Assembly (NCBI RefSeq): GCF_008000815.1
Contig: NZ_CP042806.1
Span: 3,844,001-3,908,000 of the forward strand
Length of the DNA: 64,000 nt
Direction of reading: 5' to 3'
DNA from: Terriglobus albidus
Lineage (GTDB): Bacteria; Acidobacteriota; Terriglobia; Terriglobales; Acidobacteriaceae
A model generated the notes under the pieces. That model did not search any database. It was not told where the DNA came from and saw only the letters and a program-made list of their open reading frames with translations. The position numbers and the translations under genes were made by a program. Positions 1 through 64,000 of this stretch are shown piece after piece. Position 1 is the stretch's first letter, and every line of letters starts with the position of its first letter.

Positions 1-2
1 TC

Positions 3-539
3 GACAAAATTTCCTTCCAGACCAACATCCTTGCCTTGAACGCCGCAGTGGAGGCTGCGCGTGCCGGCAATGCGGGGTCGGGCTTTGCTGTCGTCGCGGA
101 AGAGGTGCGAAACCTCGCTCAGCGTTCTGCAGAAGCTGCTAAAGAGACCTCAGCGCTTATTGGAACCGCTCTGGCCAATGCCGCGGACGGTCGTGAGAAG
201 ATCCGGTCGGTGGTCTCATCGGAAGAACATCTAGAATCCGCCTTCGGAGAGATCAAGACCCTGGTCGAAAATATCGGCGGTAGCTCATCGGAACAGTTGG
301 CGGGTGTCCAGCAGATTGCTCAAGCCATCTCCCGTATGGAGCAGACCACGCAAACCAGCGCGGCCAATGCGGAAGAATCAGCTGCAGCAGCTCAGCAACT
401 TCACGCACAATCGGATGCCCTGCGGTTACTGGCTGCTCGCCTGGGACAGATGGTTGGCTTCGGACACGAAGTCAAGCAGCAGCGGCCCGTGGCTGTTCGT
501 TCCATCGCCGCTCGTCCCGCCACCGCTCATATGATCTAA
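3..539 (+). CDS. Methyl-accepting chemotaxis protein, C-terminal part (5' end outside window)
   Basis: This is the cytoplasmic signalling tip and C-terminal helix of a chemoreceptor that passes ligand information to CheA/CheW. The reading frame is open from base 3, so the gene begins before the window; 178 residues remain. The highly conserved hairpin tip is visible as [17 protein letters not shown] followed by [17 protein letters not shown]. After it come the heptad-rich, Ala/Glu/Gln-rich helix expected of the methylation bundle and a short basic tail. No CheB/CheR-binding pentapeptide (NWETF type) is seen at the C-terminus. The sensor domain cannot be judged because it is missing. Confidence 0.95.
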
Positions 540-646
540 CGATTCCCTTCTTCGCAAGAGATCGCTCACGCGCTGTCACATGCAACAGCTGAGCCACCCG
601 ATCATGGGTGGTTCGGAGTTTCCTCACGAACACCGTGGTCCGATGG

Positions 647-943
647 TTACGATTTCGGAGGGACGTAGTGGAAGCGGATCAGGTAGATATTTTGTCCTTT
701 ACCGTGCTGGGCAACTTTAAGCAGGTCGATGATCCCCAGGAATCCTGACTGCCGTGCGAGCTGCGGGGTGATATCAGGCAAGCCGATGGGTTCAATCGAG
801 TCGACCTCGATATGACCTTCTTCCATCCTGTAACGGCTGCCGGCAGTAACCCGTGGACCAATCCAGAAACGGATGGTCGTGGTAATTTCTCCAGTCCGAA
901 TTCGTTCTCGCAGGCGCCTGGTGAAGGTCATTGGCAAATCCAA
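647..943 (-). CDS. Small ASCH-like (PUA-fold) protein
   Basis: The product is 98 residues. The pattern (basic N-terminal helix with ERIRTGEITTTIR, then PRVTAGSRY, then a beta-rich stretch ending DSIEPIGLPDITPQLARQSGF) resembles ASCH-domain proteins, which share the PUA RNA-binding fold and are often proposed to act on RNA or nucleotides. An internal ATG at residue 5 (MTFTRRL) is an equally plausible start. It is divergent from the rhodanese/encapsulin operon. The family assignment rests on pattern recognition only; no catalytic residue can be named. Confidence 0.6.
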   Translation of the reverse strand: MDLPMTFTRRLRERIRTGEITTTIRFWIGPRVTAGSRYRMEEGHIEVDSIEPIGLPDITPQLARQSGFLGIIDLLKVAQHGKGQNIYLIRFHYVPPKS

Positions 944-1104
944 GATAACGAGACCCAGCGTAAACCAATAAGATACTTAGAATCAATTAGATGAATGAAC
1001 GAATCACCCTGCGGGCTCTATCCGTAGGCTGGGCCTGCAGGCACGCCCGAAAACGCGACCTATGGTAACCTTTTAACGATGAAGTTTGCCGGTCAGAACC
1101 GTGT

Positions 1105-1167
1105 ATGTTGTTCCACCTGTATGGTGCACACACATCCGCGTGTCTTCTGGCTGAGCGCGATTCCTGA
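1105..1167 (+). other. Possible 20-codon upstream ORF in encapsulin-operon leader
   Basis: An ATG-to-TGA frame of 20 codons (starting MLFHLYGAH, containing one Cys) lies between the divergent ASCH-like gene and the rhodanese, upstream of the terminator-like hairpin at 1204-1243. There is no convincing Shine-Dalgarno sequence. It could be a chance ORF; it is listed because leader peptides can couple translation to attenuation. Confidence 0.15.
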
Positions 1168-1203
1168 ATAACCTGTTCGGTTTCAGTAATCGAGGTTGAT
1201 CGT

Positions 1204-1243
1204 ACCCACCACCAGAAGACCTGGTTGGTGGGTTTTGTTTTTT
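1204..1243 (+). terminator. Intrinsic terminator-like hairpin upstream of the rhodanese gene
   Basis: ACCCACCACCAG pairs with CTGGTTGGTGGGT (one bulged T) around an AAGA-type loop and is followed at once by TTTTGTTTTTT. This is a textbook rho-independent terminator for the plus strand. The nearest upstream gene (647-943) is on the minus strand and reads away, so there is no obvious transcript to end. It may therefore be a premature terminator (attenuator) in the leader of the operon beginning at 1267, or the end of an unannotated small RNA. Confidence 0.75.
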
Positions 1244-1266
1244 CAGCGAAAGAGAGAAGGTTAGAC

Positions 1267-1587
1267 GTGAATGTTCCAGAGATTCAAGCCGAAGAGTTGA
1301 AGCAGCGCCTCGATCAGGGGGACAAGCTCTTCCTTTTAGATGTCCGCGACGAATACGAATATGAGATCTCCAACATCGGGGGCCACCTCATCCCTCTGCC
1401 CGAACTGGCGAAGCGCCTGGATGAGCTGAGCGCAGATGAAGAGATCGTCGCAGTGTGCAAGCATGGCCCGCGCGGTGTAAAAGCGGCAGAGTACCTCCGG
1501 CAGCATGGGTTCAAGAAAGTATCAAACCTGCGCGGTGGCATTCACGCCTGGTCTGATCGCGTGGACCGCAAGGTTCGCAAATACTAA
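1267..1587 (+). CDS. Rhodanese-like sulfurtransferase
   Basis: This is a single-domain rhodanese of 106 residues that would carry sulfane sulfur as a persulfide. The active-site loop CKHGPRG supplies the catalytic Cys at about residue 64. The region LDVRDEYEYEISNIGGHLIP matches the rhodanese domain found at the C-terminus of MoeB/MoeZ-type proteins. The GTG start at 1267 is chosen because AGAAGG lies six bases upstream; a longer TTG start at 1225 would overlap the terminator hairpin. It precedes an encapsulin and a cysteine desulfurase on the same strand (gap ~100 bp). A rhodanese can accept sulfur released by a cysteine desulfurase, so a shared sulfur-transfer role is inferred. Confidence 0.9.
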   Translation: MNVPEIQAEELKQRLDQGDKLFLLDVRDEYEYEISNIGGHLIPLPELAKRLDELSADEEIVAVCKHGPRGVKAAEYLRQHGFKKVSNLRGGIHAWSDRVDRKVRKY

Positions 1588-1689
1588 AAGCCACGGTCCA
1601 GGTCTATCAGCTTTCTTTTTTATGCGTCGGCTGATAGGCTTCCGCTACAATCTGGTCGCACTCGACACCCTGTGCAAGGAGTCTTTCCC

Positions 1690-2610
1690 GTGGCAGACAC
1701 AACGATCCGGACTTCGCTCGGCGAACAAGCAGCATATCAATTAGCCAACGTAACCAAGACCGCACCGATCTATGGCGCGGTAACACCAAGATGGTTGGTT
1801 CGCCTGCTGGACTGGAAGCCGCTGGAGTCTGGCATCTTCCGCCGCAACCGGGTTGTCGAAGAGAAGCCGATCGATGTGCTCTGCGGTCATGTTGACGAAT
1901 CCGAAATTCCGGAAACCTACGCTGAGTACGAAGAGACGCCTCGCGAGTATCGGCTGAGCAGCATCAATGCTCTGGTCAACGTACAGACACGTACTAGCGA
2001 TCTTTTCAGCACGCCCTACGACCAGGTGCGCGAACAGCTCCGCGTCACGATCGAAGGCGTAAAGGAGCGCCAAGAAAACGAGCTGCTGAACAATGCCGAC
2101 TATGGCCTGCTGAATAACATCGTTGACTCTCAGAAAATCTCAACGCGCAAAGGCTCTCCCACCCCGGATGACCTTGATGAGCTTCTGACAAAGGTCTGGA
2201 AAGAGCCTTCCTTCTTCCTGACGCATCCCCGAGCGATTGCTGCCTTCGGCCGTGAGTGCACCCGGCGCGGCGTTCCCCCTCCGACCGTAACGCTGTTCGG
2301 TACGCCCTTTCTGACGTGGCGTGGTGTTCCCATCATTCCCACCGATAAGATCCGCGTATCCGGCAAGACGTCGAAGACCCAGATCCTGCTGGTTCGTTCA
2401 GGCGAACGCAAACAGGGCGTGGTTGGCCTCTTCCAGCCCGGACTTACCGGAGAGCAGAGTCCCGGACTTTCGGTACGGTTTACGGGAATCGATAAGCGCG
2501 GCCTGGCCTCTTATCTGATCTCACTTTATTGCGCAGCTTCGGTTCTGGCTGACGATGCGATCGCGTCTCTGGAGAACGTCGAGGTAGGCAACTACCATGA
2601 GTACAAGTGA
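1690..2610 (+). CDS. Family 2A encapsulin shell protein (SrpI-like)
   Basis: This is an HK97-fold nanocompartment shell protein of 306 residues. It is recognised by the SrpI-like N-terminus (AAYQLANVTKT then TPRWLVRLLDWKPLESGIFRRN) and by its position directly before a cysteine desulfurase with a long disordered N-terminus, the signature arrangement of family 2A encapsulins. The segment THPRAIAAFGRECTRRGVPP and the C-terminal region LISLYCAASVLADDAIASLENV fit the same family. The GTG start at 1690 has AAGGAG eight bases upstream; a GTG at 1672 would add six residues without a ribosome site. The last 14 bases overlap the downstream gene, so shell and cargo are translationally coupled. About 60 such subunits are expected to form an icosahedral shell. 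Confidence 0.92.
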   Translation: MADTTIRTSLGEQAAYQLANVTKTAPIYGAVTPRWLVRLLDWKPLESGIFRRNRVVEEKPIDVLCGHVDESEIPETYAEYEETPREYRLSSINALVNVQTRTSDLFSTPYDQVREQLRVTIEGVKERQENELLNNADYGLLNNIVDSQKISTRKGSPTPDDLDELLTKVWKEPSFFLTHPRAIAAFGRECTRRGVPPPTVTLFGTPFLTWRGVPIIPTDKIRVSGKTSKTQILLVRSGERKQGVVGLFQPGLTGEQSPGLSVRFTGIDKRGLASYLISLYCAASVLADDAIASLENVEVGNYHEYK

Positions 2611-4753
2611 TCCGAAATCGCTGGTACTGAATGACGAGAGAGGCCTGGGCGAAGCCCCGGCTCTTCCTGATAGAGGATCGTTCCCAGCCGGAGTGCCGGA
2701 CCCCGCTGTTCTTGCCCGCATGGCGAACGAGTTGTTCACGGCGCTTCCCTCGTCTCTCGAGGTACCGCAACACCCCTCAGCCATCGATCCACCGGCGAGC
2801 GTGCCGGTAACTGCGCCTGCCTTTCAACCCGAAGTTCAGTTGCCTTCGGACAAACACCTTCCGACTCTACCCGCCAGTATTGGCCCAGCACAGGTTGCTC
2901 CCGTCTCTGCTCCCTACCAGGCAGGACCTCCCGCCGTTCCCGGCGTCGTGGGCACGGCGACAGATGCCGGCTCGAGCGGTGGAGCAATTCCTCCTTCGCC
3001 GACGTTTTCGTTCCTGCAAGATGCTCGTCCCATCTTTAGCGACAGGCCAGCCTATGCTGCATCTCCGGAGCTTGGTTATTCGGCAAGCGTTCCGGCGACT
3101 CCGCAGGTAGCACCTCCATCTTCCAGTCCTCCTCAAGGGCGTATCGGCACGGTCGAAGACAGCCTGCCCAGAACGGCAATCGAGCCGCAATCGCCATCGA
3201 TGAGCATGATCCCGATGCCGCCGCTGACGGAGTACGCGCCGGCCCCTCCCTTTTCGTTTCTCGAGGAGCTCCGGCCGCTGTTTTCGTATCCGCCGTCCAT
3301 TCCGGGGCCGGCTCCCGCAGGAACGAGTTTGATCGAGGGGACTCCCTTCGATCTTCAGCTTCCCAATGATCTTCTCCGCGCGCAGGACATCAGCCAGCTT
3401 GCGGATCAGGATCTATTGCGTCGCTTCAATACGGCAAGACCGCTTGAGCCGGCCGATGCTGTCGTCCTGTATGAACCAGCGGGTATCGAACGGGATGTGC
3501 CCCGCGAGCTGGATCTTTCGAAGTATCCCTTCGATGCGGAAGCCATCAAGAGAGACTTCCCCATCCTGCGGGAACGCGTCAATGGCCGTCCGCTTGTCTG
3601 GCTGGACAACGCCGCTACAACCCAGAAGCCGCAGAGTGTCATCGACCGACTGAAGTACTTCTACGAACACGAGAACTCCAACGTGCACCGCGCCGCCCAT
3701 GAGCTTGCAGCGCGAGCGACAGATGCCTATGAGTCAGCGCGGGAGAAAGTACGTCGCTTCGTCAATGCATCGTCGACGCAGGAGATCGTCTTTGTGCGCG
3801 GCGCCACCGAGGGCATCAACCTGATTGCCCAGAGCTGGGGCCGCCGCAATGTGCGTAAGGACGATGAGATTGTCATCACCTGGCTCGAACATCATGCCAA
3901 CATCGTTCCATGGCAGATGCTCTGCTCCGAGACCGGAGCCAAACTTCGCGTTGCCCCCGTCGACGACAGCGGGCAGGTTCTTCTGGACGAGTATGAGAAG
4001 CTATTGGGTCCAAAGACCCGCATGGTTTCAATGACACAGGTCTCGAATGCTCTGGGTGTTGTTACTCCGGCGGAGAAGATGATCGAGATTGCCCATCGCT
4101 ATGGAGCGAGGGTTCTGCTTGACGGCGCGCAATCTGTCTCGCACATGCGCGTCGATGTGCAGTCGCTCGACTGTGACTTCTTCGTCTTTTCAGGACATAA
4201 GGTCTTTGGCCCTACCGGAATCGGCGTCGTCTACGGCAAGCCCGAAGTCCTGGAAGGAATGCCGCCATGGCAGGGTGGCGGAAACATGATCCAGGACGTC
4301 ACCTTCGAGAAGACGCGCTTCCATGCCCCGCCGCAGCGCTTCGAGGCAGGCACAGGCAATATTGCGGACGCTGTCGGCCTGGGTGCAGCCATCGATTATC
4401 TGGACCGGGTCGGAATGCCGAATGTCTCCCGTCACGAGCATGAACTGTTAGTGCAGGCCACCAAGGAGCTGTTGAAAGTCCCCGGCCTCCACATCATCGG
4501 TACTGCGAAGGAGAAGGCGGGAGTTCTGTCGTTTGTGCTGGACGGATTCCGGACCGAAGACGTGGGATCGTACCTCAATAAGAATGGGATTGCTGTCCGC
4601 TCCGGACATCATTGCGCCCAACCAATCCTGCGACGTTTCGGCCAGGAAAGCTCCGTTCGCGCATCGCTGGCGTTGTACAACACGCATGAGGACATCGATA
4701 AGCTGGTCACAGCGATCTGGGATCTGCGCCTCGGCCGCACGTCCATCGCTTGA
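2597..4753 (+). CDS. Encapsulin cargo cysteine desulfurase (SufS-type) with disordered N-terminal targeting region
   Basis: This PLP enzyme takes sulfur from L-cysteine, leaving alanine and an enzyme persulfide. Residues ~305-718 are a complete class II (SufS/CsdA) desulfurase: DNAATTQKPQ near 337, the PLP lysine in SGHK (~535) and the catalytic Cys in RSGHHCAQP (~673). Residues 1-300 are Pro/Ala/Ser-rich and look disordered. They carry two near-identical motifs, FSFLQDARPIFS (~137-148) and FSFLEELRPLFS (~219-230), each after a proline-rich run, which I infer to be shell-binding motifs. SufS proteins are normally ~410 residues, so the extra ~300 are the targeting part. The gene overlaps the encapsulin by 14 bp. 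It is convergent with the aminopropyltransferase-like gene. Confidence 0.93.
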   Translation: MSTSDPKSLVLNDERGLGEAPALPDRGSFPAGVPDPAVLARMANELFTALPSSLEVPQHPSAIDPPASVPVTAPAFQPEVQLPSDKHLPTLPASIGPAQVAPVSAPYQAGPPAVPGVVGTATDAGSSGGAIPPSPTFSFLQDARPIFSDRPAYAASPELGYSASVPATPQVAPPSSSPPQGRIGTVEDSLPRTAIEPQSPSMSMIPMPPLTEYAPAPPFSFLEELRPLFSYPPSIPGPAPAGTSLIEGTPFDLQLPNDLLRAQDISQLADQDLLRRFNTARPLEPADAVVLYEPAGIERDVPRELDLSKYPFDAEAIKRDFPILRERVNGRPLVWLDNAATTQKPQSVIDRLKYFYEHENSNVHRAAHELAARATDAYESAREKVRRFVNASSTQEIVFVRGATEGINLIAQSWGRRNVRKDDEIVITWLEHHANIVPWQMLCSETGAKLRVAPVDDSGQVLLDEYEKLLGPKTRMVSMTQVSNALGVVTPAEKMIEIAHRYGARVLLDGAQSVSHMRVDVQSLDCDFFVFSGHKVFGPTGIGVVYGKPEVLEGMPPWQGGGNMIQDVTFEKTRFHAPPQRFEAGTGNIADAVGLGAAIDYLDRVGMPNVSRHEHELLVQATKELLKVPGLHIIGTAKEKAGVLSFVLDGFRTEDVGSYLNKNGIAVRSGHHCAQPILRRFGQESSVRASLALYNTHEDIDKLVTAIWDLRLGRTSIA

Positions 4754-4766
4754 TTCTTTACGACGC

Positions 4767-5510
4767 CTATCTCCGAACCGTCGGCGCGTGCCACAAGTGC
4801 AGGCGCAGTTTTCTCATGAGCTCATCGTAGGGCTCTTCGCCCATCCAACGATGGGCGCCCTTCGTGGCGAGAACGATTTTGTTTTCGCTGCCTTCGGGAC
4901 TCGCCACCAGCACGCGATCCTCAAAGCTTCGCCGAATGTATTCGATCGCAGCCTCACTCTCCGGCCCGCACAGGTTCACAACCAGCACACCGTCCTGGGT
5001 CAAGGCGCGGTGGCAATCGTTGTAGAACGTCTGTGAACAAAGCTGTGGCGACTGTCCGTAGATATCGAATCCATCAACAAGCAGCACCTCGATCCTTCCT
5101 GGTGCTCGAGCGACAACATAGTCCGCGCCGTCTTCATAAATGACACGGAATCGATGATCGTCCGGTGGAATATGGAACCGCTCTCTCAGGGCAATGACCT
5201 GCGGATCGATTTCGATGACGGTAATGTCCGCGGCAGGCATTTCGCGGTAACACCATTTCGGAATCGATCCTCCACCGAGCCCGATCATCACGATGTACGT
5301 CGGATTTCGATGGCAGAGCATGAAATCGATCATCGTGCGGGTGTACGGAAGCGCCAGGAAGACTGGGTCGTCTACGAGCATCTCACTCTGGATCTCACCA
5401 ATCTGAAACTGCAGTGACACACGATTTCCATCGCGATGGACAATCGGCTCCATCCCGTCAGGTCTGCGACGTTGGCTCCGGAAAGCGTGATCGAGATAAG
5501 CACTATCCAT
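4767..5510 (-). CDS. Spermidine synthase-like protein (class I methyltransferase fold)
   Basis: This 247-residue protein has the Rossmann-type core of polyamine aminopropyltransferases: GLGGGS (~77-82) for nucleotide binding, VIEIDPQV (~98-105) with the acidic residue that would contact the donor, and an acidic segment VDGFDIYG (~145-152). The canonical DSTDP active-site loop of SpeE is replaced by DGFD, so true spermidine synthase activity is doubtful. The N-terminal beta domain is short. Such SpeE-like proteins are common and mostly uncharacterised. It converges on the cysteine desulfurase with only 13 bp between stops and is probably unrelated to the encapsulin system. Confidence 0.75.
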   Translation of the reverse strand: MDSAYLDHAFRSQRRRPDGMEPIVHRDGNRVSLQFQIGEIQSEMLVDDPVFLALPYTRTMIDFMLCHRNPTYIVMIGLGGGSIPKWCYREMPAADITVIEIDPQVIALRERFHIPPDDHRFRVIYEDGADYVVARAPGRIEVLLVDGFDIYGQSPQLCSQTFYNDCHRALTQDGVLVVNLCGPESEAAIEYIRRSFEDRVLVASPEGSENKIVLATKGAHRWMGEEPYDELMRKLRLHLWHAPTVRR

Positions 5511-5778
5511 TTTGTTGGCCTATGTTCCATTCAACTTCATCGAGAAGCCACAGGCAAACGCCGCATCCTGGAGGCATCTGATCAGATTCCTGGGACGAAG
5601 GCTTGACGGCGAGCCGGACGGGCGTTAGTCGAGCGCGCTGGGCTTCTTAGGTGCCGCTGCGAACGCGTCGTACGCGGTCCCCCTTTAGGAAGAGACCGGC
5701 ACCTGACTTTACTTTTACCTTGAGTACTTAAGCGTAGCGGCTGGGGTTACTTCGAGGGGTTCCTGGTGAATTGTCCTA
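5511..5778. other. Intergenic region with long-range stem
   Basis: No gene is seen. AGGTGCCG (5649-5656) is exactly complementary to CGGCACCT (5697-5704), enclosing about 40 nt that contain a smaller hairpin GCGT/ACGC at 5665-5675. It lies between two divergent genes and could be a structured leader or small RNA; no known riboswitch consensus was recognised. Confidence 0.35.
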
Positions 5779-6495
5779 TTGTGGCAGTTCCCGGAGAGGC
5801 GCTACTCTTCTGAACAGATCCCTTTATATAAGCCTGTTTATCCGATGCGTTCCGGACCAGCAAGTCAGTTTAAGTCTGCTCAACATGCAGCGCCACAAGG
5901 TGCTGCGCAGCCGGCATCCTCGTTAATCTCCCGACTCGAACGGGCCCTGCCTCTCCTCTTTTTGCTGCTTGCAACCGGGATGGCCCTGGTTTCGCATCAT
6001 GTTTTACCGTCGTTTGCTGGTCTGCCCGCGATGCTCTTCATCGGTTCCGTGATCGGTACCGCCCTCTGCAGCAATACCCGATGGGTCATCGCTACCATTG
6101 CGATCGGGGCGGTAGCGCTGAATGTGGTCTTTCCCATTGCTTCTCGCAATCTGCCCGTTTCTCTTTTGCTGATTATTCGGACGACTGGGTTCACCCTGAT
6201 CGCTGGTTCTCTTGCATACCTCGCCACAAAAGCGCGCATCTCTCTTATGGGAGACCACCGCACGGCAAAATCGATCGCGCAGGTTTTACGGGAACGGGAG
6301 AATGCATGGACGGTCACGGAGCTGTCCGCGTTATTTCAGATCCCCTACCGGGAGTTCTATGAACTTGTTGACCGGGGAGAACTCGAAGCATTCGGCCCGA
6401 TCGGGGCTCTGCGCATCTGCCCGCGAGAGATCGAGCGTTGGTACCAATCGACTATCCGCAAAAGCGTGCCTGGTACCGCTCCAGAAATTCCTTAA
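5779..6495 (+). CDS. Four-helix membrane protein with C-terminal helix-turn-helix (MerR/excisionase-like) domain
   Basis: This protein of 238 residues (or 216 from the ATG at 5845) has a soluble N-terminus, then four closely spaced hydrophobic segments at about 56-75, 79-97, 101-121 and 127-149. The spacing resembles the DUF4118/KdpD-type four-helix sensor module. The C-terminal region 165-223 (TVTELSALFQIPYREFYELVDRGELEAF, partly quoted) reads as a helix-turn-helix of the excisionase/MerR kind with a following wing. Neither start has a clear ribosome site. A membrane sensor fused directly to a DNA-binding domain suggests a one-component regulator. The target is unknown; the neighbour at 6569 (TonB receptor) is convergent. 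Confidence 0.6.
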   Translation: MWQFPERRYSSEQIPLYKPVYPMRSGPASQFKSAQHAAPQGAAQPASSLISRLERALPLLFLLLATGMALVSHHVLPSFAGLPAMLFIGSVIGTALCSNTRWVIATIAIGAVALNVVFPIASRNLPVSLLLIIRTTGFTLIAGSLAYLATKARISLMGDHRTAKSIAQVLRERENAWTVTELSALFQIPYREFYELVDRGELEAFGPIGALRICPREIERWYQSTIRKSVPGTAPEIP

Positions 6496-6525
6496 GAGCT
6501 ACCTTTGAAAAATGGAATCTGCGTG

Positions 6526-6554
6526 CGGCGAGAGGGAGAGGTTCCCTCTCGCCG
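6526..6554. terminator. Hairpin between convergent genes
   Basis: CGGCGAGAGGGA (6526-6537) pairs perfectly over 12 bp with TCCCTCTCGCCG (6543-6554), five bases of loop. It lies between the stops of the membrane-HTH gene and the TonB receptor, so it probably ends transcription from both sides, although neither side has a long T run. Confidence 0.6.
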
Positions 6555-6568
6555 TATATGTTAGTGCT

Positions 6569-9500
6569 CTAGAAGGTATAGCGAAGGCTGGCTTGCATCG
6601 ATCGTTGGCCTGTCTTGCTGGTTACCCTTCCGAAGGTGCTGCTCGTGGGGTTTACATCGGGTGCGGATAGGTTTGGATGATTCGGGAAGTTGAAGGCCTC
6701 AAAGCGGAAGGTGAAGAACTGCTCCTTGTACGTGATGAAGCGCTTCTGCAGGCCCGCATTGAAGTTCTCGACTCCGGGAGCCCGCAGAATATTGCGATTG
6801 TGCTGCGAGGTGAACGTACCGGAAGCCGGCGCGACGAACGCCTTGGGATTGAACCAGAAGTTCTGGTCAGAGGTGCCCGCGGAGAACATACCGGCGGCGC
6901 CGCTACTCACGCCCGGAGCGGTGGAGTAGAACTGTGCCCCTCCGCCCGTGCCTACTCCGGCGATGTCGGTTGAAGTCGTCACCGATAGAGGAACTCCGGT
7001 CTGAAAGTTGTAGATCTGTGTGATCTGCCATCCACCCAGCACCTCGCGAGCAAGCGCGTTATGGCCATGGAACGGAATCTCCGCGATGGCGTTGATGGTT
7101 ACAGCGTTCTTGATGTCGTAGTCTGCGGTGCCACACAAATACTTGGGGTCCCGTAGATTCGGCAGGAAGTTCTTCTGAAATGATCCGCAGTCAGTAGCAT
7201 GGGCCAGTGTGTATGCTGCTCCGAAACTCAGCCCGTGCTGGAAGCGCCGATTCAGGTCAACCTGGAAGCCGCTGTAGGCAGAGCCTGATCCCTGCGTAAC
7301 GACTGTGATCGGTCCGTAACCGGCGTATGGACGATAGGAGTTGATATTCAGTTTTGCCGCTGCGGCTGCCGTTACAGAGCCGACGGGCGCCTGGTTCAGG
7401 TTTGCCTGGAACTGGCCATGCAGACCACGGCGCCCCACATAGGCCACTCCAAGTACGGTGTTGAAGGGTAATTGCCGTTCGACCGACAGATTCCAGACAT
7501 AAGCCTCAGGCTGCGGTGAACTGCGGTCAATGCGACCTGAGATATTGGGAAAGGAGCCTGTCGCACCGCCACCCGGGTTATCAACACTTCCTCCGCTGAT
7601 ACCTGCGTACTGCTGCAGCGGAGGCGCACCGCCCTCGAATACACCGTCGGACACACCCTGGCGGCTCATATATCGTCCAAAGCCGGCGCGAATGACGGTC
7701 TTTGAGTCGACGGCGTAAGCCAAGCCGAGACGCGGCTGGAAAGTGGTGTAGTGCACGTCAATGTAGCCGCGGGGCAGGTTGTGAAACAAACGATCTGCCG
7801 TGCCAGTGTTTGCAAGCGGCACGTGCTTCTTTGCGCTATCAGTAAAGCCAGAGCCGAAGAGCACTGTTCCATTCAGAGGATCGCCGCTTCCCGGAATAGG
7901 ATTGCCTTTGCTGTCGATCTTCACGGCGTTCGCAGCGGAATAGAATGCCGGATCAAACGTGCCGATGTTGTTCCAAAGGCTGTAAAACGGCCGGACAATG
8001 GAATAACGCATGCCATAGTCAACGTGAAGCTTCGAGGTAAGTTTCCATGAGTCCTGGGCGAAGAACTCATACATATTTGCACGGTATGGAGTCTCGGCAC
8101 GTGGACCCACTTCTGCATAGCTCTGAAAGATACCCAGCGCAGCATCGGCCGTATCCAGTCCGGTTCCAGCAGGGTTGGCGCTCGAAAATTCAAACTTTCC
8201 GTTTTGATTGTTCGTCTGTCCCGGAACACTGTTCTGTCCGGAGATCTGGTCATTATCGTTCTGCCCGGCACGCTCATACAGAGCGCCTGCACGGAGTGTG
8301 TGATTGCCGATGATGCGCGTGAAGGTGTCGGCATAATCGAACACCATTCCCTGCGAGTGAGAAGGATAGGCACTGCCATCCAGCGTGGTGATGGCGCTGC
8401 TGTCAAACTGAACCGTCGGAATCTTGTTGGGGAGATCCTTACCTGCCGGGAAGAGGAACGGATAGTTGATTCCGTACTTCGTACGATCGTAGAGACCGGT
8501 GCTTGTATCGATGGACAGACGATCTGCGCCATGTGCAGCCGTTACAAGGACCTCGTTGATGGTGTTTGCGTTCAAGGTGTGAACCCAGTCCAGCGAACCG
8601 GTCTGATTCGGGCGATTGAAGATACGAGGTACAAGATCGTACGTCGCTGAGAAGGGGTTGTTCTCGTAGTAGTAGAAGTGCGTCAGACGGAACCGGATGT
8701 AATCCTTCTCGGTGGGAATGATGTCGAGGTTGCCACTGTCAATCTGCTGCGTCTGCGGATGCTTGGCAATCTGCAGCAGATTCTGAGTACCGACAAGGAA
8801 CCCTGGTGTCGGAACCGGAAACGCTGTCAGCAAGCCAACACCATTAGGACTGAGCCGCGCCTTAGGAATGATGTTTCCCGGAAAACACGCCGGACCGCCA
8901 CTCTTGGCGTCGCAAACACCCGCCGCCTGGGGATCACGGATATGTGTCGCTACGGACGAGAAATCACCATTCCTGAAGGCTGGATTGGGAACCGTAACCG
9001 GTGAGGTATTCGTAGCCGGATAATGTACAAACGCCTCCGAGTAGAGGAAGAAGACCTTCCCCTTGGGCAGGAGATGCGGAATGTACGCGGGGCCATTCAC
9101 GCTGAAGCCGAACTGGTTATAGGTGAAGGGAGCGACGTAGTTCGACTTCACACTCTGAGGCAAAGTCGGATCAAAATTAGCGGACGCATGATTCCGAACC
9201 CAGGTGTTGGCGTTCAATATGGGGTTCTGAAGATACTCGTAGAGGCTGCCGTGAAAACGATCCGTGCCGGCATGCGTGATGATACGAACCTGACCGCCAA
9301 CAGAGCGGCCATATTCAGCCGGGTAGTTTGAGGCCAGTACCTGAACCTCCTGCACGTTTTCCAGATCGACGACGCCGACGGAGTCACCGCTAGCGCGGAC
9401 ACGAACTGCTACAGCGCCATCGTAGGTGACGAGGTTGTCGCGTTCACGAGCGCCGTTGATATTCAACCCACCGAGGCCGGTGCTGAACTGAAAGTTCGAT

Positions 9501-10042
9501 ACATTTCCGCTCGTGCTCGTGACGCCTGCTTTCAAGAGAGCAAGAGTGATCGGATTGCGACCGCTCAGAGGAAGCATCTCAGCCTGCTTGGCGGTAATAA
9601 CCCGGCCCAGGACCGTGCTGTCGGTCTGGATGCTGTTCTCCTGCGCATTCACCTGCACTGTTTCGGTTGTAGCCGCATTCGGTAAGGTCAGGTTTGCTGT
9701 GGTCGCGACCGCCGGATCCAGATTGTTTCCGTGGCTTGTCACTGTTCCAAATGTTGCTGCCTGAACCTGAATCGTGTAACGCCCCGGAGAGAGGCTGGGA
9801 ATAGTGTAGTAGCCTGACTCGTTTGTCCTCGTTCGATGTTCGACGCCAGTCGCTTCATCGGTGACAGTGACCATGGCCCCTCGAACCACCGCACCTGAGG
9901 GATCGGTAATCGTTCCCGAGATGCCCGAGAGATCAGATTGTGCAAACAGGTGTACGACAGAGAACAGAACTGCACACAACATCACCATTGTCATGCGGAG
10001 CGTCTTTCGCTTCTGTCGAAGACGGGCTGACCAGGGTTTCAT
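6569..10042 (-). CDS. TonB-dependent receptor, Oar-like, with carboxypeptidase-regulatory-like N-terminus
   Basis: This outer-membrane beta-barrel of 1157 residues would import a large or scarce nutrient using TonB energy. A signal peptide (hydrophobic 17-33, cleavage near LFAQ) is followed by a CarboxypepD_reg/CNA-B-like domain (~38-120, with GTITDPSGAVVRGAMVTVT). Next come a plug-like region (ENSIQTDSTVLGRVI to ~250) and a long barrel ending in an aromatic residue (ASLRYTF), as outer-membrane proteins do. Repeated NPNQTGSLDWVHTLN-type barrel strands are typical of acidobacterial families. It is divergent from a membrane-bound regulator (10394), which may control it. The substrate is unknown; the neighbouring island suggests a plant- or microbe-derived saccharide. 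Confidence 0.93.
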   Translation of the reverse strand: MKPWSARLRQKRKTLRMTMVMLCAVLFSVVHLFAQSDLSGISGTITDPSGAVVRGAMVTVTDEATGVEHRTRTNESGYYTIPSLSPGRYTIQVQAATFGTVTSHGNNLDPAVATTANLTLPNAATTETVQVNAQENSIQTDSTVLGRVITAKQAEMLPLSGRNPITLALLKAGVTSTSGNVSNFQFSTGLGGLNINGARERDNLVTYDGAVAVRVRASGDSVGVVDLENVQEVQVLASNYPAEYGRSVGGQVRIITHAGTDRFHGSLYEYLQNPILNANTWVRNHASANFDPTLPQSVKSNYVAPFTYNQFGFSVNGPAYIPHLLPKGKVFFLYSEAFVHYPATNTSPVTVPNPAFRNGDFSSVATHIRDPQAAGVCDAKSGGPACFPGNIIPKARLSPNGVGLLTAFPVPTPGFLVGTQNLLQIAKHPQTQQIDSGNLDIIPTEKDYIRFRLTHFYYYENNPFSATYDLVPRIFNRPNQTGSLDWVHTLNANTINEVLVTAAHGADRLSIDTSTGLYDRTKYGINYPFLFPAGKDLPNKIPTVQFDSSAITTLDGSAYPSHSQGMVFDYADTFTRIIGNHTLRAGALYERAGQNDNDQISGQNSVPGQTNNQNGKFEFSSANPAGTGLDTADAALGIFQSYAEVGPRAETPYRANMYEFFAQDSWKLTSKLHVDYGMRYSIVRPFYSLWNNIGTFDPAFYSAANAVKIDSKGNPIPGSGDPLNGTVLFGSGFTDSAKKHVPLANTGTADRLFHNLPRGYIDVHYTTFQPRLGLAYAVDSKTVIRAGFGRYMSRQGVSDGVFEGGAPPLQQYAGISGGSVDNPGGGATGSFPNISGRIDRSSPQPEAYVWNLSVERQLPFNTVLGVAYVGRRGLHGQFQANLNQAPVGSVTAAAAAKLNINSYRPYAGYGPITVVTQGSGSAYSGFQVDLNRRFQHGLSFGAAYTLAHATDCGSFQKNFLPNLRDPKYLCGTADYDIKNAVTINAIAEIPFHGHNALAREVLGGWQITQIYNFQTGVPLSVTTSTDIAGVGTGGGAQFYSTAPGVSSGAAGMFSAGTSDQNFWFNPKAFVAPASGTFTSQHNRNILRAPGVENFNAGLQKRFITYKEQFFTFRFEAFNFPNHPNLSAPDVNPTSSTFGRVTSKTGQRSMQASLRYTF

Positions 10043-10393
10043 CGCTTCCAGACCTCAAAGGAGATATTTCCCAGACGGATGCCTGATTGAACCGATACGT
10101 CCGATCAAACGGTGGGATTGCCTCGATGATCCCTGTGGCTCAGAGACGTCACAAGGGGGACAAAACCGTGTAAAGCCTTCCGATCGAGTGGCGACGATGC
10201 GAGGTCAGCATTTTGGTGTTCCATGTTTACGGGATTTTCATAGGAAACAATCGATTTTCACCCCCCTATCGAGCACGGAATGGCGACGTGTACGCTCACT
10301 TCCATCCACGTTTGGAGAGTACCGTTCGGTATGGCGTTAACCTTCGGTTCATTGAGGAGCGTTATGCTCGGTCATTGAAACGATTCTTTGACG
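10043..10393. other. Divergent intergenic region (receptor / membrane regulator)
   Basis: These 351 bp lie between the divergent TonB receptor and membrane regulator genes and should contain both promoters. No coding frame is credible. GGGATTTTCATAGG and ATCGATTTTCACCC (about 10230-10265) share the core GATTTTCA and could be repeated binding sites, but no clear palindrome or consensus promoter was found. Confidence 0.35.
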
Positions 10394-11827
10394 ATGCGCA
10401 CGCTGCAGCCCCCTACGAATACCGCTGCGGACATAGCGATGCTCGGCTCGCGGAACCGGGTTGAAGTCGAAATCCAGACACACGACGACGATCCCCGCTG
10501 GCAGCTCGCATGCCGCATTGCTGCCAGTGGCAGCCTGGGACGATCCCGCCTGCTCTCTCGCTTCCTGCTCTTCATCGTGGACCGGCATATCCGGAATCGC
10601 ACTGATGAGGTAACGGAACAGCAGATTGGCATCCTGGTGTTCGACCGGAAGGCAGGCTATGACTCAAACGAAGACAACATCGTTCGAAGCTACGCCCGCA
10701 ATCTTCGTCGTCGTATCGACGACTACTATGCCAAAGAAGGCAAAGACGAGTCTTTGCGTTTAGATATACCCAGAGGAGGCTATCTTCCGTACTTCACGGA
10801 TCGGTCTCTTCAGGAAGGAGAGCCTCAAGCGTTGGCGCCGGCTGAGGATACGGACCTACCAGCGGCTCTTCCCGAAGCAGAGCCTCTTCCGCAGGAAAAT
10901 CTCCAGGTTTCACACGATCCTTCTGATGTTGCCAGCCAACCAGTCAGATCAAGTCTTTTATGGGTGCTCGGGACCGTAGCGGCCTTATGTCTCGGCTTGA
11001 TCGTCGGTCTTGCTATTCCCAGGCGCCGCCCGCTATTTCCCGGAAAAGACAGCGTCACGACATCATCAGCAAGTGCGGAATCCGCCAGTTTCTGGCGTCA
11101 GGTCTTCCCTTCCAATGAGGAGACATACGTCGTCCCCTCTGACGATGGACTTGTCATCATGCAGCGCCTCACGGAGCGCCCGGTTCCGCTCGCAAGCTAT
11201 ATCAACGGCGACTATCGGAAACCGAAACAATCCAGTGATAACACCGCCGATGCCGAGCTTCTGAAGCTGGGCGCACGACGTTATACCAGCGTGGTCGACC
11301 TCGATTTCGTCTCACATCTGTCTCAATTAGAGGAAGTCAGCGCCGCCCGAATGGTGGTGCGATACGCTCGGGACCTGCGCATGGACGATCTTCGTACCGG
11401 AAACGCAGTACTCATCGGATCGATTGAGTCGAACCCGTGGATTCAGCTCTTCGCGTCACAGATGAACTTCCGGCAGGTCATCAATACTGATCCGTCGAAG
11501 CCTTCGGGGCTGCTCAATACACATCCTCAACCGGGAGAGCGCGAACTCTACGGCACTCCGGGAAAAGACCACACCTACGGTTTGATTGCCTTTATGCCCA
11601 ACCTCACTTCGACCGGTCATGTACTCATCGTAGGTGGGCTCAATACAGCGGGCACACAGGCTGCAACAACATTTCTGCTCACACCTGCGCTTATGGCCTC
11701 GGCACTCGCGCAGGCGCGCGATGCGAACGGGCATCTCCACTCTTTTGAACTTCTCATCGAAGCGAATAGCTTTGCGGCGAATGCCTCCGCTCCGCAACTG
11801 GTAGCCGAACGAATCTATAAGAGCTAG
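10394..11827 (+). CDS. Membrane-anchored regulator with N-terminal winged-helix-like domain
   Basis: This is a 477-residue protein. Residues ~25-135 carry the pattern GRSRLLSRFLLFIVD, TEQQIGILVFDR, EDNIVRSYARNLRRRID and IPRGGYLPYF. It recurs at the N-terminus of many acidobacterial and some proteobacterial proteins and looks like an OmpR-type winged helix. A proline/acid-rich linker leads to one transmembrane helix (LLWVLGTVAALCLGLIVGLAI region, ~185-205), followed by a ~260-residue extracytoplasmic domain of unknown fold. This layout (cytoplasmic DNA-binding, one helix, periplasmic sensor) resembles CadC/ToxR. It is divergent from the TonB receptor. The start is uncertain: ATG 10394 or 10439; neither has a good ribosome site. 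Confidence 0.7.
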   Translation: MRTLQPPTNTAADIAMLGSRNRVEVEIQTHDDDPRWQLACRIAASGSLGRSRLLSRFLLFIVDRHIRNRTDEVTEQQIGILVFDRKAGYDSNEDNIVRSYARNLRRRIDDYYAKEGKDESLRLDIPRGGYLPYFTDRSLQEGEPQALAPAEDTDLPAALPEAEPLPQENLQVSHDPSDVASQPVRSSLLWVLGTVAALCLGLIVGLAIPRRRPLFPGKDSVTTSSASAESASFWRQVFPSNEETYVVPSDDGLVIMQRLTERPVPLASYINGDYRKPKQSSDNTADAELLKLGARRYTSVVDLDFVSHLSQLEEVSAARMVVRYARDLRMDDLRTGNAVLIGSIESNPWIQLFASQMNFRQVINTDPSKPSGLLNTHPQPGERELYGTPGKDHTYGLIAFMPNLTSTGHVLIVGGLNTAGTQAATTFLLTPALMASALAQARDANGHLHSFELLIEANSFAANASAPQLVAERIYKS

Positions 11828-11830
11828 GAA

Positions 11831-11864
11831 AGCCGACGGCTTCACTTCTCGGAAACCGCCGGCT
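11831..11864. terminator. Imperfect hairpin between convergent genes
   Basis: AGCCGACGG pairs with CCGCCGGCT with a single A/C mismatch across a ~16-nt loop, between the stops of the membrane regulator and the PHP-domain gene. A terminator role is inferred from position only. Confidence 0.4.
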
Positions 11865-11881
11865 CGAAGTACGTCCTACCT

Positions 11882-13078
11882 CTAGAAATTCGGATTGAAG
11901 TTGAAATACAGCGGATTCGTGAGCCCTACCATGGAGCCGCTGCCCTCGGTCGATTTCGGAACCTGCGGATACGGAGTCGAAGGCCCCTCTACTTCCACCC
12001 TGTAATAAGTCCTTTCAATCGCAGGGGGAGCATCTTCAAACCCGGCGGTGGCCGACTTTCCTGTGATCTGAATGTCTTTGTACTTGTTTCCATTCTTGAT
12101 CACATGCACGGTATAGACGCCATCAGGCGCAGTGTTTCCGGTCAGGCGAACATTGAACTTCACCGTCTTGCCGGCAGCTTTGACGTTGTCTCCCATCATC
12201 ATGTCCGGCTGCCCGTTACCGTCGGTGTCCGCATAAAACTCTACTCGCGGCGCATACGGGTTCGCACTGACAGAGACACGTCCACTGTTCAGCGCATCAA
12301 TCACGCCCTGTGGTGTCTTATCTTTCACAAAGATCCAGGTCGTTGGTGTCCCGATGTAATTCCATGCAGCCTGTGGAGTGTTCTTCGTCGCCTGTTCCGG
12401 TGTCGGAGCGGCTCCATGATGCGCATCGCTACCGCCTCTTCCTGTCAGCTTGCGGCCGGACGACAGCATATCGTCCCAGATCATGATGGCATTGGCATTC
12501 TTCGGCCAGATGGATGAATTCCAGACCTCGATGGAATCGACCATGTCATAGGAGTATCCGAAATGGTCTTTGCCGCTGGGGTGGTTTGCAGAGAGGTGGA
12601 TTCCAAGCTCCTTTTTTACCGCGCCGACAACGACGTCACGTTGATCGCGGACGTCATAGAAACGCTGGTGGTCGTACGGTACCGCTGAGATTGTGTTCCC
12701 GTGGCCTCGAGTCGTCGTCCACTCCGCGCAATAGAGCAGGATCAGTTTCTCAGACTTGAAATCAGGATCGGTCCAGGTATTGTGTGCCACGTCGCCCAGT
12801 ACATGGTTATCGTGGTCTGTGATACAGGCATATCCCATCCCAACCGACTCCGAATAGGAGATGATCTTCGCCACCGAATTATTACTGGACTCCTTGCTGT
12901 GTGAAGAGTGGACGTGAAGGTCTCCCTTGAGCCAGGTGCCATCGGTCAGGCTGGCTGCTGGCGGCAGATTGTTGAGCTCAGTAGGCGCCCAGGGGTTCAC
13001 ATGAGAGGACTGCGGGAAGGACGCAGTCACCAGCGCAGGGGCCAGTAAGAGAGACAGGGTCAGACGGCGGACATACAT
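11882..13078 (-). CDS. Secreted PHP-domain phosphoesterase-like protein
   Basis: This is a 398-residue exported protein with a polymerase-and-histidinol-phosphatase (PHP) domain, a trinuclear-metal phosphoesterase fold. The start is set at ATG 13078 because it yields a signal peptide (MYVRRLTLSLLLAPALVTA) with GAAGGG upstream; the frame stays open ~80 codons further but that extension is Cys-rich and unlikely. Metal motifs are GDLHVHSSHSKES (motif I), CITDHDNH (motif II), an H in ANHPSGKDHFGY (motif III) and GGSDAHH (motif IV). The last ~100 residues form an Ig-like or beta-sandwich domain. Secreted PHP proteins of this kind are uncharacterised; a sugar-phosphate or phosphonate substrate is only a guess. 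Confidence 0.82.
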   Translation of the reverse strand: MYVRRLTLSLLLAPALVTASFPQSSHVNPWAPTELNNLPPAASLTDGTWLKGDLHVHSSHSKESSNNSVAKIISYSESVGMGYACITDHDNHVLGDVAHNTWTDPDFKSEKLILLYCAEWTTTRGHGNTISAVPYDHQRFYDVRDQRDVVVGAVKKELGIHLSANHPSGKDHFGYSYDMVDSIEVWNSSIWPKNANAIMIWDDMLSSGRKLTGRGGSDAHHGAAPTPEQATKNTPQAAWNYIGTPTTWIFVKDKTPQGVIDALNSGRVSVSANPYAPRVEFYADTDGNGQPDMMMGDNVKAAGKTVKFNVRLTGNTAPDGVYTVHVIKNGNKYKDIQITGKSATAGFEDAPPAIERTYYRVEVEGPSTPYPQVPKSTEGSGSMVGLTNPLYFNFNPNF

Positions 13079-13281
13079 GATGGGAATCCCTTCAGTAGGA
13101 AGTGTCTGCATTGTTGTTGTTCGACACAGCCGGCAGAAGGGGTATAGAAGTGGCCAAAGGCTACCGTACCCGGGATCAACATATAGAATGAGGAACTTAG
13201 AACGGCACCTCAGGGGAGAGTCTTGCGTTTTTACACGGGGCCATCCACTCTCGCAGTGGACACACGCATGTGAAAACTCAG

Positions 13282-15192
13282 TTACTTCTGCGTGGACGCA
13301 GCAACATGCCGCGGAATGCCCCAATAAACAAATGTTCCAAAGCGGGTAGATGTTATGACATCGATCGCTCCGTCATGATTCAGGTCGACAGCGAGTACGT
13401 CCGAGCCAACACCGCTGTGCGTATCGATCAACTCAGGAACCAGCTCTGCTCCACCGGCAGCCTTGGGGTTTCGGACGGTCTTATACCAGTACAGCACCGG
13501 AGCCCCTCTCGGGTCAGGATCGATATTTGTATCGAGGTGGGAGAAGTAGCGCTTCCCTGCGATAAAGTCCGGTATCCCATCGCCATCAACATCCGCATAC
13601 GATGTGCCGTGCAGCTCCGAGAACGCTACTCCGCCGGCGTTTTTGGCAGACTGATCATTCATGACCATGTGCTCGGTAAAACTGATCTTGCCCGCGCTGT
13701 CCCGCTTCTGCTCGTACCAGGCGAGCCCCCAGCCATGCGCATTGAGTGAGGTCACAACATCGTTCTTTCCGTCACCGTTCACGTCATAGACTGCCATCAC
13801 GCTGCCGCCCATCAGGCCTCGGCCGAACTGCGCGAAAGCGGCGGGATGATAGGTCCACGGACCTGAGTCAGCCCCGGCAGCCGGCTGCTCCCACCATCCG
13901 TAAGGGTTTAAGACATCGATCCGTCCGTCGCCATTGATGTCACCAACACCAATTCCATGAGCGACTCCATAACCGGCATCGGAGATGTCATGCACGATCC
14001 ATTTCTCCGTAGGCTTGGCAGGATCGGGCTTAGCATAACGGACGTGTCCGGCTCCGCTGTAGACCAGCTCCGGCTTGCCATCTCCGTCGATATCTCGCAG
14101 TAACGCGATCTCGCTTTGCACCCCTGTGCCTACCGCATACTTCTGCCAGCGGCGGTGCTCACCCTTTGGGTTGATGTAGAGCTGTGCTCCAGGGCCGCCG
14201 CCAAAGTTTACGGTCAGAACATCGGGCCAGCCGTCTCCGTCGAAATCTGCGGCAAACTCCATCGTCGAATCGCTCGCAAACTCAGTCAAGGGATTGGAGG
14301 GGAATGCGTAGTAAATCTCCCGGGACTTCCGATAGTCCGGACCATAGTAGATGTACGGTCCGGAGACGACATCGAGCACACCATCTTTGTTGAAGTCCGC
14401 GGCGGCTGTTCCCCACGAGTAATAGAAGTCGCTCAGCCTCTGCTTTCGGAAGTGTGGACCGACCTTCTCCTCATCCCGCACCTTCACTGACATATCCATA
14501 TAAGCGACGTTGCGAAACTGAACGGCACCCTTACCGCCGGCATACAAAGCTACAGGCCCATAGCCGCCGTCTTCGACCATCGCCCCCTGCTGGCGGCCAT
14601 CATTGAGAAAAGATCGAACCGTATTGGCATCAAAGAAGATCTCCACCGAGTTCCACTCGTGAGGTCGAAGAGAGGTATCGGCAGGTTTAAGAGGAAGATC
14701 GACGCTGGGGCTCTGCGGCCGGGGCCGGTTGTCGCTCTGCAATTGAGAAGGAGAAGGGGGAGGAGTCAGCCGAGCCAGCACACCGCCGCGCGGCAGCTTC
14801 TCCTGCTTCACCATCTTTCCATTGGAGTCGATCGCCACCGCGTAGGTATTTAGCGTTGAATCATCGAGCGATACGTAGACACCTTTCATCCCGCCATCTG
14901 ACGTCTTCTCCGCGCGCAATAACACTCCAGTCTCACAACTGTCTTCACAACGGAACTCCGTGTAGAAGCTGACGTCCTGGTACGAATTGTCCAGTACGAG
15001 CCAGCCTCCGCCGTTTCCTGCCGGCTTTCCCGTAATCGTGCCGGTATCAGCGCTCCAGCTCGCCTGACCTACTTTGTTCCAACCCTTAGCCGTCGGTCCC
15101 GTAAATCGCACATCGGGTGTGAAAGAAGGTCCAGACGCAAGCGCGCTCACCGCCGTCAACAATACGTTCAGCAAAACCGGACCTTTTCTCAC
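13282..15192 (-). CDS. Secreted DUF1080 plus FG-GAP/VCBS repeat protein
   Basis: This is an exported 636-residue protein. The GTG start at 15192 has AAGGAG six bases upstream and gives a signal peptide (RKGPVLLNVLLTAVSALASG); an ATG at 15210 would read through that ribosome site. Residues ~25-225 resemble DUF1080 (3-keto-disaccharide hydrolase / laminin-G-like fold): SYQDVSFYTEFRCED, GVLLRA, HEWNSVEIFF. The rest has at least six calcium-binding blades of the type DxNxDGxxD (DFNKDGVLD, DFDGDGWPD, DIDGDGKPE, DINGDGRID, DVNGDGKND, DVDGDGIPD, DLNHDGAID), predicting a seven-bladed FG-GAP propeller. Carbohydrate binding or hydrolysis outside the cell is inferred. It lies in tandem with the PHP protein gene, ~200 bp apart. 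Confidence 0.85.
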   Translation of the reverse strand: MRKGPVLLNVLLTAVSALASGPSFTPDVRFTGPTAKGWNKVGQASWSADTGTITGKPAGNGGGWLVLDNSYQDVSFYTEFRCEDSCETGVLLRAEKTSDGGMKGVYVSLDDSTLNTYAVAIDSNGKMVKQEKLPRGGVLARLTPPPSPSQLQSDNRPRPQSPSVDLPLKPADTSLRPHEWNSVEIFFDANTVRSFLNDGRQQGAMVEDGGYGPVALYAGGKGAVQFRNVAYMDMSVKVRDEEKVGPHFRKQRLSDFYYSWGTAAADFNKDGVLDVVSGPYIYYGPDYRKSREIYYAFPSNPLTEFASDSTMEFAADFDGDGWPDVLTVNFGGGPGAQLYINPKGEHRRWQKYAVGTGVQSEIALLRDIDGDGKPELVYSGAGHVRYAKPDPAKPTEKWIVHDISDAGYGVAHGIGVGDINGDGRIDVLNPYGWWEQPAAGADSGPWTYHPAAFAQFGRGLMGGSVMAVYDVNGDGKNDVVTSLNAHGWGLAWYEQKRDSAGKISFTEHMVMNDQSAKNAGGVAFSELHGTSYADVDGDGIPDFIAGKRYFSHLDTNIDPDPRGAPVLYWYKTVRNPKAAGGAELVPELIDTHSGVGSDVLAVDLNHDGAIDVITSTRFGTFVYWGIPRHVAASTQK

Positions 15193-15228
15193 CGCACACT
15201 CCTTGGGCATGCAACCTATTATTATTCA

Positions 15229-15245
15229 CTTGCGTAATACGCAAG
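15229..15245. promoter_or_regulatory. Perfect palindrome, candidate operator of the DUF1080/FG-GAP gene
   Basis: CTTGCGT-AAT-ACGCAAG is a perfect 7-bp inverted repeat 37 bp upstream of the GTG start of the minus-strand gene at 15192. It sits in an AT-rich stretch (TATATT beside it) where its promoter should be. The size and symmetry suit a dimeric repressor. Confidence 0.5.
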
Positions 15246-15443
15246 ATATATTGCGATACGTGCGACCTAACTATAGGGTAGCGACCGCGGATCGTCAACG
15301 ATGCTGCGTCCCTGGTAGCCCCTGCATCGGCAGCGTCTCCGCTTGCCATTCTCCGTTGTCGGAAGGGTCTATGCTGAAGGCGCGGATTCTAAGGCAGTCG
15401 CCAGAAGCGATATTTCCAGACTCACCTCTTTTTGGAAATTATC

Positions 15444-15473
15444 TTGACATTATTTTCGTATTTTCGAAACAAT
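15444..15473 (+). promoter_or_regulatory. Promoter and TTTTCGAAA box of the acid-sugar operon
   Basis: TTGACA (15444-15449) and AACAAT (15468-15473) are separated by 18 bp, a good sigma-70 promoter 23 bp before the ATG at 15496. The palindromic box TTTTCGAAA (15461-15469) lies over the -10 side of the spacer, a suitable repressor position. Similar boxes occur upstream of the TonB receptor at 25620 (ATTTTTGAAAATT) and the IclR gene (TTGAAAAT, ATCGAAAAC). Confidence 0.55.
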
Positions 15474-15495
15474 GCGCCTACCGGGGTCCTTGAGA

Positions 15496-16593
15496 ATGTC
15501 CACCACAGCACCAGAGATGATTGGAGAATCGCCCGAAGCCCTGGTCATCCTGGCGGACGATCTCACCGGTGCAGCCGACGCAGCGGTCGCATTTACGCGA
15601 ACCTGCTCCGACGTCAGAGTAGATATGAACGGGCTTGTCCCCCGCCCTGGCTCAGTGGTCGCCTGGAGCTCCGATACGCGAGATATGGAGCCGGCTCAAC
15701 TCAAGGAGCGTATCCAGACTGTCTTACGTGACCTGCCCACATCCACGATCTTCTTTAAGAAGGTGGATTCTGTCTTTCGCGGGAATACCTTTGCAGAGAT
15801 CCGTGAGGTTCTTTCTACAAGGGACTACGATCTAGCGGTTCTCGCCCCGGCGTATCCACAGATGGGCAGGCGGGTAGAAAAAGGGATCCTGCAAATCGAT
15901 GACGTCACAGGCTCCCAGTCGCTGAACCTTGCCCAGGAGTTGCCCGAAACTTCTCTTCTGCTTGCAGGCCTCCCCTCGGATGAGATCGTGGCCCATTTCA
16001 AAACCGTTTTAGATCAAGGGCGGCGAGTTCTTTTATGTGACGCACACAAGCAGGAGCATCTGGAGACTGTGGCACGCGCGGCACAGTCGTTACAAATACG
16101 TGTCCTATGGATCGGTTCTGGAGGGCTCGCCCATGCCCTTGCCACAGCATCTTCCGCGGTCACGCCCCCGCTCCCAGTGCAACGAAGGCCCGCAGGGATC
16201 GCATGCTATTTCGTCGGCAGTGATCATCCCGTTACGCTCAGGCAAACAGCTCGGCTTGAGTCTGGTTGTAAGCCGGGCAGTTTCTTCCTCAAAAAGGTCC
16301 TTAGAGGTCATACTCGCGAGTCCGAGATTCAAAGCGCGTTGGCGGAAAACGGAAAACCTCCCATCGGAGCGCTTGTCATGACCGGTGGCGACACTGCCCG
16401 TCTTGTTTGCCATGTTCTCGGCATCTCGGCAATTCGCCTGCTTCGAGAGTTTGTGCCCGGCGTTCCCTTGGGAGTGGCAATCGGCGGAGCCTATGACGGC
16501 ACTCCTCTTCTATTGAAGAGTGGCGGATTTGGGTCAGATAACCTGCTGTGCGACGTACAGGCGGAGTTTTCAAACCAGGAGGCATATTTTTGA
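15496..16593 (+). CDS. Four-carbon acid sugar kinase (DUF1537 family, DtnK/OtnK-like)
   Basis: This kinase of 365 residues phosphorylates C4 sugar acids such as D-threonate or erythronate at O4 with ATP. The substrate-binding N-domain starts ILADDLTGAADAAVAF and has FKKVDSVFRGN (~85-95); the nucleotide domain carries SGGLAHAL and VMTGGDTARLV near the C-terminus, followed by the family's GGFGSDN motif. ATG 15496 is preferred to 15472 because the latter overlaps the promoter's -10. It overlaps the next gene by four bases (TTGA). In characterised systems DtnK makes 4-phospho-D-threonate, which PdxA2 oxidatively decarboxylates to dihydroxyacetone phosphate and CO2; the next gene is exactly that enzyme. 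Confidence 0.9.
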   Translation: MSTTAPEMIGESPEALVILADDLTGAADAAVAFTRTCSDVRVDMNGLVPRPGSVVAWSSDTRDMEPAQLKERIQTVLRDLPTSTIFFKKVDSVFRGNTFAEIREVLSTRDYDLAVLAPAYPQMGRRVEKGILQIDDVTGSQSLNLAQELPETSLLLAGLPSDEIVAHFKTVLDQGRRVLLCDAHKQEHLETVARAAQSLQIRVLWIGSGGLAHALATASSAVTPPLPVQRRPAGIACYFVGSDHPVTLRQTARLESGCKPGSFFLKKVLRGHTRESEIQSALAENGKPPIGALVMTGGDTARLVCHVLGISAIRLLREFVPGVPLGVAIGGAYDGTPLLLKSGGFGSDNLLCDVQAEFSNQEAYF

Positions 16594-17576
16594 GCATCGG
16601 AGCAATCCGCCCACGGCTTGCCATCACACTTGGAGATCCTGCCGGAGTGGGCGCGGAAGTTACGTTGAAAGCCTTGCAGGACAGCAAGATTACTTCCCTT
16701 GCGCACTTCGTCATTCTTGGCGATATGCCAGCGGTAAAAGTTGCGGAAGAGTGCACAGGCGTTCGTCTCACGGACCTTCCGGTTGAATTCCTCGACTGCG
16801 GCACGCTGCCTGCTTCCGAACGAGTGGAGCCTGGCGCCTTACGAGCGAAATACGGTGCGGCCGCGATGCGGTATGTCCACGACGCCACGCTGATGTGCCT
16901 TCGTGGCGAGGCGGATGCTATGGTGACTGCACCTCTCAATAAAGAAGCTGTTACCCTCAACGGCCTCCACTTTTCCGGACACACGGAATATATTGCCGAA
17001 CTCTGCAACAACACAGACTCACGAATGTTGCTTGCGGGAGAAAAGCTTAGCGTCGTACATGTCTCGACTCATATCAGCTTGCGGGAAGCCACAAACCTCA
17101 GCACGCCGCGAATTACCCGCACCATTGAACTGGGATACGAGGCGATGCGCCTGCTTGGCAAGGCAAAGCCACGTATCGCGGTCTGTGGCCTGAATCCGCA
17201 TGCCGGCGAGCATGGACTGTTTGGAAACGAGGATCAGGCATTTATCGCTCCCGCGGTGGCGGCATGTCAGGCACGGGGCTGGGACGTCGAAGGTCCGGTT
17301 GCACCAGACACCATCTTCTACCGGGCAGCTAGAGGGTCGCATGATCTTATCGTCGCGATGTATCACGATCAGGGGCATATTCCGATGAAGCTTCTCGACT
17401 TCGAGACCACCGTCAATATGTCGCTCGGCATCCCTATTATTCGTACCTCGGTCGACCACGGCACAGCCTTTGACATTGCCGGCAAAAACCTTGCAGGAGC
17501 GGCCAATATGAAGGCTGCTATCCGTATGGCAGCAACTATGGCACGTACACGCATACTGCAACCGCAAACGGTCTAA
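16590..17576 (+). CDS. 4-phospho-threonate/erythronate dehydrogenase (PdxA2-like)
   Basis: This NAD-dependent oxidative decarboxylase of the PdxA family has 328 residues. Motifs: ITLGDPAGVGAEV at the N-terminus, metal-binding His residues in FSGHTEY, MYHDQGH and SVDHGTAFDIAG, and NPHAGEHGLFG. The TTG start at 16590 has AGGAGG seven bases upstream and overlaps the kinase stop, so it is translationally coupled; a longer frame from 16548 would lie within the kinase. PdxA itself makes pyridoxine precursor, but this copy sits between an acid-sugar kinase and a symporter. This organism appears to use the PdxS/PdxT route for vitamin B6 (46728-48378), so a catabolic role is much more likely. Confidence 0.9.
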   Translation: MSIGAIRPRLAITLGDPAGVGAEVTLKALQDSKITSLAHFVILGDMPAVKVAEECTGVRLTDLPVEFLDCGTLPASERVEPGALRAKYGAAAMRYVHDATLMCLRGEADAMVTAPLNKEAVTLNGLHFSGHTEYIAELCNNTDSRMLLAGEKLSVVHVSTHISLREATNLSTPRITRTIELGYEAMRLLGKAKPRIAVCGLNPHAGEHGLFGNEDQAFIAPAVAACQARGWDVEGPVAPDTIFYRAARGSHDLIVAMYHDQGHIPMKLLDFETTVNMSLGIPIIRTSVDHGTAFDIAGKNLAGAANMKAAIRMAATMARTRILQPQTV

Positions 17577-17589
17577 CGCCCTTCTTGAT

Positions 17590-19158
17590 ATGCATACGAT
17601 TGATCTCATCGTTCTCGCGCTTTACATCATCGGCCTGATCGGCATCGGCATCCGTTTTGCGCGCAAGCAGCACACGACCGATGACTATTTCGTCGCGGGT
17701 CGTTCCATACCCGGCTGGGCCATGGGGCTATCGTTACTCGCCACCATCATTACCAGTGTGACCTTTATCGCCTATCCGGGCTCTTCCTATGCCGGAGACT
17801 GGTCCCTGATGGTGCCCAATATCCTGTTCGTTGGCGTTCTGCTGCTTATCGGGTCCATCATTGTTCCCTTCTTTCGCCATGTCGTCCATATGAGCGCCTA
17901 TGAGTACTTCGGCGCTCGCTTTGGCAGGCTTGTACGGCTGTACTCTTCAGCCGCATTTGCAGTGGGACATTTCTCGAAGATGGGCTTTGTGTTTTATCTT
18001 CTCGCGCTTACGCTCAGCAGGATGACAGGATGGTCGCTTACTACCATCATCCTGCTTACTGCTCTCATTACGATCTTCTATACACTGCTTGGCGGGGTAG
18101 AGGCCGTGGTTTGGGCTGATGTCGTACAGGGCTTTGTGCTTTGGGCGGGAATCCTTGTCTCCCTTGGCTTCCTGCTTTGGCTGCCACATCAAGGCCCCCA
18201 CGCAGTACTGGCAGACGCCTGGAACCACGGAAAAATCAGCCTGGGAAGCACGGCACTTCGTTTCGACAAGCCGACGATCATCGTGCTGGTGATCTACGGT
18301 TTCTTTTTCTATCTGCAGAAGTACACGGCAGACCAGACCGTTGTGCAACGCTATCTCATCGCCAAAAGTGATCGCAGTGCGTTGCGAGGAATCGTTCTGG
18401 GAGCAGTCCTCTGCTTGCCGGTGTGGGCATCGTTCATGCTTATCGGCAGCCTGCTGTGGAGCTTCTATCGGCTGACCGGAGAGGCACTGCCTAAAAGCAT
18501 TACCAAGGCGGACCAGATCTTTCCGCACTTTCTGGTCACGCATCTTCCTGCCGGCTTGTCAGGGTTGTTTATCGCCGCCCTGGTGGGTTCGGCAATGGCG
18601 ATGCTCGCCTCTGATATGAACTGCCTCTCGGTCATCACCGTAGAAGATTTCTATCGATTTATCCGGCCCCATGCCAGAGATCGAGAGCTGCTGCGCGCGG
18701 GCCGGATCATTGTTATGTTGAGCGGATTGGCAGCAGCGGCCGTCGCACTCAAACTGGCCGCCAGCCAGGGCGGGGCTCTTCAGCTCTACTACACCATCAC
18801 CGCCATCGTCGCAGGCGGACTGGCCGGACTGTTTCTACTGGCTTTTCTTGTGCCTCGAGCTACCCGAACAGGAGCCATCACCGGTTTGGTTGCCAGCCTT
18901 ATCTTTACAACCTGGGGTGTCCTGACGGAAGGTGGCAAGATATTGGATCTTGGAAGATGGAACTTCACCTGGCATGACTACATGCTTGGCGCCATTGGCC
19001 ACGTCATTGTGCTTGTCGTAGGTGTGTCGGCGAGTTATCTTCTGCCAGGTAAACCGGTTGCAACGAATCTCACATGGAGTGGATGGCGCAACCGCATTCA
19101 CTCACAACAATCGGTACATGCCTTAGATGTAGTTTCTCCCACGGAGGAGTGCGGATGA
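17590..19158 (+). CDS. Sodium:solute symporter (SSS family)
   Basis: This is a 522-residue inner-membrane transporter with about 13 transmembrane helices and the LeuT-like core of the SSS family. The N-terminus IDLIVLALYIIGLIGIGIRF and the motif TTDDYFVAGRSIPGWAMGLSLLAT are typical. A conserved sodium-site region is visible at LVGSAMAMLASDMNCLSVIT. It begins 13 bp after the PdxA2-like gene and overlaps the aldolase gene by four bases (ATGA). It is therefore the likely uptake step for the sugar acid or related monosaccharide degraded by this operon. The TonB receptors on each side may supply the outer-membrane step. Confidence 0.93.
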   Translation: MHTIDLIVLALYIIGLIGIGIRFARKQHTTDDYFVAGRSIPGWAMGLSLLATIITSVTFIAYPGSSYAGDWSLMVPNILFVGVLLLIGSIIVPFFRHVVHMSAYEYFGARFGRLVRLYSSAAFAVGHFSKMGFVFYLLALTLSRMTGWSLTTIILLTALITIFYTLLGGVEAVVWADVVQGFVLWAGILVSLGFLLWLPHQGPHAVLADAWNHGKISLGSTALRFDKPTIIVLVIYGFFFYLQKYTADQTVVQRYLIAKSDRSALRGIVLGAVLCLPVWASFMLIGSLLWSFYRLTGEALPKSITKADQIFPHFLVTHLPAGLSGLFIAALVGSAMAMLASDMNCLSVITVEDFYRFIRPHARDRELLRAGRIIVMLSGLAAAAVALKLAASQGGALQLYYTITAIVAGGLAGLFLLAFLVPRATRTGAITGLVASLIFTTWGVLTEGGKILDLGRWNFTWHDYMLGAIGHVIVLVVGVSASYLLPGKPVATNLTWSGWRNRIHSQQSVHALDVVSPTEECG

Positions 19159-19961
19159 CTCGCCTTGACCAGAAAATCAATCAAACCGGTAGTAAGCCAT
19201 TGCTGGGAGTTGCCCTCTACTCGTACGACCCCATCTTCCTCGAGATCGCGGCCCATATGGGATTCCAGGTCGTATGGATCGAGATGGAACATGCAGCTAT
19301 CAGCTTCGCCGAAGCAGCCGATCTCTGCCGCATGGCCGCGGGTACAGGAATGCTGACAATGATCCGCATCCCCGACGCCCGTCGAGAAAGCGTTCTCAAA
19401 GCCGCGGAGTGCGGTCCCGACATGATCGACATCCCGATGGCGGATTCTCCGGAAGACGTCGCGGAGCTTGTCCGCTATGCGCGGTTTGCCCCCATCGGTG
19501 CGCGTGGTTTCTTTAGCGTCTCCCGCGCACTGAAGTATGGCATCGTCGACGACGTTCCTGAAGAGCAACAGAGACTTAACACCGAGCTCGCACTACTCGC
19601 TCAGATTGAAACCGTAGAAGCGGTTGCGCGCGTGGAAGAAATTGCTGCAATTCCAGGCGTTGAGATCTTCATCGGACCTGCAGACCTCGCAGCCAGCCTC
19701 GGCATTCCCGGTCAGACCGGACATCCTCGTCTCCTCGAAGCCGCGGAGCAGATTATCCGCGTTGCTCGCAAACATGACAAACGAGTGATCACGGCCTGCG
19801 GCACCGCCGATTTCGCGCACTGGGTCCGCCTCGGTGTAGATCTACTGTTCTGCACGAATAACGTTGTGGCGCTGAAAGCCGGAACACAACTTGCATTGAA
19901 CGAAGCGAACAAAGCGATCGCCGCCGTAAACCATGAGCGTAACGAGGTGTCCACTTATTGA
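19155..19961 (+). CDS. HpcH/HpaI family class II aldolase
   Basis: This metal-dependent pyruvate-type aldolase of 268 residues has the family signatures WIEMEHAAISF, an RIPDARRESVLKAAECGPD region, AQIETVEAV (metal-binding Glu) and FIGPADLAASLG (metal-binding Asp). The ATG at 19155 has GGAGG upstream and overlaps the symporter stop. HpaI-type enzymes cleave 4-hydroxy-2-keto or 2-keto-3-deoxy acids to pyruvate (or a hydroxypyruvate) and an aldehyde. It is not part of the characterised kinase-PdxA2 threonate route. It therefore implies a second substrate branch whose aldehyde product could go to the next gene's alcohol dehydrogenase. Confidence 0.88.
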   Translation: MTRLDQKINQTGSKPLLGVALYSYDPIFLEIAAHMGFQVVWIEMEHAAISFAEAADLCRMAAGTGMLTMIRIPDARRESVLKAAECGPDMIDIPMADSPEDVAELVRYARFAPIGARGFFSVSRALKYGIVDDVPEEQQRLNTELALLAQIETVEAVARVEEIAAIPGVEIFIGPADLAASLGIPGQTGHPRLLEAAEQIIRVARKHDKRVITACGTADFAHWVRLGVDLLFCTNNVVALKAGTQLALNEANKAIAAVNHERNEVSTY

Positions 19962-19962
19962 A

Positions 19963-21120
19963 ATGCCGATGCGCATTCTTACCTCCCTACAGCCGCACCG
20001 CATTGTTTTTGGTTGTGGATGCCTGACCGATGCCCTGGAATATATCGCCTCTCTGCCAGAGGTACGAATACACCTGGTATCCTCTCCCTCCCAGCGGACG
20101 ACGATCGCATCCATGCAACACATTCTGGACGAAAAGGGCTTCAACGTTACGGTGGACGATACCATCTCCGCCGAGCCGACGCAGGCGGCCTTCGCTAATG
20201 CCCTGAACAAGGCTAGGCAAGCCAACCCCACATGCATCGTCGGGCTTGGCGGAGGAAGCCCTCTGGACGTAGCAAAGTTATTGGCTGCGTTCCTGCACAA
20301 CGATCAGGAGGTCGAGGATACGTTCGGAATCAACCTTCTCCAGGGACGTAACTGTCATCTGATATGCATTCCCACTACGGCAGGCACAGGCAGTGAGGTC
20401 AGCCCTAACGCGATTCTTCTCGATGAAACGGCACGTCTGAAAAAGGGTGTCATCAGTCCCTATCTCGTCCCCGACGCTACCTTCATTGACCCCGAACTTA
20501 CGCGCTCGCTTCCGCCCCAGGTAACTGCCTTCACGGGCATGGACGCGCTGACACATTGCATCGAAGCGTATACCAACAGATTTGCGCATCCGCTTGTCGA
20601 CCTGTACGCGCTCGAAGGTATCCGGCTCTGCGCGACCTTCCTCGCCCGGGCGGTGGCGAATGGCAATGACATCGAAGCTCGTGAAGGGATGGCCCGAGCC
20701 AGCCTCTACGGTGGCCTCTGCCTGGGTCCGGTCAACACTGCCGCCGTGCATGCCCTTGCTTATCCTCTGGGCGGTGAGTTCCATGTGCCGCACGGACTGT
20801 CGAATGCCGTTTTGTTACCCGCGGTCTTCCGCTTCAACTGCGAGGCCTCGCCAGATCGTCATGCCGCCGTCGCCCTTGCCCTTGGTGTGCAACAGCATGC
20901 GAGCGTATCTGAAACTGCCCAGGCGGGAGCAAAGGCTCTTGCTGCACTTTCGCGGTTGTGCGGGCTGGATTGCGATCTGCGGAGGTATGGCGTAGTAAGC
21001 GAAACAGTTCCCCGCATGGCTGAAATGGCGATGACCGTCACCAGATTGCTGCGCAATAATCCTCGCGAAGTGACACATGCAGACGCGGAAAAGCTTTATC
21101 GTGAGAGCCTGAATTTATAA
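19963..21120 (+). CDS. Iron-containing alcohol dehydrogenase (group III)
   Basis: This NAD(P)-linked dehydrogenase has 385 residues. GLGGGSPLDVAK (dinucleotide binding) and TTAGTGSEV are diagnostic. The iron ligands are spread over GMDALTHCIEAY, VHALAYPLGGEFHVPHG and the preceding Asp region. The maleylacetate-reductase-like form lacks the longer C-terminus of AdhE. Start: ATG 19963 is chosen; ATG 19933 would overlap the aldolase by 29 bp and has no better ribosome site. As the last gene of the five-gene operon it probably reduces (or oxidises) the aldehyde released by the aldolase, or a C4/C3 intermediate; the exact substrate cannot be read from the sequence. Confidence 0.88.
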   Translation: MPMRILTSLQPHRIVFGCGCLTDALEYIASLPEVRIHLVSSPSQRTTIASMQHILDEKGFNVTVDDTISAEPTQAAFANALNKARQANPTCIVGLGGGSPLDVAKLLAAFLHNDQEVEDTFGINLLQGRNCHLICIPTTAGTGSEVSPNAILLDETARLKKGVISPYLVPDATFIDPELTRSLPPQVTAFTGMDALTHCIEAYTNRFAHPLVDLYALEGIRLCATFLARAVANGNDIEAREGMARASLYGGLCLGPVNTAAVHALAYPLGGEFHVPHGLSNAVLLPAVFRFNCEASPDRHAAVALALGVQQHASVSETAQAGAKALAALSRLCGLDCDLRRYGVVSETVPRMAEMAMTVTRLLRNNPREVTHADAEKLYRESLNL

Positions 21121-21245
21121 CTTGGCGGTTCCCGCCCGATACCTTCCCGGACAGGATCAATTGAAAATAAAAGATCTAAATCGAAAACACCAAGCTTAAC
21201 CTACAATGATGCTCGGGAAGCATTTCAGAACGACCAGGGAAAACA

Positions 21246-22088
21246 ATGAAAAAGGCCAAAGCACCTAGCGCCACGACTGCAAAGAAATCGGTACGTCGCC
21301 GTGTCCCGAAGTGGGCGCTACAGAGCAGCGACTCCGGCACTGGGGACGACGCCTACTATCTGCGATCAATTGGCCGGGCGCTTGACGTTCTAAATTGCTT
21401 TGACGGTCAGACCCCTCTCTCGTTGAAGGAAATCAGCGGCCGGACAAAGCAGCCCGAATCCAGCCTTTTCCGGGTTTTAAGGACGCTTGAGAGTCGCGAG
21501 TATCTCGTGCAGGATCGTGATGGGACATACCAGCTGGCGCCGCGCTTAATCTTTGGATGGTTGGTTCGTGCCGCCGATCACGTAAAGGAAGTTGCACGCC
21601 CTGAACTTGAGTGGCTGGCAAACCACTTCAACGAAACCGCAAGCCTCGCCTTTTTGTTCGACGATCGGATCCATGTACTCGATTGCCTGGAGACCTTTCA
21701 CGAGATCCGTATGACAAACAAGAAAGGCCGCGTTCTGCCACCCCATTGTTCGGCGATGGGGAAGGTCATCACCGCCTTCCAGGAGAGGCCGGCTGCGGAT
21801 CAGATGCTTGAAGTGTATGGACTAAACCCGCGCACAGAGCACACGATCATTGACAGAAAGCGTCTTTACGCCGAGTTTGAAGGGATACGAAAGACGGGCA
21901 TTGGGTGCGATCGTGAAGAATCGATCCGCGGCGGAATCTGCTTTGCGGCCGCGATCCAGCCAAAAGATAAACCTGTCGTGGCGGCCATCAGCCTTTCCAC
22001 ACCCTCGATAAGAATGGACAAGGCTCGAGAGGCCGAGATTCAGTCCGCACTTCTGGAAGCTGCAAAGAAGATCGCCGCAAAGTTATAG
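21246..22088 (+). CDS. IclR-family transcriptional regulator
   Basis: This 280-residue regulator has an unusually basic, Ala/Lys-rich N-terminal extension (~35 residues). It is followed by the winged helix (YLRSIGRALDVLNCF, LSLKEISGRTKQPESSLFRVLRTLES) and the GAF-like effector domain (HSAMGKV-type region PPHCSAMGKVITAF, DREESIRGGICFAAAI). IclR proteins usually bind a small carboxylate or sugar acid and repress a nearby operon. It lies 125 bp after the acid-sugar operon and probably controls it; a TACAAT -10 at 21202-21207 and boxes TTGAAAAT/ATCGAAAAC upstream suggest its own promoter with autoregulation. Confidence 0.92.
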   Translation: MKKAKAPSATTAKKSVRRRVPKWALQSSDSGTGDDAYYLRSIGRALDVLNCFDGQTPLSLKEISGRTKQPESSLFRVLRTLESREYLVQDRDGTYQLAPRLIFGWLVRAADHVKEVARPELEWLANHFNETASLAFLFDDRIHVLDCLETFHEIRMTNKKGRVLPPHCSAMGKVITAFQERPAADQMLEVYGLNPRTEHTIIDRKRLYAEFEGIRKTGIGCDREESIRGGICFAAAIQPKDKPVVAAISLSTPSIRMDKAREAEIQSALLEAAKKIAAKL

Positions 22089-22110
22089 GCTCGATTGCAT
22101 CGGAGATTAG

Positions 22111-22149
22111 TCCCCCGAAATGCCCTCCTAAAGAGAGCGTTTCGGGGGA
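22111..22149. terminator. Bidirectional terminator hairpin
   Basis: TCCCCCGAAA (22111-22120) pairs perfectly with TTTCGGGGGA (22140-22149) around a 19-nt loop, between the convergent IclR and TonB-receptor genes. It can act in both directions. Confidence 0.75.
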
Positions 22150-22161
22150 CTCGATGTTTGC

Positions 22162-25100
22162 TTAGAAGACCAATCGAAGTGCTACCTGAATCGTCCGCGG
22201 TAAGTTGGCTTGTGATGTGATGGTGCCGAAGGCTGAACTCGTGGGCGTCAGATTCGGACCACTGAAGTTTGGGTGATTGAGGGCATTGAATGCATCGGCG
22301 CGAAGCTGAGCACTCAATCGCTCGGTGATCCGATTGGACTTGATCAGGCTCATATCAAACGCATTGATACCGTCCTGCCGTGCATGCGCTACCTGGGTTG
22401 GCAATGTACGAATATGCGTTCCCGTGACTGGCTGCGCGCTGCTCGTACGATTGAACTGATTTACGTCGAATGCCGCATTCACGTTGTGCGGGCTCACCTT
22501 CAGATCGTTAAGGCCTCCCGTGCCTGAGTAGATGATGTCGCTCCACGTGAGAGGAGCTCCCTGGGGCTGATAGGTGTAGATCCCACTAACATTCCATCCG
22601 CTGATGGCGTAATTGACCACTGGCACAGGTACGCGGTACGCCCGCTTCTCACCGAACGGCAACTCCCACGTCGTACTGACGACAAGATGCTGTGGGCGAT
22701 CATCGGAGGAGATCCGTTTTTCCGGCATGATGTCCTGCGGGTTTAGATAACTGACACGTTCTAGCCGCTTGGACCACGAGTAGTTCACAAGATAGCGAAC
22801 TCCATGTGACAAACGCTTCTCCACACGTGCTTCGAATTCATGGAAGATGGCGCTTCCCGCGGGCTCCGACGCCTGGGTCACACCCGTGAAGTGCGGATAC
22901 GGGAGCAGAAGCTGCTGGCGCTGCACCGTATTTCCATTCAAGGTTGTGCCCGGAAGGAGTCCACGAAATGGATTCGAGACGTTCGCCTGCAGAAAGGAGA
23001 TGACGTTGCTGTCGCGTGCTTGCCCGACATTGAGGTAACTCGCAGGGATAAAGTCGATGTTGCGGCTCACCCCAAGATGCACCGCGTGCGAACCTACATA
23101 GCCAAACTCGATCAACGTGGAACCAAACTGCTTCTGTACATCCAGATTCCAGCGTTCGTTGTAAGAAGGCAAAACCTGAGAGCGTGGGAAGCTGATTGTC
23201 TGCCCCAGATTGCTCGCGAGTCCTAAAGAAGAGCCGGGCGGCTGGAGGATACTTCCGCCAGGAAATGGATCAGAGAGCGTTGCCGAAGGACTGAGATACC
23301 CATTGCTTGTAACCAGCATCTGGGTCGTCTGGTTGAATCCAGTCGCGATCGGGTCGACACGTCCCACGCTGTCAAAGAAGATGCCGAAGCCGCCTCGAAC
23401 GCTCATATCCTTCATTGGCGTATACGCAAAACCAAGGCGTGGAGAAAATCCCGTGGAGGGAGTGGTGTAAAAGTTGCGACGGTTGTCATCCGCATAGACC
23501 AAACCTCCAACCAGCTTTGGGAACGTGACTCCACTTACCGGGCTGGCAGCAAAATTTGCCTGAGCCGCAGCATTGATTGGGCTGGTGGCGCCTGTATCAA
23601 AACCCCTCACAGCCTCATTATGCTTCTCGGTCGTGGCCAGATCGCGCTCGTAGCGCAGCCCTAAATTCAATGTCAGGTTTGGGATCAGCTTCCAGTTGTC
23701 CTGAAAGAAAATCGCGTAGTATTTTGCCTGCGAGACCTGACGATCATTGACATCGATACTGCCTGCAGTTGGAAGCCCGAGTAGCATCGAAGCCAACTCC
23801 TGTCCCAGCACTCCGGCTGCCGAATTATTGAATGGACCATTCGTCCAACCTTGTCCGCCTTGTAACCCAAAGTTGAAACTGCCTTTCGGGTTGCCATAGC
23901 GGAAACTGGAAACCTTGTAGATGCGCCAGTCACCGCCGAAGTCCGTCGTATGCTTGCCAAAGGTACGGTTCATCAGGGAGAAGACCTGGAAGCTGTCGAA
24001 CGGAATATAGTCACCTTTCGAATATCCGAAGTCGGTAAACTTCGTTCCTGCGGTGACAGGAATGGCCGGCACGGTTGCGGCGTTCGCCAGGTACTGCGGG
24101 AACCCTAACGAGGCGGGATCTACTGAAGCCAGCGGACGAGACTCAATATTCCTCGTCCAGTTCACTCGGTTCTCCCACACCGTTTTCGAGTTGAAGGTGT
24201 GCACATCGTCAACCGTCGATCCCCAGTTCGGCTGAATCAGAGTGCTACCGGTAGCCACGTTATTAAATGCGTTTCCGGAGGTGTGATACCTGTCGTTGTG
24301 GCGGAAGCCATACCAGATCTTGTTCTTTTGGGAGATCATGTAGTCGATGCGAGACATCTCACTGTCGAATCGGTCACGGTTGTCTCCGGCAAAGTAATAG
24401 TTATTAGTGCCGTCTGCATTCCCTGGAATATTGGGCGCAGGAAACAGGTTGACGAGCTTTACGCCCACCGGATTCAGCCGCGACGCTGGGATGACGTTGT
24501 TCGCAAAAACCGTGCGCGAGACCTGCGATCCGCTGACCTTGCCGGATGCTGGATCGAAGATCCGGTATTCGTTCTTCGGAGTGGTAAGCGGAAGCAGGGC
24601 TGAAAAGTCACCGTTCTTCTCCGCGGCGGTCGGAACCGTCACATACGTAGGGTTCGGCTGATTCTGCGTGATTCCCTCGAACGCAAAGAAGAGGAAGAGT
24701 TTGTTATGGCCATCGTAAAGATGAGGTATCACGATCGGCAGACCGATGGTCCCACCAAACTGGTTGAAATGAGTCACCGGTTTCGGCTGCTGCGGCGTAG
24801 TGTGCTTGGAAAACCATGGCGTGTCATTCAGGTAAGAATTCTGCAGGAACTCATATGCCGTACCGTGGATCTGATTGGTACCAGACTTCGTGACCTGATT
24901 CACCGTTCCACCCGAGGTGTGGCCATACGCAGCGTCCGCTTGAAAGGTTTCAACCTTCACCTCCTCCACAGCGTCCATCGGAGGGCTGAAAGCGATGGTT
25001 CCATCCGCACCGCCATCGGGCGTGCCATCCATCAACAACTCATTCTTCTTGGAAGCGCCTCCGCCCAGTGCGACGGACGATGGACCGGAGTTGTCGTAAG

Positions 25101-25620
25101 GATGATTGAATTGCGGATTGCCGGTGGAGATGGCGCCATAGGCAAGTTGCCCAAGGATCAAAGGAGTACGGCCATTCACCGGCATGTTCTCGATATCTTC
25201 TCGATTCAGGACCTGCCCGGTAGAAGCGACCGTTGTCTCAAGTAGAGGACTGTCTGCCTGGACCGAAATCGTCTCTGACGTCTCTCCGACTGTCATCACA
25301 ACATCCGCGCTGAGGTGCTCATTTGCGGCTACAACGGCGTTGGTTTGGATGGTGCTTTTGAAGCCGGATGCGGTCACCGTAATCGTGTAGGTTCCGGGAG
25401 CGAGAGATGGCAAGGTGAACAATCCCTCGGCGTTCGATTTCGTCGTGTAGATCGCGCCAGTAGCGTTTTCGCGCGCTTCGACATTCGCTTGTGGAATAAC
25501 GGCGCCGACAGGATCGGTTACGCGCCCCTCAACGGTACCGCGAGATATCTGCCCCTGAAGAAACTCAGCGGCCACCAGATACAACACCAGCACGCCTAAG
25601 ATTCGCTGCGCTTTATTCAT
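22162..25620 (-). CDS. TonB-dependent receptor, Oar-like (second copy)
   Basis: This is a 1152-residue outer-membrane receptor of the same architecture as the protein encoded at 6569-10042, with clearly different sequence. It has a signal peptide (ILGVLVLYLVAAEFLQG), a carboxypeptidase-regulatory-like domain (GTVEGRVTDPVGAVIPQANV, ~28-110), a plug with VNGRTPLILGQ and ELLMDGTPDGG, and a beta-barrel ending RTIQVALRLVF. The barrel contains the FNALNHPNFSGPN pattern common near the C-terminus in Acidobacteriota. It converges on the IclR gene and is divergent from the sialidase-like gene. A palindromic ATTTTTGAAAATT box lies ~55 bp upstream of its start, like the box in the acid-sugar promoter, so co-regulation is suspected. 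Confidence 0.93.
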   Translation of the reverse strand: MNKAQRILGVLVLYLVAAEFLQGQISRGTVEGRVTDPVGAVIPQANVEARENATGAIYTTKSNAEGLFTLPSLAPGTYTITVTASGFKSTIQTNAVVAANEHLSADVVMTVGETSETISVQADSPLLETTVASTGQVLNREDIENMPVNGRTPLILGQLAYGAISTGNPQFNHPYDNSGPSSVALGGGASKKNELLMDGTPDGGADGTIAFSPPMDAVEEVKVETFQADAAYGHTSGGTVNQVTKSGTNQIHGTAYEFLQNSYLNDTPWFSKHTTPQQPKPVTHFNQFGGTIGLPIVIPHLYDGHNKLFLFFAFEGITQNQPNPTYVTVPTAAEKNGDFSALLPLTTPKNEYRIFDPASGKVSGSQVSRTVFANNVIPASRLNPVGVKLVNLFPAPNIPGNADGTNNYYFAGDNRDRFDSEMSRIDYMISQKNKIWYGFRHNDRYHTSGNAFNNVATGSTLIQPNWGSTVDDVHTFNSKTVWENRVNWTRNIESRPLASVDPASLGFPQYLANAATVPAIPVTAGTKFTDFGYSKGDYIPFDSFQVFSLMNRTFGKHTTDFGGDWRIYKVSSFRYGNPKGSFNFGLQGGQGWTNGPFNNSAAGVLGQELASMLLGLPTAGSIDVNDRQVSQAKYYAIFFQDNWKLIPNLTLNLGLRYERDLATTEKHNEAVRGFDTGATSPINAAAQANFAASPVSGVTFPKLVGGLVYADDNRRNFYTTPSTGFSPRLGFAYTPMKDMSVRGGFGIFFDSVGRVDPIATGFNQTTQMLVTSNGYLSPSATLSDPFPGGSILQPPGSSLGLASNLGQTISFPRSQVLPSYNERWNLDVQKQFGSTLIEFGYVGSHAVHLGVSRNIDFIPASYLNVGQARDSNVISFLQANVSNPFRGLLPGTTLNGNTVQRQQLLLPYPHFTGVTQASEPAGSAIFHEFEARVEKRLSHGVRYLVNYSWSKRLERVSYLNPQDIMPEKRISSDDRPQHLVVSTTWELPFGEKRAYRVPVPVVNYAISGWNVSGIYTYQPQGAPLTWSDIIYSGTGGLNDLKVSPHNVNAAFDVNQFNRTSSAQPVTGTHIRTLPTQVAHARQDGINAFDMSLIKSNRITERLSAQLRADAFNALNHPNFSGPNLTPTSSAFGTITSQANLPRTIQVALRLVF

Positions 25621-26069
25621 CTTGTTTCCCCTTCGGTGGAAGAGAATTCTGTGAGCGTTTTACATTTGTCAAGATTTTTGAAAATTAATCGCCATCACTA
25701 TCGAATAAGCGGGGAGGTTTTGCGAGCTATCGACCAAGAGTCCCTTTATTTATTGACATTTTTCGAGGAATATCGATCTATTCGAATATGAAAATTATCG
25801 ACCACAATCGTCGTCATTCCGCTATTTGGAATCGAGTACTAAAGAGCAACAGCACAGGCCGAGCCACAATGTTGGTGTCATCTATTCCCTGAGATTTTGG
25901 CGTGTGATTTGATTTTCAGGCCGTGACCGAGTCTATAGGTTCACAGTAGCGTCAAGACTCAAGCTCTGCGGGCGCGAGACTCGCCTTGGAGTTAATTTCC
26001 AATATCAGTCTTTATTTGCATTTTCTAGGGACACTCCGATACAGTCATCTCCGATTCCAGGAGACGACC
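25621..26069. other. Divergent intergenic region (receptor / SUMF-sialidase gene)
   Basis: These 449 bp are AT-rich, without a credible gene. The palindrome ATTTTTGAAAATT is at 25674-25686, and a TTGACA (25753-25758) followed by TTTTTCGAGGAATATCGATCTA is at 25753-25780. A weak plus-strand promoter TTGCAT-17-ATACAG (26016-26044) lies ~25 bp before the GTG at 26070. Confidence 0.4.
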
Positions 26070-28499
26070 GTGAACCCGCGACATATCAGGACGACCGTTC
26101 TTTTTCTATCCACAACACTCTCGTTGCCACTTATGGCGCAGAAGGATGGAACACTGGCGCGCATGCAGGGCGAAGCGCCAAAGCTGACGGCCGATGGCGT
26201 TCCTGCAACGGTAGCGGTTCAGCCTGGAACGTTCCGCATGGGCTCCGATGCTGCACCACTTGCACCCGCTGTCATCAAGAACTTCGGTGTCATGTCCACT
26301 CGCCCTAAGCACGGCGATTATGACGAATTACCGGCGCATAAGGTCCGCATCAGCAAGGGATTCCGCATCGGTGTAACGCAGGTCTCCCCGGAGGAATTTG
26401 CAAAGTTCGATCCTAAGTACAAAGCCCATGCAGCGACACCAGCATATGCCGCAGGTGTGAGTTGGGAACAGGCAATGGCTTATTGTGCCTGGCTCACAAA
26501 GAAGACCGGCAAACCGTGGCGTCTGCCTACTGAAGCCGAGTGGGAGTATGTCGCGCGCGCGGGTGGGGACAAGATCTTCGGCGACAGCGACAAGCCTCAT
26601 GATGTCGACGAGGCGAACGCCTTCGGCGTTGAGAATCTGTCTGTGGGGCGTCCGGAGTGGACGCTCGACTGGTATGGTCCCTACCAGCCAGGCGATCAGG
26701 TCGACCCAACTGGGGCCGTCGGCAGCATGACCCGTGTGATTCGCGGCGGCGGCCTGGACTGGCGCCACACGGCGACGAAGACGTCACCTGATCTAAACGT
26801 GCCTGCAACTGCCCCCTACTTCGTGCGCCCCGCGAACCGCGCGAGCGCTCCCCCTTCATACGCATCCGAAACTGGCAATATCGGCTTCCGTGTCGTTCAA
26901 GGGCCCACGCCCACCACTCCGCACACTCCAGCACGGAATTTCTTCTTTCAGACAGCCGTAAAGCAGAAAGACCTGCTTGGCCGCCCTGCTCTCAGCCGTG
27001 CCATCGATACGCCGGATATGGCAAAGCCGATCTACCGCACGCATGAGATGTTTCCCAACCTGAACGGCAAGACCATGATGGGAACTGGGTGGAAGGCGGG
27101 TCTCGCGCAGGGGCTGGGAGTGGCGTATCACAACTCCGCCATCCAGGTGTTGCCGAACGGAGATCTGCTGGCGGCGTACTACAACTCTCCAGACTATGAA
27201 GACGACCCGGACCAGACCGTGATGACCATGCGCCGCCGGGCGGGGTCTCTCGAATGGGATATGCCCGAGCCATGGCCCTCGTTTGCAGATGCCGGACTTG
27301 CAGCTCCTGTGATCTGGAACGATCCAGCGCACCAATCGCAGCCGAATGGAAAGGTCTGGTTCTTCTGGGGATTTGCACGGCTTATCGGGGCACAACCCTT
27401 TGCATGGGCAATCTCCGTCGATAACGGCGCGACTTGGTCTGCAGCACACTTCCCTACTTTCCCGCAATCGATCGGGCGCTATGTGTCGCAACCTATTAAC
27501 AGCATCGTGCGAGGGCCTGATGGAGCAATCTACATGCCTACCGATTCAACTGGCCGCGACTCCGACGGTAATGGATCGATCAGCGCAGTATGGAAGACCG
27601 CGGACGAAGGCAAGACCTGGTCCGATACCGGCGGGCGTACTGCCGGCCGCCACACCACCATCGTCTTTGCAAAAAATGGCGACTTGCTTGGAATCGGCGG
27701 CAAGAACTCCGAGATCGATGGCCGCATGCCAATGGCAACCTCACACGACTTTGGCAAGACCTGGACGAAGTCGAAGACACCATTTGATGAGTTGATGAGC
27801 GGCGAACGGCCCAGTGTCATTCGGCTAAAGAGCGGACGTCTTTTCTTCGTAGCGGACTACAATCCAAAGCCCGAGAAACACCTTCACAAGGATGGAGCAT
27901 ACGTCGCAATCTCAGACGATGACGCCAAGACCTGGACCATCAAGAGCCTTCCGCAAAACATCCTTACCGTGGGCTACACGACCGCGACACAAGATCCGGA
28001 TGGAGTGATCCACATCGTCACCTCGAAGAATAAGGTCAACTACGAGATCGAGTTAAATGAGGCATGGATACTCGACCATTCTGCCAAAGAACTATCTGAA
28101 GAGCAGCCGGCATTAGCGAATGTGAAGAGCTACGTCGATCGCTATCCAACAGGCAAAACACGTGCGACGTGGAGCGCAGGACGCTCGGCTGATGGACGCA
28201 CGCTGCTTGATGGCAAACAGGAGTTCTTCTATCCGAGTGGCAAGCTGATGTGGCGGGTTGACTTCAAAGCCGGCGAGAAAACTGGAGAAGAACGCTATCA
28301 GCGCGAAGATGGCACATTGATCTGGGTCAAGACCTATGCCGCCGACGGCACGTGGACATGGAATAACTACGATGTCAAAGGCAAATGCACCGCACGGTCG
28401 TTATGGCGCGGAAAGACTTTGGAGTCCTCGGATATCGAAGAAGGTCCGCAGGATAAGGTCCCTGGCCAGGACAAGCTCGCTGCACCGGAAGGACTGTAA
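26070..28499 (+). CDS. Secreted fusion of SUMF/FGE-like domain and sialidase-like propeller
   Basis: This is an 809-residue exported protein. The GTG start at 26070 has CAGGAGA upstream and gives a signal peptide (HIRTTVLFLSTTLSLPLMAQ). Residues ~45-290 are a formylglycine-generating-enzyme-like sulfatase-modifying (SUMF) domain: VQPGTFRMGSDA, VSWEQAMAYCAWLTKKTGK, WRLPTEAEWEYVARAGG, VIRGGGLDWRH, NIGFRVV. Residues ~300-670 form a BNR/sialidase-like beta-propeller with Asp-box repeats (SVDNGATWSAAHF, TADEGKTWSDTGG, SHDFGKTWTKS, DDDAKTWTIKS). The tail holds a MORN-like region (FFYPSGKLMWRVDFKAGE). Whether the SUMF domain keeps catalytic Cys residues is doubtful. A secreted glycan-binding or -cleaving role is inferred. 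Confidence 0.8.
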   Translation: MNPRHIRTTVLFLSTTLSLPLMAQKDGTLARMQGEAPKLTADGVPATVAVQPGTFRMGSDAAPLAPAVIKNFGVMSTRPKHGDYDELPAHKVRISKGFRIGVTQVSPEEFAKFDPKYKAHAATPAYAAGVSWEQAMAYCAWLTKKTGKPWRLPTEAEWEYVARAGGDKIFGDSDKPHDVDEANAFGVENLSVGRPEWTLDWYGPYQPGDQVDPTGAVGSMTRVIRGGGLDWRHTATKTSPDLNVPATAPYFVRPANRASAPPSYASETGNIGFRVVQGPTPTTPHTPARNFFFQTAVKQKDLLGRPALSRAIDTPDMAKPIYRTHEMFPNLNGKTMMGTGWKAGLAQGLGVAYHNSAIQVLPNGDLLAAYYNSPDYEDDPDQTVMTMRRRAGSLEWDMPEPWPSFADAGLAAPVIWNDPAHQSQPNGKVWFFWGFARLIGAQPFAWAISVDNGATWSAAHFPTFPQSIGRYVSQPINSIVRGPDGAIYMPTDSTGRDSDGNGSISAVWKTADEGKTWSDTGGRTAGRHTTIVFAKNGDLLGIGGKNSEIDGRMPMATSHDFGKTWTKSKTPFDELMSGERPSVIRLKSGRLFFVADYNPKPEKHLHKDGAYVAISDDDAKTWTIKSLPQNILTVGYTTATQDPDGVIHIVTSKNKVNYEIELNEAWILDHSAKELSEEQPALANVKSYVDRYPTGKTRATWSAGRSADGRTLLDGKQEFFYPSGKLMWRVDFKAGEKTGEERYQREDGTLIWVKTYAADGTWTWNNYDVKGKCTARSLWRGKTLESSDIEEGPQDKVPGQDKLAAPEGL

Positions 28500-28732
28500 A
28501 CCTCTCATAGTGGAAAGGTGTGCCCGACGCCTCCCAAACGTAGGCTTCGAACGTCCGCCTGCACTTCTTCTGTTTGAGACTCGCTAGTTCTCGTTGGCTG
28601 TAGTGGGTGTGTGGAAAGACTCTGACGTATGACTGATGTCAGCATTGACTGAACCGGGCGGGAGCAGCGGGCTGAAGCCCGCGTCTCCCACGCTATTCGA
28701 GCCTTCATTCAACCAATTAATAACTCGATACT
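28500..28732. repeat. Intergenic with REP-like palindrome
   Basis: GCGGGCT-GA-AGCCCGC (28667-28682) is nested in GGGAG/CTCCC arms (28660-28664 and 28685-28689). This compact palindrome resembles the short REP-type sequences scattered between acidobacterial genes. It lies between the convergent sialidase-like and rfbH genes and may serve as a terminator. The remaining sequence shows nothing recognisable. Confidence 0.5.
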
Positions 28733-30070
28733 CTAAAGAACCTTCAGCCCTTCATCGACCGAGACGGCAAACTCAGTCATCGTCTTAGCGATGAAGTCCA
28801 GCATCTCGGTGGTGAGCCCGGGATAGACACCGATCCAGAAGACCTGGTTCATCACGAAGTCGGTATTGGCGAGGTCGCCAATCACGCGGTACTCGTAACC
28901 TTCATATGCGGGCTGACGAAGCAGGTTCCCTGCGAACAGAAGGCGCGTACCGATCTTCTGTGCTTCAAGTGCGCGGGTCAGCTGGTCGCGCGTAAATGGC
29001 GCACTGGTCTTCACGCCGATGGGAAAGCCGAACCAGCTGGGATCCGAGTTCTCGGTCGCCACCGGGAGCAGAAGGAACTCCTCGAGCGGCTTCAATGCGT
29101 TTCTCAAATAAGCGAAGTTCTCTTTTCGCTTTTCGATGAACTGCGGCAGCTTTTCGATCTGCGAGACGCCGAGGGCAGCCTGCATGTCGGTCGCCTTCAG
29201 GTTGTAGCCCACGTGCGAGTAGGTGTACTTGTGATCGTATCCGCAGGGCAGTGTGCCGAGCTGCCAATCAAACCGCTTCCCGCAGGTGTTGTCGACGCCA
29301 GGCTCACACCAGCAGTCGCGGCCCCAGTCGCGGAATGAATCGATCAGGACCTGCAGTGCGGGCTTGTCCGTCAGCACGGCTCCGCCCTCTCCCATGGTGA
29401 TGTGGTGAGCAGGATAAAAGCTGACCGTGGCGATGTCCCCAAAGGTGCCCACCTTCCGGCCTTTGTATGTCGAGCCAAGCGCGTCGCAGCAGTCCTCTAC
29501 AAGCCAGAGATTGTACTTTTTGCAGAACGCCGTGATCGCATCGAGATTGAAGACGTTGCCCAGCGTATGCGCGATCATGACGGCCTTCGTCTTCGGACTG
29601 TACGCCTCCTCCAGTCGCGTGACGTCGATCTCATAGGTAGGCAGAGTGACATCCAGGAAGACCGGTACGAGCCGGTTTTGCAGGATCGGGTTCACCGTCG
29701 TGGGAAATCCCGCGGCCACAGTGATTACTTCATCGCCGGGCTTCAACTGACGATCCCCCAGCTTGGGCGACGTCAGCGCGCTGAGCGCAACAAGATTGGC
29801 GGACGACCCTGAGTTAACCAGCGAGGCAGAGCGGACGCCGACAAAGCGCGCGAGCTTTCGCTCGAAGTCCTTCGCGAAGCGCCCTGTCGTAAACCATCCG
29901 TCCAACGCGGAGTCGACGACGGAGCAGATATCCTCCGGTCCGATCACCTTGCCGGAGACGGGTACGACTGATGTGCCTGGCGTAAACTTTCTGGCAGGAA
30001 AAGCCTCTGCGTGAAACTGTGCAGTCAATTCGAGGATTTGCTGGCGGATCGCTGCTGCTTTATCAGTCAT
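28733..30070 (-). CDS. rfbH: CDP-4-keto-6-deoxyglucose-3-dehydrase (RfbH/E1)
   Basis: This PMP- and [2Fe-2S]-dependent dehydrase removes the C3 hydroxyl of CDP-4-keto-6-deoxy-D-glucose, the key step to 3,6-dideoxyhexoses. It is 445 residues with the start at ATG 30070 ([11 protein letters not shown]); an ATG 24 bp upstream adds a hydrophobic stub. It belongs to the DegT/AHBA aminotransferase fold, but the usual PLP lysine is replaced by His in [16 protein letters not shown], the E1 hallmark. The iron-sulfur Cys residues cluster in [16 protein letters not shown] and LPCGYDHKY. It is divergent from rfbFG with ~140 bp between, which makes its substrate. Confidence 0.95.
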
Positions 30071-30207
30071 CTGTAGAATTAGCATACACAGCAATTTTGT
30101 GAGTCGAAAGACGATTCGATCTCCAAGATGGCGATGAACACTTTCATCGCTTCCTGATTACGACCCACCCCGTATCATGGTTACATTTTGGCTTCTAAAG
30201 GATTGAA

Positions 30208-30978
30208 ATGAAAGCTGTCATTCTTGCCGGTGGTCTTGGCACCCGTATCAGCGAAGAAACTTCTGTCCGCCCTAAACCGATGGTCGAAATTGGCGGCCTC
30301 CCTATTCTCTGGCACATCCTCAAAATCTACTCGGCGCATGGCATTAAAGATTTCATCATCTGCTGCGGCTACAAGGGCTATGTGATCAAGGAGTATTTCG
30401 CCAACTACTTCCTGCACACCTCTGACGTCACCTTCGATATGAAGGAAAACAAAATGACGGTGCATGATTCGGTAGCTGAACCTTGGCGTGTGACGCTCGT
30501 CGACACCGGAGACTCGACCGGGACAGCCGGACGGTTAAAGCGGGTTGCCCCGTACATCAAAGACGACGAAGCCTTCTGCATGACGTATGGCGATGGCGTC
30601 TCCGATGTGGACATCACAGCGCTGATTAATTTTCATCGCTCGCACGGAAAGAGTGCAACGCTGACCAGTGTGCAGCCCGTCGCTCGATTTGGAGGTCTGG
30701 GACTTAACGGAACACAGATTCACTCGTTTCACGAAAAACCAGCTGAAGAGGGCGGCTGGATCAACGGTGGATTCTTCGTCCTTTCACCAAAGGTACTGGA
30801 CGATATCACCGATGACCGGCAGATGTTCGAGCGTGAGCCGATTGAAGCATTGGTCGCACGCCGGGAAGTCCATGCCTTCTCGCATCGCGGCTTCTGGCAG
30901 CCCATGGACACGCTCCGCGACAAGCAGTACCTGGAAGAGCTCTGGAACTCAGGCAATGCCCCATGGAGGGTCTGGTGA
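30208..30978 (+). CDS. rfbF: Glucose-1-phosphate cytidylyltransferase
   Basis: It makes CDP-glucose from glucose-1-phosphate and CTP. At 256 residues it matches the family length. The nucleotide-binding loop GGLGTRISEETSVRPKPMVEIGG (partly quoted) at residues ~8-30 and TYGDGVSDVDI (~130), with the metal-binding Asp, are characteristic. GGFFVLSPKVLD and HRGFWQPMDTLRDK complete the sugar-binding side. ATG 30208 follows AAAGGATTG, an acceptable ribosome site. The stop overlaps the rfbG start by four bases (GTGA). It is the first committed step of the CDP-dideoxysugar branch together with rfbG and rfbH. Confidence 0.96.
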   Translation: MKAVILAGGLGTRISEETSVRPKPMVEIGGLPILWHILKIYSAHGIKDFIICCGYKGYVIKEYFANYFLHTSDVTFDMKENKMTVHDSVAEPWRVTLVDTGDSTGTAGRLKRVAPYIKDDEAFCMTYGDGVSDVDITALINFHRSHGKSATLTSVQPVARFGGLGLNGTQIHSFHEKPAEEGGWINGGFFVLSPKVLDDITDDRQMFEREPIEALVARREVHAFSHRGFWQPMDTLRDKQYLEELWNSGNAPWRVW

Positions 30979-32090
30979 TAGCAGCCGAGCACGCTCAGGC
31001 ACAGACCTTCTCCTGGCAAGGTCGCAAGGTCTTTCTCACAGGGCACACGGGCTTCAAAGGCGGATGGCTGGCGCTGTGGCTCGCTCAGCTTGGCGCCACG
31101 GTTCGCGGCTATGCACTCGATCCCTGCACCGAGCCGAATCTCTTCACCGCTGCTCGTGTCGGCTCGGTGATCGAAGACATTCGCGGGGATATTCGCGACG
31201 CGGCCAAGCTCGAAGCCGCCATGCGGGAGTTCGCTCCGGAGGTGGTCTTTCATCTCGCGGCGCAGCCGTTAGTTCTTCATTCGTATGAAGACCCGATCGG
31301 CACCTATGAGACCAACGTCATCGGCACGGCGAAGGTTCTTGACAGCGTTCGGCGGACTCCGAGCGTTCGTGCTGTCGTCTCCGTTACGACAGACAAGTGC
31401 TATGAAAACAAAGAGTGGATCTGGCCATATCGCGAGACAGATCCGCTTGGAGGGTACGACCCCTATTCCAGCAGTAAGGCTTGTGCCGAGATCGTAAGCG
31501 CGGCGTACCGGCAGTCATACTTCCCTGTTGCGCAGCTTGGCAAAACTCATCAGGTGGCCGTTGCAACGGCGCGAGCCGGAAACGTGATTGGCGGTGGCGA
31601 CTGGTCAAACGATCGCCTCCTCCCCGACCTTGTCCGCGGGTTTCTGTCGCAAAAGCCGGTTCTGATCAGACGGCCGCATGCAATCCGTCCATGGCAGCAT
31701 GTTCTCGAACCGCTTCGCGGATATATTCAGCTCGCCGAACGGCTGCTCACTCATGATCCCAGATACGCCACCGCCTACAACTTCGGTCCCATCGAAGATG
31801 ATGCCCGTCCCGTGGCGTGGATTGCGGAGCATATGTCGGCGTTCTGGGGAGACGGCGCCTCCTGGGTGATTGACGACGCGCCATCTCCGCACGAGGCCCA
31901 CTACCTGAAGCTGGATGCCAGCCGCGCCCGCGCCGACCTTGACTGGGCTCCTGCGCTACGGCTCGATGCGGCACTGGAGTACCTGGTGCGCTGGTATAAA
32001 AACTGGGACTCGCAGGCCGACATGCACGCCTTCACCCTGGGCCAGATCGAAAGCTACAGTGCACTCTCCTCCGCCAAAGACATCGTCTAG
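30975..32090 (+). CDS. rfbG: CDP-glucose 4,6-dehydratase
   Basis: This NAD-dependent short-chain (extended SDR) enzyme converts CDP-glucose to CDP-4-keto-6-deoxyglucose. It has 371 residues from the GTG at 30975, which has GGAGG five bases upstream and overlaps the rfbF stop; an ATG at 30963 is possible but is inside the ribosome site. Motifs: TGHTGFKGGWLALWL (NAD-binding), FHLAAQPLV, SVTTDKCYEN, and the YDPYSSSKACAE catalytic Tyr-Lys. Product goes to RfbH. No downstream abequose, tyvelose or ascarylose-type reductase is present nearby, so the final dideoxysugar is unknown. Confidence 0.96.
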   Translation: MIAAEHAQAQTFSWQGRKVFLTGHTGFKGGWLALWLAQLGATVRGYALDPCTEPNLFTAARVGSVIEDIRGDIRDAAKLEAAMREFAPEVVFHLAAQPLVLHSYEDPIGTYETNVIGTAKVLDSVRRTPSVRAVVSVTTDKCYENKEWIWPYRETDPLGGYDPYSSSKACAEIVSAAYRQSYFPVAQLGKTHQVAVATARAGNVIGGGDWSNDRLLPDLVRGFLSQKPVLIRRPHAIRPWQHVLEPLRGYIQLAERLLTHDPRYATAYNFGPIEDDARPVAWIAEHMSAFWGDGASWVIDDAPSPHEAHYLKLDASRARADLDWAPALRLDAALEYLVRWYKNWDSQADMHAFTLGQIESYSALSSAKDIV

Positions 32091-32093
32091 AGA

Positions 32094-32118
32094 ATCGGGG
32101 CGCGTCCTGCGCCCCCGA
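32094..32118 (+). terminator. Hairpin after rfbG
   Basis: ATCGGGGCGC pairs with GCGCCCCCGAT (one bulge) across a five-base loop, starting four bases after the rfbG stop. The following T-rich tract is short (CTGTTGATCTCTT), so termination efficiency is uncertain. Confidence 0.5.
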
Positions 32119-32155
32119 TCTGTTGATCTCTTCAGAGCGAATCTCGTCATGGACG

Positions 32156-32338
32156 TCAAACCACCTCAAGGTACACGCTGAAACGTTGCCAGATCTGATT
32201 CAGAGGCTTGAGTTCAACAAACTCGCACTGCGTTCCTGCTGAGGTGAACTGAAGCGCCTTGCCGGGTACGGCTACAATCCAGTCTTCGAGTTTTGGGCCT
32301 TTATCCGCCAGTGTTGGGACCGTAATAGGCCTCCTGCA
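32156..32338 (-). pseudogene. C-terminal remnant, probable GH127 (DUF1680) beta-L-arabinofuranosidase
   Basis: An open frame of 60 codons without a start ends in a normal stop. It contains LEDWIVAVPGKALQFT and ends KPLNQIWQRFSVYLEVV. The ending (Pro-Leu-x-x-Ile, then Gln-Arg-Phe/Tyr-x-Val-Tyr) is the characteristic tail of GH127 proteins. All of the catalytic domain is missing, so this is a decayed remnant. It lies directly after the receptor remnant on the same strand (8 bp apart), suggesting a lost saccharide-utilisation locus. The family call is from memory of the pattern and is moderate. Confidence 0.5.
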
Positions 32339-32346
32339 CTAGCACT

Positions 32347-32490
32347 TTAGAATTCCAGACGTCCGCCAATTTGCAGGAAGCGTGGATTGTATTGCGAAGT
32401 CGCTTTGCCGAAATTGCTGCTGGAAAGCGTCGAAGAAATACCCCCAAGGGTCGGCCCGTTAACAACGTAGCGACTGCTTCCGAAGTAGAG
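32347..32490 (-). pseudogene. C-terminal remnant of a TonB-dependent receptor
   Basis: The frame reads SRYVVNGPTLGG and ends SSSNFGKATSQYNPRFLQIG followed by GRLEF and a stop. The FGxxTxxxNPRxxQ-x-G-x-x-x-x-F ending is the final barrel strand seen in acidobacterial Oar-like receptors. Only ~47 codons remain, with an in-frame stop just upstream and no start. It is a fragment of a receptor gene otherwise deleted. Confidence 0.6.
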
Positions 32491-32703
32491 ACATGTGCAA
32501 ACATGTCAATGTCAATTTCTATTTATGCCATTTAATTTTCAATTTACAAAAGACAAGGAGAATCCAAGAGCTATACGGAGCGGAGCTTTCGTCAGGCGGC
32601 ACATTTTGAGCACTAGAGCACCTCAGCGCCCAACAATGGAAATAATCGCCATCAAACAGACGAGTTCGCCATCCAAAGAAATTCCTAAATTGTTGAGTGA
32701 TTA
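32491..32703. other. AT-rich intergenic, no gene seen
   Basis: The sequence ACATGTGCAAACATGTCAATGT at its left edge (32491-32512) repeats ACATGT and may mark the deletion joint that truncated the receptor gene. No coding frame, terminator or known RNA was recognised in the rest. Confidence 0.4.
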
Positions 32704-32778
<75 letters not shown>

Positions 32779-32868
32779 GTATCAGCACGACCCTGCTGTT
32801 TCCAGCCGGTCAAGCGCCTTAGTAAGAATACGAAAATTGCTGTGGATTGGCAACTCCAACGGAATCAA

Positions 32869-33612
32869 TTAGTACATCAGCACCGCGATACGGTACGTCG
32901 TAAATCCGCCGGCTCCATGGACGGGACACGCCCCAACCTCGGCGCTGTTGTATCTGCGCTGCCGCAGGCGAGCCTTGAGCTGTTCCGGCACGGCGCTCAG
33001 GTCGGTTGAGGTCCAGCGCATCACAAAGAGTGGGCGGCTTCCCTGCACAACGCCGGAGTCGACCGCACAGTTCGCCCGGGCCGCAGCACTGGCCGCGGCG
33101 TTCAGACGCAGCCCTCGCAGACTTTCGACGACAGCGTTCTCCTGCTGGGAGAGCGAAAGCGTGGGGACGTCACGGCTGAAATCTTCTACTGCATAGAGCG
33201 CTCCGCCCCGTGGCATGACAGCAATGGCCACCGACGTAACTCTTGGGTCCAGGATGTTCTCCCGGTGATGAGGTGAGTGCATCCAGCCGTCGTGGATCAT
33301 CACCGCAGTGGAAGCCATGGCGACGTTCTCTGCAACGACGGAGACATGTGCTCCGGCAGAAGCGACACGCTCGGTGAGGTCTGCCTCTCCCTGGAACTGA
33401 TGACTGATGGCTCCTGCCCGAACCATTTGCTGCGCGTGATAGCGAGCCGCGACATAAAGCTGACGATCCCACCGCAGTTGCGGCAGACCCGCTCGTGCCC
33501 TTTCGGCATTCAGAGCCTGAAAAAGATATCGCTCTGCAAGAGAACTCTGAGCTCGCAGATGAGGAGCCAGGAATGTCAACGCCAATACTGCTAATAAAAG
33601 ACGAAACCGCAT
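32869..33612 (-). CDS. Secreted CAP/SCP (PR-1-like) domain protein
   Basis: This 247-residue exported protein starts at ATG 33612, which gives a clean signal peptide (RFRLLLAVLALTFLAPHLRAQ); the frame is open 16 codons upstream. The CAP domain spans ~27-165: NAERARAGLPQLRWDRQLYVAARYHAQQM-type first helix (partly quoted), HQFQGEADLTERVASAG, ENVAMAS, HSPHHRENILDPRVTSVAIAV. These include the paired His/Glu residues of the CAP cavity. The C-terminal ~80 residues are not recognised. CAP proteins bind lipids or act in wall-associated roles; bacterial members are mostly of unknown function. Confidence 0.9.
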   Translation of the reverse strand: MRFRLLLAVLALTFLAPHLRAQSSLAERYLFQALNAERARAGLPQLRWDRQLYVAARYHAQQMVRAGAISHQFQGEADLTERVASAGAHVSVVAENVAMASTAVMIHDGWMHSPHHRENILDPRVTSVAIAVMPRGGALYAVEDFSRDVPTLSLSQQENAVVESLRGLRLNAAASAAARANCAVDSGVVQGSRPLFVMRWTSTDLSAVPEQLKARLRQRRYNSAEVGACPVHGAGGFTTYRIAVLMY

Positions 33613-33675
33613 AGCTACCCAGTTCAACCCTGAAGGAACTGAAAAGTAGCTATGCGGCAACGCGGTAGAACCGTC

Positions 33676-34437
33676 CTAATTGAGAACGTTCTGTTCGATG
33701 GGTTGTTCCACCGGCGGTAAGGCGCTGCGGTATCTCGCAAGCAGACCGAAAAGTGCGGTGGCGCCCATGTAGCGCGGGAAGTAAAGCTTTGGCTTATCGA
33801 GAACACGGAACAGCCATCCCAGGAAGAGATGATCAGCCCACTCCGGAATATGAACCTGGTCTCCACTCAGGAAGGCGATCGCGGCGCCGATGCAATGGAT
33901 ACCTGGCACGTAGCTGAGACGATGGCGCAGATAGTGACCGAGCCGCTCCTGATTGCCGCCCCCGATCGTCACCACAATGTGAGCCGGACGCAACTCTTCC
34001 AGACGCTCGAGCAGTTCCCTGTCATCGATCACAGGGCCGTACATCGGAGCATTGTAAACATACTCATCCGGCACTTCAATGCCTTCGCTGAGCAGCCAGT
34101 TTCGATTCATATTCGCGCTCTTGTTACCGGCCATAATCCAGAAGGTCTGGCCGGGCTGGCGGACCTCAGGTTGGCGCAACAATAGACGTAAATATTTCAG
34201 GCCGGAAACACGGCGCAGGTTATCCCGCTCAAGCATATTCCAGACCAGAACCATGAAGGCGCTGTCTGTAATCACGAGATCGGCCGCCAGAAGGGCGTCT
34301 CGATATGCAGTATGAGTGCCGATGTCTTTCAGAGCTGGTGCAGCAGGAACTACCAACAGTCCACCATTCAGCATCCGCTGAACAGCTTCCTCTGCAGTGC
34401 CAGTGAAAAAAGGCACACCAAGAATAGTCTTCGTCAT
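33676..34437 (-). CDS. WecB/TagA/CpsF family glycosyltransferase
   Basis: This is a GT26-family transferase (253 residues from ATG 34437) that adds an N-acetylmannosamine-type or glucosyl residue to a lipid-linked sugar during surface-polysaccharide synthesis. Motifs: GVPFFTGTAEEAVQRML at the N-terminus, ADLVITDSAFMVLVWNML, WIMAGNKSANMN, YNAPMYGP, and VTIGGGNQERLGHYLRHRL, corresponding to the family's GxPKQE active-site region. GAAIAFLSG near the C-terminus replaces the usual GVGAxFDxxAG. It stands alone, with no other polysaccharide gene adjacent; rfbFGH lies ~2 kb away and may belong to the same envelope glycan. Confidence 0.87.
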   Translation of the reverse strand: MTKTILGVPFFTGTAEEAVQRMLNGGLLVVPAAPALKDIGTHTAYRDALLAADLVITDSAFMVLVWNMLERDNLRRVSGLKYLRLLLRQPEVRQPGQTFWIMAGNKSANMNRNWLLSEGIEVPDEYVYNAPMYGPVIDDRELLERLEELRPAHIVVTIGGGNQERLGHYLRHRLSYVPGIHCIGAAIAFLSGDQVHIPEWADHLFLGWLFRVLDKPKLYFPRYMGATALFGLLARYRSALPPVEQPIEQNVLN

Positions 34438-34502
34438 CGAATCGTTATGATCTCTCACGCGGTTCTCGACCAAAGCAAAATGTTGTTTCGTTTTTGGTAC
34501 GG

Positions 34503-34540
34503 ACCGGTCCTCGCCGGATGAACCGGTCTTTGCCGGATGG
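34503..34540. repeat. Two tandem 19-bp repeats
   Basis: ACCGGTCCTCGCCGGATGA (34503-34521) is followed immediately by ACCGGTCTTTGCCGGATGG (34522-34540), 16 of 19 bases identical. It lies between the divergent glycosyltransferase and DppC-like genes. It could be a pair of regulatory sites or a slipped duplication. Confidence 0.5.
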
Positions 34541-34640
34541 GGTTGTCTGATTCATTGTAACCCGACTTCAGCCCCGAGAGTCCTTCGTCCGACATAAGAT
34601 ACTTGTCGTCAGGTAACCTAAATCGATTACCATCTATCAC

Positions 34641-35477
34641 ATGCGGTCATCCCTGGGCATGGCGTGCGCCATTTTATTAACCATCTTTATACTGTCCGGG
34701 GTCTTTGCACCGCTTCTTGCTCCTTACGATCCACTGCAACTCAACCTGGATGCCAGACTGCAAGCGCCAGCAATACACCACTGGTTTGGGACAGATGAAC
34801 TAGGCCGTGACATTTTGTCTCGTTGTATCTATGGTGCAAGAATCTCGCTATCCGTTGCCACGAGTGTTGTCATTCTTTCGTTATTCCTCGGGCTGCTGAT
34901 TGGTTCCCTTGCCGGCTTTTATGGTGGATGGCTTGATACGGTTCTGAATGTCTACCTGATCAATGCCTTCATGGCCATTCCTGGAATTCTGCTGGCAATC
35001 GCCTTTGTCGCCTTCTCGGGCCCTGGGTTTCGCAACCTTGTAGCCGCACTCTCATTGACCATGTGGACCGGATTTGCCCGCCTGGTGCGAGCTCAGGTCG
35101 CTGCTGCCGCTCAAATGGAGTATGTCGAAGCGGCGCGTGCTCTCGGGGCGAGCGATCTCCGCATCATTGCGCGGCACATCCTGCCTAATGTATTGCAGCC
35201 GGTGCTGGTTCAGGCTGCTCTCGGCCTGGCTACCGCGGTGCTCGCCGAAGCGACATTGAGCTTTCTCGGCCTGGGCACGCCTCCACCCGCACCGAGCTGG
35301 GGCAACATGCTCAATGATGCACGGTCGCATCTCTTCGACTCGCCGCACATGGTCATCTTCCCTGCTCTTTCCGTAATGATCTGCGTGGTGGCGTTCAATT
35401 TCCTTGGCGATATCCTGCGCGATACCGCAGACCCGCGGCGCAAAGTCCGTCGTTCCGCTGTCCCACTCGAGGCCTAG
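34641..35477 (+). CDS. ABC transporter permease, DppC/OppC family
   Basis: This is one of the two inner-membrane permease subunits of a peptide/nickel-type ABC importer. It is 278 residues with an N-terminal transmembrane helix (GMACAILLTIFILSGVFAPLLAPYDP) followed by the family motif HWFGTDELGRDILSRCIYGARISLSV (partly quoted). Five or so further helices surround the EAA loop EAARALGASDLRIIARHILPN that contacts the ATPase. The partner DppB gene lies 0.6 kb away but on the opposite strand, with a phosphoesterase gene between; no substrate-binding protein or ATPase gene is in the window. Confidence 0.94.
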   Translation: MRSSLGMACAILLTIFILSGVFAPLLAPYDPLQLNLDARLQAPAIHHWFGTDELGRDILSRCIYGARISLSVATSVVILSLFLGLLIGSLAGFYGGWLDTVLNVYLINAFMAIPGILLAIAFVAFSGPGFRNLVAALSLTMWTGFARLVRAQVAAAAQMEYVEAARALGASDLRIIARHILPNVLQPVLVQAALGLATAVLAEATLSFLGLGTPPPAPSWGNMLNDARSHLFDSPHMVIFPALSVMICVVAFNFLGDILRDTADPRRKVRRSAVPLEA

Positions 35478-35480
35478 GGC

Positions 35481-35945
35481 ATGTTTCGCATCGGTGTTCT
35501 CTCCGACACACATGACCTTCTGCGTCCCGAGGTTCTACCCGCCTTGTCAGGCATGAAACATATTCTTCACGCAGGTGATATCGGTTCTCCGCAGATTCTG
35601 GATAATCTGCGTTCTATCGCTCCCGTCACGGCGATTCGGGGTAACACCGACACTCACGGCCCATGTGCATTGTTACCTGCCACAGAGATGATTGAGCTGG
35701 CCGGGCGTTTCTTCTATCTAGTGCATGACATCGCTCAGCTCGACATCAACCCTTCGGCGGCGGGCGTGGACTGTGTCATTTTCGGACACTCCCATAAACC
35801 GTCATTTGAAGAGCGGCATGGCGTTTTTTACCTCAACCCTGGCTCCTGCGGACCACGCCGTTTCAATCTTCCGATCACGCTCGCTCTGCTGGAGATCGAT
35901 GCGGACCGGATCACGCATCGGCTCGTAGACCTCACGCACACCTAA
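35481..35945 (+). CDS. YfcE-type metallophosphoesterase
   Basis: This is a 154-residue calcineurin-like phosphodiesterase with the compact MJ0936/YfcE fold. Metal ligands are visible in GVLSDTHD, HAGDIGS, RGNTDTHG, LVHDIAQ and FGHSHKP, with NPGSCGPRRF at the end. Members hydrolyse phosphodiesters in vitro and their physiological substrate is unclear. It begins three bases after dppC, so the two are cotranscribed. The stop codon TAA contains the TA that flanks the inserted MITE at 35945; before that insertion its stop overlapped that of the convergent dppB. Confidence 0.9.
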   Translation: MFRIGVLSDTHDLLRPEVLPALSGMKHILHAGDIGSPQILDNLRSIAPVTAIRGNTDTHGPCALLPATEMIELAGRFFYLVHDIAQLDINPSAAGVDCVIFGHSHKPSFEERHGVFYLNPGSCGPRRFNLPITLALLEIDADRITHRLVDLTHT

Positions 35946-36056
35946 CGCATTTTCCCTGTTGCTGGGTATTCCGGAAGGGGCGTGCAGCGGCGTTTTCATT
36001 GCGGAAAACGCCCATAGATGCGGAAGCCCTACATTACGTCGACAGGGAAAATGCTC
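35945..36056 (+). mobile_element. MITE copy 1 (112 bp, TA-flanked) between convergent genes
   Basis: The ends are ACGCATTTTCCCTGT and ACAGGGAAAATGCTC, nearly perfect ~14-bp inverted repeats, with TA directly outside each (35943-35944 and 36057-36058). An inner hairpin GGCGTTTTC/GAAAACGCC sits in the middle. No transposase is encoded. The left TA belongs to the phosphoesterase stop TAA and the right TA to the dppB stop TAG. Removing the element and one TA gives ACACCTAAGCGG, where both stops share the same TA. Confidence 0.88.
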
Positions 36057-36988
36057 TAAGCGGAACGCATCCGCGGATTCACCAAACGATAGGTAAGGTC
36101 GGTGAGGAGATTGACCGCGACATACGTCACTCCAATCGCAAGAATGCACCCCTGAACCAACGGATAATCTCGGTTGGAGATTGCCGAGATCGTCAACCGT
36201 CCCAATCCCGGCCAACTGAAGATCGTCTCCGTAACGATGGCGCCTGCGAGCAGCGAACCGAACTGCAGGCCAACCACTGTCAGCACAGGTACCAGAGCAT
36301 TGCGAAAGGCATGCCAGACCACCGTCTGCTCGGGAAGGCCCTTGGCTCGATCCGTACGCAGATAGTCCTTACCAAGCTCTTCGAGCACTGAGGTACGAAC
36401 CATACGCGTCAGTGTCGCGGCCAGGCCACTCCCCAGCGTGATCGCGGGCAACACCAGGTGCGTTATCAACTGCCAACCTGTCCCTGCTCCCGACACAGGA
36501 AGCCATCCAAGCCAGATCGCGAAGACAAGGATCAGAACCGGTCCCAGGGCAAAGTTCGGTAGAGAGAGCCCGAACAGACTGGCAACACCAATCGTGCGAT
36601 CCACCCTCGTCCCATTGCGATATGCCGACCAGATTCCCGCAGGCACGGAAAACAGAATGCCGATGAACATCGCCGCAGCAGTGAGCTCCAGGGTGTAGGG
36701 ATAGCGTTGGCCAATCAGGGCCATCACCCCCTCGCGCAGGCGTACGCTGCGCCCGAGATCACCATGCGACACGCCCTTCAAAAACTGCCAGTATTGCGTT
36801 TGTAGCGGAAGGTCGAAGCCGTACGCATGCCGCAAGGTTGAGATGTCAGCGGCCGTTGCACCTTCACCGAGCATCTGCACAATCGGATCGCCGGGCACCA
36901 GGCGAATCAGCAGAAACACCACCGTCACAATCAGCCAGAGCACCGGCAGCGTTATCAGCAGCCGCTTAACGATATTGCCAGCCTTCAC
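36056..36988 (-). CDS. ABC transporter permease, DppB/OppB family
   Basis: This second permease of a peptide/nickel-type ABC importer has 310 residues. Six helices are predicted; typical motifs are RLLITLPVLWLIVTVVFLLIRLVPGDP (partly quoted), YGFDLPLQTQYWQFLKGVSHGDLGRSVR-type segment, and the EAA loop DYLRTDRAKGLPEQTVVWHAFRNAL. The GTG start at 36988 overlaps the stop of the upstream CNNM/CorC gene (GTGA). Its own stop TAG includes bases supplied by the MITE end. The DppB and DppC genes normally sit side by side; here they are on opposite strands. Confidence 0.94.
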   Translation of the reverse strand: MKAGNIVKRLLITLPVLWLIVTVVFLLIRLVPGDPIVQMLGEGATAADISTLRHAYGFDLPLQTQYWQFLKGVSHGDLGRSVRLREGVMALIGQRYPYTLELTAAAMFIGILFSVPAGIWSAYRNGTRVDRTIGVASLFGLSLPNFALGPVLILVFAIWLGWLPVSGAGTGWQLITHLVLPAITLGSGLAATLTRMVRTSVLEELGKDYLRTDRAKGLPEQTVVWHAFRNALVPVLTVVGLQFGSLLAGAIVTETIFSWPGLGRLTISAISNRDYPLVQGCILAIGVTYVAVNLLTDLTYRLVNPRMRSA

Positions 36989-38376
36989 GATGCTCTCGCC
37001 TCAGCCGTGTCACGCTGTGCGACCGGTTCTACGCCGACACGATTGATCTTCTGCCGCGTCATCTCGAGTATCGTAAAGCGCCTGCCGTCGAACTCGACCG
37101 ACTCCCCGACGTGAGGAATGTGCCCGAGCTGCGTTAACAGAAAGCCGGCCACAGTCTGCTCCCCTTCTTCGCGGGGCAGACTCCACCGCATCTGGGTCTC
37201 AAGGTCGCGCAGATTCACACTACCGTCCAGAATCCATCCGGCACCGCTCTCAAGCACAGCCCGATTGGCAACATCGAACTCGTCATCGAGCTCTCCTACA
37301 AGCTGCTCGATCGCATCCTCTACGGTGACCAGCCCGACTGTCGTACCAAACTCATCGACCACAATCGCGATCTGCCGTTTGCGCTGCTGCAGCTCTTCGA
37401 TCAGGTCCGCTACCGGCTTTGTCTCCGGCACGACCAGCACGTCTTTCATGATCTGACCGAGCTTCAGCTGAATCTCTCCGCCGGCGTCGTATGGCCGCAT
37501 GCGGCTACGGAAGTGCATCAGGCGCGATACATCCTTGGAATACACCACGCCGATAATGTGCTCTTTCCCGGCTTTGGGATCGAAGATCGGAATCCTTGAG
37601 TGCTGCTCTTCGATAATGCGTGCACTCGCCGCCTCAAGCGGCATATCCGCGGGAAGAGCGAAGATCTTGCCCCGCGGTGTCATGATGTCGCGCACCAGCA
37701 CATGATTCAGCTCGATCGCGCGATGGATGACCTGCTCCTGCATTGGCGGCAATAAGCCCATACGCCGCGCACCGGTAGCAATCATCTTCAACTCTTCAGG
37801 AGAATGGACAGCACCCTCGCCACTCAATGGAGCCCGGAAGAGGGTCAGTACCAGTCGCGCCGAAGTGTTCATCACATTCACCGCAGGGCGAGTAATGCGC
37901 ATGAAGACATCCATCGGGCCGGCCACTGCAAGCGCAATGCGCTCGGCGCGCTGCAGCGCGAGAGCCTTTGGTACAAGCTCACCAAGCAGGACCTCAAAAT
38001 AAGTGATCAGAGCGAATGCGATCACAATCGCTCCGCCATGGGCGTAGATCAGGACGTGCGCCTCAAAGCCGGGAATGCGGTTTAGCCATGTTGCCTTCTC
38101 AAGCAGCATCAACAGAAACTCAGCGACGACCGGCTCTCCAAGCCAACCTAATGCCAGCGAAGCAAGAGTGACACCGAGCTGTACGGCCGGTAGAAAATCA
38201 TCGATGGAGCGCTTCAAGGCGAGTGCCGTCTCAGCACCCGGACGGGCAAGAGCGATCAATTGCCGGAGCCGTGTCTCTCGCACACTCACCAGCGCGAACT
38301 CGGCGGCCACAAAAAAACTGTTCGCCAGAATCAACACGGCCACGGTGAAACCGCGGAAGAGTATCCACTCGATCAT
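36985..38376 (-). CDS. CNNM/CorC (HlyC) family transporter-like protein
   Basis: This 463-residue membrane protein has an N-terminal DUF21 (CNNM) domain with four hydrophobic segments (~5-150: VAAEFALVSVRETRL, PAVQLGVTLASLALGWLGEP, YFEVLLGELVPKALAL). Two CBS domains follow (~205-335, starting RDIMTPRGKIFALPADMPLE), then a C-terminal CorC/HlyC domain (~350-440, GWILDGSVNLRDLE, EEGEQTVAGFLLTQLGHIP). Such proteins take part in Mg2+/Co2+ efflux or homeostasis, with CBS sites sensing Mg-ATP. The gene is upstream of and overlaps dppB, so they probably form one transcript. Confidence 0.94.
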   Translation of the reverse strand: MIEWILFRGFTVAVLILANSFFVAAEFALVSVRETRLRQLIALARPGAETALALKRSIDDFLPAVQLGVTLASLALGWLGEPVVAEFLLMLLEKATWLNRIPGFEAHVLIYAHGGAIVIAFALITYFEVLLGELVPKALALQRAERIALAVAGPMDVFMRITRPAVNVMNTSARLVLTLFRAPLSGEGAVHSPEELKMIATGARRMGLLPPMQEQVIHRAIELNHVLVRDIMTPRGKIFALPADMPLEAASARIIEEQHSRIPIFDPKAGKEHIIGVVYSKDVSRLMHFRSRMRPYDAGGEIQLKLGQIMKDVLVVPETKPVADLIEELQQRKRQIAIVVDEFGTTVGLVTVEDAIEQLVGELDDEFDVANRAVLESGAGWILDGSVNLRDLETQMRWSLPREEGEQTVAGFLLTQLGHIPHVGESVEFDGRRFTILEMTRQKINRVGVEPVAQRDTAEARAS

Positions 38377-38509
38377 TCAGCCTGAGGATAGCACCGGCCA
38401 CCATGCATCAGCAGCGTTGCATGATACGGAAGGCCTCCCTGTTTTGCCGGCTTTTTCCGCTCAGGCAGGAACCTGCGAAAGAACTTTAGTTCCTTTCGGT
38501 TAGCATGCC

Positions 38510-38537
38510 TTCGCAAATCTCCCGCGGATGCTATACT
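38510..38537 (+). promoter_or_regulatory. Promoter of tRNA-Leu
   Basis: TTCGCA (38510-38515) and TATACT (38532-38537) are spaced 16 bp apart, ~40 bp upstream of the tRNA-Leu 5' end; four and five of six bases agree with the sigma-70 consensus. Confidence 0.5.
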
Positions 38538-38574
38538 GACTTTCGGATTGACCGTCACCCTTAGAAGTGCCCAA

Positions 38575-38659
38575 GCGGAGGTGGCGAAATTGGCAGACGC
38601 ACAAGCTTGAGGTGCTTGCGCCGCAAGGCATAGGGGTTCAAATCCCCTCCTCCGCACCA
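38575..38659 (+). tRNA. tRNA-Leu (GAG)
   Basis: The acceptor GCGGAGG pairs with CCTCCGC, the anticodon stem CAAGC/GCTTG holds the loop TTGAGGT with anticodon GAG, a type II variable arm (CGCCGCAAGGCA) follows, and the T-loop TTCAAAT is intact. The CCA end is encoded. Length is 85 nt including CCA. secG follows within 70 bp, and tRNA-Leu next to secG is a common bacterial arrangement. Confidence 0.97.
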
Positions 38660-38727
38660 ATCCAACACATCTCGGCGTTCGGTTTTACGAAACCGCAAGT
38701 TATGCCGTTCTGAGGTTCCCAGCAGCA

Positions 38728-39018
38728 ATGATTTACCTGCTTGTTGTTCTTCACATTATCGTGTGCCTGTTCCTGATCGGCGTAGTCCTGCTGCAGCAGG
38801 GTAAGAGTGCTGACCTTGCAGGCGCCTTCGGCGGACAGGGCTCACAGACCGCCTTCGGCCCTCGCGGCGCAGCCAACCTGCTCACCCGTCTCACGACCTG
38901 GTCGGCCATCCTGTTCATGCTGACCTCGATCGGCCTCACCGTCCTGATGGCTCGTTCAAGCTCCAGCTCGGTCTTCTCTGGTGAGAAGGCTCCGGTTTCA
39001 GCTCCGGCTAAGAAGTAA
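38728..39018 (+). CDS. secG: Preprotein translocase subunit SecG
   Basis: This is a small two-helix membrane subunit of the SecYEG channel that aids protein translocation. It has 96 residues. The first helix (YLLVVLHIIVCLFLIGVVLL) is followed by the diagnostic cytoplasmic loop QQGKSADLAGAFGGQGSQTAFG and RGAANLLTRLTTWSAILFM into the second helix. A Ser-rich, Ala/Pro/Lys tail ends the protein. It lies just downstream of tRNA-Leu and is followed by a strong terminator. Confidence 0.96.
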   Translation: MIYLLVVLHIIVCLFLIGVVLLQQGKSADLAGAFGGQGSQTAFGPRGAANLLTRLTTWSAILFMLTSIGLTVLMARSSSSSVFSGEKAPVSAPAKK

Positions 39019-39036
39019 CTTCGTTTCTCTTGTCAG

Positions 39037-39061
39037 CGGCGCAGACCTAAGGTCTGCGCCG
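39037..39061 (+). terminator. secG terminator
   Basis: CGGCGCAGACC (39037-39047) pairs perfectly over 11 bp with GGTCTGCGCCG (39051-39061) around a TAA loop, followed by a T-rich tract (TTTGCTTT), 18 bases after the secG stop. Confidence 0.85.
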
Positions 39062-39087
39062 TTTGCTTTGAATGAGACAATCAGCGC

Positions 39088-40167
39088 ATGGCGTTCGTTC
39101 GACTGGAGCATTTTTTCTGTAGGTGTAGTGCAGGGCTTGTTCATCTATGGGCGTTTTCCTCAATGAAAACACCGCTACACGCTCCTCTCGGGATACCCAG
39201 CAACAGGAAAAATGCTCTAGCCATTGCCCTGCTTCTGTTTGCTACCTCCTGTTTAGCTCAATCCTCTGAAGGTCCTTGGCTCTTCGTCGGCTTCAAAAAC
39301 AACGGCCAGAACGGCGTCTACTACGCCGTCAGCGAAGACGGCTGGCATTGGAAGCTGATCAATGACGGCAGGCCTGTAATTGCTCCGGCGCAGGCAGGTG
39401 AATTGATGCGCGATCCCTTCCTACAGCGCGCTCCGAACGGCGGCTTCCGCATGGTGTGGACCTGGGCCTGGCGACAACCGGCAGTGGCTGGATACTCCGA
39501 GTCAAAGGACCTGCTGCATTGGACTCCCCACCGTCAGCTTGAAGTTATGGCTAATGAGCCAACGGCACTGAATGTCTGGGCTCCGGCACTTTATTGGGAT
39601 GAAGCAAAACGCCACTGGCTGATCTTTTGGTCCAGCACCATTCCCGGCCGCTTCCCCCAATCGCAGTATGACAAGAACGGCCTGAACCACCGCATCTACG
39701 CCACCACAACCCGCGACTTTCGAACGTTCGCCCCAGCGACACTCTTCTTCGATCCCGGCTATAACGCGATCGACGCTACGTTGCTGCCCTCGGATGGAAA
39801 CAAGGCAAATGGAAGCTACCGCCTGGTCTTCAAAGACGAACGTAAGGAGCCTGAAGGAAAGCACATCCGAATGGCCAGCGGAGCCTCGATGGAAGGGCCC
39901 TGGAACGACATAACGCAAGCTTTCACCGAACCCGGATCGGAGGGTCCGGCGGGCTTTACGATCGACCACGGATGGGCCGTCTACTATGACCACTACCAGT
40001 CGCCGGGCCAGCACTACGGCTCAACCTTCTCGCGCGACCTGGAGCACTGGCGTGATGGAAAAGACATGACGGAGTTCCCCGCCGGTTTGCGTCACGGATC
40101 GTTTCTGAAGATTACGCGGAAGGAACTGGCTCGGCTTCAGGCTTATCACGATGGAGGTGTGCAATGA
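39088..40167 (+). CDS. Secreted GH43-like five-bladed propeller protein, signal peptide interrupted in frame by MITE
   Basis: This protein is 359 residues from ATG 39088. Residues from ~60 on resemble glycoside hydrolase family 43/DUF-type beta-propellers: YYAVSEDGWHWKLI, LMRDPFLQRAPNGGFRMVW, NVWAPALYWDEAKRHWLIFW, YNAIDATLL, EGPAGFTIDHGWAVYYDHY and PAGLRHGSFLKI, where the Asp/Glu residues are candidate catalytic groups. Residues 6-43 are encoded by the 112-bp element at 39106-39217 plus flanking TA. Without it the N-terminus would read MAFVRLAIALLLFATSCLA, a normal signal peptide. Translation may instead begin at the ATG 39163 inside the element, giving MKTPLHAPLGIPSNRKNA before the hydrophobic core. 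The stop overlaps the MBL hydrolase gene (ATGA). Confidence 0.78.
   Translation: MAFVRLEHFFCRCSAGLVHLWAFSSMKTPLHAPLGIPSNRKNALAIALLLFATSCLAQSSEGPWLFVGFKNNGQNGVYYAVSEDGWHWKLINDGRPVIAPAQAGELMRDPFLQRAPNGGFRMVWTWAWRQPAVAGYSESKDLLHWTPHRQLEVMANEPTALNVWAPALYWDEAKRHWLIFWSSTIPGRFPQSQYDKNGLNHRIYATTTRDFRTFAPATLFFDPGYNAIDATLLPSDGNKANGSYRLVFKDERKEPEGKHIRMASGASMEGPWNDITQAFTEPGSEGPAGFTIDHGWAVYYDHYQSPGQHYGSTFSRDLEHWRDGKDMTEFPAGLRHGSFLKITRKELARLQAYHDGGVQ
39106..39217 (-). mobile_element. MITE copy 2 (112 bp) within a signal-peptide coding region
   Basis: It has the same element as at 35945 in reverse orientation. The ends are GAGCATTTTTTCTGT and ACAGGAAAAATGCTC. The right flank is TA (39218-39219) and the left is TG (39104-39105), presumably a mutated TA. 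The inner hairpin region reads GGCGTTTTCCTCAATGAAAACACC. The element plus one TA is 114 bp, a multiple of three, and no stop occurs in the frame of the host gene. Confidence 0.88.
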
Positions 40168-40784
40168 TTCGCGAGACTTTCCCTGTCGGCCTTCTGGGTT
40201 GCAATTGCACGATTCTCGGCGACAACGGCGAAGGGATTGTGGTCGATCCCGGTGATGACATTCCCAGGATCACCGCAGCCCTCACCCGCCATGGCTTGAC
40301 CTGCAAGCAGATCATCGTCACTCATGCCCACATCGATCACATCGCCGCCGCCCAGACACTTAAGCGCCTGACCGGAGCTCCGGTCTATTACAACCAGCTC
40401 GACCTTCCACTGGTGAAGATCATGGACATTCAAGCGGGATGGCTCGGCATACCCACACCAGAGGTAGCTCCTCCGGACGCCGACGCCGGCAACGGAATGA
40501 AGGTACGCTTCGGCGCCACTGAGGGAGCCGTTCTCCATACTCCCGGCCATACCGAAGGAAGCCTGGTTCTTCATATCCCTGGGGAGAAGCTGCTTCTTGC
40601 TGGAGACACCCTCTTTGCCGGTTCCATTGGACGTACGGATCTCCCTGGTGGAGACTACCCGACCATCCTCCGCTCGATCCACGACGTCCTCTTGCCGCTT
40701 CCAGATGAAACACTCGTCATTCCTGGCCACGGAAAGGTCACAACCATAGGCGCCGAGCGCGAAGATAATCCTTTCCTTAAATAA
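40164..40784 (+). CDS. MBL-fold metallo-hydrolase (GloB-like)
   Basis: This is a 206-residue metallo-beta-lactamase-fold hydrolase. Metal ligands: THAHIDHIAAAQ (HxHxDH, ~53-59), HTPGHTEGS (third His), LAGDTLFAGSIGR (bridging Asp) and IPGHG near the C-terminus. The length and motifs match the YcbL/glyoxalase II-like group, which hydrolyse thioesters such as S-lactoylglutathione. Without the C-terminal substrate domain of true GloB, the substrate is undecided. It is translationally coupled to the GH43-like gene through a four-base overlap. Confidence 0.9.
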   Translation: MIRETFPVGLLGCNCTILGDNGEGIVVDPGDDIPRITAALTRHGLTCKQIIVTHAHIDHIAAAQTLKRLTGAPVYYNQLDLPLVKIMDIQAGWLGIPTPEVAPPDADAGNGMKVRFGATEGAVLHTPGHTEGSLVLHIPGEKLLLAGDTLFAGSIGRTDLPGGDYPTILRSIHDVLLPLPDETLVIPGHGKVTTIGAEREDNPFLK

Positions 40785-40846
40785 CTAAGAATCAGCGAGA
40801 TAAAAGATATAGTGAATGCATCACTCGATGAGGATCGGCTTTGTTG

Positions 40847-42019
40847 TTAACTAAATAGATTCTCCATCAGGCCTACAATTCCCTGCTCAAACACCGGCGC
40901 GGCAGGCAGCAAACTCGCGACGAGCCATCCCTTCTCCGGCAAACCATAAAAGCTTCCTGGGTGGACCAGTACGCCTGCTTCCTTCAACAGGCGTATCGCG
41001 AGAGCGGTATCGTCTTCTACGGCTGGAATCCGCAACACCACCACCCATCCGGCCTCGACCGGCAAGCGCGACACTTCAGGAGTAGTTTCGAGCAACAAAT
41101 CAAGCTGATTGAGGTTTCTCCGAACCCGTTGCCGGATCTGCGCCTGGATCATCTTTGCGCTCTTCAGCCAAACTGGCAGGGCCAGCTGCGTGGGGGTTCC
41201 GAGCGACAGAAAGGTGTCGGCTACCACCTCCAGGCGAGCAATGGCTTCACGTTGAAGCTCCGTGGGGCCTTGCACTGCCAGCCAGGCGGCCTTCATCTGC
41301 GGAAGGCCGGCGATCTTGCTCATACCACTCAAGACGAAGGTGAGGGCCGAGTGCTCTCCAGCAGTGAAGCTGGCGCCTAACCCTTCGATGGTGTAGTCGA
41401 GAAAGACCTCGTCAACAATCAACGCCAGGCCATGGCGGGCGCAAAGCTGCTGCAGCGCTGCCCGCTCAGCATCCCGAGCAAAGTGCCCGGTCGGATTGTT
41501 CGGGTGCACGAGCATCACCGCCTTCGTCCGCTCGCCGATATGCGCCTCAAGCGATGCCAGGTCGAGATGCCAGCCGTGATCGCAAAAAAGGGGATATGGC
41601 ACCAGGTGAACGTTGTCTAAACCCGCCAGAAAATCAAAGAGCGGATAACTCGGCCGCGGAACCAGGACTTCGTCCCCGGGGTCGCACAACAGGCGGAACA
41701 GATAGCTGTAGGCTTCGCTTGTGCTGGTCGTCAGAATCAGGTTGTCAGCACTCACAGCCGCATCGTGCGCGGCATAGTAACCGGAGACGGCAGCACGAGC
41801 CGACAGGATACCGCGCGGATCTGGATCATAGCCCATCGCCTCGGCATGAATGAGCGCGTGCAGGATCGAAGTGGCATCGTAGTCGAATCCGCACTCCGTC
41901 GGATTCGAGAGCGTAAGATCCGCAGCAATACGGTCGCTACTCCGCGCCTGCCGCACAGCAGCGGCATAGGGTGATTCGGAGATGTCCCAGGCGGTCCTTC
42001 GCGAAAACATGCCTTTCAT
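40847..42019 (-). CDS. Class I/II PLP-dependent aminotransferase
   Basis: This is a fold-type I aminotransferase of 390 residues (387 from the second ATG, MFSRRT). Motifs: TTSTSEAYSYLFRLLCDPGDEVLVP for the cofactor phosphate side (partly quoted), HPNNPTGHFA, DEVFLDYT, and the PLP lysine in LSGMSKIAGLPQMKAAWL. The last matches the AlaA/aspartate-aminotransferase-like group rather than the LL-DAP type. The C-terminal VHPGSFYG substrate-binding motif is present. The amino-acid specificity cannot be read. Its start is 36 bp from the divergent HAD gene, so the two share a promoter region. Confidence 0.9.
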   Translation of the reverse strand: MKGMFSRRTAWDISESPYAAAVRQARSSDRIAADLTLSNPTECGFDYDATSILHALIHAEAMGYDPDPRGILSARAAVSGYYAAHDAAVSADNLILTTSTSEAYSYLFRLLCDPGDEVLVPRPSYPLFDFLAGLDNVHLVPYPLFCDHGWHLDLASLEAHIGERTKAVMLVHPNNPTGHFARDAERAALQQLCARHGLALIVDEVFLDYTIEGLGASFTAGEHSALTFVLSGMSKIAGLPQMKAAWLAVQGPTELQREAIARLEVVADTFLSLGTPTQLALPVWLKSAKMIQAQIRQRVRRNLNQLDLLLETTPEVSRLPVEAGWVVVLRIPAVEDDTALAIRLLKEAGVLVHPGSFYGLPEKGWLVASLLPAAPVFEQGIVGLMENLFS

Positions 42020-42054
42020 CCTAACCCCAACAAGAGCTTGGTACTCTGAACCAA

Positions 42055-42696
42055 ATGGATTCCAATCACCCTTGCGCGATTCTTTTTGACTTTGGACAGG
42101 TCCTCTCGCTTACGCCCGACCTTGAGCAGTGGGAACGCATGAAGCGGGTTCTCGGACTTGATGAAATCGACTTCCAGGAAAGTTATTGGCAGTACCGCCA
42201 TGCCTATGACCGCGGAGATTTGAATGCTGTCTCGTACTGGCATCGGATCGCCGAAGACTACAAGATCACACTCGGCGATACGGCACTGCAGGATCTGATC
42301 GATGCCGATGTTCGCATGTGGTCTCGGCTGAACCAGCCGATGGTGCAATGGCTGCACCGCCTTCAGCAGACTGGGGTAAGAACCGGTTTGTTGTCGAACA
42401 TCGGCGATGCCATGGCTCATGGATTACGTGCAAAGTTCGCCTGGATGGGCGCATTCGCACACGCAATCTACTCCTTCGAACACAACCTGGCCAAGCCGGA
42501 GCACGCCATCTACCGCAAAGCGGCCGAAGGTCTTGGATGTTCCCCGGCGGGGATTCTCTTCATCGACGACAAGGCAGAGAACATTGAGGCAGCACGTGCG
42601 GTCGGCATGAAGGCCATTCAATACGACCTGAACAACCACACGGCATTTGAAGGCCAGATGGAAGCCGAGGGACTCGGGGATCTGCTTCGAAGGTAA
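42055..42696 (+). CDS. HAD-superfamily phosphatase (YihX-like)
   Basis: This is a 213-residue haloacid-dehalogenase-fold hydrolase. Motif I is LFDFGQVLSL, in which the second Asp of the usual DxD is Gly, as in YihX-type proteins (DLGNV) and epoxide-hydrolase N-domains. Motif II is LLSNIGDA, motif III KPEHAIYRKA, and motif IV ILFIDDKAENIEAARAVGM. A four-helix cap lies at ~25-90. YihX dephosphorylates alpha-glucose-1-phosphate; the substrate here is not established, and the changed motif I may reduce phosphatase activity. Confidence 0.85.
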   Translation: MDSNHPCAILFDFGQVLSLTPDLEQWERMKRVLGLDEIDFQESYWQYRHAYDRGDLNAVSYWHRIAEDYKITLGDTALQDLIDADVRMWSRLNQPMVQWLHRLQQTGVRTGLLSNIGDAMAHGLRAKFAWMGAFAHAIYSFEHNLAKPEHAIYRKAAEGLGCSPAGILFIDDKAENIEAARAVGMKAIQYDLNNHTAFEGQMEAEGLGDLLRR

Positions 42697-42726
42697 GCGA
42701 GGCGCTGACGTTCGACTACTCGAACA

Positions 42727-43896
42727 TCAGCGCTGCACCATAGAAGGCCGAAGCGGGATCTGTTCCACGATCTCCACGCCGAAGCCCTGCAGTGCCGGCG
42801 CGTGTGTCGGCCGATTCGTCAGCAGACGGATCTTGTGAATTCCCAGGTCGGAGAGAATCTGCCCACCCAAACCCGTCTGACGCAGTGTGCGCTGATGGCG
42901 CTCAGCGTACGGATCTCCGCCGGGCATGGCATTCGGTTCGCGTTGTGTGACGATCCGGGACGGAGAGACAGTGCTGTCGATACCGAAACCACGTGATCCA
43001 TTGTGCAGATAGACCAGGGCGCCTGCACCAGCCTCGGCGATACGTTGCAGCGCATATTCCACTGAATGGGAACAGTCGGGGAGCATTGCGCCGAAGACAT
43101 CTTCCACCAGGTTGTGCGAATGGACGCGCACCAATACCGGTTTATCCGGGCTTGCTACATCTCCAAGCACCAGGGCGACATGCGACTCCGTAGGATCTGT
43201 CTCGCTTTCGTAGGCGATCATCTGAAACTCGCCATGCTTCGTCGAAAGCACCGTCTCAGCAACACGGCGTACTGAGCGCTCATGCCGCAGACGATAGCGG
43301 ATCAACTCGGCGACAGTCACCATCTTCAGGTTATGAAGTTTGCAGAACTCGACCAGGTCCGGAACCCGGGCCATGGTGCCGTCGTCGTTCATGATCTCGC
43401 AGATCACACCGGCCGGAATGAGGCCCGCCATCCGCGCCAGGTCTACGGACGCCTCAGTCTGTCCTGCGCGAACCAGAACCCCGCCTTTGCGCGCGCGCAG
43501 CGGAAAGACATGCCCGGGGCGTGCAAGATCCTGCGCCGTAGAGGCCGGATCGATTGCGACCTTGATCGTGTGCGAACGATCATGCGCCGAAATGCCCGTC
43601 GTTACTCCTTCACGCGCCTCGATGCTCTCCGTGAATGCGGTACCGAAACGAGAGGTGTTCTGCCGTGTCATTGGCAACAGACGCAGATAGTCGGCACGCT
43701 CCTCGGTCAACGTAAGGCAGACGAGGCCGCGGCCATACATCGCCATGAAGTTGATCGCCTCCGGCGTTACATATTCCGCGGCCAGAGTCAGATCGCCTTC
43801 GTTCTCACGATCTTCATCGTCGACAACCACAACCATACGGCCGGCTTTGATCTCGTCGATGGCGGTGGCAACGTCTGTGAATGGGCTTTCGGTCAT
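42727..43896 (-). CDS. ribBA: 3,4-dihydroxy-2-butanone-4-phosphate synthase fused to degenerate GTP cyclohydrolase II domain
   Basis: This is a riboflavin-biosynthesis protein of 389 residues. Residues ~1-205 are an intact Rib[17 protein letters not shown] with the acidic metal site, [48 protein letters not shown]-type loop (partly quoted). The C-terminal ~180 residues have the GCHII fold, but the zinc-binding residues are lost: the usual HSECLTGDVFGS...CDC region reads [19 protein letters not shown], keeping only one Cys. The downstream catalytic region GRGIGL is altered to SRGFGID. The protein thus resembles RibBX-type hybrids that lack cyclohydrolase activity. A separate RibA would be needed elsewhere. 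Confidence 0.85.
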
Positions 43897-43962
43897 AACT
43901 TACAGATTCAGCATAGCCGAGGACGTCGCAAACTGAGGCAGGACTGTGTCACAAATGACAAA

Positions 43963-43994
43963 CAAAAGACGCCGCGCATGGGCGGCGTCTTTTG
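43963..43994 (-). terminator. Terminator of the small conserved gene
   Basis: CAAAAGACGCCGC (43963-43975) pairs perfectly with GCGGCGTCTTTTG (43982-43994), a 13-bp stem with six-base loop. Read on the minus strand it ends in TTTTGTTTGT and starts about 20 bases after the stop of the gene at 44014. Confidence 0.85.
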
Positions 43995-44013
43995 TGACTT
44001 TCAAACTGAGTCG

Positions 44014-44241
44014 TTACAACGTTGACTCGATTTCGAATCCCCACGCTTCCAACAGAGCCTCAGGGATGTACTTCGAATTCTTGTTACGGCGAGCCCACTC
44101 ACGCAGACGCGTCGACCGGACGTACTGATCCGGGGTCAGCTTGAACTCTTTCACCACTTGCTCGAACGATGTCACCGTGGGTACTACCGGTCCGATAGGC
44201 TCCGGCTTACCCCAGTTAGGATTGCCACGACGCTTTGCCAT
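44014..44241 (-). CDS. Small conserved acidobacterial protein of unknown function
   Basis: This is a 75-residue protein from ATG 44241 (MAKRRGNPNWGKPEP); the frame is open upstream but the extension is unlike coding sequence. It is basic at the N-terminus, then predicted helical (FEQVVKEFKLTPDQYV, STRLREWARRNKNSKYIPEALLEAWG). I recognise the MAKRRGNPNWGKP/LREWARRNKN pattern as recurring in Acidobacteriota, without assigned function. A helical DNA- or RNA-binding role is possible from charge but unproven. It has its own strong terminator and a ~270 bp upstream region. Confidence 0.8.
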   Translation of the reverse strand: MAKRRGNPNWGKPEPIGPVVPTVTSFEQVVKEFKLTPDQYVRSTRLREWARRNKNSKYIPEALLEAWGFEIESTL

Positions 44242-44508
44242 GCAGTTTTTCGTGTCCTCGTTAAGTTGTTTCGTGCTGTGCTTGGTGCCCTTTGCGGACG
44301 ACCGCCCCGATAAGTTCCAGCAGTAACTGGACTGTGCCCACAAAGTATTAGATTACCCTGATTTTCGACCAAAATCAAGTTGGCCCGGGACTCCGCGCCC
44401 TATAAACAGATGCGCCAAAGATCCACCTAAGTGATTCATTTATAAGGACAAAAAGTCCAGCAGTGGAAGACCGTTCCCCAAATCTTCCACCGCCCGATTT
44501 ATGCGAAG
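44242..44508. other. Divergent intergenic region before recQ
   Basis: The region holds the promoters for the small conserved gene and recQ. A TATAAA-like sequence (CCTATAAACAG, ~44399-44409) is present. No gene, repeat or structured RNA was recognised. Confidence 0.3.
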
Positions 44509-46548
44509 ATGAATGTTCGCTCTATGGCCCAACGCTCTTCCAGAGATCTTCGCTCTCTTCTTCGACAGACCTTCGGTTTTGATGACTTCCGGGAGGGTCA
44601 GGAGGAGGTTTGTCGGGCGGCGGTCGAGGGGCGCGACCTATTGCTGGTAATGCCGACCGGCTCGGGAAAGTCGCTGTGCTATCAGCTTCCCGCCTTGGCC
44701 CTGGAGGGCACGGCGCTGGTCATCAGTCCCCTGATCGCACTTATGGACGACCAGTCCTCGAAGCTGGAAGCGGCCGGGCTGGCAGTTGCGCGCATTCACT
44801 CCGGCCTCCCCCGCGAAGCCCAACGGCAGGCATGCCGCCAGTATCTCGACGGAGAGCTGAAGTTTTTGTTCGTCGCTCCCGAGCGGCTACGTGTACCAGG
44901 TTTCATGGAGATGCTGGCGAAGCGCCCTCCCGCTCTTGTCGCCATCGACGAAGCCCATTGCATCTCCCAATGGGGACACGACTTCCGTCCGGACTACAGA
45001 CTTCTTGGGCAGTACGTTCAAGCACTACGGCCCGCTGTGGTTGTCGCACTAACCGCGACGGCGACGCTGCAGGTACAGGAAGATATCGTCGCTCAGCTTA
45101 GTCTGCAAAAGCCGGCACGTTTCATCCACGGCTTCCGGCGGGACAACCTCGCCATCGAGGTGGTAGAAACACCTAAGAACGAGCGATTCGCCACGACGCG
45201 GCGGCTTCTCGCCGATACAGCGCGACGCCCAGCGGTCGTCTATGCCTCCTCCAGAAGAGACGCCGAGGCTCTCGCGCAGGAGCTGGCCACTGACTTCCCT
45301 GCCGCCCCTTACCACGCAGGCCTTCCGCCCGAGTTACGCGAACAGACGCAGAGGAAGTTTCTGGCCGGCGAGTTGGAGATCGTCGTGGCCACCGTTGCCT
45401 TCGGCATGGGGGTCGACAAAGCCAACGTACGCACCGTCATCCATGTCGCTCTCCCCGGTTCCGTGGAGGCGTACTACCAGGAGATCGGGCGTGCAGGCCG
45501 CGATTGGAAGCCTAGCCGGTGCATCCTGCTGCACAGCTATGCTGACAAACGCACGCAGGACTTTTTGATGGAGAAGTCGTATCCGGCGGCAACCGAGCTG
45601 GATCGCATCTTCCGCAAACTGAACGATCAGCCGTCGGCGCTTGATCTGTTACGTGACGAATTGCGGATGGATGCCGAAGTCTTCTCTTCGGCAGTAGAAA
45701 AGCTGGTCGCTCATGGCGCCTGCCTGGTGGACTTTGAGGGCTTCGCTATTCGGGGACGCATTGACGGCTGGCGCAGGCTGTACGAACAGCAGCTCGCGCA
45801 GCGGAGGGCGCAGATCGATCGGATGATCGGTTATGCAGACTCACACCAGTGCCGCATGTCGGCTTTGATTGCTCACTTTGGAGACCTGGCAGATGCTCGC
45901 CGGATGTGCGGCAAGTGCGATTTCTGTTCTCCGGAGACGGCGATCGCAGTCCGCTACCGGAGTGCAACCGCCGGCGAAGAAGACGCCATGTGGAAGATCC
46001 TTCGGGCGTTGAAGCGCTCAAGTGGCAAATCCACGGGCAAGCTTCACAGCGAGGTATTTCCGGACGGGTCTCCTTCCCGCAATGAGATGGAGGATCTGCT
46101 GGGAGGTCTGGCGCGCTCAGGATGGGTCGCGCTTGAAAGCGCAACCTTTGAGAACGCCGAGGGGCGCACCATTCCCTACAAACGAGTCTCTATCACTCGC
46201 GATGCTGAGCTGCTGCCGGACGGAGACTCTCTTGGAGTGCTGATGACCGGCGAAGCGGCTCAGGCCTCTCCTCGAACCGTTACCCGCAAACGCAAATCCG
46301 CGGATGCTGAGGAGACGGTAGCGTTCAGTCCTGCACAGCTCGCGCTCGAGCAGCAGATCCGTGGTTGGAGAACCGAAGAAGCTCGCCGGTTGAAACAGCC
46401 GCCGTTCATGATCCTGGCCGACCGTACGCTACGCGCCATCGTGCTGAATCGACCGCGCACGATTGACGATCTGCTGCAGGTAGACGGCATTGGCCCCAGT
46501 AAGGCGCAGCGTTTCGGAGAGCAAATCTGCGCGCTGTGCGCCAGTTGA
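44509..46548 (+). CDS. recQ: ATP-dependent DNA helicase RecQ
   Basis: This is a 3'-5' DNA helicase of 679 residues acting in recombination and replication-fork repair. Domain order: SF2 core with Walker [17 protein letters not shown] (~48), motif [22 protein letters not shown] (DEAH), LTATAT, motif [18 protein letters not shown] and motif [11 protein letters not shown]; zinc-binding/RQC region with [19 protein letters not shown] (~460-475); and a C-terminal HRDC domain ([34 protein letters not shown]). The linker between RQC and HRDC is Arg/Lys-rich. An internal ATG at 44524 (MAQRSS) is an equally good start. Confidence 0.96.
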
Positions 46549-46727
46549 TCGGAACCGGCAAATTGCCCCGTAAATCCCGCTCCAATCAGTCACATTCAAC
46601 CAGGCAAACCTGCTAAGATATGAATTTCCCGGGCAACCATGACATGCATGTCCCGCTGCGGGCAATCCCGGGAGTGTCTCTCCCGGTTGCGGCAGTCGTC
46701 ACCGGACCAACCATAAGGAGCTATACG

Positions 46728-47687
46728 ATGTCACACCTGAATGGCAGCACTGGCGGCAACTCAAACGGCACGGGCTTGCGCCTGAAGACCGGCCTGGCCG
46801 AAATGCTGAAAGGTGGCGTCATTATGGACGTCATGAACGTGGAGCAGGCGCGCATCGCTGAAGAGGCAGGCGCAGTCTCCGTCATGGCGCTGGAGCGCGT
46901 GCCGGCGATGATTCGTGCTGAAGGCGGCGTTGCTCGTATGGCCAACCCGAAGCTGATCAAGGAGATCATGCAGACGGTATCCATTCCCGTCATGGCAAAG
47001 GCTCGCATCGGACACTTTGTCGAGGCCCAGGTCTTGGAGCAGCTCGGCGTCGACTTCATTGACGAGTCCGAAGTACTGACGCCCGCCGATGAGACCTATC
47101 ACATCGACAAGCACGCCTTCAAAACGCCTTTCGTCTGCGGCGCACGCAACCTGGGTGAGGCACTGCGGCGCATCGCCGAGGGTGCCGCAATGATCCGCAC
47201 CAAGGGAGAGCCTGGCACGGGTGACGTGGTTCACGCGGTACAGCACATGCGCACCATGACCCGCGAGATTCGCATCCTGACCGCCCTGCGTGAAGAGGAG
47301 CTCTACAACGAAGCCAAGCTGCACGGCGCGCCTTATGAGTTGGTGCGGATGGTGGCACAGGAAGGCAAACTGCCGGTTCCGAACTTCTCGGCAGGCGGCA
47401 TCGCTACGCCCGCAGACGCTGCGCTGATGATGCAGCTCGGTGCTGAGACCGTCTTTGTCGGCTCCGGCATCTTCATGAAGGAGCGTGCGACTCCACTGGA
47501 TATCGAGAACGATCCCAAGGAACGTGCGGAGGCTGTCTCCCGTGCCAAGGCGATCGTGCTCGCGGCAACGCACTTCAACGATCCGAAGATCGTGGCCGAA
47601 GCCAGCGAACTCATCACCGGCACAATGAAGGGACTTGCCGCTGCGGCAATCGAAGAAGCCCAGCTCATGCAGACACGCGGTTGGTAA
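46728..47687 (+). CDS. pdxS: Pyridoxal 5'-phosphate synthase subunit PdxS
   Basis: This subunit makes PLP from ribose-5-phosphate, glyceraldehyde-3-phosphate and ammonia supplied by PdxT, in the DXP-independent pathway. It has 319 residues from ATG 46728, with AAGGAG seven bases upstream. The frame runs back to 46620 but that extension is not conserved. Motifs: [27 protein letters not shown]-type N-terminus, [38 protein letters not shown] and [25 protein letters not shown] (partly quoted); [30 protein letters not shown] is the phosphate-binding end. Active-site Lys residues sit in KHAF and MAKAR contexts. Confidence 0.97.
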
Positions 47688-47713
47688 ACCAACCGCAGTA
47701 ATTGTTCTAACTA

Positions 47714-47749
47714 AACAGCGAAGTGGACATCTCCGCTTCGCTGTTTTTT
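47714..47749 (+). terminator. Terminator between pdxS and pdxT
   Basis: AACAGCGAAG (47714-47723) pairs with CTTCGCTGTT (47736-47745) across a 12-nt loop, followed by TTTTTT. It ends 11 bases before the pdxT ATG, so pdxT must be reached by read-through or by a promoter within or beside the hairpin. Confidence 0.8.
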
Positions 47750-47760
47750 CATAGGAACTA

Positions 47761-48378
47761 ATGACCTCTGAACATCTGACTATCGGCGTTCTCGCCGTGC
47801 AGGGTGCGTTTGAAGCACATGCCCAGGTTCTTCGCTCGCTTGGTGTAAATGCACCTCTCGTCCGCCTGCCTGAGGATCTGGCTTCGCTGGACGGCCTGAT
47901 TCTGCCCGGCGGAGAGTCCACGACGTTTCTGAAACATCTGGAGCGGAACGGCTTCTTCGACGCCCTCGGGACCTTCGTCCGGCACAGGCCGTCATTCGGC
48001 ACATGCGCCGGAACTATTCTGCTGGCCAAGGATGTACGCAACCCGGTGCAAAAATCCCTGGCGGTGCTGGATGCCACGGTAGAACGCAACGCCTACGGCC
48101 GGCAGATCGATTCCACCATCCAGGAGACGGAGACAACCCTCCCTGGCGGCCCGATGGAGATGGTCTATATCCGTGCTCCCCGTATCGCCTCCGTCGGCGA
48201 TGGCGTGGAAGTGCTGGCGCGGAGGAACGGCGATCCAGTCCTGGTACGTGAAGGCCGTATCCTGGCTGCCACCTTCCATCCGGAGCTCTCCGCTGACCGA
48301 CGCGTGCATGAGCTTTTCGTTGAGATGGTGCGGCAGGACAAGCTGGCCCATTCTGCAACTGAAGCTCACGCCGGCTGA
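47761..48378 (+). CDS. pdxT: Pyridoxal 5'-phosphate synthase glutaminase subunit PdxT
   Basis: This class I glutamine amidotransferase subunit supplies ammonia to PdxS. It has 205 residues. Motifs: LAVQGAFEAHAQVLRSLGV, ILPGGESTTFLKHL (oxyanion Gly-Gly-Glu), FGTCAGTILLAK with the nucleophile Cys (~80), and TFHPELSADRRVHELF with the catalytic His-Glu pair. It lies immediately after the pdxS terminator. Together with pdxS this indicates the organism makes vitamin B6 by the PdxST route, supporting a catabolic role for the PdxA-like gene at 16590. Confidence 0.96.
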   Translation: MTSEHLTIGVLAVQGAFEAHAQVLRSLGVNAPLVRLPEDLASLDGLILPGGESTTFLKHLERNGFFDALGTFVRHRPSFGTCAGTILLAKDVRNPVQKSLAVLDATVERNAYGRQIDSTIQETETTLPGGPMEMVYIRAPRIASVGDGVEVLARRNGDPVLVREGRILAATFHPELSADRRVHELFVEMVRQDKLAHSATEAHAG

Positions 48379-48439
48379 AGAAACACCTGCGCTTAAACTC
48401 TGAAACGGGAGTACTCTTGTTGTAACGAAGGGGCTCCCT

Positions 48440-49210
48440 GTGCCTGCGATCCTTACACCGAACGAAGCCGAACGCAAACGTCGTCCAGATGACGGTGACA
48501 GCGGTTCAGGACGTCGGCCCCCGGTTGATCGTAAGCCAACCGGGGGAGGTGGAGATGGCGATAACTGGGAAAACCGCCCGGCAGGAAGCCGCGGTCCCCG
48601 GGAGACGCTCACCCGCTATCGTATGGGCATCTTCTTTGCCCTGGCAGGCGATCTGATGTTCTTCGCCGTCATCGTCTGCGCCTTCTTTGTACGGCAGACC
48701 AGCGGGCACTTCGATGCCCATAATGACTACATCGTGGACTGGGCCCCGATCGCGATTCCCCACATCCTCTGGTACAACAGCGCCGCACTCCTGTTAAGTT
48801 CGATCACGATGGAAATCGCTCGGCGGCATATGTTCCGCGAGATCGACGTCATGGAGGAGTGGCTGGGCCTGGGCAAGCCAAGTTCCACACGGGCAATGCC
48901 CTGGCTGGTCGCTACCCTGGTCTTCGGCCTGGCATTTGTGAGCGGGCAATTGGTGGCGTGGCAGCAGTTGAGCCGGGCACACCACAGCTTCAACTCAAAC
49001 CCTTCCAGTAAGTTCTTCTACCTGATCACCGGTATCCACGGCGCTCACCTCGTGTTCGGGATTCTTGCGTTGACCGCAGCGCTGATCGGCCTCTACGCGA
49101 TCAAGAAACTCCAGGCCCGGCAAATCGCGGTGGACTGCACGGCCTGGTACTGGCACTCAATGGGTGTCTTCTGGGCCTTCCTCTTCGGCCTGTTGGTCTT
49201 CGCCCAGTAA
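48440..49210 (+). CDS. Heme-copper oxidase subunit III
   Basis: This is a 256-residue membrane protein. The first ~58 residues are hydrophilic and Pro/Gly/Arg-rich, an N-terminal extension not needed for the fold. Then come five hydrophobic segments (~62-85, ~100-125, ~150-180, ~195-220, ~230-255): FALAGDLMFFAVIVCAFFVRQ, WYNSAALLLSSITMEIARR, AWQQL, FYLITGIHGAHLVFGILAL, YWHSMGVFWAFLFGLLVFAQ. The last two match the characteristic TGxHxxHxxxG and YWHxxDxVW patterns of cytochrome c oxidase subunit III (COX3/CyoC). Subunits I and II are not in the window. GTG start at 48440. Confidence 0.88.
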   Translation: MPAILTPNEAERKRRPDDGDSGSGRRPPVDRKPTGGGGDGDNWENRPAGSRGPRETLTRYRMGIFFALAGDLMFFAVIVCAFFVRQTSGHFDAHNDYIVDWAPIAIPHILWYNSAALLLSSITMEIARRHMFREIDVMEEWLGLGKPSSTRAMPWLVATLVFGLAFVSGQLVAWQQLSRAHHSFNSNPSSKFFYLITGIHGAHLVFGILALTAALIGLYAIKKLQARQIAVDCTAWYWHSMGVFWAFLFGLLVFAQ

Positions 49211-49233
49211 GCTTCCCCAAAAGCCGAAAGCTC

Positions 49234-50670
49234 CTATTCCTTTCCGCGTTTCTTTAACTCAATGTTCAGGCGTTTGATCTTCTGGTTGAGCGTGCTCAGC
49301 GGAATCTTGAAGAACGCTGCGGCCTCGGTCTGATTCCAGTTGCAACGCTCCAGCCGGTCGCCAATAATGCGGCGCTCGATCTCTTCCATTATGTCGGCCA
49401 GGCTTGCCGACGGCGCATGTTCCATCAACGCTGCCGAATAGGTGTTGCCGGTCAACTGAGGCGGCAGCTGGTCCGGTGTGATCTGCGATCCAGTCGACAG
49501 AACGACACCGCGCTCCATCGCGTTTTCCAGCTCACGGATATTTCCCGGCCAGCTATGGTCCATGACCAGCCGCATAGCGTCAGGAGAGAGCGTGCGCTCC
49601 GGCAGGCCATTCTCCTCTGAGAAACGTTTGAGGAAGTGCTGTGCCAGCAGCGGAATATCTTCACGTCGATTGCGCAACGGCGGCAGTTCTACAGAAATGA
49701 CATTCAGGCGATAGAAGAGATCCTCACGGAAACGTCCCTCTCTCACTGCCTGCTGCAGATCGACATTGGTCGCAGCAAGGATGCGCACATCGACCGAGAT
49801 CTCCTGCGTTCCGCCGAGTTGCATGAACTTACGTTCCTGTAAGGCACGCAACACCTTGGCCTGGGTTTCAAGAGGCATGGTGCCAATCTCATCCAGGAAG
49901 AGCGTGCCTTCATGAGCAACCTCAAAGAGTCCCTTCTTCGTAGCGACTGCCGAGGTAAAAGCTCCTTTCATATGGCCGAATAGCGTTGATTCCAGCAGGT
50001 CCGCAGGGACAGCGCCCACATTCACCGGGACAAAGGGTTTGTCCTTCCGCGGCGAGTTTGCATGAATTGCTTTGGCAATCAGCTCCTTGCCCGTGCCACT
50101 CTCTCCATAAATCAGGACAGTCGAACGCGAAGCGGCCACTTGCGCCACCAGATCGAGCAGCTTGAGCATTACATCGCTCTTGCCCACGATATTCGTGAAC
50201 TGATAGCGCTGCTTGAGAGTTCGGCGCAGTTGCAGTACTTCCTGCTCAGCGCGGCGTTTGCCAATTGCAGACCGAATGTCAGCCAGCAGCTTTTCGTTGT
50301 CCCAGGGCTTCTGGACAAAGTTTTCCGCTCCGAGGCGAATCGCCTCGACAACGTTCGCGACCGCGCCGTATGCGGTAATCATGATGACCGGAAGCTGAGG
50401 ATGAGACGCCTTGATTCTAGGCAGCAGATCCATGCCGCTTTCGCCTGGTAGAGACAGATCCAGAAGCAGGAGATCGAACTCCTCGCGGGCCAACAGGTCC
50501 AGACCGGAGTTTCCCTCCTCGGCCATGGTGACCGTAAACCCCTCCAACGTTAGAAGGGTCTCCAGCGAGTCGCGGATGGCAGCTTCATCGTCAATGATCA
50601 GAATGCGTCCGCTGCCGGCAGGCAGCATAAAGCCCGCGTCCGGCGGGTTTACCGTTAATGCTTCAGGCAT
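49234..50670 (-). CDS. NtrC-family sigma-54-dependent response regulator
   Basis: This is a 478-residue enhancer-binding protein. Receiver domain ~20-135 (phospho-acceptor Asp in LLLLDLSLPGESG, Thr in VIMITAYG, Lys in FVQKPWD). AAA+ domain ~155-390: IYGESGTGKELIAKAIH (Walker A), TLFLDEIG (Walker B), FREDLFYRLNVISVELPPLRNRREDIP. The sigma-54 contact loop is GAFTSA instead of the near-universal GAFTGA. C-terminal Fis-type helix-turn-helix ~430-470 (NWNQTEAAAFFKIPLSTLNQKIKRL). It overlaps the histidine kinase gene by 8 bp, so they form a two-component pair. The frame of the kinase partner is upstream on the same strand. Confidence 0.95.
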   Translation of the reverse strand: MPEALTVNPPDAGFMLPAGSGRILIIDDEAAIRDSLETLLTLEGFTVTMAEEGNSGLDLLAREEFDLLLLDLSLPGESGMDLLPRIKASHPQLPVIMITAYGAVANVVEAIRLGAENFVQKPWDNEKLLADIRSAIGKRRAEQEVLQLRRTLKQRYQFTNIVGKSDVMLKLLDLVAQVAASRSTVLIYGESGTGKELIAKAIHANSPRKDKPFVPVNVGAVPADLLESTLFGHMKGAFTSAVATKKGLFEVAHEGTLFLDEIGTMPLETQAKVLRALQERKFMQLGGTQEISVDVRILAATNVDLQQAVREGRFREDLFYRLNVISVELPPLRNRREDIPLLAQHFLKRFSEENGLPERTLSPDAMRLVMDHSWPGNIRELENAMERGVVLSTGSQITPDQLPPQLTGNTYSAALMEHAPSASLADIMEEIERRIIGDRLERCNWNQTEAAAFFKIPLSTLNQKIKRLNIELKKRGKE

Positions 50671-53539
50671 GAATCGTTCGTCCGCTGGCCTCGTTGCCTA
50701 GCCGTGTCACATCAGCCAAGGCAGGAAATTCTAGGATGAAGACGGTACCGACGCCAGGCTCACTCTCGACGTCGATCTTGCCATTGTGCTCCTGCATGAT
50801 GCCGTAAGTTACGGAGAGGCCGAGGCCGGTTCCCTTCCGCTGGCCCACAGCAGGCTGGAGCTTGGTGGTAAAGAATGGGTCGTAGATCTTGTGCAGGTGT
50901 GACGGCTCAATTCCGCTGCCGTTATCTCCGATACGCAGCACAACATTGTTCCCGACAGCCTCAGTCTGCACACGCAGGTAGCCCTCGGCGCGATTGAACA
51001 TTGCATCCTTGGCGTTCATCATCAGATTCAATGCCACCTGTTGGAGCTTGCCCTGATTCCCGCGGATGAGAGGAAGATTTGGAGCCAGCTCAACATCCAG
51101 CTTGATGCGCGAGGTCTTCATCTGGTGCTCAAGGAGCGCCAGCGTGTCACGTATCACGAGATTGATGTCCAGATGCGTGAACTCCGTGGTACTGGTGCGT
51201 GAGAAGTTGAGAAGGCCATTCGCGATCTCTGAGGCGCGGAAGGTCTGCTGCGTGATCTTCTCCAGGATCGGAGACAGACGAGGATCGGCGCCGGCATGTT
51301 TGGTCAGCATCTGCGCATACGAAGAGATCACAGCTAATGGCGTGTTCACCTCGTGTGCGATGCCGGCCGCCAGCAAGCCAATGGAAGAGAGCTTCTCGGC
51401 CTGGGCAAGCTGGCCTTCCATGTTGACGCGATCGGTGATGTCATCCACCAGCACGATGCGGCCGACAGGGACGAAATCACGCGTCAGCAAGGGTGCAATC
51501 GCGATATTGGCGGTACGGACTTCCCCAGACGGCGTCGGCAGACGGAACTTGTACAACGTATGCGTTGTAGCTTCCGTCTTGAGCCGTTCGAATTCGCCGA
51601 GGAACTCCGGAGAAAAGACCTCGTTCAATGGCCGCCGAAGCGCGGCGGCACGCGGTGTCGCGTACATCACCTCCATCTCGGCGTTCCAGCTCTCGATACG
51701 GTCTTCCAGATCGACCGCAAAGATACCGATATGGATGGACTCAACGATGTTCTCGTTGAACTCCTTCAGCCGCTCAAACTCGGTGACCTGGCGTTGCAGC
51801 CGGGTGTAGAGCTGCGCATTCTGAATCGCAATGCCGATATATCCCGCCAGCGATTCAAGTACCTCGATATCTTCCGACGACAGAAAGTCGCCACGCGAAG
51901 TACGCCCAAGCCCAATCACAGCGATGGTCCGTTGTGCTCCCGTTCCGGGCTCACCCACCGTACAGGCAAGGTAATAGTTCAGATCGAGCGCGGCGGCGGT
52001 TGCCTGCTGCTCTTCTGTAAGGTGCATCGCATGTTGCGGCGTCTCCAGAAAGAGATGCCGTGCCTGCCCGTAAAAGTGCAGGAAGCTAAGGTCGTTCACC
52101 GGCACATCATTCAGGCCGTGCGATGCAGCCAGATGCAACGGAGCTCCAGGCTCGCTTGAGGTAAAGAGGGCAACGCGCGTGACCAGCAGCGTCTGTTGCA
52201 GACGCTCAACGATCGAGCGAGTCAGCAGGTTGATATCGGTCTGGGAAGACAGGCTGCGGCCGAAATCGACCAGCGTGCTGCGATAGTCGAAGCGGCGACG
52301 ATCAAAGAGTTTGTCGACGCGGGCCTGAATGGTGTTCTTCAACGGATCGAAGATCAGCGAAGTAACGACGATTGCCGCCACCAGGCCCCAGGCGCGCAGG
52401 CTGGGAAGCCGCGTATGCACCAACTCCGCCGCAACAGCGATCACTGCGAAATAAAGACCAACCAGACCTGCGGTAGCGAGCGTATAGGTGACACCGCGCT
52501 TGAAGATCAGATCAACGTCCATCAGGCGATAACGGACAATCGCCCATGAGAACGTTAGCGGCAGAAAGACCAGAGACAGGCCAGAGAGCTTCGCAACGAT
52601 CGGCCAGATGTCCCAGTCCGCCATGTACGGAATGGTGTAAAGCAGCGTGAACGGGATAACGGCGATCAGGGCTCCACGCGAGAGCCACTTGAGCTGTTGC
52701 CGTTCCAACCCCGACCGCGCCCGGCGATAGCGGGTGTAGAAAACAATCGCTGCCGTAACGTAGAACGCTGACAGATAGCCGATAGCAATCTGATCCAGCC
52801 GATGGTGGAGCTGTTCCGTCGCAGACCATGTGGTGAAGGCAATAATCTGCAGCGCCGCAACCACAAAACCTGGAATATAAAGGGCGGCGGAGAGAATACG
52901 CCGCGGCAGGCTGTTGGAGATGCGACCGAAGCTTACGGCAAAGTGCAGGAAAAGTGCGGGCTGGAGCGCCTGCGCCAATAGATTCGCGTAAAAGATCGTC
53001 CAATCCAGATTGTTCAGCTCGCCCGTGTACTTGAAGTCGTACAAGACAAAACTGGCCAGACAGAAGAGATAAAAGTGCATCGATCCAGGCGCGGTCCAGC
53101 GCCGGAAAAGTACATAAAGACCAATGCCGAGGTACACCAGGCCGATCAACCGCATGCCCTGGTTGATCGATCGGTCTGTAGGCTCAAAGATTACCTGAAC
53201 GTCGAAATGAGCCTTCGCGTTCCGTACGATGGAATAGGTTCCCCGCGACCAGACGCCATGGCGCCAGATCTGCCGATTCAGGGTTGCGACCCGTGGAGTG
53301 GGATGCTCATCAACGGCGATCAGCACATCTCCCGGACGAATGCCGGCTCGTTGCGCTGGAGAATTAGCAGGAACCCGCTCTGCCTTCAGTCCACCCTGGA
53401 TCTCCATCCAGGACACACCGTCGGTCGGCAGCTCGAAGTGGATCTCCCGCAGAAAGTTCACGACGCCAAGCGCACAGGCCGCAGCCGTCAACAGGGCAAG
53501 CGCAATTGCCGTGATGCGGACTTGAAAGGCCTTTGGCAT
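50663..53539 (-). CDS. Hybrid-sensor histidine kinase with PDZ, multi-helix membrane, GAF and PAS domains
   Basis: This is a membrane histidine kinase of 958 residues from ATG 53539 (frame open to 53653). A first transmembrane helix (RITAIALALLTAAACALGVVN) precedes an extracytoplasmic PDZ domain (~65-120, PANSPAQRAGIRPGDVLIAV). About seven or eight helices follow (~150-400), similar to the membrane region of PrsK-type kinases. Then a GAF domain (~435-590, DINLLTRSIVERLQQTLLVT), PAS (~610-720, NIVESIHIGIFAVDLEDRIE), HisKA with LAAGIAHEVNTPLAVISSYA (phospho-His) and HATPase_c (NLMMNAKDAM, GDNGSGI, GTGLGLSVTYGIM). It pairs with the NtrC-type regulator by overlap. Confidence 0.9.
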   Translation of the reverse strand: MPKAFQVRITAIALALLTAAACALGVVNFLREIHFELPTDGVSWMEIQGGLKAERVPANSPAQRAGIRPGDVLIAVDEHPTPRVATLNRQIWRHGVWSRGTYSIVRNAKAHFDVQVIFEPTDRSINQGMRLIGLVYLGIGLYVLFRRWTAPGSMHFYLFCLASFVLYDFKYTGELNNLDWTIFYANLLAQALQPALFLHFAVSFGRISNSLPRRILSAALYIPGFVVAALQIIAFTTWSATEQLHHRLDQIAIGYLSAFYVTAAIVFYTRYRRARSGLERQQLKWLSRGALIAVIPFTLLYTIPYMADWDIWPIVAKLSGLSLVFLPLTFSWAIVRYRLMDVDLIFKRGVTYTLATAGLVGLYFAVIAVAAELVHTRLPSLRAWGLVAAIVVTSLIFDPLKNTIQARVDKLFDRRRFDYRSTLVDFGRSLSSQTDINLLTRSIVERLQQTLLVTRVALFTSSEPGAPLHLAASHGLNDVPVNDLSFLHFYGQARHLFLETPQHAMHLTEEQQATAAALDLNYYLACTVGEPGTGAQRTIAVIGLGRTSRGDFLSSEDIEVLESLAGYIGIAIQNAQLYTRLQRQVTEFERLKEFNENIVESIHIGIFAVDLEDRIESWNAEMEVMYATPRAAALRRPLNEVFSPEFLGEFERLKTEATTHTLYKFRLPTPSGEVRTANIAIAPLLTRDFVPVGRIVLVDDITDRVNMEGQLAQAEKLSSIGLLAAGIAHEVNTPLAVISSYAQMLTKHAGADPRLSPILEKITQQTFRASEIANGLLNFSRTSTTEFTHLDINLVIRDTLALLEHQMKTSRIKLDVELAPNLPLIRGNQGKLQQVALNLMMNAKDAMFNRAEGYLRVQTEAVGNNVVLRIGDNGSGIEPSHLHKIYDPFFTTKLQPAVGQRKGTGLGLSVTYGIMQEHNGKIDVESEPGVGTVFILEFPALADVTRLGNEASGRTIHA

Positions 53540-53775
53540 CAGAGTTCCATTGAGACTATCAACATCATTCTTGCACGTTAAAGACCAAATTTTTACACCC
53601 ATGAATAACGCCAAGTTCTTGAAAAAGATACGGTCATCCATTCCAAACGTCATAGGCGACTACAAAATATGGAATAAGTAGTCTTGCTGGCCTTTTTGAC
53701 AGCACAACTTCCTTGCTAGTAAGCAGGCATCCCTCCGGAATCCTGGACGCATCCCAGCGTGTGAATCGGGGGCAA

Positions 53776-54690
53776 ATGAATCTTTTGGAATGGATGACAT
53801 CTGCTCTCCCGGAGCCGGCTGCCGAGCCGGGGCAGAGAGAGGTGTCCCCCGGTTGCACCATGCGTTATCTGGAGGCGGGCAGCGGCTATCCGGTCGTCCT
53901 GCTGCATGGACTACTCGGAGCTGCGGACGTCTGGCACCGGAACCTTTCTATCCTCGCCAGGGAATATCGCGTCATTGCTGTCGACCAGCTAACCTGCGAA
54001 CGTCATGGCTGGGTGAATGAGCAGAATGCCGATATTGCGACTTCGGCCGAAAGGTTGTTACAGCTCTTCAATAGCCTTGGAATCGAGCGCGGCCATCTCA
54101 TCGGGCACTCCTATGGAGGCTCCGTCGCCGTTGTCTTTGCCGCGAAATATCCGGAACGGGTCGCATCGCTGATTTTGCTGGCGCCTCCGACCACCGCCGC
54201 AACCAGTCTTTTGCCCGTCGTTGAGTTCTGGAGCACTGCACTGGGCCGTTGGTTCGGACACCGGGTCACCGATCTTCCGCGCCGCCTGCAGGAATTGGCG
54301 CTCCTCCGGATGTACGGCGACCCGGATCACGCTGACGAAAAGACCCTCGACCTCTACCTGCGTGCCTTGCGGCGCCCTGGTGCAGTGACGCATATTCTCT
54401 CGATCATTCAACTCTGGCACCACAATATGAATGTCGTCGATGATGCACTGGCCGCTTTGCCGGAACATCGCGTCCTGCTGCTCTGGGGTGACAGAGACCG
54501 TACGGCGCCAGTACACCTTTCGGAGAAACTGTTGCGGCGCCTCCCCAAGGCGGAACTGCAAGTGATCACCGGAGCCGGCCACCTGGTCTTTGACGAAGCG
54601 CCGCATGAAGCCAATCTGCTGTTTGCCGACTGGTTGCGTCGCAACACAGTTCCCCATCGTGTAGCCGCCCATAAATCTGACGTTGCTTAG
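53776..54690 (+). CDS. Alpha/beta hydrolase
   Basis: This is a soluble alpha/beta-fold hydrolase of 304 residues from ATG 53776 (GGGGG ribosome site); an upstream ATG at 53713 adds 21 unlikely residues. The oxyanion region VVLLHGLLGAADVWHRNL, nucleophile elbow LIGHSYGGSVAVVFA (Ser ~125), acid LLWGDRDRTAPVH (Asp) and GAGHLVFDEAP (His) are in the expected order. A short lid (~160-220) is present. The family includes haloalkane dehalogenases, epoxide hydrolases and esterases; the second HGxxG position does not decide between them. Confidence 0.9.
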   Translation: MNLLEWMTSALPEPAAEPGQREVSPGCTMRYLEAGSGYPVVLLHGLLGAADVWHRNLSILAREYRVIAVDQLTCERHGWVNEQNADIATSAERLLQLFNSLGIERGHLIGHSYGGSVAVVFAAKYPERVASLILLAPPTTAATSLLPVVEFWSTALGRWFGHRVTDLPRRLQELALLRMYGDPDHADEKTLDLYLRALRRPGAVTHILSIIQLWHHNMNVVDDALAALPEHRVLLLWGDRDRTAPVHLSEKLLRRLPKAELQVITGAGHLVFDEAPHEANLLFADWLRRNTVPHRVAAHKSDVA

Positions 54691-54711
54691 AGAGTTCGCG
54701 GCTTTGATCTG

Positions 54712-55398
54712 CTAGACGGTCAATCCCTGGACGGACTCTGCCAGCCACGAGATCATCGTTTCGCGCATCTGATCGAGCTTCGATCCCGGCGAACCGGCGG
54801 TACCCGCGAAAAAGTGATCTCCGCCGCCAATCCACACCAGCCGCTTCGGTTCGGGGAGCTGCGCTACCACCTGCTCGACCTCGGCGACCGGACCGTACGG
54901 GTCGTGATCCCCCGAAAGAAACAGCCGCGGCTTCGAACACGCCGAGAGGAAGTCATAGTGGTAGCGTCGCCCCTCGGCTTCAATGGGAAGTCCGAGAGCG
55001 ACCATCGCCGGAACGCGCTGGTCGGTGCAGCAAACCCTCATCCCTACGTTCGAACCGAAGGAAAACCCGGCGAAAAGGATCCGCCTGCCGAAACGCATAT
55101 CCAGCCACTGCAGCGCTTGAAGCACATCATCCTGCTCCCCGATCCCCTGGTCGTGACTGCCTTCGCTCAGGCCAGTACCGCGAAAGTTGAACCGCAGCAC
55201 CGGAAGGCCGAAGTGACTGAACGCCTTCATCGCCTGGTAGACAACCTTGTTATGCATGGTGCCACCCCCGAGAGGGTGGGGGTGCGTCACCAGGGCAGCA
55301 TAGGGAGCGTCTTCTTTCCCTGTGTTCAGAATCGCTTCCAGGCGTCCCGCCGGACCGCGGAGGTCATCCACTGCTTCAATCTTCGAGGCAAAGCTCAC
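54712..55398 (-). CDS. Alpha/beta hydrolase, dienelactone-hydrolase-like (YbgC/YitV-type)
   Basis: This is a 228-residue serine hydrolase. It begins with a short beta region (GPAGRLEAIL), followed by THPHPLGGGTMHNKVVY, VLRFNFRGTGLSEGSH, the nucleophile elbow FAGFSFGSNVGMRVC, the Asp in LSGDHDPYGPVAEVE and the His in GGGDHFFAGTAG. This order and the HPHPxxGGTMxNKVV motif match a widely conserved uncharacterised hydrolase group. It converges on the preceding hydrolase gene (22 bp between stops) and is divergent from the M20 peptidase gene. Confidence 0.88.
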   Translation of the reverse strand: MSFASKIEAVDDLRGPAGRLEAILNTGKEDAPYAALVTHPHPLGGGTMHNKVVYQAMKAFSHFGLPVLRFNFRGTGLSEGSHDQGIGEQDDVLQALQWLDMRFGRRILFAGFSFGSNVGMRVCCTDQRVPAMVALGLPIEAEGRRYHYDFLSACSKPRLFLSGDHDPYGPVAEVEQVVAQLPEPKRLVWIGGGDHFFAGTAGSPGSKLDQMRETMISWLAESVQGLTV

Positions 55399-55448
55399 AG
55401 ACCCATCATAACGGCCTGCCTGTACGCTTCAGTTATGCTGGGGAGAGC

Positions 55449-56483
55449 ATGGCGATCGATCCCATCCAACTGACACGGCAACTCGTCGATATCGAATCGA
55501 CTACTTATTTTGAAGGCCCCGCAGGTCATTTCCTGGCGGACTATCTTGGCAAACTGGGCTACGAGATTGAAACTACCCGGGTGGAGCAGACCGAGCTTGC
55601 AGGAACACCCGCCGGTGAGTCCGAGCGATTCAATGTCTATGCCTGCGCTCCCGGCGTGACACCTGAGATTGTTTTTTCCACCCACATGGACACCGTGCCA
55701 CCGTTCTTCCCTTCTTCTGAGGACGAAGAGAACGTCTATGGTCGTGGCGCCTGCGACGCCAAAGGCATCATCGCCTGCCAGATTGCGGCTGCCGAGGTTC
55801 TTCGTGCTGAAGGGTGTAAGGTGGGTTTGCTGTTCGTTGTCGGAGAAGAGCGGGACTCCGCTGGCGCCAAGGCCGCGAATAAGGACCCCAAGGGGTCGCG
55901 TTTCCTCATCAATGGCGAACCGACAGACAACTACCTGGCCACCGCCACCAAAGGCGCCCTGCGAATCGAGCTCCGCGCCAAGGGAAAGATGGCGCACTCC
56001 GCCTATCCGGAGCTCGGCGACTCGGCCATCGAGAAGCTGCTGGACGTACTCGACGACATCCGTGCGTTGGAGCTCCCAGTTGAGCCCGAGATCGGGCCGG
56101 CGACGCTGAACGTTGGTCTTATCTCCGGCGGGCGTGCTCCGAATGTCATCCCCGATGCCGCAGAGGCACATATCCTTGTCCGTCTTGTCGGTCCGGCAGA
56201 AGAGGTACAGGAGCTGGTCGATAAGGCCGTGAATGACCGCTGCGATGCGAAGTACACGCTGCATCTCCCTTTCGTAAAGATGCGGAAGCTGCAGACAGAG
56301 CTGCCGACCAAAGTGGTCAAGTATGCCACGGACATTCCGCAGCTCACCAATTGGGGCGAGCCGTTCCTTCTTGGTCCCGGATCGATTCACGTAGCGCATA
56401 CACCCAATGAAAAGATCTCGAAGAAAGAGCTGCTGGAGTGCGTGCAGCTTTATGTGAAGCTGACGCGGCAGTTGCTGGCCTGA
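55449..56483 (+). CDS. M20 family metallopeptidase (ArgE/DapE-like)
   Basis: This is a 344-residue dinuclear zinc amidohydrolase. Zinc ligands: FSTHMDTVPP (His, Asp of HxD), GRGACDAKGIIACQ (bridging Asp), GEERDSAG (catalytic Glu and ligand), INGEPTDN (Glu/Asp ligand) and HVAHTPNEKISKKELL near the C-terminus (final His). A dimerisation/lid domain lies at ~165-270 (KGKMAHSAYPELGDSAIEKLL). It could be acetylornithine deacetylase, succinyl-diaminopimelate desuccinylase or a dipeptidase; the sequence does not decide. It starts 50 bp from a divergent hydrolase gene. Confidence 0.9.
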   Translation: MAIDPIQLTRQLVDIESTTYFEGPAGHFLADYLGKLGYEIETTRVEQTELAGTPAGESERFNVYACAPGVTPEIVFSTHMDTVPPFFPSSEDEENVYGRGACDAKGIIACQIAAAEVLRAEGCKVGLLFVVGEERDSAGAKAANKDPKGSRFLINGEPTDNYLATATKGALRIELRAKGKMAHSAYPELGDSAIEKLLDVLDDIRALELPVEPEIGPATLNVGLISGGRAPNVIPDAAEAHILVRLVGPAEEVQELVDKAVNDRCDAKYTLHLPFVKMRKLQTELPTKVVKYATDIPQLTNWGEPFLLGPGSIHVAHTPNEKISKKELLECVQLYVKLTRQLLA

Positions 56484-56564
56484 TCAAGATTCATCAATTC
56501 CTCTCGAAGCCGGCCACAAGCCGGCTTCATTCTCTTTTAACCGGCATCCATGACGCTATGCTGT

Positions 56565-57611
56565 ATGCGAGTCCGTCTAAAGCATTTTTCCTGTTGCTGG
56601 GTATCCCGGAAGGGTTGTGCAGCGGCGTTTTCATTGCGGAAAACGCTCACAGATGCGGAATCCCTACGCTACACCTACAGGAAAAATGCTCTTAGCCTTC
56701 TTCTGTTGATCGCGACACTGCCGGTGTCATCAGAGACCATCCTCGTCCACGCCCACCGTGGCGGCCGGGCTGCTCGTCCTGAAAACACGCTGCCCGCGTT
56801 TCAATACGCCATCGATACAGGCGCCGATGCGCTCGAGCTCGACCTGGCAGTCACGAAAGATAACGTCCTGGTCGTCTCGCATTCTCCATACCTGGTGCAG
56901 CCTGAAGGTACGGATGCCTTTATGAAGGCAGTCCTCGCCAACGAGCGCGTCTGCAGTGGACCTGCGCTTCCTCCGGGCACGCTGATCCACTCACTGACAC
57001 TGGCGGAAATCAGGCAGTACGACTGCGGCGCAAAGACACTGGCAGCCTTCCCCCAACAAAGAGCCGTGCCTAACACGCACATTCCGACCTTCGAGGAGGT
57101 TCTGGATCTAGCGCCAAAGGGAACCTTCGATTTCAATGTCGAGACCAAGATCTCTCCGGCACGTCCGGAGCTCACACCTTCACCTGAGGTCTTCGCGAAG
57201 ATGATCGATGAGGCTGTGCGCAAGCATCAACTGCAATCGCGCGTCATCCTGCAGAGCTTCGATTTCCGGACGCTACACGCGATGAAGAAGATTGATCCGC
57301 AGATTCGCCTCTCCGCTCTCTTCGGTCAGGCAAAGTACGACGGCTTCATGGGGATTACCGACAAAGACAAAAGCTTTGCGCATATTGCTGCTGTCTCTGG
57401 CGCGAACATTCTGAGCCCAGACGAAAGCCTCGCTACCACGGATGAGGTCGCCGCGGCTCACAAGGCAGGCTTGCAGGTGATTCCTTATACGGCAAATACC
57501 ATCGAAGGCTGGAAGATACTCAGCGAGGCCCATGTGGATGGAATCATCACGGATGATCCAGCAGGTCTGCTGCAGTGGCTTCGTTCGCAGAAGCCGGCAT
57601 TACATCGCTAG
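56565..57611 (+). CDS. Secreted glycerophosphodiester phosphodiesterase, signal peptide interrupted in frame by MITE
   Basis: This enzyme of 348 residues from ATG 56565 belongs to the GDPD TIM-barrel family, which hydrolyses glycerophosphodiesters to glycerol-3-phosphate and an alcohol. The catalytic signature HAHRGGRAARPENTLPAFQYAID (partly quoted, ~60-85) has His and the metal-binding Glu; ELDLAVTKDNVLVVSHSP follows with metal-binding Asp/His. The C-terminus reads WKILSEAHVDGIITDDPAGLL. Residues 5-42 derive from the MITE at 56580-56692 (114 bp net). Without it the start would read MRVRLSLLLLIATLPVSS. A TTG at 56634 inside the element could also start translation. Confidence 0.85.
   Translation: MRVRLKHFSCCWVSRKGCAAAFSLRKTLTDAESLRYTYRKNALSLLLLIATLPVSSETILVHAHRGGRAARPENTLPAFQYAIDTGADALELDLAVTKDNVLVVSHSPYLVQPEGTDAFMKAVLANERVCSGPALPPGTLIHSLTLAEIRQYDCGAKTLAAFPQQRAVPNTHIPTFEEVLDLAPKGTFDFNVETKISPARPELTPSPEVFAKMIDEAVRKHQLQSRVILQSFDFRTLHAMKKIDPQIRLSALFGQAKYDGFMGITDKDKSFAHIAAVSGANILSPDESLATTDEVAAAHKAGLQVIPYTANTIEGWKILSEAHVDGIITDDPAGLLQWLRSQKPALHR
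56580..56692 (+). mobile_element. MITE copy 3 within a signal-peptide coding region
   Basis: The left end AAGCATTTTTCCTGT and right end ACAGGAAAAATGCTC match the other copies. TA flanks both sides (56578-56579 and 56693-56694) with one extra T at the right. The inner hairpin is GGCGTTTTC/GAAAACGCT. Orientation is opposite to copy 2. The element again lies a few codons after the ATG of a secreted protein, and the net insertion is 114 bp. Confidence 0.88.
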
Positions 57612-57637
57612 GCTTTTTGCAGAATCTATTTTTGTTT

Positions 57638-57716
57638 GTCATTCCGTGGCGCGGCGGAGAAATCTGCTTTCCGCCTTTGAATATTGAATGAGGAAAGCAG
57701 ATTCCTGCGGAATGAC
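57638..57716. repeat. 79-bp inverted-repeat element between convergent genes
   Basis: GTCATTCCG (57638-57646) is complementary to CGGAATGAC (57708-57716), and GAAATCTGCTTTCC inside pairs with GGAAAGCAGATTCC-like sequence. The whole element folds as one long imperfect hairpin. It resembles dispersed intergenic repeats beginning TGTCATTCCG that I associate with acidobacterial genomes. It probably ends transcription of both neighbours. Confidence 0.6.
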
Positions 57717-57727
57717 ATACAAGAACG

Positions 57728-58801
57728 TTATGGCTGAATCACAATCTTCATCGAATCCGGCTGCGGATTCGACGCCAGATGAATTCCCTGCACTGCCTCT
57801 TCGAGCGTAAAGCGGTGTGAGATCAACTGCGTCAGATCGAAGCCGTTCTTGTAGCCGTCCAACACAAGCTGCGCGCCCTCGTCCTGAATCGCAACAGAGG
57901 CGGAGTAGGAACCCATCAGCGTCTTTTCATCCATGCAAACGGCGGCAGGGTCGAAGATCGCTTCTCCGTGCTGTGTAGACGCGAAGAGCATCACGCGGCC
58001 ACCGGGCCGGGTCGCTTCCATTGCCAGAGGGATCAGCTTATCGCTGCCAACAGCTACAAGTGTGACGTCGGCTCCACGGCCCTCAGTAGCATTCCGCGCG
58101 GCAGCAACGACATCCCCTCTCGCATCGATCGGGTGCTTCAAACCGAACTTTGCGGCGACGGCATGGCGTTCAGGAAACATATCGCTCGTCAATACGGTAG
58201 CGCCGGTACGTGCGGCCAGCGCCGCAAGCAGCACGCCGATCGAACCCTGTCCGATCACGAGCACAGTCTCATCAGGCTGAAGTTCCAGAAGCTTGATCGC
58301 CTTGAAGCAGGTGTTCACAGGCTCAATGAAGGCTGCCTGTTCAAACGGCACACCCTCGGGAATCTTCACCAGGCCGCGTTTCACGATCCAGTCCATGACA
58401 CGGATATACTCCGCGAATCCTCCGCCTGAGGGCGCAAAGCCGGCGGTCGTTCCCACCTTCTTGTAAGTCTCACACTGCGCAAAGGTCTGCTTGCGGCAGT
58501 AATAACACTCGCCGCACGGGATATGATGAAAGGCCATAACGCGATCACCGACCGCGAAGCCTTCTACACCCTCACCAACCTTGACGACAGTGCCGCTCAT
58601 CTCATGCCCGAAGACACGGGGCGCCGAGTGGGATCCGGTATGGATCTTCTTCAGATCCGTGCCACAGATGCCACAGGTATGGATCTTGACGAGAACTTCT
58701 CCCGGACCGATCTCGGGGACGGGTACGGTTTCAATGCGTACATCATCAATGCCGCGGTAAACGGCTGCCCGCATGGTTGCGGGGACTTCCAACGAACTCA
58801 T
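57728..58801 (-). CDS. Zinc-dependent alcohol dehydrogenase (sorbitol/threonine dehydrogenase-like MDR)
   Basis: This NAD(P)-dependent medium-chain dehydrogenase has 357 residues; ATG 58801 is chosen because it overlaps the hpnG stop (ATGA). Catalytic zinc: HTCGICGTDLKKIHTG (Cys), GHEMSGTV (His, Glu). Structural zinc: CGECYYCRKQTFAQC, four Cys. Cofactor fold: VLVIGQGSIGVLLAALAARTGATVLTSD-type (partly quoted). It is the last gene of the hopanoid operon. A role in side-chain modification or in an unrelated alcohol metabolism is possible; no hopanoid function for such a dehydrogenase is established to my knowledge. Confidence 0.88.
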   Translation of the reverse strand: MSSLEVPATMRAAVYRGIDDVRIETVPVPEIGPGEVLVKIHTCGICGTDLKKIHTGSHSAPRVFGHEMSGTVVKVGEGVEGFAVGDRVMAFHHIPCGECYYCRKQTFAQCETYKKVGTTAGFAPSGGGFAEYIRVMDWIVKRGLVKIPEGVPFEQAAFIEPVNTCFKAIKLLELQPDETVLVIGQGSIGVLLAALAARTGATVLTSDMFPERHAVAAKFGLKHPIDARGDVVAAARNATEGRGADVTLVAVGSDKLIPLAMEATRPGGRVMLFASTQHGEAIFDPAAVCMDEKTLMGSYSASVAIQDEGAQLVLDGYKNGFDLTQLISHRFTLEEAVQGIHLASNPQPDSMKIVIQP

Positions 58802-59475
58802 AGATTCAGGTCCTTCTTTACGGCAAGGGCCAGATTCTCCGCGGCCAGCCTTGCATTCTTTCCAAAACGTGTGAGAGCCGCCCAATACCACGGACGCACC
58901 ATCACACTGGCGACAAAAGGCGCCGTAGCGAATTTTCCATCCTTGGTGATGTAGGGATTCATATCCGGCAGCTCTTCATTCGCGCCGTCTGAGACCGCCT
59001 TGATGCAACGGAACTTGCAACCTCTAGCAAAGGCAAGAGCAGCGATGGTAGCAGCCTCCATATCCACGAGGGCTGCGTTGGAATAAGCCAGCGCCAGACG
59101 ATACTTCTCTCCACGGTCAGCAACCTTGTCGGCCGAGATCAGCAACATCGTGCCGTCAAGATGTAATGGATAGTGCTCCTCCGCTTCGCTGTCGACGATC
59201 TGCGAAGGATAGTGCACGGACCCAACAGGCAGGCGCGGATCGATCGAGCCCGCCCAGCCGATCGACAATACTGTCGTTGGATTACAAATGGTTGTCAGAT
59301 GGTCAAACGCGCGCCGGGCAGCCTCCGATCCCATTCCAGCGCACACGGCATAGATACTGCGGGATGGATGCTTCCACGCATTCACGCCGTTTACTGCTTC
59401 CATCTGCTGCCAGCCGGCAACCAGGGGCTTTAGTTCTCCAGGTAGCGCCGCAACGATACCGAAGCATTCTTCCAT
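58798..59475 (-). CDS. hpnG: Hopanoid-associated nucleoside phosphorylase HpnG
   Basis: This is a phosphorylase of 225 residues that releases adenine from adenosylhopane to give phosphoribosylhopane, an extended-hopanoid intermediate. The phosphorylase-fold signature GIVAALPGELKPLVAGW, CAGMGSEAARRAFDHL and LSIGWAGSIDPRLPVGSVHYP are visible, plus VDMEAATIAALAFARGCKFRCIKAVSDGANE with the base-binding residues. ATG 59475 shares its A with the hpnA stop (TGATG). The order hpnH-...-hpnA-hpnG on one transcript supports the assignment over a generic MTA/SAH nucleosidase. Confidence 0.9.
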   Translation of the reverse strand: MEECFGIVAALPGELKPLVAGWQQMEAVNGVNAWKHPSRSIYAVCAGMGSEAARRAFDHLTTICNPTTVLSIGWAGSIDPRLPVGSVHYPSQIVDSEAEEHYPLHLDGTMLLISADKVADRGEKYRLALAYSNAALVDMEAATIAALAFARGCKFRCIKAVSDGANEELPDMNPYITKDGKFATAPFVASVMVRPWYWAALTRFGKNARLAAENLALAVKKDLNL

Positions 59476-60482
59476 CAGGCCCGCTTCCCTTCATATACGG
59501 GAGCATATCCATGCTCCACGAACCAGTCGATAGCCGAACGTAGCGCCTTGTACACCGGAAGCACCTTGAATCCCAGGTCTCGCTCTGCCTTGGCCGAGGA
59601 TGCGAACATCTTCTTCTTGCCCATACGCACAGCCTCCAAAGTAGCGCGCGGTTCTTTCCCGCGCAATTTGCCGGTAAACGTCTCGTCGAAGAAGGCGAAG
59701 ATCATGGCGACCGTATGGGGTACCCGCATTGAGGGGGAAGGTAGCCCGGTGATCGCCGACATGCGGTCAAGAATCTGTTTCAGCGTTAGATTCTCTCCTC
59801 CGAGAATATACCGTTCTCCCGCTCGGCCAGTATTAAGTGCGGCAAGATGCATACGGGCGACCTCCGCAACATCCACCAGGTTCAGGCCGGTATCAACATA
59901 TGCCGGAAACTTGCGGTTGAGAAAGTCCACGATAATACGGCCAGTTGGAGTTGGCTTAACATCGCGGGCGCCGATCGGCGTCGTCGGATTCAGGATCATT
60001 ACACGCTGGCCCATCTTGGCCGCTGCAATCGCCTCCTGTTCCGCAAGGAACTTCGATCTTTTGTAATGGCCCACCATGTCTGCCAGCGAGACAGGTGTAT
60101 TCTCATCGACGATTGTGCCATCGGTCTTAAAGCCCATGGTGGCAACACTCGATGTGTAGATAAAGTTGGGCACGCTTTCCTCACGGGCAATACGCAACAA
60201 TTCACGCGTACCCGTGACATTGGCCCGATACATATCGTCCGGGTCGCGGACCCATAGACGATAGTCCGCAGCCACATGAACAACGGCATCACACCCGCTG
60301 ATCGCGGCCCGAAGCTCTTCGGGCCGCCGCAGATCTCCGGCGATCACATCCGCGGGGATACCTTCGAGCTGTGCATTATTTGTGCCGCGCGTCAGAAGAC
60401 GCAACCGTGCGCCATGGTCGGCATACAGGCGCGCAACGTGGTTACCGACAAACCCTGTCGCTCCGGTGAGAAAGACTTTCAT
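59475..60482 (-). CDS. hpnA: Hopanoid-associated sugar epimerase/reductase HpnA
   Basis: This is an extended short-chain dehydrogenase of 335 residues (ATG 60482; an ATG four codons upstream is also in frame). Dinucleotide loop: VFLTGATGFVGNHVARLYADHG; VVHVAADYRLW; catalytic region YTSSVATMGF and YKRSKFLAEQEAI (Tyr-x-x-x-Lys). NPTTPIGARDVKPTPTGRII is highly characteristic of HpnA/dihydroflavonol-reductase-like proteins of hopanoid clusters. The precise hopanoid reaction is not settled. The MITE at 60537 lies 54 bp upstream. Confidence 0.9.
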   Translation of the reverse strand: MKVFLTGATGFVGNHVARLYADHGARLRLLTRGTNNAQLEGIPADVIAGDLRRPEELRAAISGCDAVVHVAADYRLWVRDPDDMYRANVTGTRELLRIAREESVPNFIYTSSVATMGFKTDGTIVDENTPVSLADMVGHYKRSKFLAEQEAIAAAKMGQRVMILNPTTPIGARDVKPTPTGRIIVDFLNRKFPAYVDTGLNLVDVAEVARMHLAALNTGRAGERYILGGENLTLKQILDRMSAITGLPSPSMRVPHTVAMIFAFFDETFTGKLRGKEPRATLEAVRMGKKKMFASSAKAERDLGFKVLPVYKALRSAIDWFVEHGYAPVYEGKRA

Positions 60483-60536
60483 AACCTCACACAAAGACGA
60501 TGCGGGTAAATGTAACCCACATCCGGTAAGTAGCTA

Positions 60537-60647
60537 GAGCGTTTTCCCTGGTGCTGGGTATCCCGAAGGAGGCGTACAGCGGCGTTTTCATTGCGGAAAC
60601 GCCCATAGATGAGGACGCCCTACATGACACCCAAAGGGAAAATGCTC
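60537..60647 (+). mobile_element. MITE copy 4 within the hopanoid operon
   Basis: The left end GAGCGTTTTCCCTGG and right end AAAGGGAAAATGCTC are flanked by TA (60535-60536 and 60648-60649). The inner hairpin is GGCGTTTTCATTGCGGAAACGCC. Length is 111 bp, one base shorter than copies 1 and 2. The right TA is part of the stop TAG of the minus-strand gene at 60647, as in copy 1; a single TA left after excision would preserve that stop. It separates that gene from hpnA. Confidence 0.85.
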
Positions 60648-61096
60648 TAGTCCAGCTTCTCCGCTTCAATTCCAATATTCGTTTCGCCCGCGGCCTTTTT
60701 TTCCCAGTACTTCTTGACCCAGGCTTCGAAGGACTTGCCGGCGGCAGCGTCGCGGCCGGTAAATGCGAGAGCTGCGATATCGCCGTAAGCCACGTTGACC
60801 TTTGCGCGGTCTCCCTTGGCCGGAATGATGCGGATAAAGGAGTCACGCAGCGATGTACCGGAGCGGCGGTCGAAGATATACCCCTCGAGGATGACGCCGT
60901 CCTTCTTCGTGATCGTCACATCTCCGCGATAGTCGAAGGCCTTTTCCAGCGATTCCCGCACTTCTTCGTCGGAGGCAAGAGCCGGAATCCAGCCCTCGAG
61001 ATTCTCCCGCTCACGACCGGCGACAACCTCGAGCTCATCAGCCGAATGCTCTTTCAACTGATCGATCTTTCCCGCTTCCTGCTGCACTGTCGACAT
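60647..61096 (-). CDS. Conserved protein of unknown function in hopanoid operon
   Basis: This is a 149-residue protein from ATG 61096 (MSTVQQEAGK); five bases separate it from hpnH, so cotranslation is likely. The N-terminal third is acidic and helical (GKIDQLKEHSADELEVVAG). The middle (SLEKAFDYRGDVTITKKDG) and C-terminal halves (YGDIAALAFTGRDAAAGKS then FEAWVKKYWEKKAAGE) are the recognisable part, with the look of a small beta-barrel (LSm/PRC-like) followed by a helix. I recognise the GRDAAAGKSFEAWVKKY pattern as recurring beside squalene/hopanoid genes, but no function is known. The stop TAG includes the MITE flank. Confidence 0.75.
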   Translation of the reverse strand: MSTVQQEAGKIDQLKEHSADELEVVAGRERENLEGWIPALASDEEVRESLEKAFDYRGDVTITKKDGVILEGYIFDRRSGTSLRDSFIRIIPAKGDRAKVNVAYGDIAALAFTGRDAAAGKSFEAWVKKYWEKKAAGETNIGIEAEKLD

Positions 61097-61100
61097 AGGC

Positions 61101-62231
61101 TTAGTCTCCTGAGACCAGTTCGCCGGTTTGCGCGGCGGGTGTCGTAGCGATCTGAACCAATGGTCCGCGATGTTCCGGCTGCCACTCATCCAGCAGTTTC
61201 TGCGCTCCTGCATCGGAGTACAGTGCGTTCATATAGGCCTTGGCCGTACGGATGAAACCACGCAGCGATCCGAAGCCATAGTTCACCGCCGAAGCCTCGT
61301 GCCCCGAATGCACCATGCAGTTGGCGCAACGCGGATTGCCGCTCTTTGCGCCGTAGTTGGCCCACTCGGTGGCTTCGATCAGTTCCTTGAAGGAATCGGC
61401 GTAACCGTCTTGCAGCAGATAGCAGGGCTTCTGCCAACCGAAGATGTTGTAGGTCGGCATTCCCCAAGGGGTGCACTCGAAGTTAATCTGTCCCATCAGG
61501 AACTCGAGGAAGAGCGGGTGCGAGTTGAACTGCCACTCCTTCTTGCGGTTCGACAGGATGGCGCGGAACATGCGGCGCGACTTTGCCTTACCCAGGAAGT
61601 GGCTCTGATCCGGCGCCTTATCGTAGGTGTAACCCGGCGAGACCATCATGCTCTCGACACCGGCGCGTGTGAGCTCATCAAAGTGAGCCCGCACCGAATT
61701 CGGATCGGCGCCATCGAAGAGAGTCGTATTCGTCGTGACACGGAAGCCACGCTTCACCGCTTCACGAACACCTTCCATCGCCTGGTCATGGCCACCTTCG
61801 CGGCAGACGGCGAAGTCATGGTGCTCCTTCTGACCATCGACGTGCACCGAGAAGGAAAGATATTTACTTGGCGTGAAGAGATGGAGCTTTTCCTTCAGCA
61901 GCAGCGCGTTGGTGCACATGTAGACGTACTTCTTGCGCGCTACCAGTCCTGCAACAATCTCCGGCATCTGCGGATGCAGCAAAGGCTCGCCGCCCGGGAT
62001 GGAGACCATCGGCACGCCGCACTCTTCCACGGCAGCAAAGCACTGCTCAGGTGTCAGATCCGTCTTGAGGATGTGAGCCGGGTACTGAATCTTTCCGCAA
62101 CCAGCACAGGCGAGGTTGCAGCGGAACAATGGCTCCAGCATCAGCACCAGCGGATACCGCTTGTTGCCTTTGATCTTCTGCTTCAGGACATAACTTGCGA
62201 CCGTCAGCATCTGTGAGATTGGCACTGCCAT
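61101..62231 (-). CDS. hpnH: Adenosyl-hopane synthase, radical SAM protein HpnH
   Basis: This radical SAM enzyme adds the 5'-deoxyadenosyl group to diploptene (hopene), giving adenosylhopane, the first step to C35 extended hopanoids. It has 376 residues. The Fe4S4 motif is CNLACAGC (CxxxCxxC, ~38-45), followed by KTDLTPEQCFAAVEECGVPMVSIPGGEPLLHPQ (partly quoted), a GGEP motif. The C-terminal SPASM-like Cys cluster (ECTPWGMPTYNIFGWQKPC, CANCMVHSGHE) is present. It is the second gene of the operon, 30 bp after shc. Confidence 0.95.
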   Translation of the reverse strand: MAVPISQMLTVASYVLKQKIKGNKRYPLVLMLEPLFRCNLACAGCGKIQYPAHILKTDLTPEQCFAAVEECGVPMVSIPGGEPLLHPQMPEIVAGLVARKKYVYMCTNALLLKEKLHLFTPSKYLSFSVHVDGQKEHHDFAVCREGGHDQAMEGVREAVKRGFRVTTNTTLFDGADPNSVRAHFDELTRAGVESMMVSPGYTYDKAPDQSHFLGKAKSRRMFRAILSNRKKEWQFNSHPLFLEFLMGQINFECTPWGMPTYNIFGWQKPCYLLQDGYADSFKELIEATEWANYGAKSGNPRCANCMVHSGHEASAVNYGFGSLRGFIRTAKAYMNALYSDAGAQKLLDEWQPEHRGPLVQIATTPAAQTGELVSGD

Positions 62232-62261
62232 CGGCTCACACTCCTTAGGTAAAAACTTTGG

Positions 62262-64000
62262 TTATTCCAGCGCACCGGAGACTTCCGTCTCGCGCGCCTT
62301 GATATAAGTCGTCAATGCCAGCAGCGGGAAGTACTGCTTGTACAGGTGATATCCCAGGTAAAAGACGCGCGGGAAACCCGTTCCGGTGTAATAACTTTCA
62401 CCGTTGCGGCCCGGCACCAGCTCATCCCAGCTTCCGTCCTCGTGCTGGTGATCGATCAACCAGCGCACACCTTTGGCAACAGAATCTGAACGGACATCTC
62501 CGCCGGCAAGCAGTGCCAGCAGCGCCCACGCCGTCTGTGACGGCGTGCTTGAACCGAGGCCGCGCTGCAATGGATCGTCATACGTTCCACAGCTCTCGCC
62601 CCAGCCGCCATCTGGATTCTGCACCATGCGCACCCATTCGGTGGCCTGCAGGACACAGGGCTCATGGCTCCACATGCCCATCGACTGCAATCCCCGCAGA
62701 ACCAGGAACGTGCCGTAGAGATAGTTCACACCCCAACGGCCAAACCAGCTTCCGTCGCTCTCCTGCTCCGAGAGGATGAACTGTACGGCCTTTTCGACGC
62801 GCTTGTCAGAACGGTTGTAGCCATACAGCGCCAGCATCTCCAGCATGCGGCCGGTAATATCTACCGTCGGCGGATCGAGCATGGCGTTATGGTCAGCGAA
62901 CGGAATCTGCTCGAAGATAGTCTTCGTATTGTCCTTATCGAAGGCAGCCCATCCACCGTTCTTGCACTGCATCGCCCAGATCCAGTTCAGCGCGCGTTCG
63001 CACACTTCGTATTGGTAGCGCTCGCGCGGGTTCTCGACGCACTTCAGGGCGAGCAACACCTGGCCGGTATCGTCCACATCCGGATAGAACTCATTATTGA
63101 ACTCGAAGTACCAGCCGCCCGGTTCGACATTGCGAACCTTCTCGGCCCAGTCACCCTTGTGACGAACTTCCTTGCTCAGGATCCAGTCCGCCGCCTGAAT
63201 CATGCGCGGATCGTCCTTAGCAACGCCAGCTTCGCCCAAAGCATAGATCGCCTGTGCGGTATCCCACACCGGTGGAAAGCACGGCTGCATGCGGAACGTC
63301 GGCGTGGGATAGTCCTGCGTTCCCTCCGGACAGTCGATGCCGAGCTTCTCAAACTCGTCGACCGCGCGGATCAGGACAGGATCATCCATCGAATATCCAA
63401 GGCAGCGCAGCGCGACAATGGCATTCAACATCGCCGGGTAGATCGCGCCAAGACCGTCGGACTTCTCAAAGCGCTCCAGCATCCACTTCTCTGCCTTCTT
63501 GATCGCCATGCTGCGAAGTGGACGAATATGAACACGCTCTGCCCAGTGCGCGACACGATCGCACAGCAGGAAGAAATTCCGCCAGCTTACCGGCCGCTTC
63601 TTGTCCCAACGCAGATGAAGATTCGCTCTGTCGCGACCGCCAACGAATAGCTCGTCGATCTCTTCTTCGGGTGCAAGCTTCTTGAACGGCTTCTTCGCAT
63701 AGATGATCGACAGCGGCACCAGAATGCCGCGTGACCAGGACGAGATCTCATAGATATTGAAGTAAAACCAGTTGGGAAAGAGGATGATCTCCGGCGGAAT
63801 CGCCGGCACGGCATCGTAATCGTAGGCACCCAGCGCGCAGAGATAGAGCTTGGTGAAGGTGTTGCACTCCACCACGCCACCGAGTGAGAGCACACTCTCG
63901 CGTGCCTTCACCATCAGCGGATGGTCAGCCTTCCAGCCCATCAGCTTCAACGCCAGATAGGCCTTCACACCATAGTTCACATTCGATGGTCCGCCAGGAT
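62262..64000 (-). CDS. shc: Squalene-hopene cyclase, C-terminal part (5' end outside window)
   Basis: This is a membrane-associated triterpene cyclase converting squalene to hopene/hopanol. The frame is open through 63998, with GGPSNVNYGVKAYLALKLMG at the upstream edge, so the N-terminal ~70-100 residues are missing; ~579 remain. The acidic catalytic motif is DVDDTG (canonical DxDDTA) in YPDVDDTGQVLLALK. QW repeats: QCKNGGWAAFDKDN, QESDGSWFGRWGVNYLYGTF, QNPDGGWGESCGTYDD and QHEDGSWDE. The C-terminus ends at ETEVSGALE. It is the first gene of the minus-strand hopanoid operon visible here. Confidence 0.95.
   Translation of the reverse strand, partial: PGGPSNVNYGVKAYLALKLMGWKADHPLMVKARESVLSLGGVVECNTFTKLYLCALGAYDYDAVPAIPPEIILFPNWFYFNIYEISSWSRGILVPLSIIYAKKPFKKLAPEEEIDELFVGGRDRANLHLRWDKKRPVSWRNFFLLCDRVAHWAERVHIRPLRSMAIKKAEKWMLERFEKSDGLGAIYPAMLNAIVALRCLGYSMDDPVLIRAVDEFEKLGIDCPEGTQDYPTPTFRMQPCFPPVWDTAQAIYALGEAGVAKDDPRMIQAADWILSKEVRHKGDWAEKVRNVEPGGWYFEFNNEFYPDVDDTGQVLLALKCVENPRERYQYEVCERALNWIWAMQCKNGGWAAFDKDNTKTIFEQIPFADHNAMLDPPTVDITGRMLEMLALYGYNRSDKRVEKAVQFILSEQESDGSWFGRWGVNYLYGTFLVLRGLQSMGMWSHEPCVLQATEWVRMVQNPDGGWGESCGTYDDPLQRGLGSSTPSQTAWALLALLAGGDVRSDSVAKGVRWLIDHQHEDGSWDELVPGRNGESYYTGTGFPRVFYLGYHLYKQYFPLLALTTYIKARETEVSGALE

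What the first reader, a model, noticed from the sequence alone, without database searches (positions are those of the whole stretch)
56565..56760. A second independent in-frame insertion of the same element in another signal peptide
The phosphodiesterase gene shows the same event with the element in opposite orientation. Excision of 114 bp gives MRVRLSLLLLIATLPVSS. In both genes the insertion lies 4-5 codons after the ATG, following an Arg codon, at C-TA-GCC-like sequence, and both orientations are stop-free. Two matches of length, phase and position argue that such insertions are tolerated or selected, so the element may work as a portable N-terminal extension.
Basis: partly seen in the sequence, partly recalled or inferred. 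Interest (0 to 1): 0.85.

Follow-up and report, generated by a model that had tools for sequence, protein, structure and literature searches.

The report
Jumping DNA tucked into signal peptides
A 112-base mobile DNA element in a soil bacterium sits mostly at gene stop codons and between genes, and in a few genes it adds 38 in-frame amino acids just ahead of the export signal, where the extra piece would usually be cut off again during secretion.

Summary
The GDPD phosphodiesterase gene (ATG 56565, stop 57611) carries a 112-bp MITE-like element plus a TA duplication: net 114 bp, 38 codons; two relatives have the empty site. I examined 136 full-length copies in 2.4 of 6.4 Mb. There is no 5'-end preference: 8 of 136 are N-terminal, about the share of TA sites there. 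Most sit at stop codons (55 of 136, about 20-fold over TA background) or between genes (60). All 8 N-terminal copies are in frame, stop-free and just before a signal peptide or first membrane helix (neutral expectation about 1e-4); a ninth call, out of frame, was moved to the stop class after seeing orthologues. Five of the 8 are shared with one to three related genomes and open in all 12 orthologues seen, with indels of only -3 and +6. So in-frame N-terminal extension is real and filtered by selection; tolerance explains it, a benefit is not shown. In 7 of 8 hosts signal peptidase should remove the insert (inferred). Precedents exist (Rickettsia RPEs, Yersinia RU-2): new variant of a known kind. 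The stop-codon preference exceeds what the target motif predicts and stays open.

The parts
56580..56691 (+). the 112-bp element (GAGC...GCTC; here AAGC...GCTC) in the GDPD gene; with 56692-56693 the net insertion of 114 bp
   Evidence: nhmmer model and alignment; empty sites in L034 and L035
56578..56579 (+). left TA of the target duplication, codon positions 2-3 of a Leu codon
   Evidence: TA rule from 102 copies
56692..56693 (+). right copy of the TA duplication, here TT (one change)
56565..57611 (+). host gene, GDPD-family glycerophosphodiester phosphodiesterase, 348 aa with the insert (an ATG at 56550 is also in frame)
   Evidence: Pfam PF03009 E 2.7e-44
56691..56732 (+). LSLLLLIATLPVSS, hydrophobic core and end of the presumed signal peptide, intact after the insert
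   Evidence: sequence; hydropathy rule; cleavage inferred
39104..39219 (-). TA-to-TA extent of the copy in the N-terminus of the gene at 39088, opposite orientation, net 114 (plus-strand left TA now TG)
   Evidence: also present and open in G008, G012, G015
39088..40167 (+). host gene, 359-aa exported protein (GH43-like by my reading only; no Pfam match)
35943..36058 (+). copy between two convergent genes; the TA ends lie in the stop codons of both (35481-35945 + and 36056-36988 -)
   Evidence: empty in G008
60535..60649 (+). copy at the stop codon of a 149-aa minus-strand gene, net 113; shared with G008

Best explanation
A non-autonomous, TA-targeting MITE family of Terriglobus and close relatives, about 57 full-length copies per Mb. 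The 112-bp element plus a 2-bp duplication adds 114 bp, so an undamaged copy does not shift the frame. When it lands in an NTA codon (Leu, Ile, Val) between the start codon and the hydrophobic core of an export signal it adds 38 residues; its terminal repeat reads R-K-N-A just before the restored codon in either orientation, so positive charge before the core is kept. Signal peptidase would then remove the added peptide together with the signal, leaving the mature protein as it was. These n-regions are therefore among the few places inside genes where the element survives; selection removes frame-shifting, stop-bearing and internal insertions. At stop codons the element's first base (G) turns TAA or TAG into TAG, so such insertions do not change the protein either. 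Shown: anatomy, TA duplication, empty sites, in-frame state, frame kept across species, stops kept. Inferred: translation through the element, export, cleavage, and movement by a transposase that I did not find.
For: Empty sites in L034, L035. TA duplication: element keeps its own first G in 45 of 51 and last C in 43 of 49 informative copies. Net 114 in 50 of 95 copies but in 8 of 8 N-terminal ones. Matched neutral draw gives 0.28-0.31 open per insertion, 4e-5 to 9e-5 for eight. Hosts: all have an N-terminal hydrophobic segment; 39% of genes do, 5e-4 for eight. Shared insertions open in 12 of 12 orthologues, indels -3 and +6 only. Pfam: GDPD, outer-membrane barrel, EamA, TPR, HlyD_D23, Amidase_3, Reg_prop/GGDEF; one without match. 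Stop kept at 59 of 59 gene-element junctions of the stop class. Middle of genes: 1 call of 136, and it reads to a stop at the junction.
Against: Only eight cases, and the in-frame pattern was noticed in the same blocks where it is counted; the two replicate blocks gave one first-31-codon call, out of frame (692648, net 112), which I then moved to the stop class because two orthologues lack the element and the start appears to lie downstream. Gene starts come from a home-made caller; no signal-peptide predictor and no expression data were available. One host (EamA) is a membrane protein whose insert would not be cleaved. No transposase was found. One N-terminal copy (1635353) is flanked by TG, not TA. 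Codons usable as starts inside the element exist, so translation may begin there.
Confidence: 0.7

Rival explanations
1. The element is a useful N-terminal module, positively selected in exported proteins (for example tuning translation or export).
For: All eight hosts are exported or membrane proteins; 4 of 7 N-terminal insertions assessable in G008 are shared with it, against 1 of 8 others (2 of 9 with 692648, which G008 also carries).
Against: No excess at 5' ends over TA content; the difference in sharing is not significant (p 0.12 for 4/7 against 1/8); element pN/pS 0.66 against host 0.20; several insertions are in one lineage only.
Confidence: 0.1
2. Translation starts inside the element (ATG at element codon 20 in the reverse orientation, TTG at codon 19 in the forward one), so the element replaces start codon and n-region rather than extending them.
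For: The ATG is kept in 4 of 4 copies of the 39088 gene and the TTG in 9 of 9 forward copies checked; from there a normal-length signal peptide would follow.
Against: The half of the element before these codons is open too in all eight; in the amidase gene, read in another frame, the translation shows no Met inside the element; the original start and its upstream DNA are still in place.
Confidence: 0.15
3. The host genes are decaying pseudogenes and the open frames are accidental.
For: No expression data; none of the calls supports it directly.
Against: Each of the eight frames has a single stop, at its end; seven have Pfam domains above the cut-off; host pN/pS after the element is 0.20.
Confidence: 0.03

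Closest known systems
Enterobacterial RU-2/YPAL repeat in Yersinia YPO1552 (Delihas 2007, PMC2759123; passages and section 16 read)
   Different: There the repeat is the first 30 residues of a protein whose relatives have unrelated signal sequences, proposed as a new exported protein; here the repeat stands before an existing signal core in eight unrelated proteins, with empty sites and orthologous filled copies
Rickettsia palindromic elements (review PMC10969869, passages read; primary papers not held or not read)
   Same: Palindromic repeats of about 100-150 bp found in frame inside protein genes, shared between species
   Different: RPEs are found in frame inside many proteins (nearly half of the first set); here gene interiors are avoided and fusions are N-terminal before export segments
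Correia/NEMIS and RUP (Delihas review PMC2229807, passages read)
   Same: About 107 bp, terminal inverted repeats, TA ends, target duplication, around 100 or more copies; the 107-bp Correia form is open and found fused to reading frames
   Different: RUP has stops in all six frames; the passages I read mention no signal-peptide or stop-codon preference; sequences not compared here
Coxiella QMITE1/2 (PMC5896051, passages read)
   Same: MITEs altering protein ends in frame, including a C-terminal extension
   Different: No signal-peptide mention in the text (0 occurrences); fusions reported also in the middle of frames

Membership tests
MITE (miniature inverted-repeat transposable element) | short, multicopy, no transposase gene | tested here: met
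   112 bp; 217 pattern matches in the genome, 0 for the reversed control; 136 full-length in 2.4 Mb
MITE (miniature inverted-repeat transposable element) | terminal inverted repeats | tested here: met
   consensus GAGCATTTTTCCTGT...ACAGGAAAAATGCTC; 17 paired terminal positions in the fold
MITE (miniature inverted-repeat transposable element) | target duplication and empty sites | tested here: met
   TA duplication; empty sites
MITE (miniature inverted-repeat transposable element) | an autonomous partner with the same ends | tested here: inconclusive
   2 IS630-type (PF13358) copies lack the repeat; pattern search for the repeat followed by other sequence gave no inward-facing pair; other transposase families not searched
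IS630/Tc1-type TA elements (RUP-like) | TA duplication | tested here: met
IS630/Tc1-type TA elements (RUP-like) | mobilised by an IS630-type transposase | not testable with these tools
   no partner found; needs an assay
Rickettsia-type protein-coding palindromes | in-frame presence throughout proteins, including mature parts | tested here: not met
   8 of 136 copies in frame, all N-terminal; the C-terminal and middle calls read to a stop at the junction or within six codons

The most novel reading that the evidence does not exclude
The element is built to be coding-neutral: net length a multiple of three (116 bp TA to TA also in an 80%-identical relative of another genus), a first base that turns TAA or TAG targets into TAG, a terminal repeat that encodes R-K-N-A before an export core in either orientation, and a real preference, by it or its transposase, for stop codons (4.65% of TAA/TAG stops occupied, about five times more than the target motif predicts), with an orientation bias (38 opposite, 13 same) that hints at a role at transcript ends.
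Probability: 0.22. Interest if true: 0.8.

Novelty: new variant of a known kind. Interest (0 to 1): 0.6.

Why it matters
It is a countable natural example of how a mobile element survives inside genes: by landing in a part of the protein that is thrown away (the signal peptide) or at a codon that it restores (the stop). Natural insertions with empty alleles in sister species make two things testable: how long a signal-peptide n-region may be, and whether stop codons are targeted or merely safe. Preference for stop codons, if it is targeting, would be unusual; my searches of the open-access library for it listed no report of such a preference, which is weak evidence since subscription journals are mostly missing.

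Tried and rejected
Four-base YTAR duplication: rejected, the element keeps its own first G and last C whatever the flank. Truncation of longer genes by the element as the source of the stop-codon class: rejected for the sites seen, since at the 6 empty G008 places of stop-codon copies the TA is there once and, by inspection, reads as a stop on the gene's strand. Target motif as the sole cause of the stop-codon excess: predicts 1.85-fold, observed 9.3-fold. IS630 as parent: its two copies lack the repeat. Rfam at gathering thresholds: only two tRNAs in the window. Plasmid and phage collections: no match. Openness of 3 of 4 frames as a sign of design: 8% of shuffles reach it. A search with the element's two 38-residue peptides (lists capped) gave several long open frames in four genomes, but I could not read their DNA and antisense open frames are common, so I draw nothing from it. 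First hit counts (156 own) held both-strand duplicates of the palindromic element and were replaced by 95. Partial copies were left out (19 stretches in B1-B4 and the G008 stretches; those of B5-B6 not listed). 692648 was moved from N-terminal to stop class after its orthologues were seen; with it the count is 8 of 9. L019 (4094859), outside the blocks, is a ninth in-frame case that splits a signal sequence; it is in no count. Two papers were not held. One search failed on wrong coordinates and was repeated with right ones.

Full report
What is there. Window 56578-56693 holds one copy of a dispersed element. The window is part of a 6.4-Mb single-contig genome (G000). Both are in the same genus as the window's genome. 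No call names the window's own species. The element's left end occurs 217 times with up to 3 mismatches, against 0 for the reversed control. In six 400-kb blocks (2.4 Mb) there are 136 unique full-length copies (95, 41), about 57 per Mb.

Anatomy. Consensus TA + 112 bp + TA, beginning GAGC and ending GCTC, with long inverted repeats and an inner hairpin (consensus RNA fold -56.5 kcal/mol, z -6.8; window copy as DNA z -4.9). The duplication is TA: in 102 copies (own and G008) with TA at both ends the element keeps its first G in 45 of 51 cases where the flank is not G and its last C in 43 of 49 where the flank is not C. The preferred target is roughly CNC-TA-GNG. Net addition is 114 bp in 50 of 95 copies. 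In another genus of the family, relatives of 79-80% identity align over all 116 positions (G156, 5 of 5 scored of 52 candidates). Matches of any kind were found in 5 of 150 family genomes and 5 of 61 relatives, the own genome counted each time.

The GDPD case. Relatives L034 and L035 lack the element and read MRVRLSFLLLIATLPVSS and MRVLLSLLLLIATLPVSS. The window reads MRVRL-KHFSCCWVSRKGCAAAFSLRKTLTDAESLRYTYRKNAL-SLLLLIATLPVSS. The gene at 39088 carries the other orientation, also net 114 and in frame.

Census by context. In a script I removed the elements, called genes with a hexamer model on the element-free sequence, and asked where the TA lay. B1-B4, 95 copies: stop codon 37, intergenic 40, first 31 codons 8, last codons 5, middle 3, start edge 2. 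B5-B6, 41 copies: stop 17, intergenic 20, first 1, last 2, middle 1. Of all TA sites, stop codons hold 2.0% in both sets, intergenic 18% and 21%, first codons 6.2% and 6.0%, middle 69% and 65%. With a 25-codon C-terminal class and 692648 moved: stop 55, intergenic 60, last-25 10, N-terminal 8, start edge 2, middle 1. Of 11 C-terminal or middle gene-copy pairs listed, 8 reach a stop at the junction or one codon on and 3 run about six codons into the element; they look like damaged stop-codon copies. So there is no excess at 5' ends, near absence from gene interiors, and about 20-fold excess at stop codons. In 0.4 Mb of G008, 9 of 30 copies are at stops against 1.6% of TA sites; the rest are 17 intergenic, 2 C-terminal, 1 N-terminal and 1 middle.

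N-terminal copies. All 8 are net 114 and stop-free; the target dinucleotide begins at codon position 2 in 7 and position 3 in 1. Orientation is with the gene in 6 and against it in 2. Hosts: the 359-aa protein without Pfam match, GDPD, an outer-membrane barrel with a carboxypeptidase-regulatory domain, an EamA transporter, a TPR protein, an HlyD-type lipoprotein, Amidase_3 and a Reg_prop-GGDEF sensor. Each has its hydrophobic core after the insertion; by inspection 7 look like cleavable signals (one a lipoprotein) and EamA is a first membrane helix. By a hydropathy rule all 9 first-31-codon calls, 692648 included, have such a segment, against 688 of 1772 genes. Drawing neutral copies of matched divergence, random orientation and the phases of TA sites upstream of such cores, one insertion is open with probability 0.28-0.31 and eight with 4e-5 to 9e-5. 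Identity to consensus is similar in N-terminal (mean 0.904), stop (0.893) and intergenic copies (0.888), so youth alone does not explain it.

Replication. H3, stop-codon excess, replicated (4.21% per TA site against 0.45% intergenic). H4, orientation, had the same sign, 12 to 6, but is not significant alone (p 0.12). H5: one middle call, reading to a stop at the junction. H1 and H2 got a single call, 692648, out of frame (net 112). Two orthologues (G012, G015) lack the element there and G008 carries it; the TA is the stop of the gene before, and a start codon lies downstream, so I moved it to the stop class after the fact. H1 is therefore not independently replicated in the blocks; L019 outside them is one more in-frame case.

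Across species. Orthologue slices: the 39088-gene insertion is in all 4 genomes; lipoprotein 4 of 4; amidase 4 of 4, with net changes of -3 (G012) and +6 (G015); TPR 3 of 4; the 1119-aa protein in own and G015, empty in G008; GDPD and EamA own only, with two empty relatives each; the sensor own only and flanked by TG, while G012 has a separate copy further upstream. All 12 orthologous filled copies are open over the roughly 67-77 codons seen. pN/pS summed over pairs is 0.66 in the element and 0.20 in the host part, pairs not independent. Of 7 N-terminal insertions assessable in G008, 4 are shared; of 8 others, 1 is (p 0.12), or 2 of 9 with 692648.

Stop codons. Of TAA/TAG stops of genes of at least 80 codons, 58 of 1247 (4.65%) carry a copy, against 15 of 1304 non-coding TA sites 1-30 bases downstream and 12 of 3647 at 31-150. 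At 59 of 59 junctions of this class a stop is kept (53 TAG, 6 TAA). A motif learned on intergenic copies predicts 1.85-fold over intergenic TA, observed 9.3-fold. Single-gene stop copies lie opposite to the gene in 38 of 51 (p 0.0006); tandem intergenic copies 20 opposite, 10 same. I cannot separate targeting from survival.

Literature. In-frame MITE fusions are known: review PMC10969869, PMC2229807 and PMC5896051 (passages of each), PMC2759123 (passages and section 16). [quoted passage not shown] Searches for signal-peptide MITEs, Rickettsia elements, stop-codon preference and Terriglobus repeats (listings) showed no report of this family or of a stop-codon preference in what was listed.

Verdict. 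The interpretation needs turning: not a preference for 5' ends but a filter, in which export-signal n-regions and stop codons are the genic places where this element appears to do no harm.

Noticed in passing
L058-L137 and L176-L215 (2.4 Mb of the own genome): Copies are about 20-fold over-represented at TAA/TAG stop codons, always leaving a stop, and lie opposite to the gene in 38 of 51 single-gene cases. Motif explains only 1.85 of 9.3-fold.
   Followed up: partly
L115:13744-14118: A copy of the element is interrupted by another repeat of roughly 240 bp with its own inverted ends (GAGGGTGTGTCATCAAACTC...GAGTTTGATGACACACCCTC).
   Followed up: no
window 35943-36058: One copy lies between two convergent genes and its two TA ends fall in the stop codons of both.
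   Followed up: partly
L122:2443-5469 (minus strand): N-terminal copy of a Reg_prop-GGDEF sensor gene is flanked by TG instead of TA, while G012 has a separate copy further upstream.
   Followed up: partly
L158, L159: Two IS630-type transposase copies, each read as two overlapping open frames, whose flanks lack this element's terminal repeat.
   Followed up: partly
G156 contigs C121, C58, C205, C172, C7: Relatives of the element at 79-80% identity and exactly 116 bp in another genus of the family.
   Followed up: no
L019 (genome 4094859): A further in-frame copy that splits a signal sequence; the element supplies R-K-N-A-L before the remaining hydrophobic stretch.
   Followed up: no
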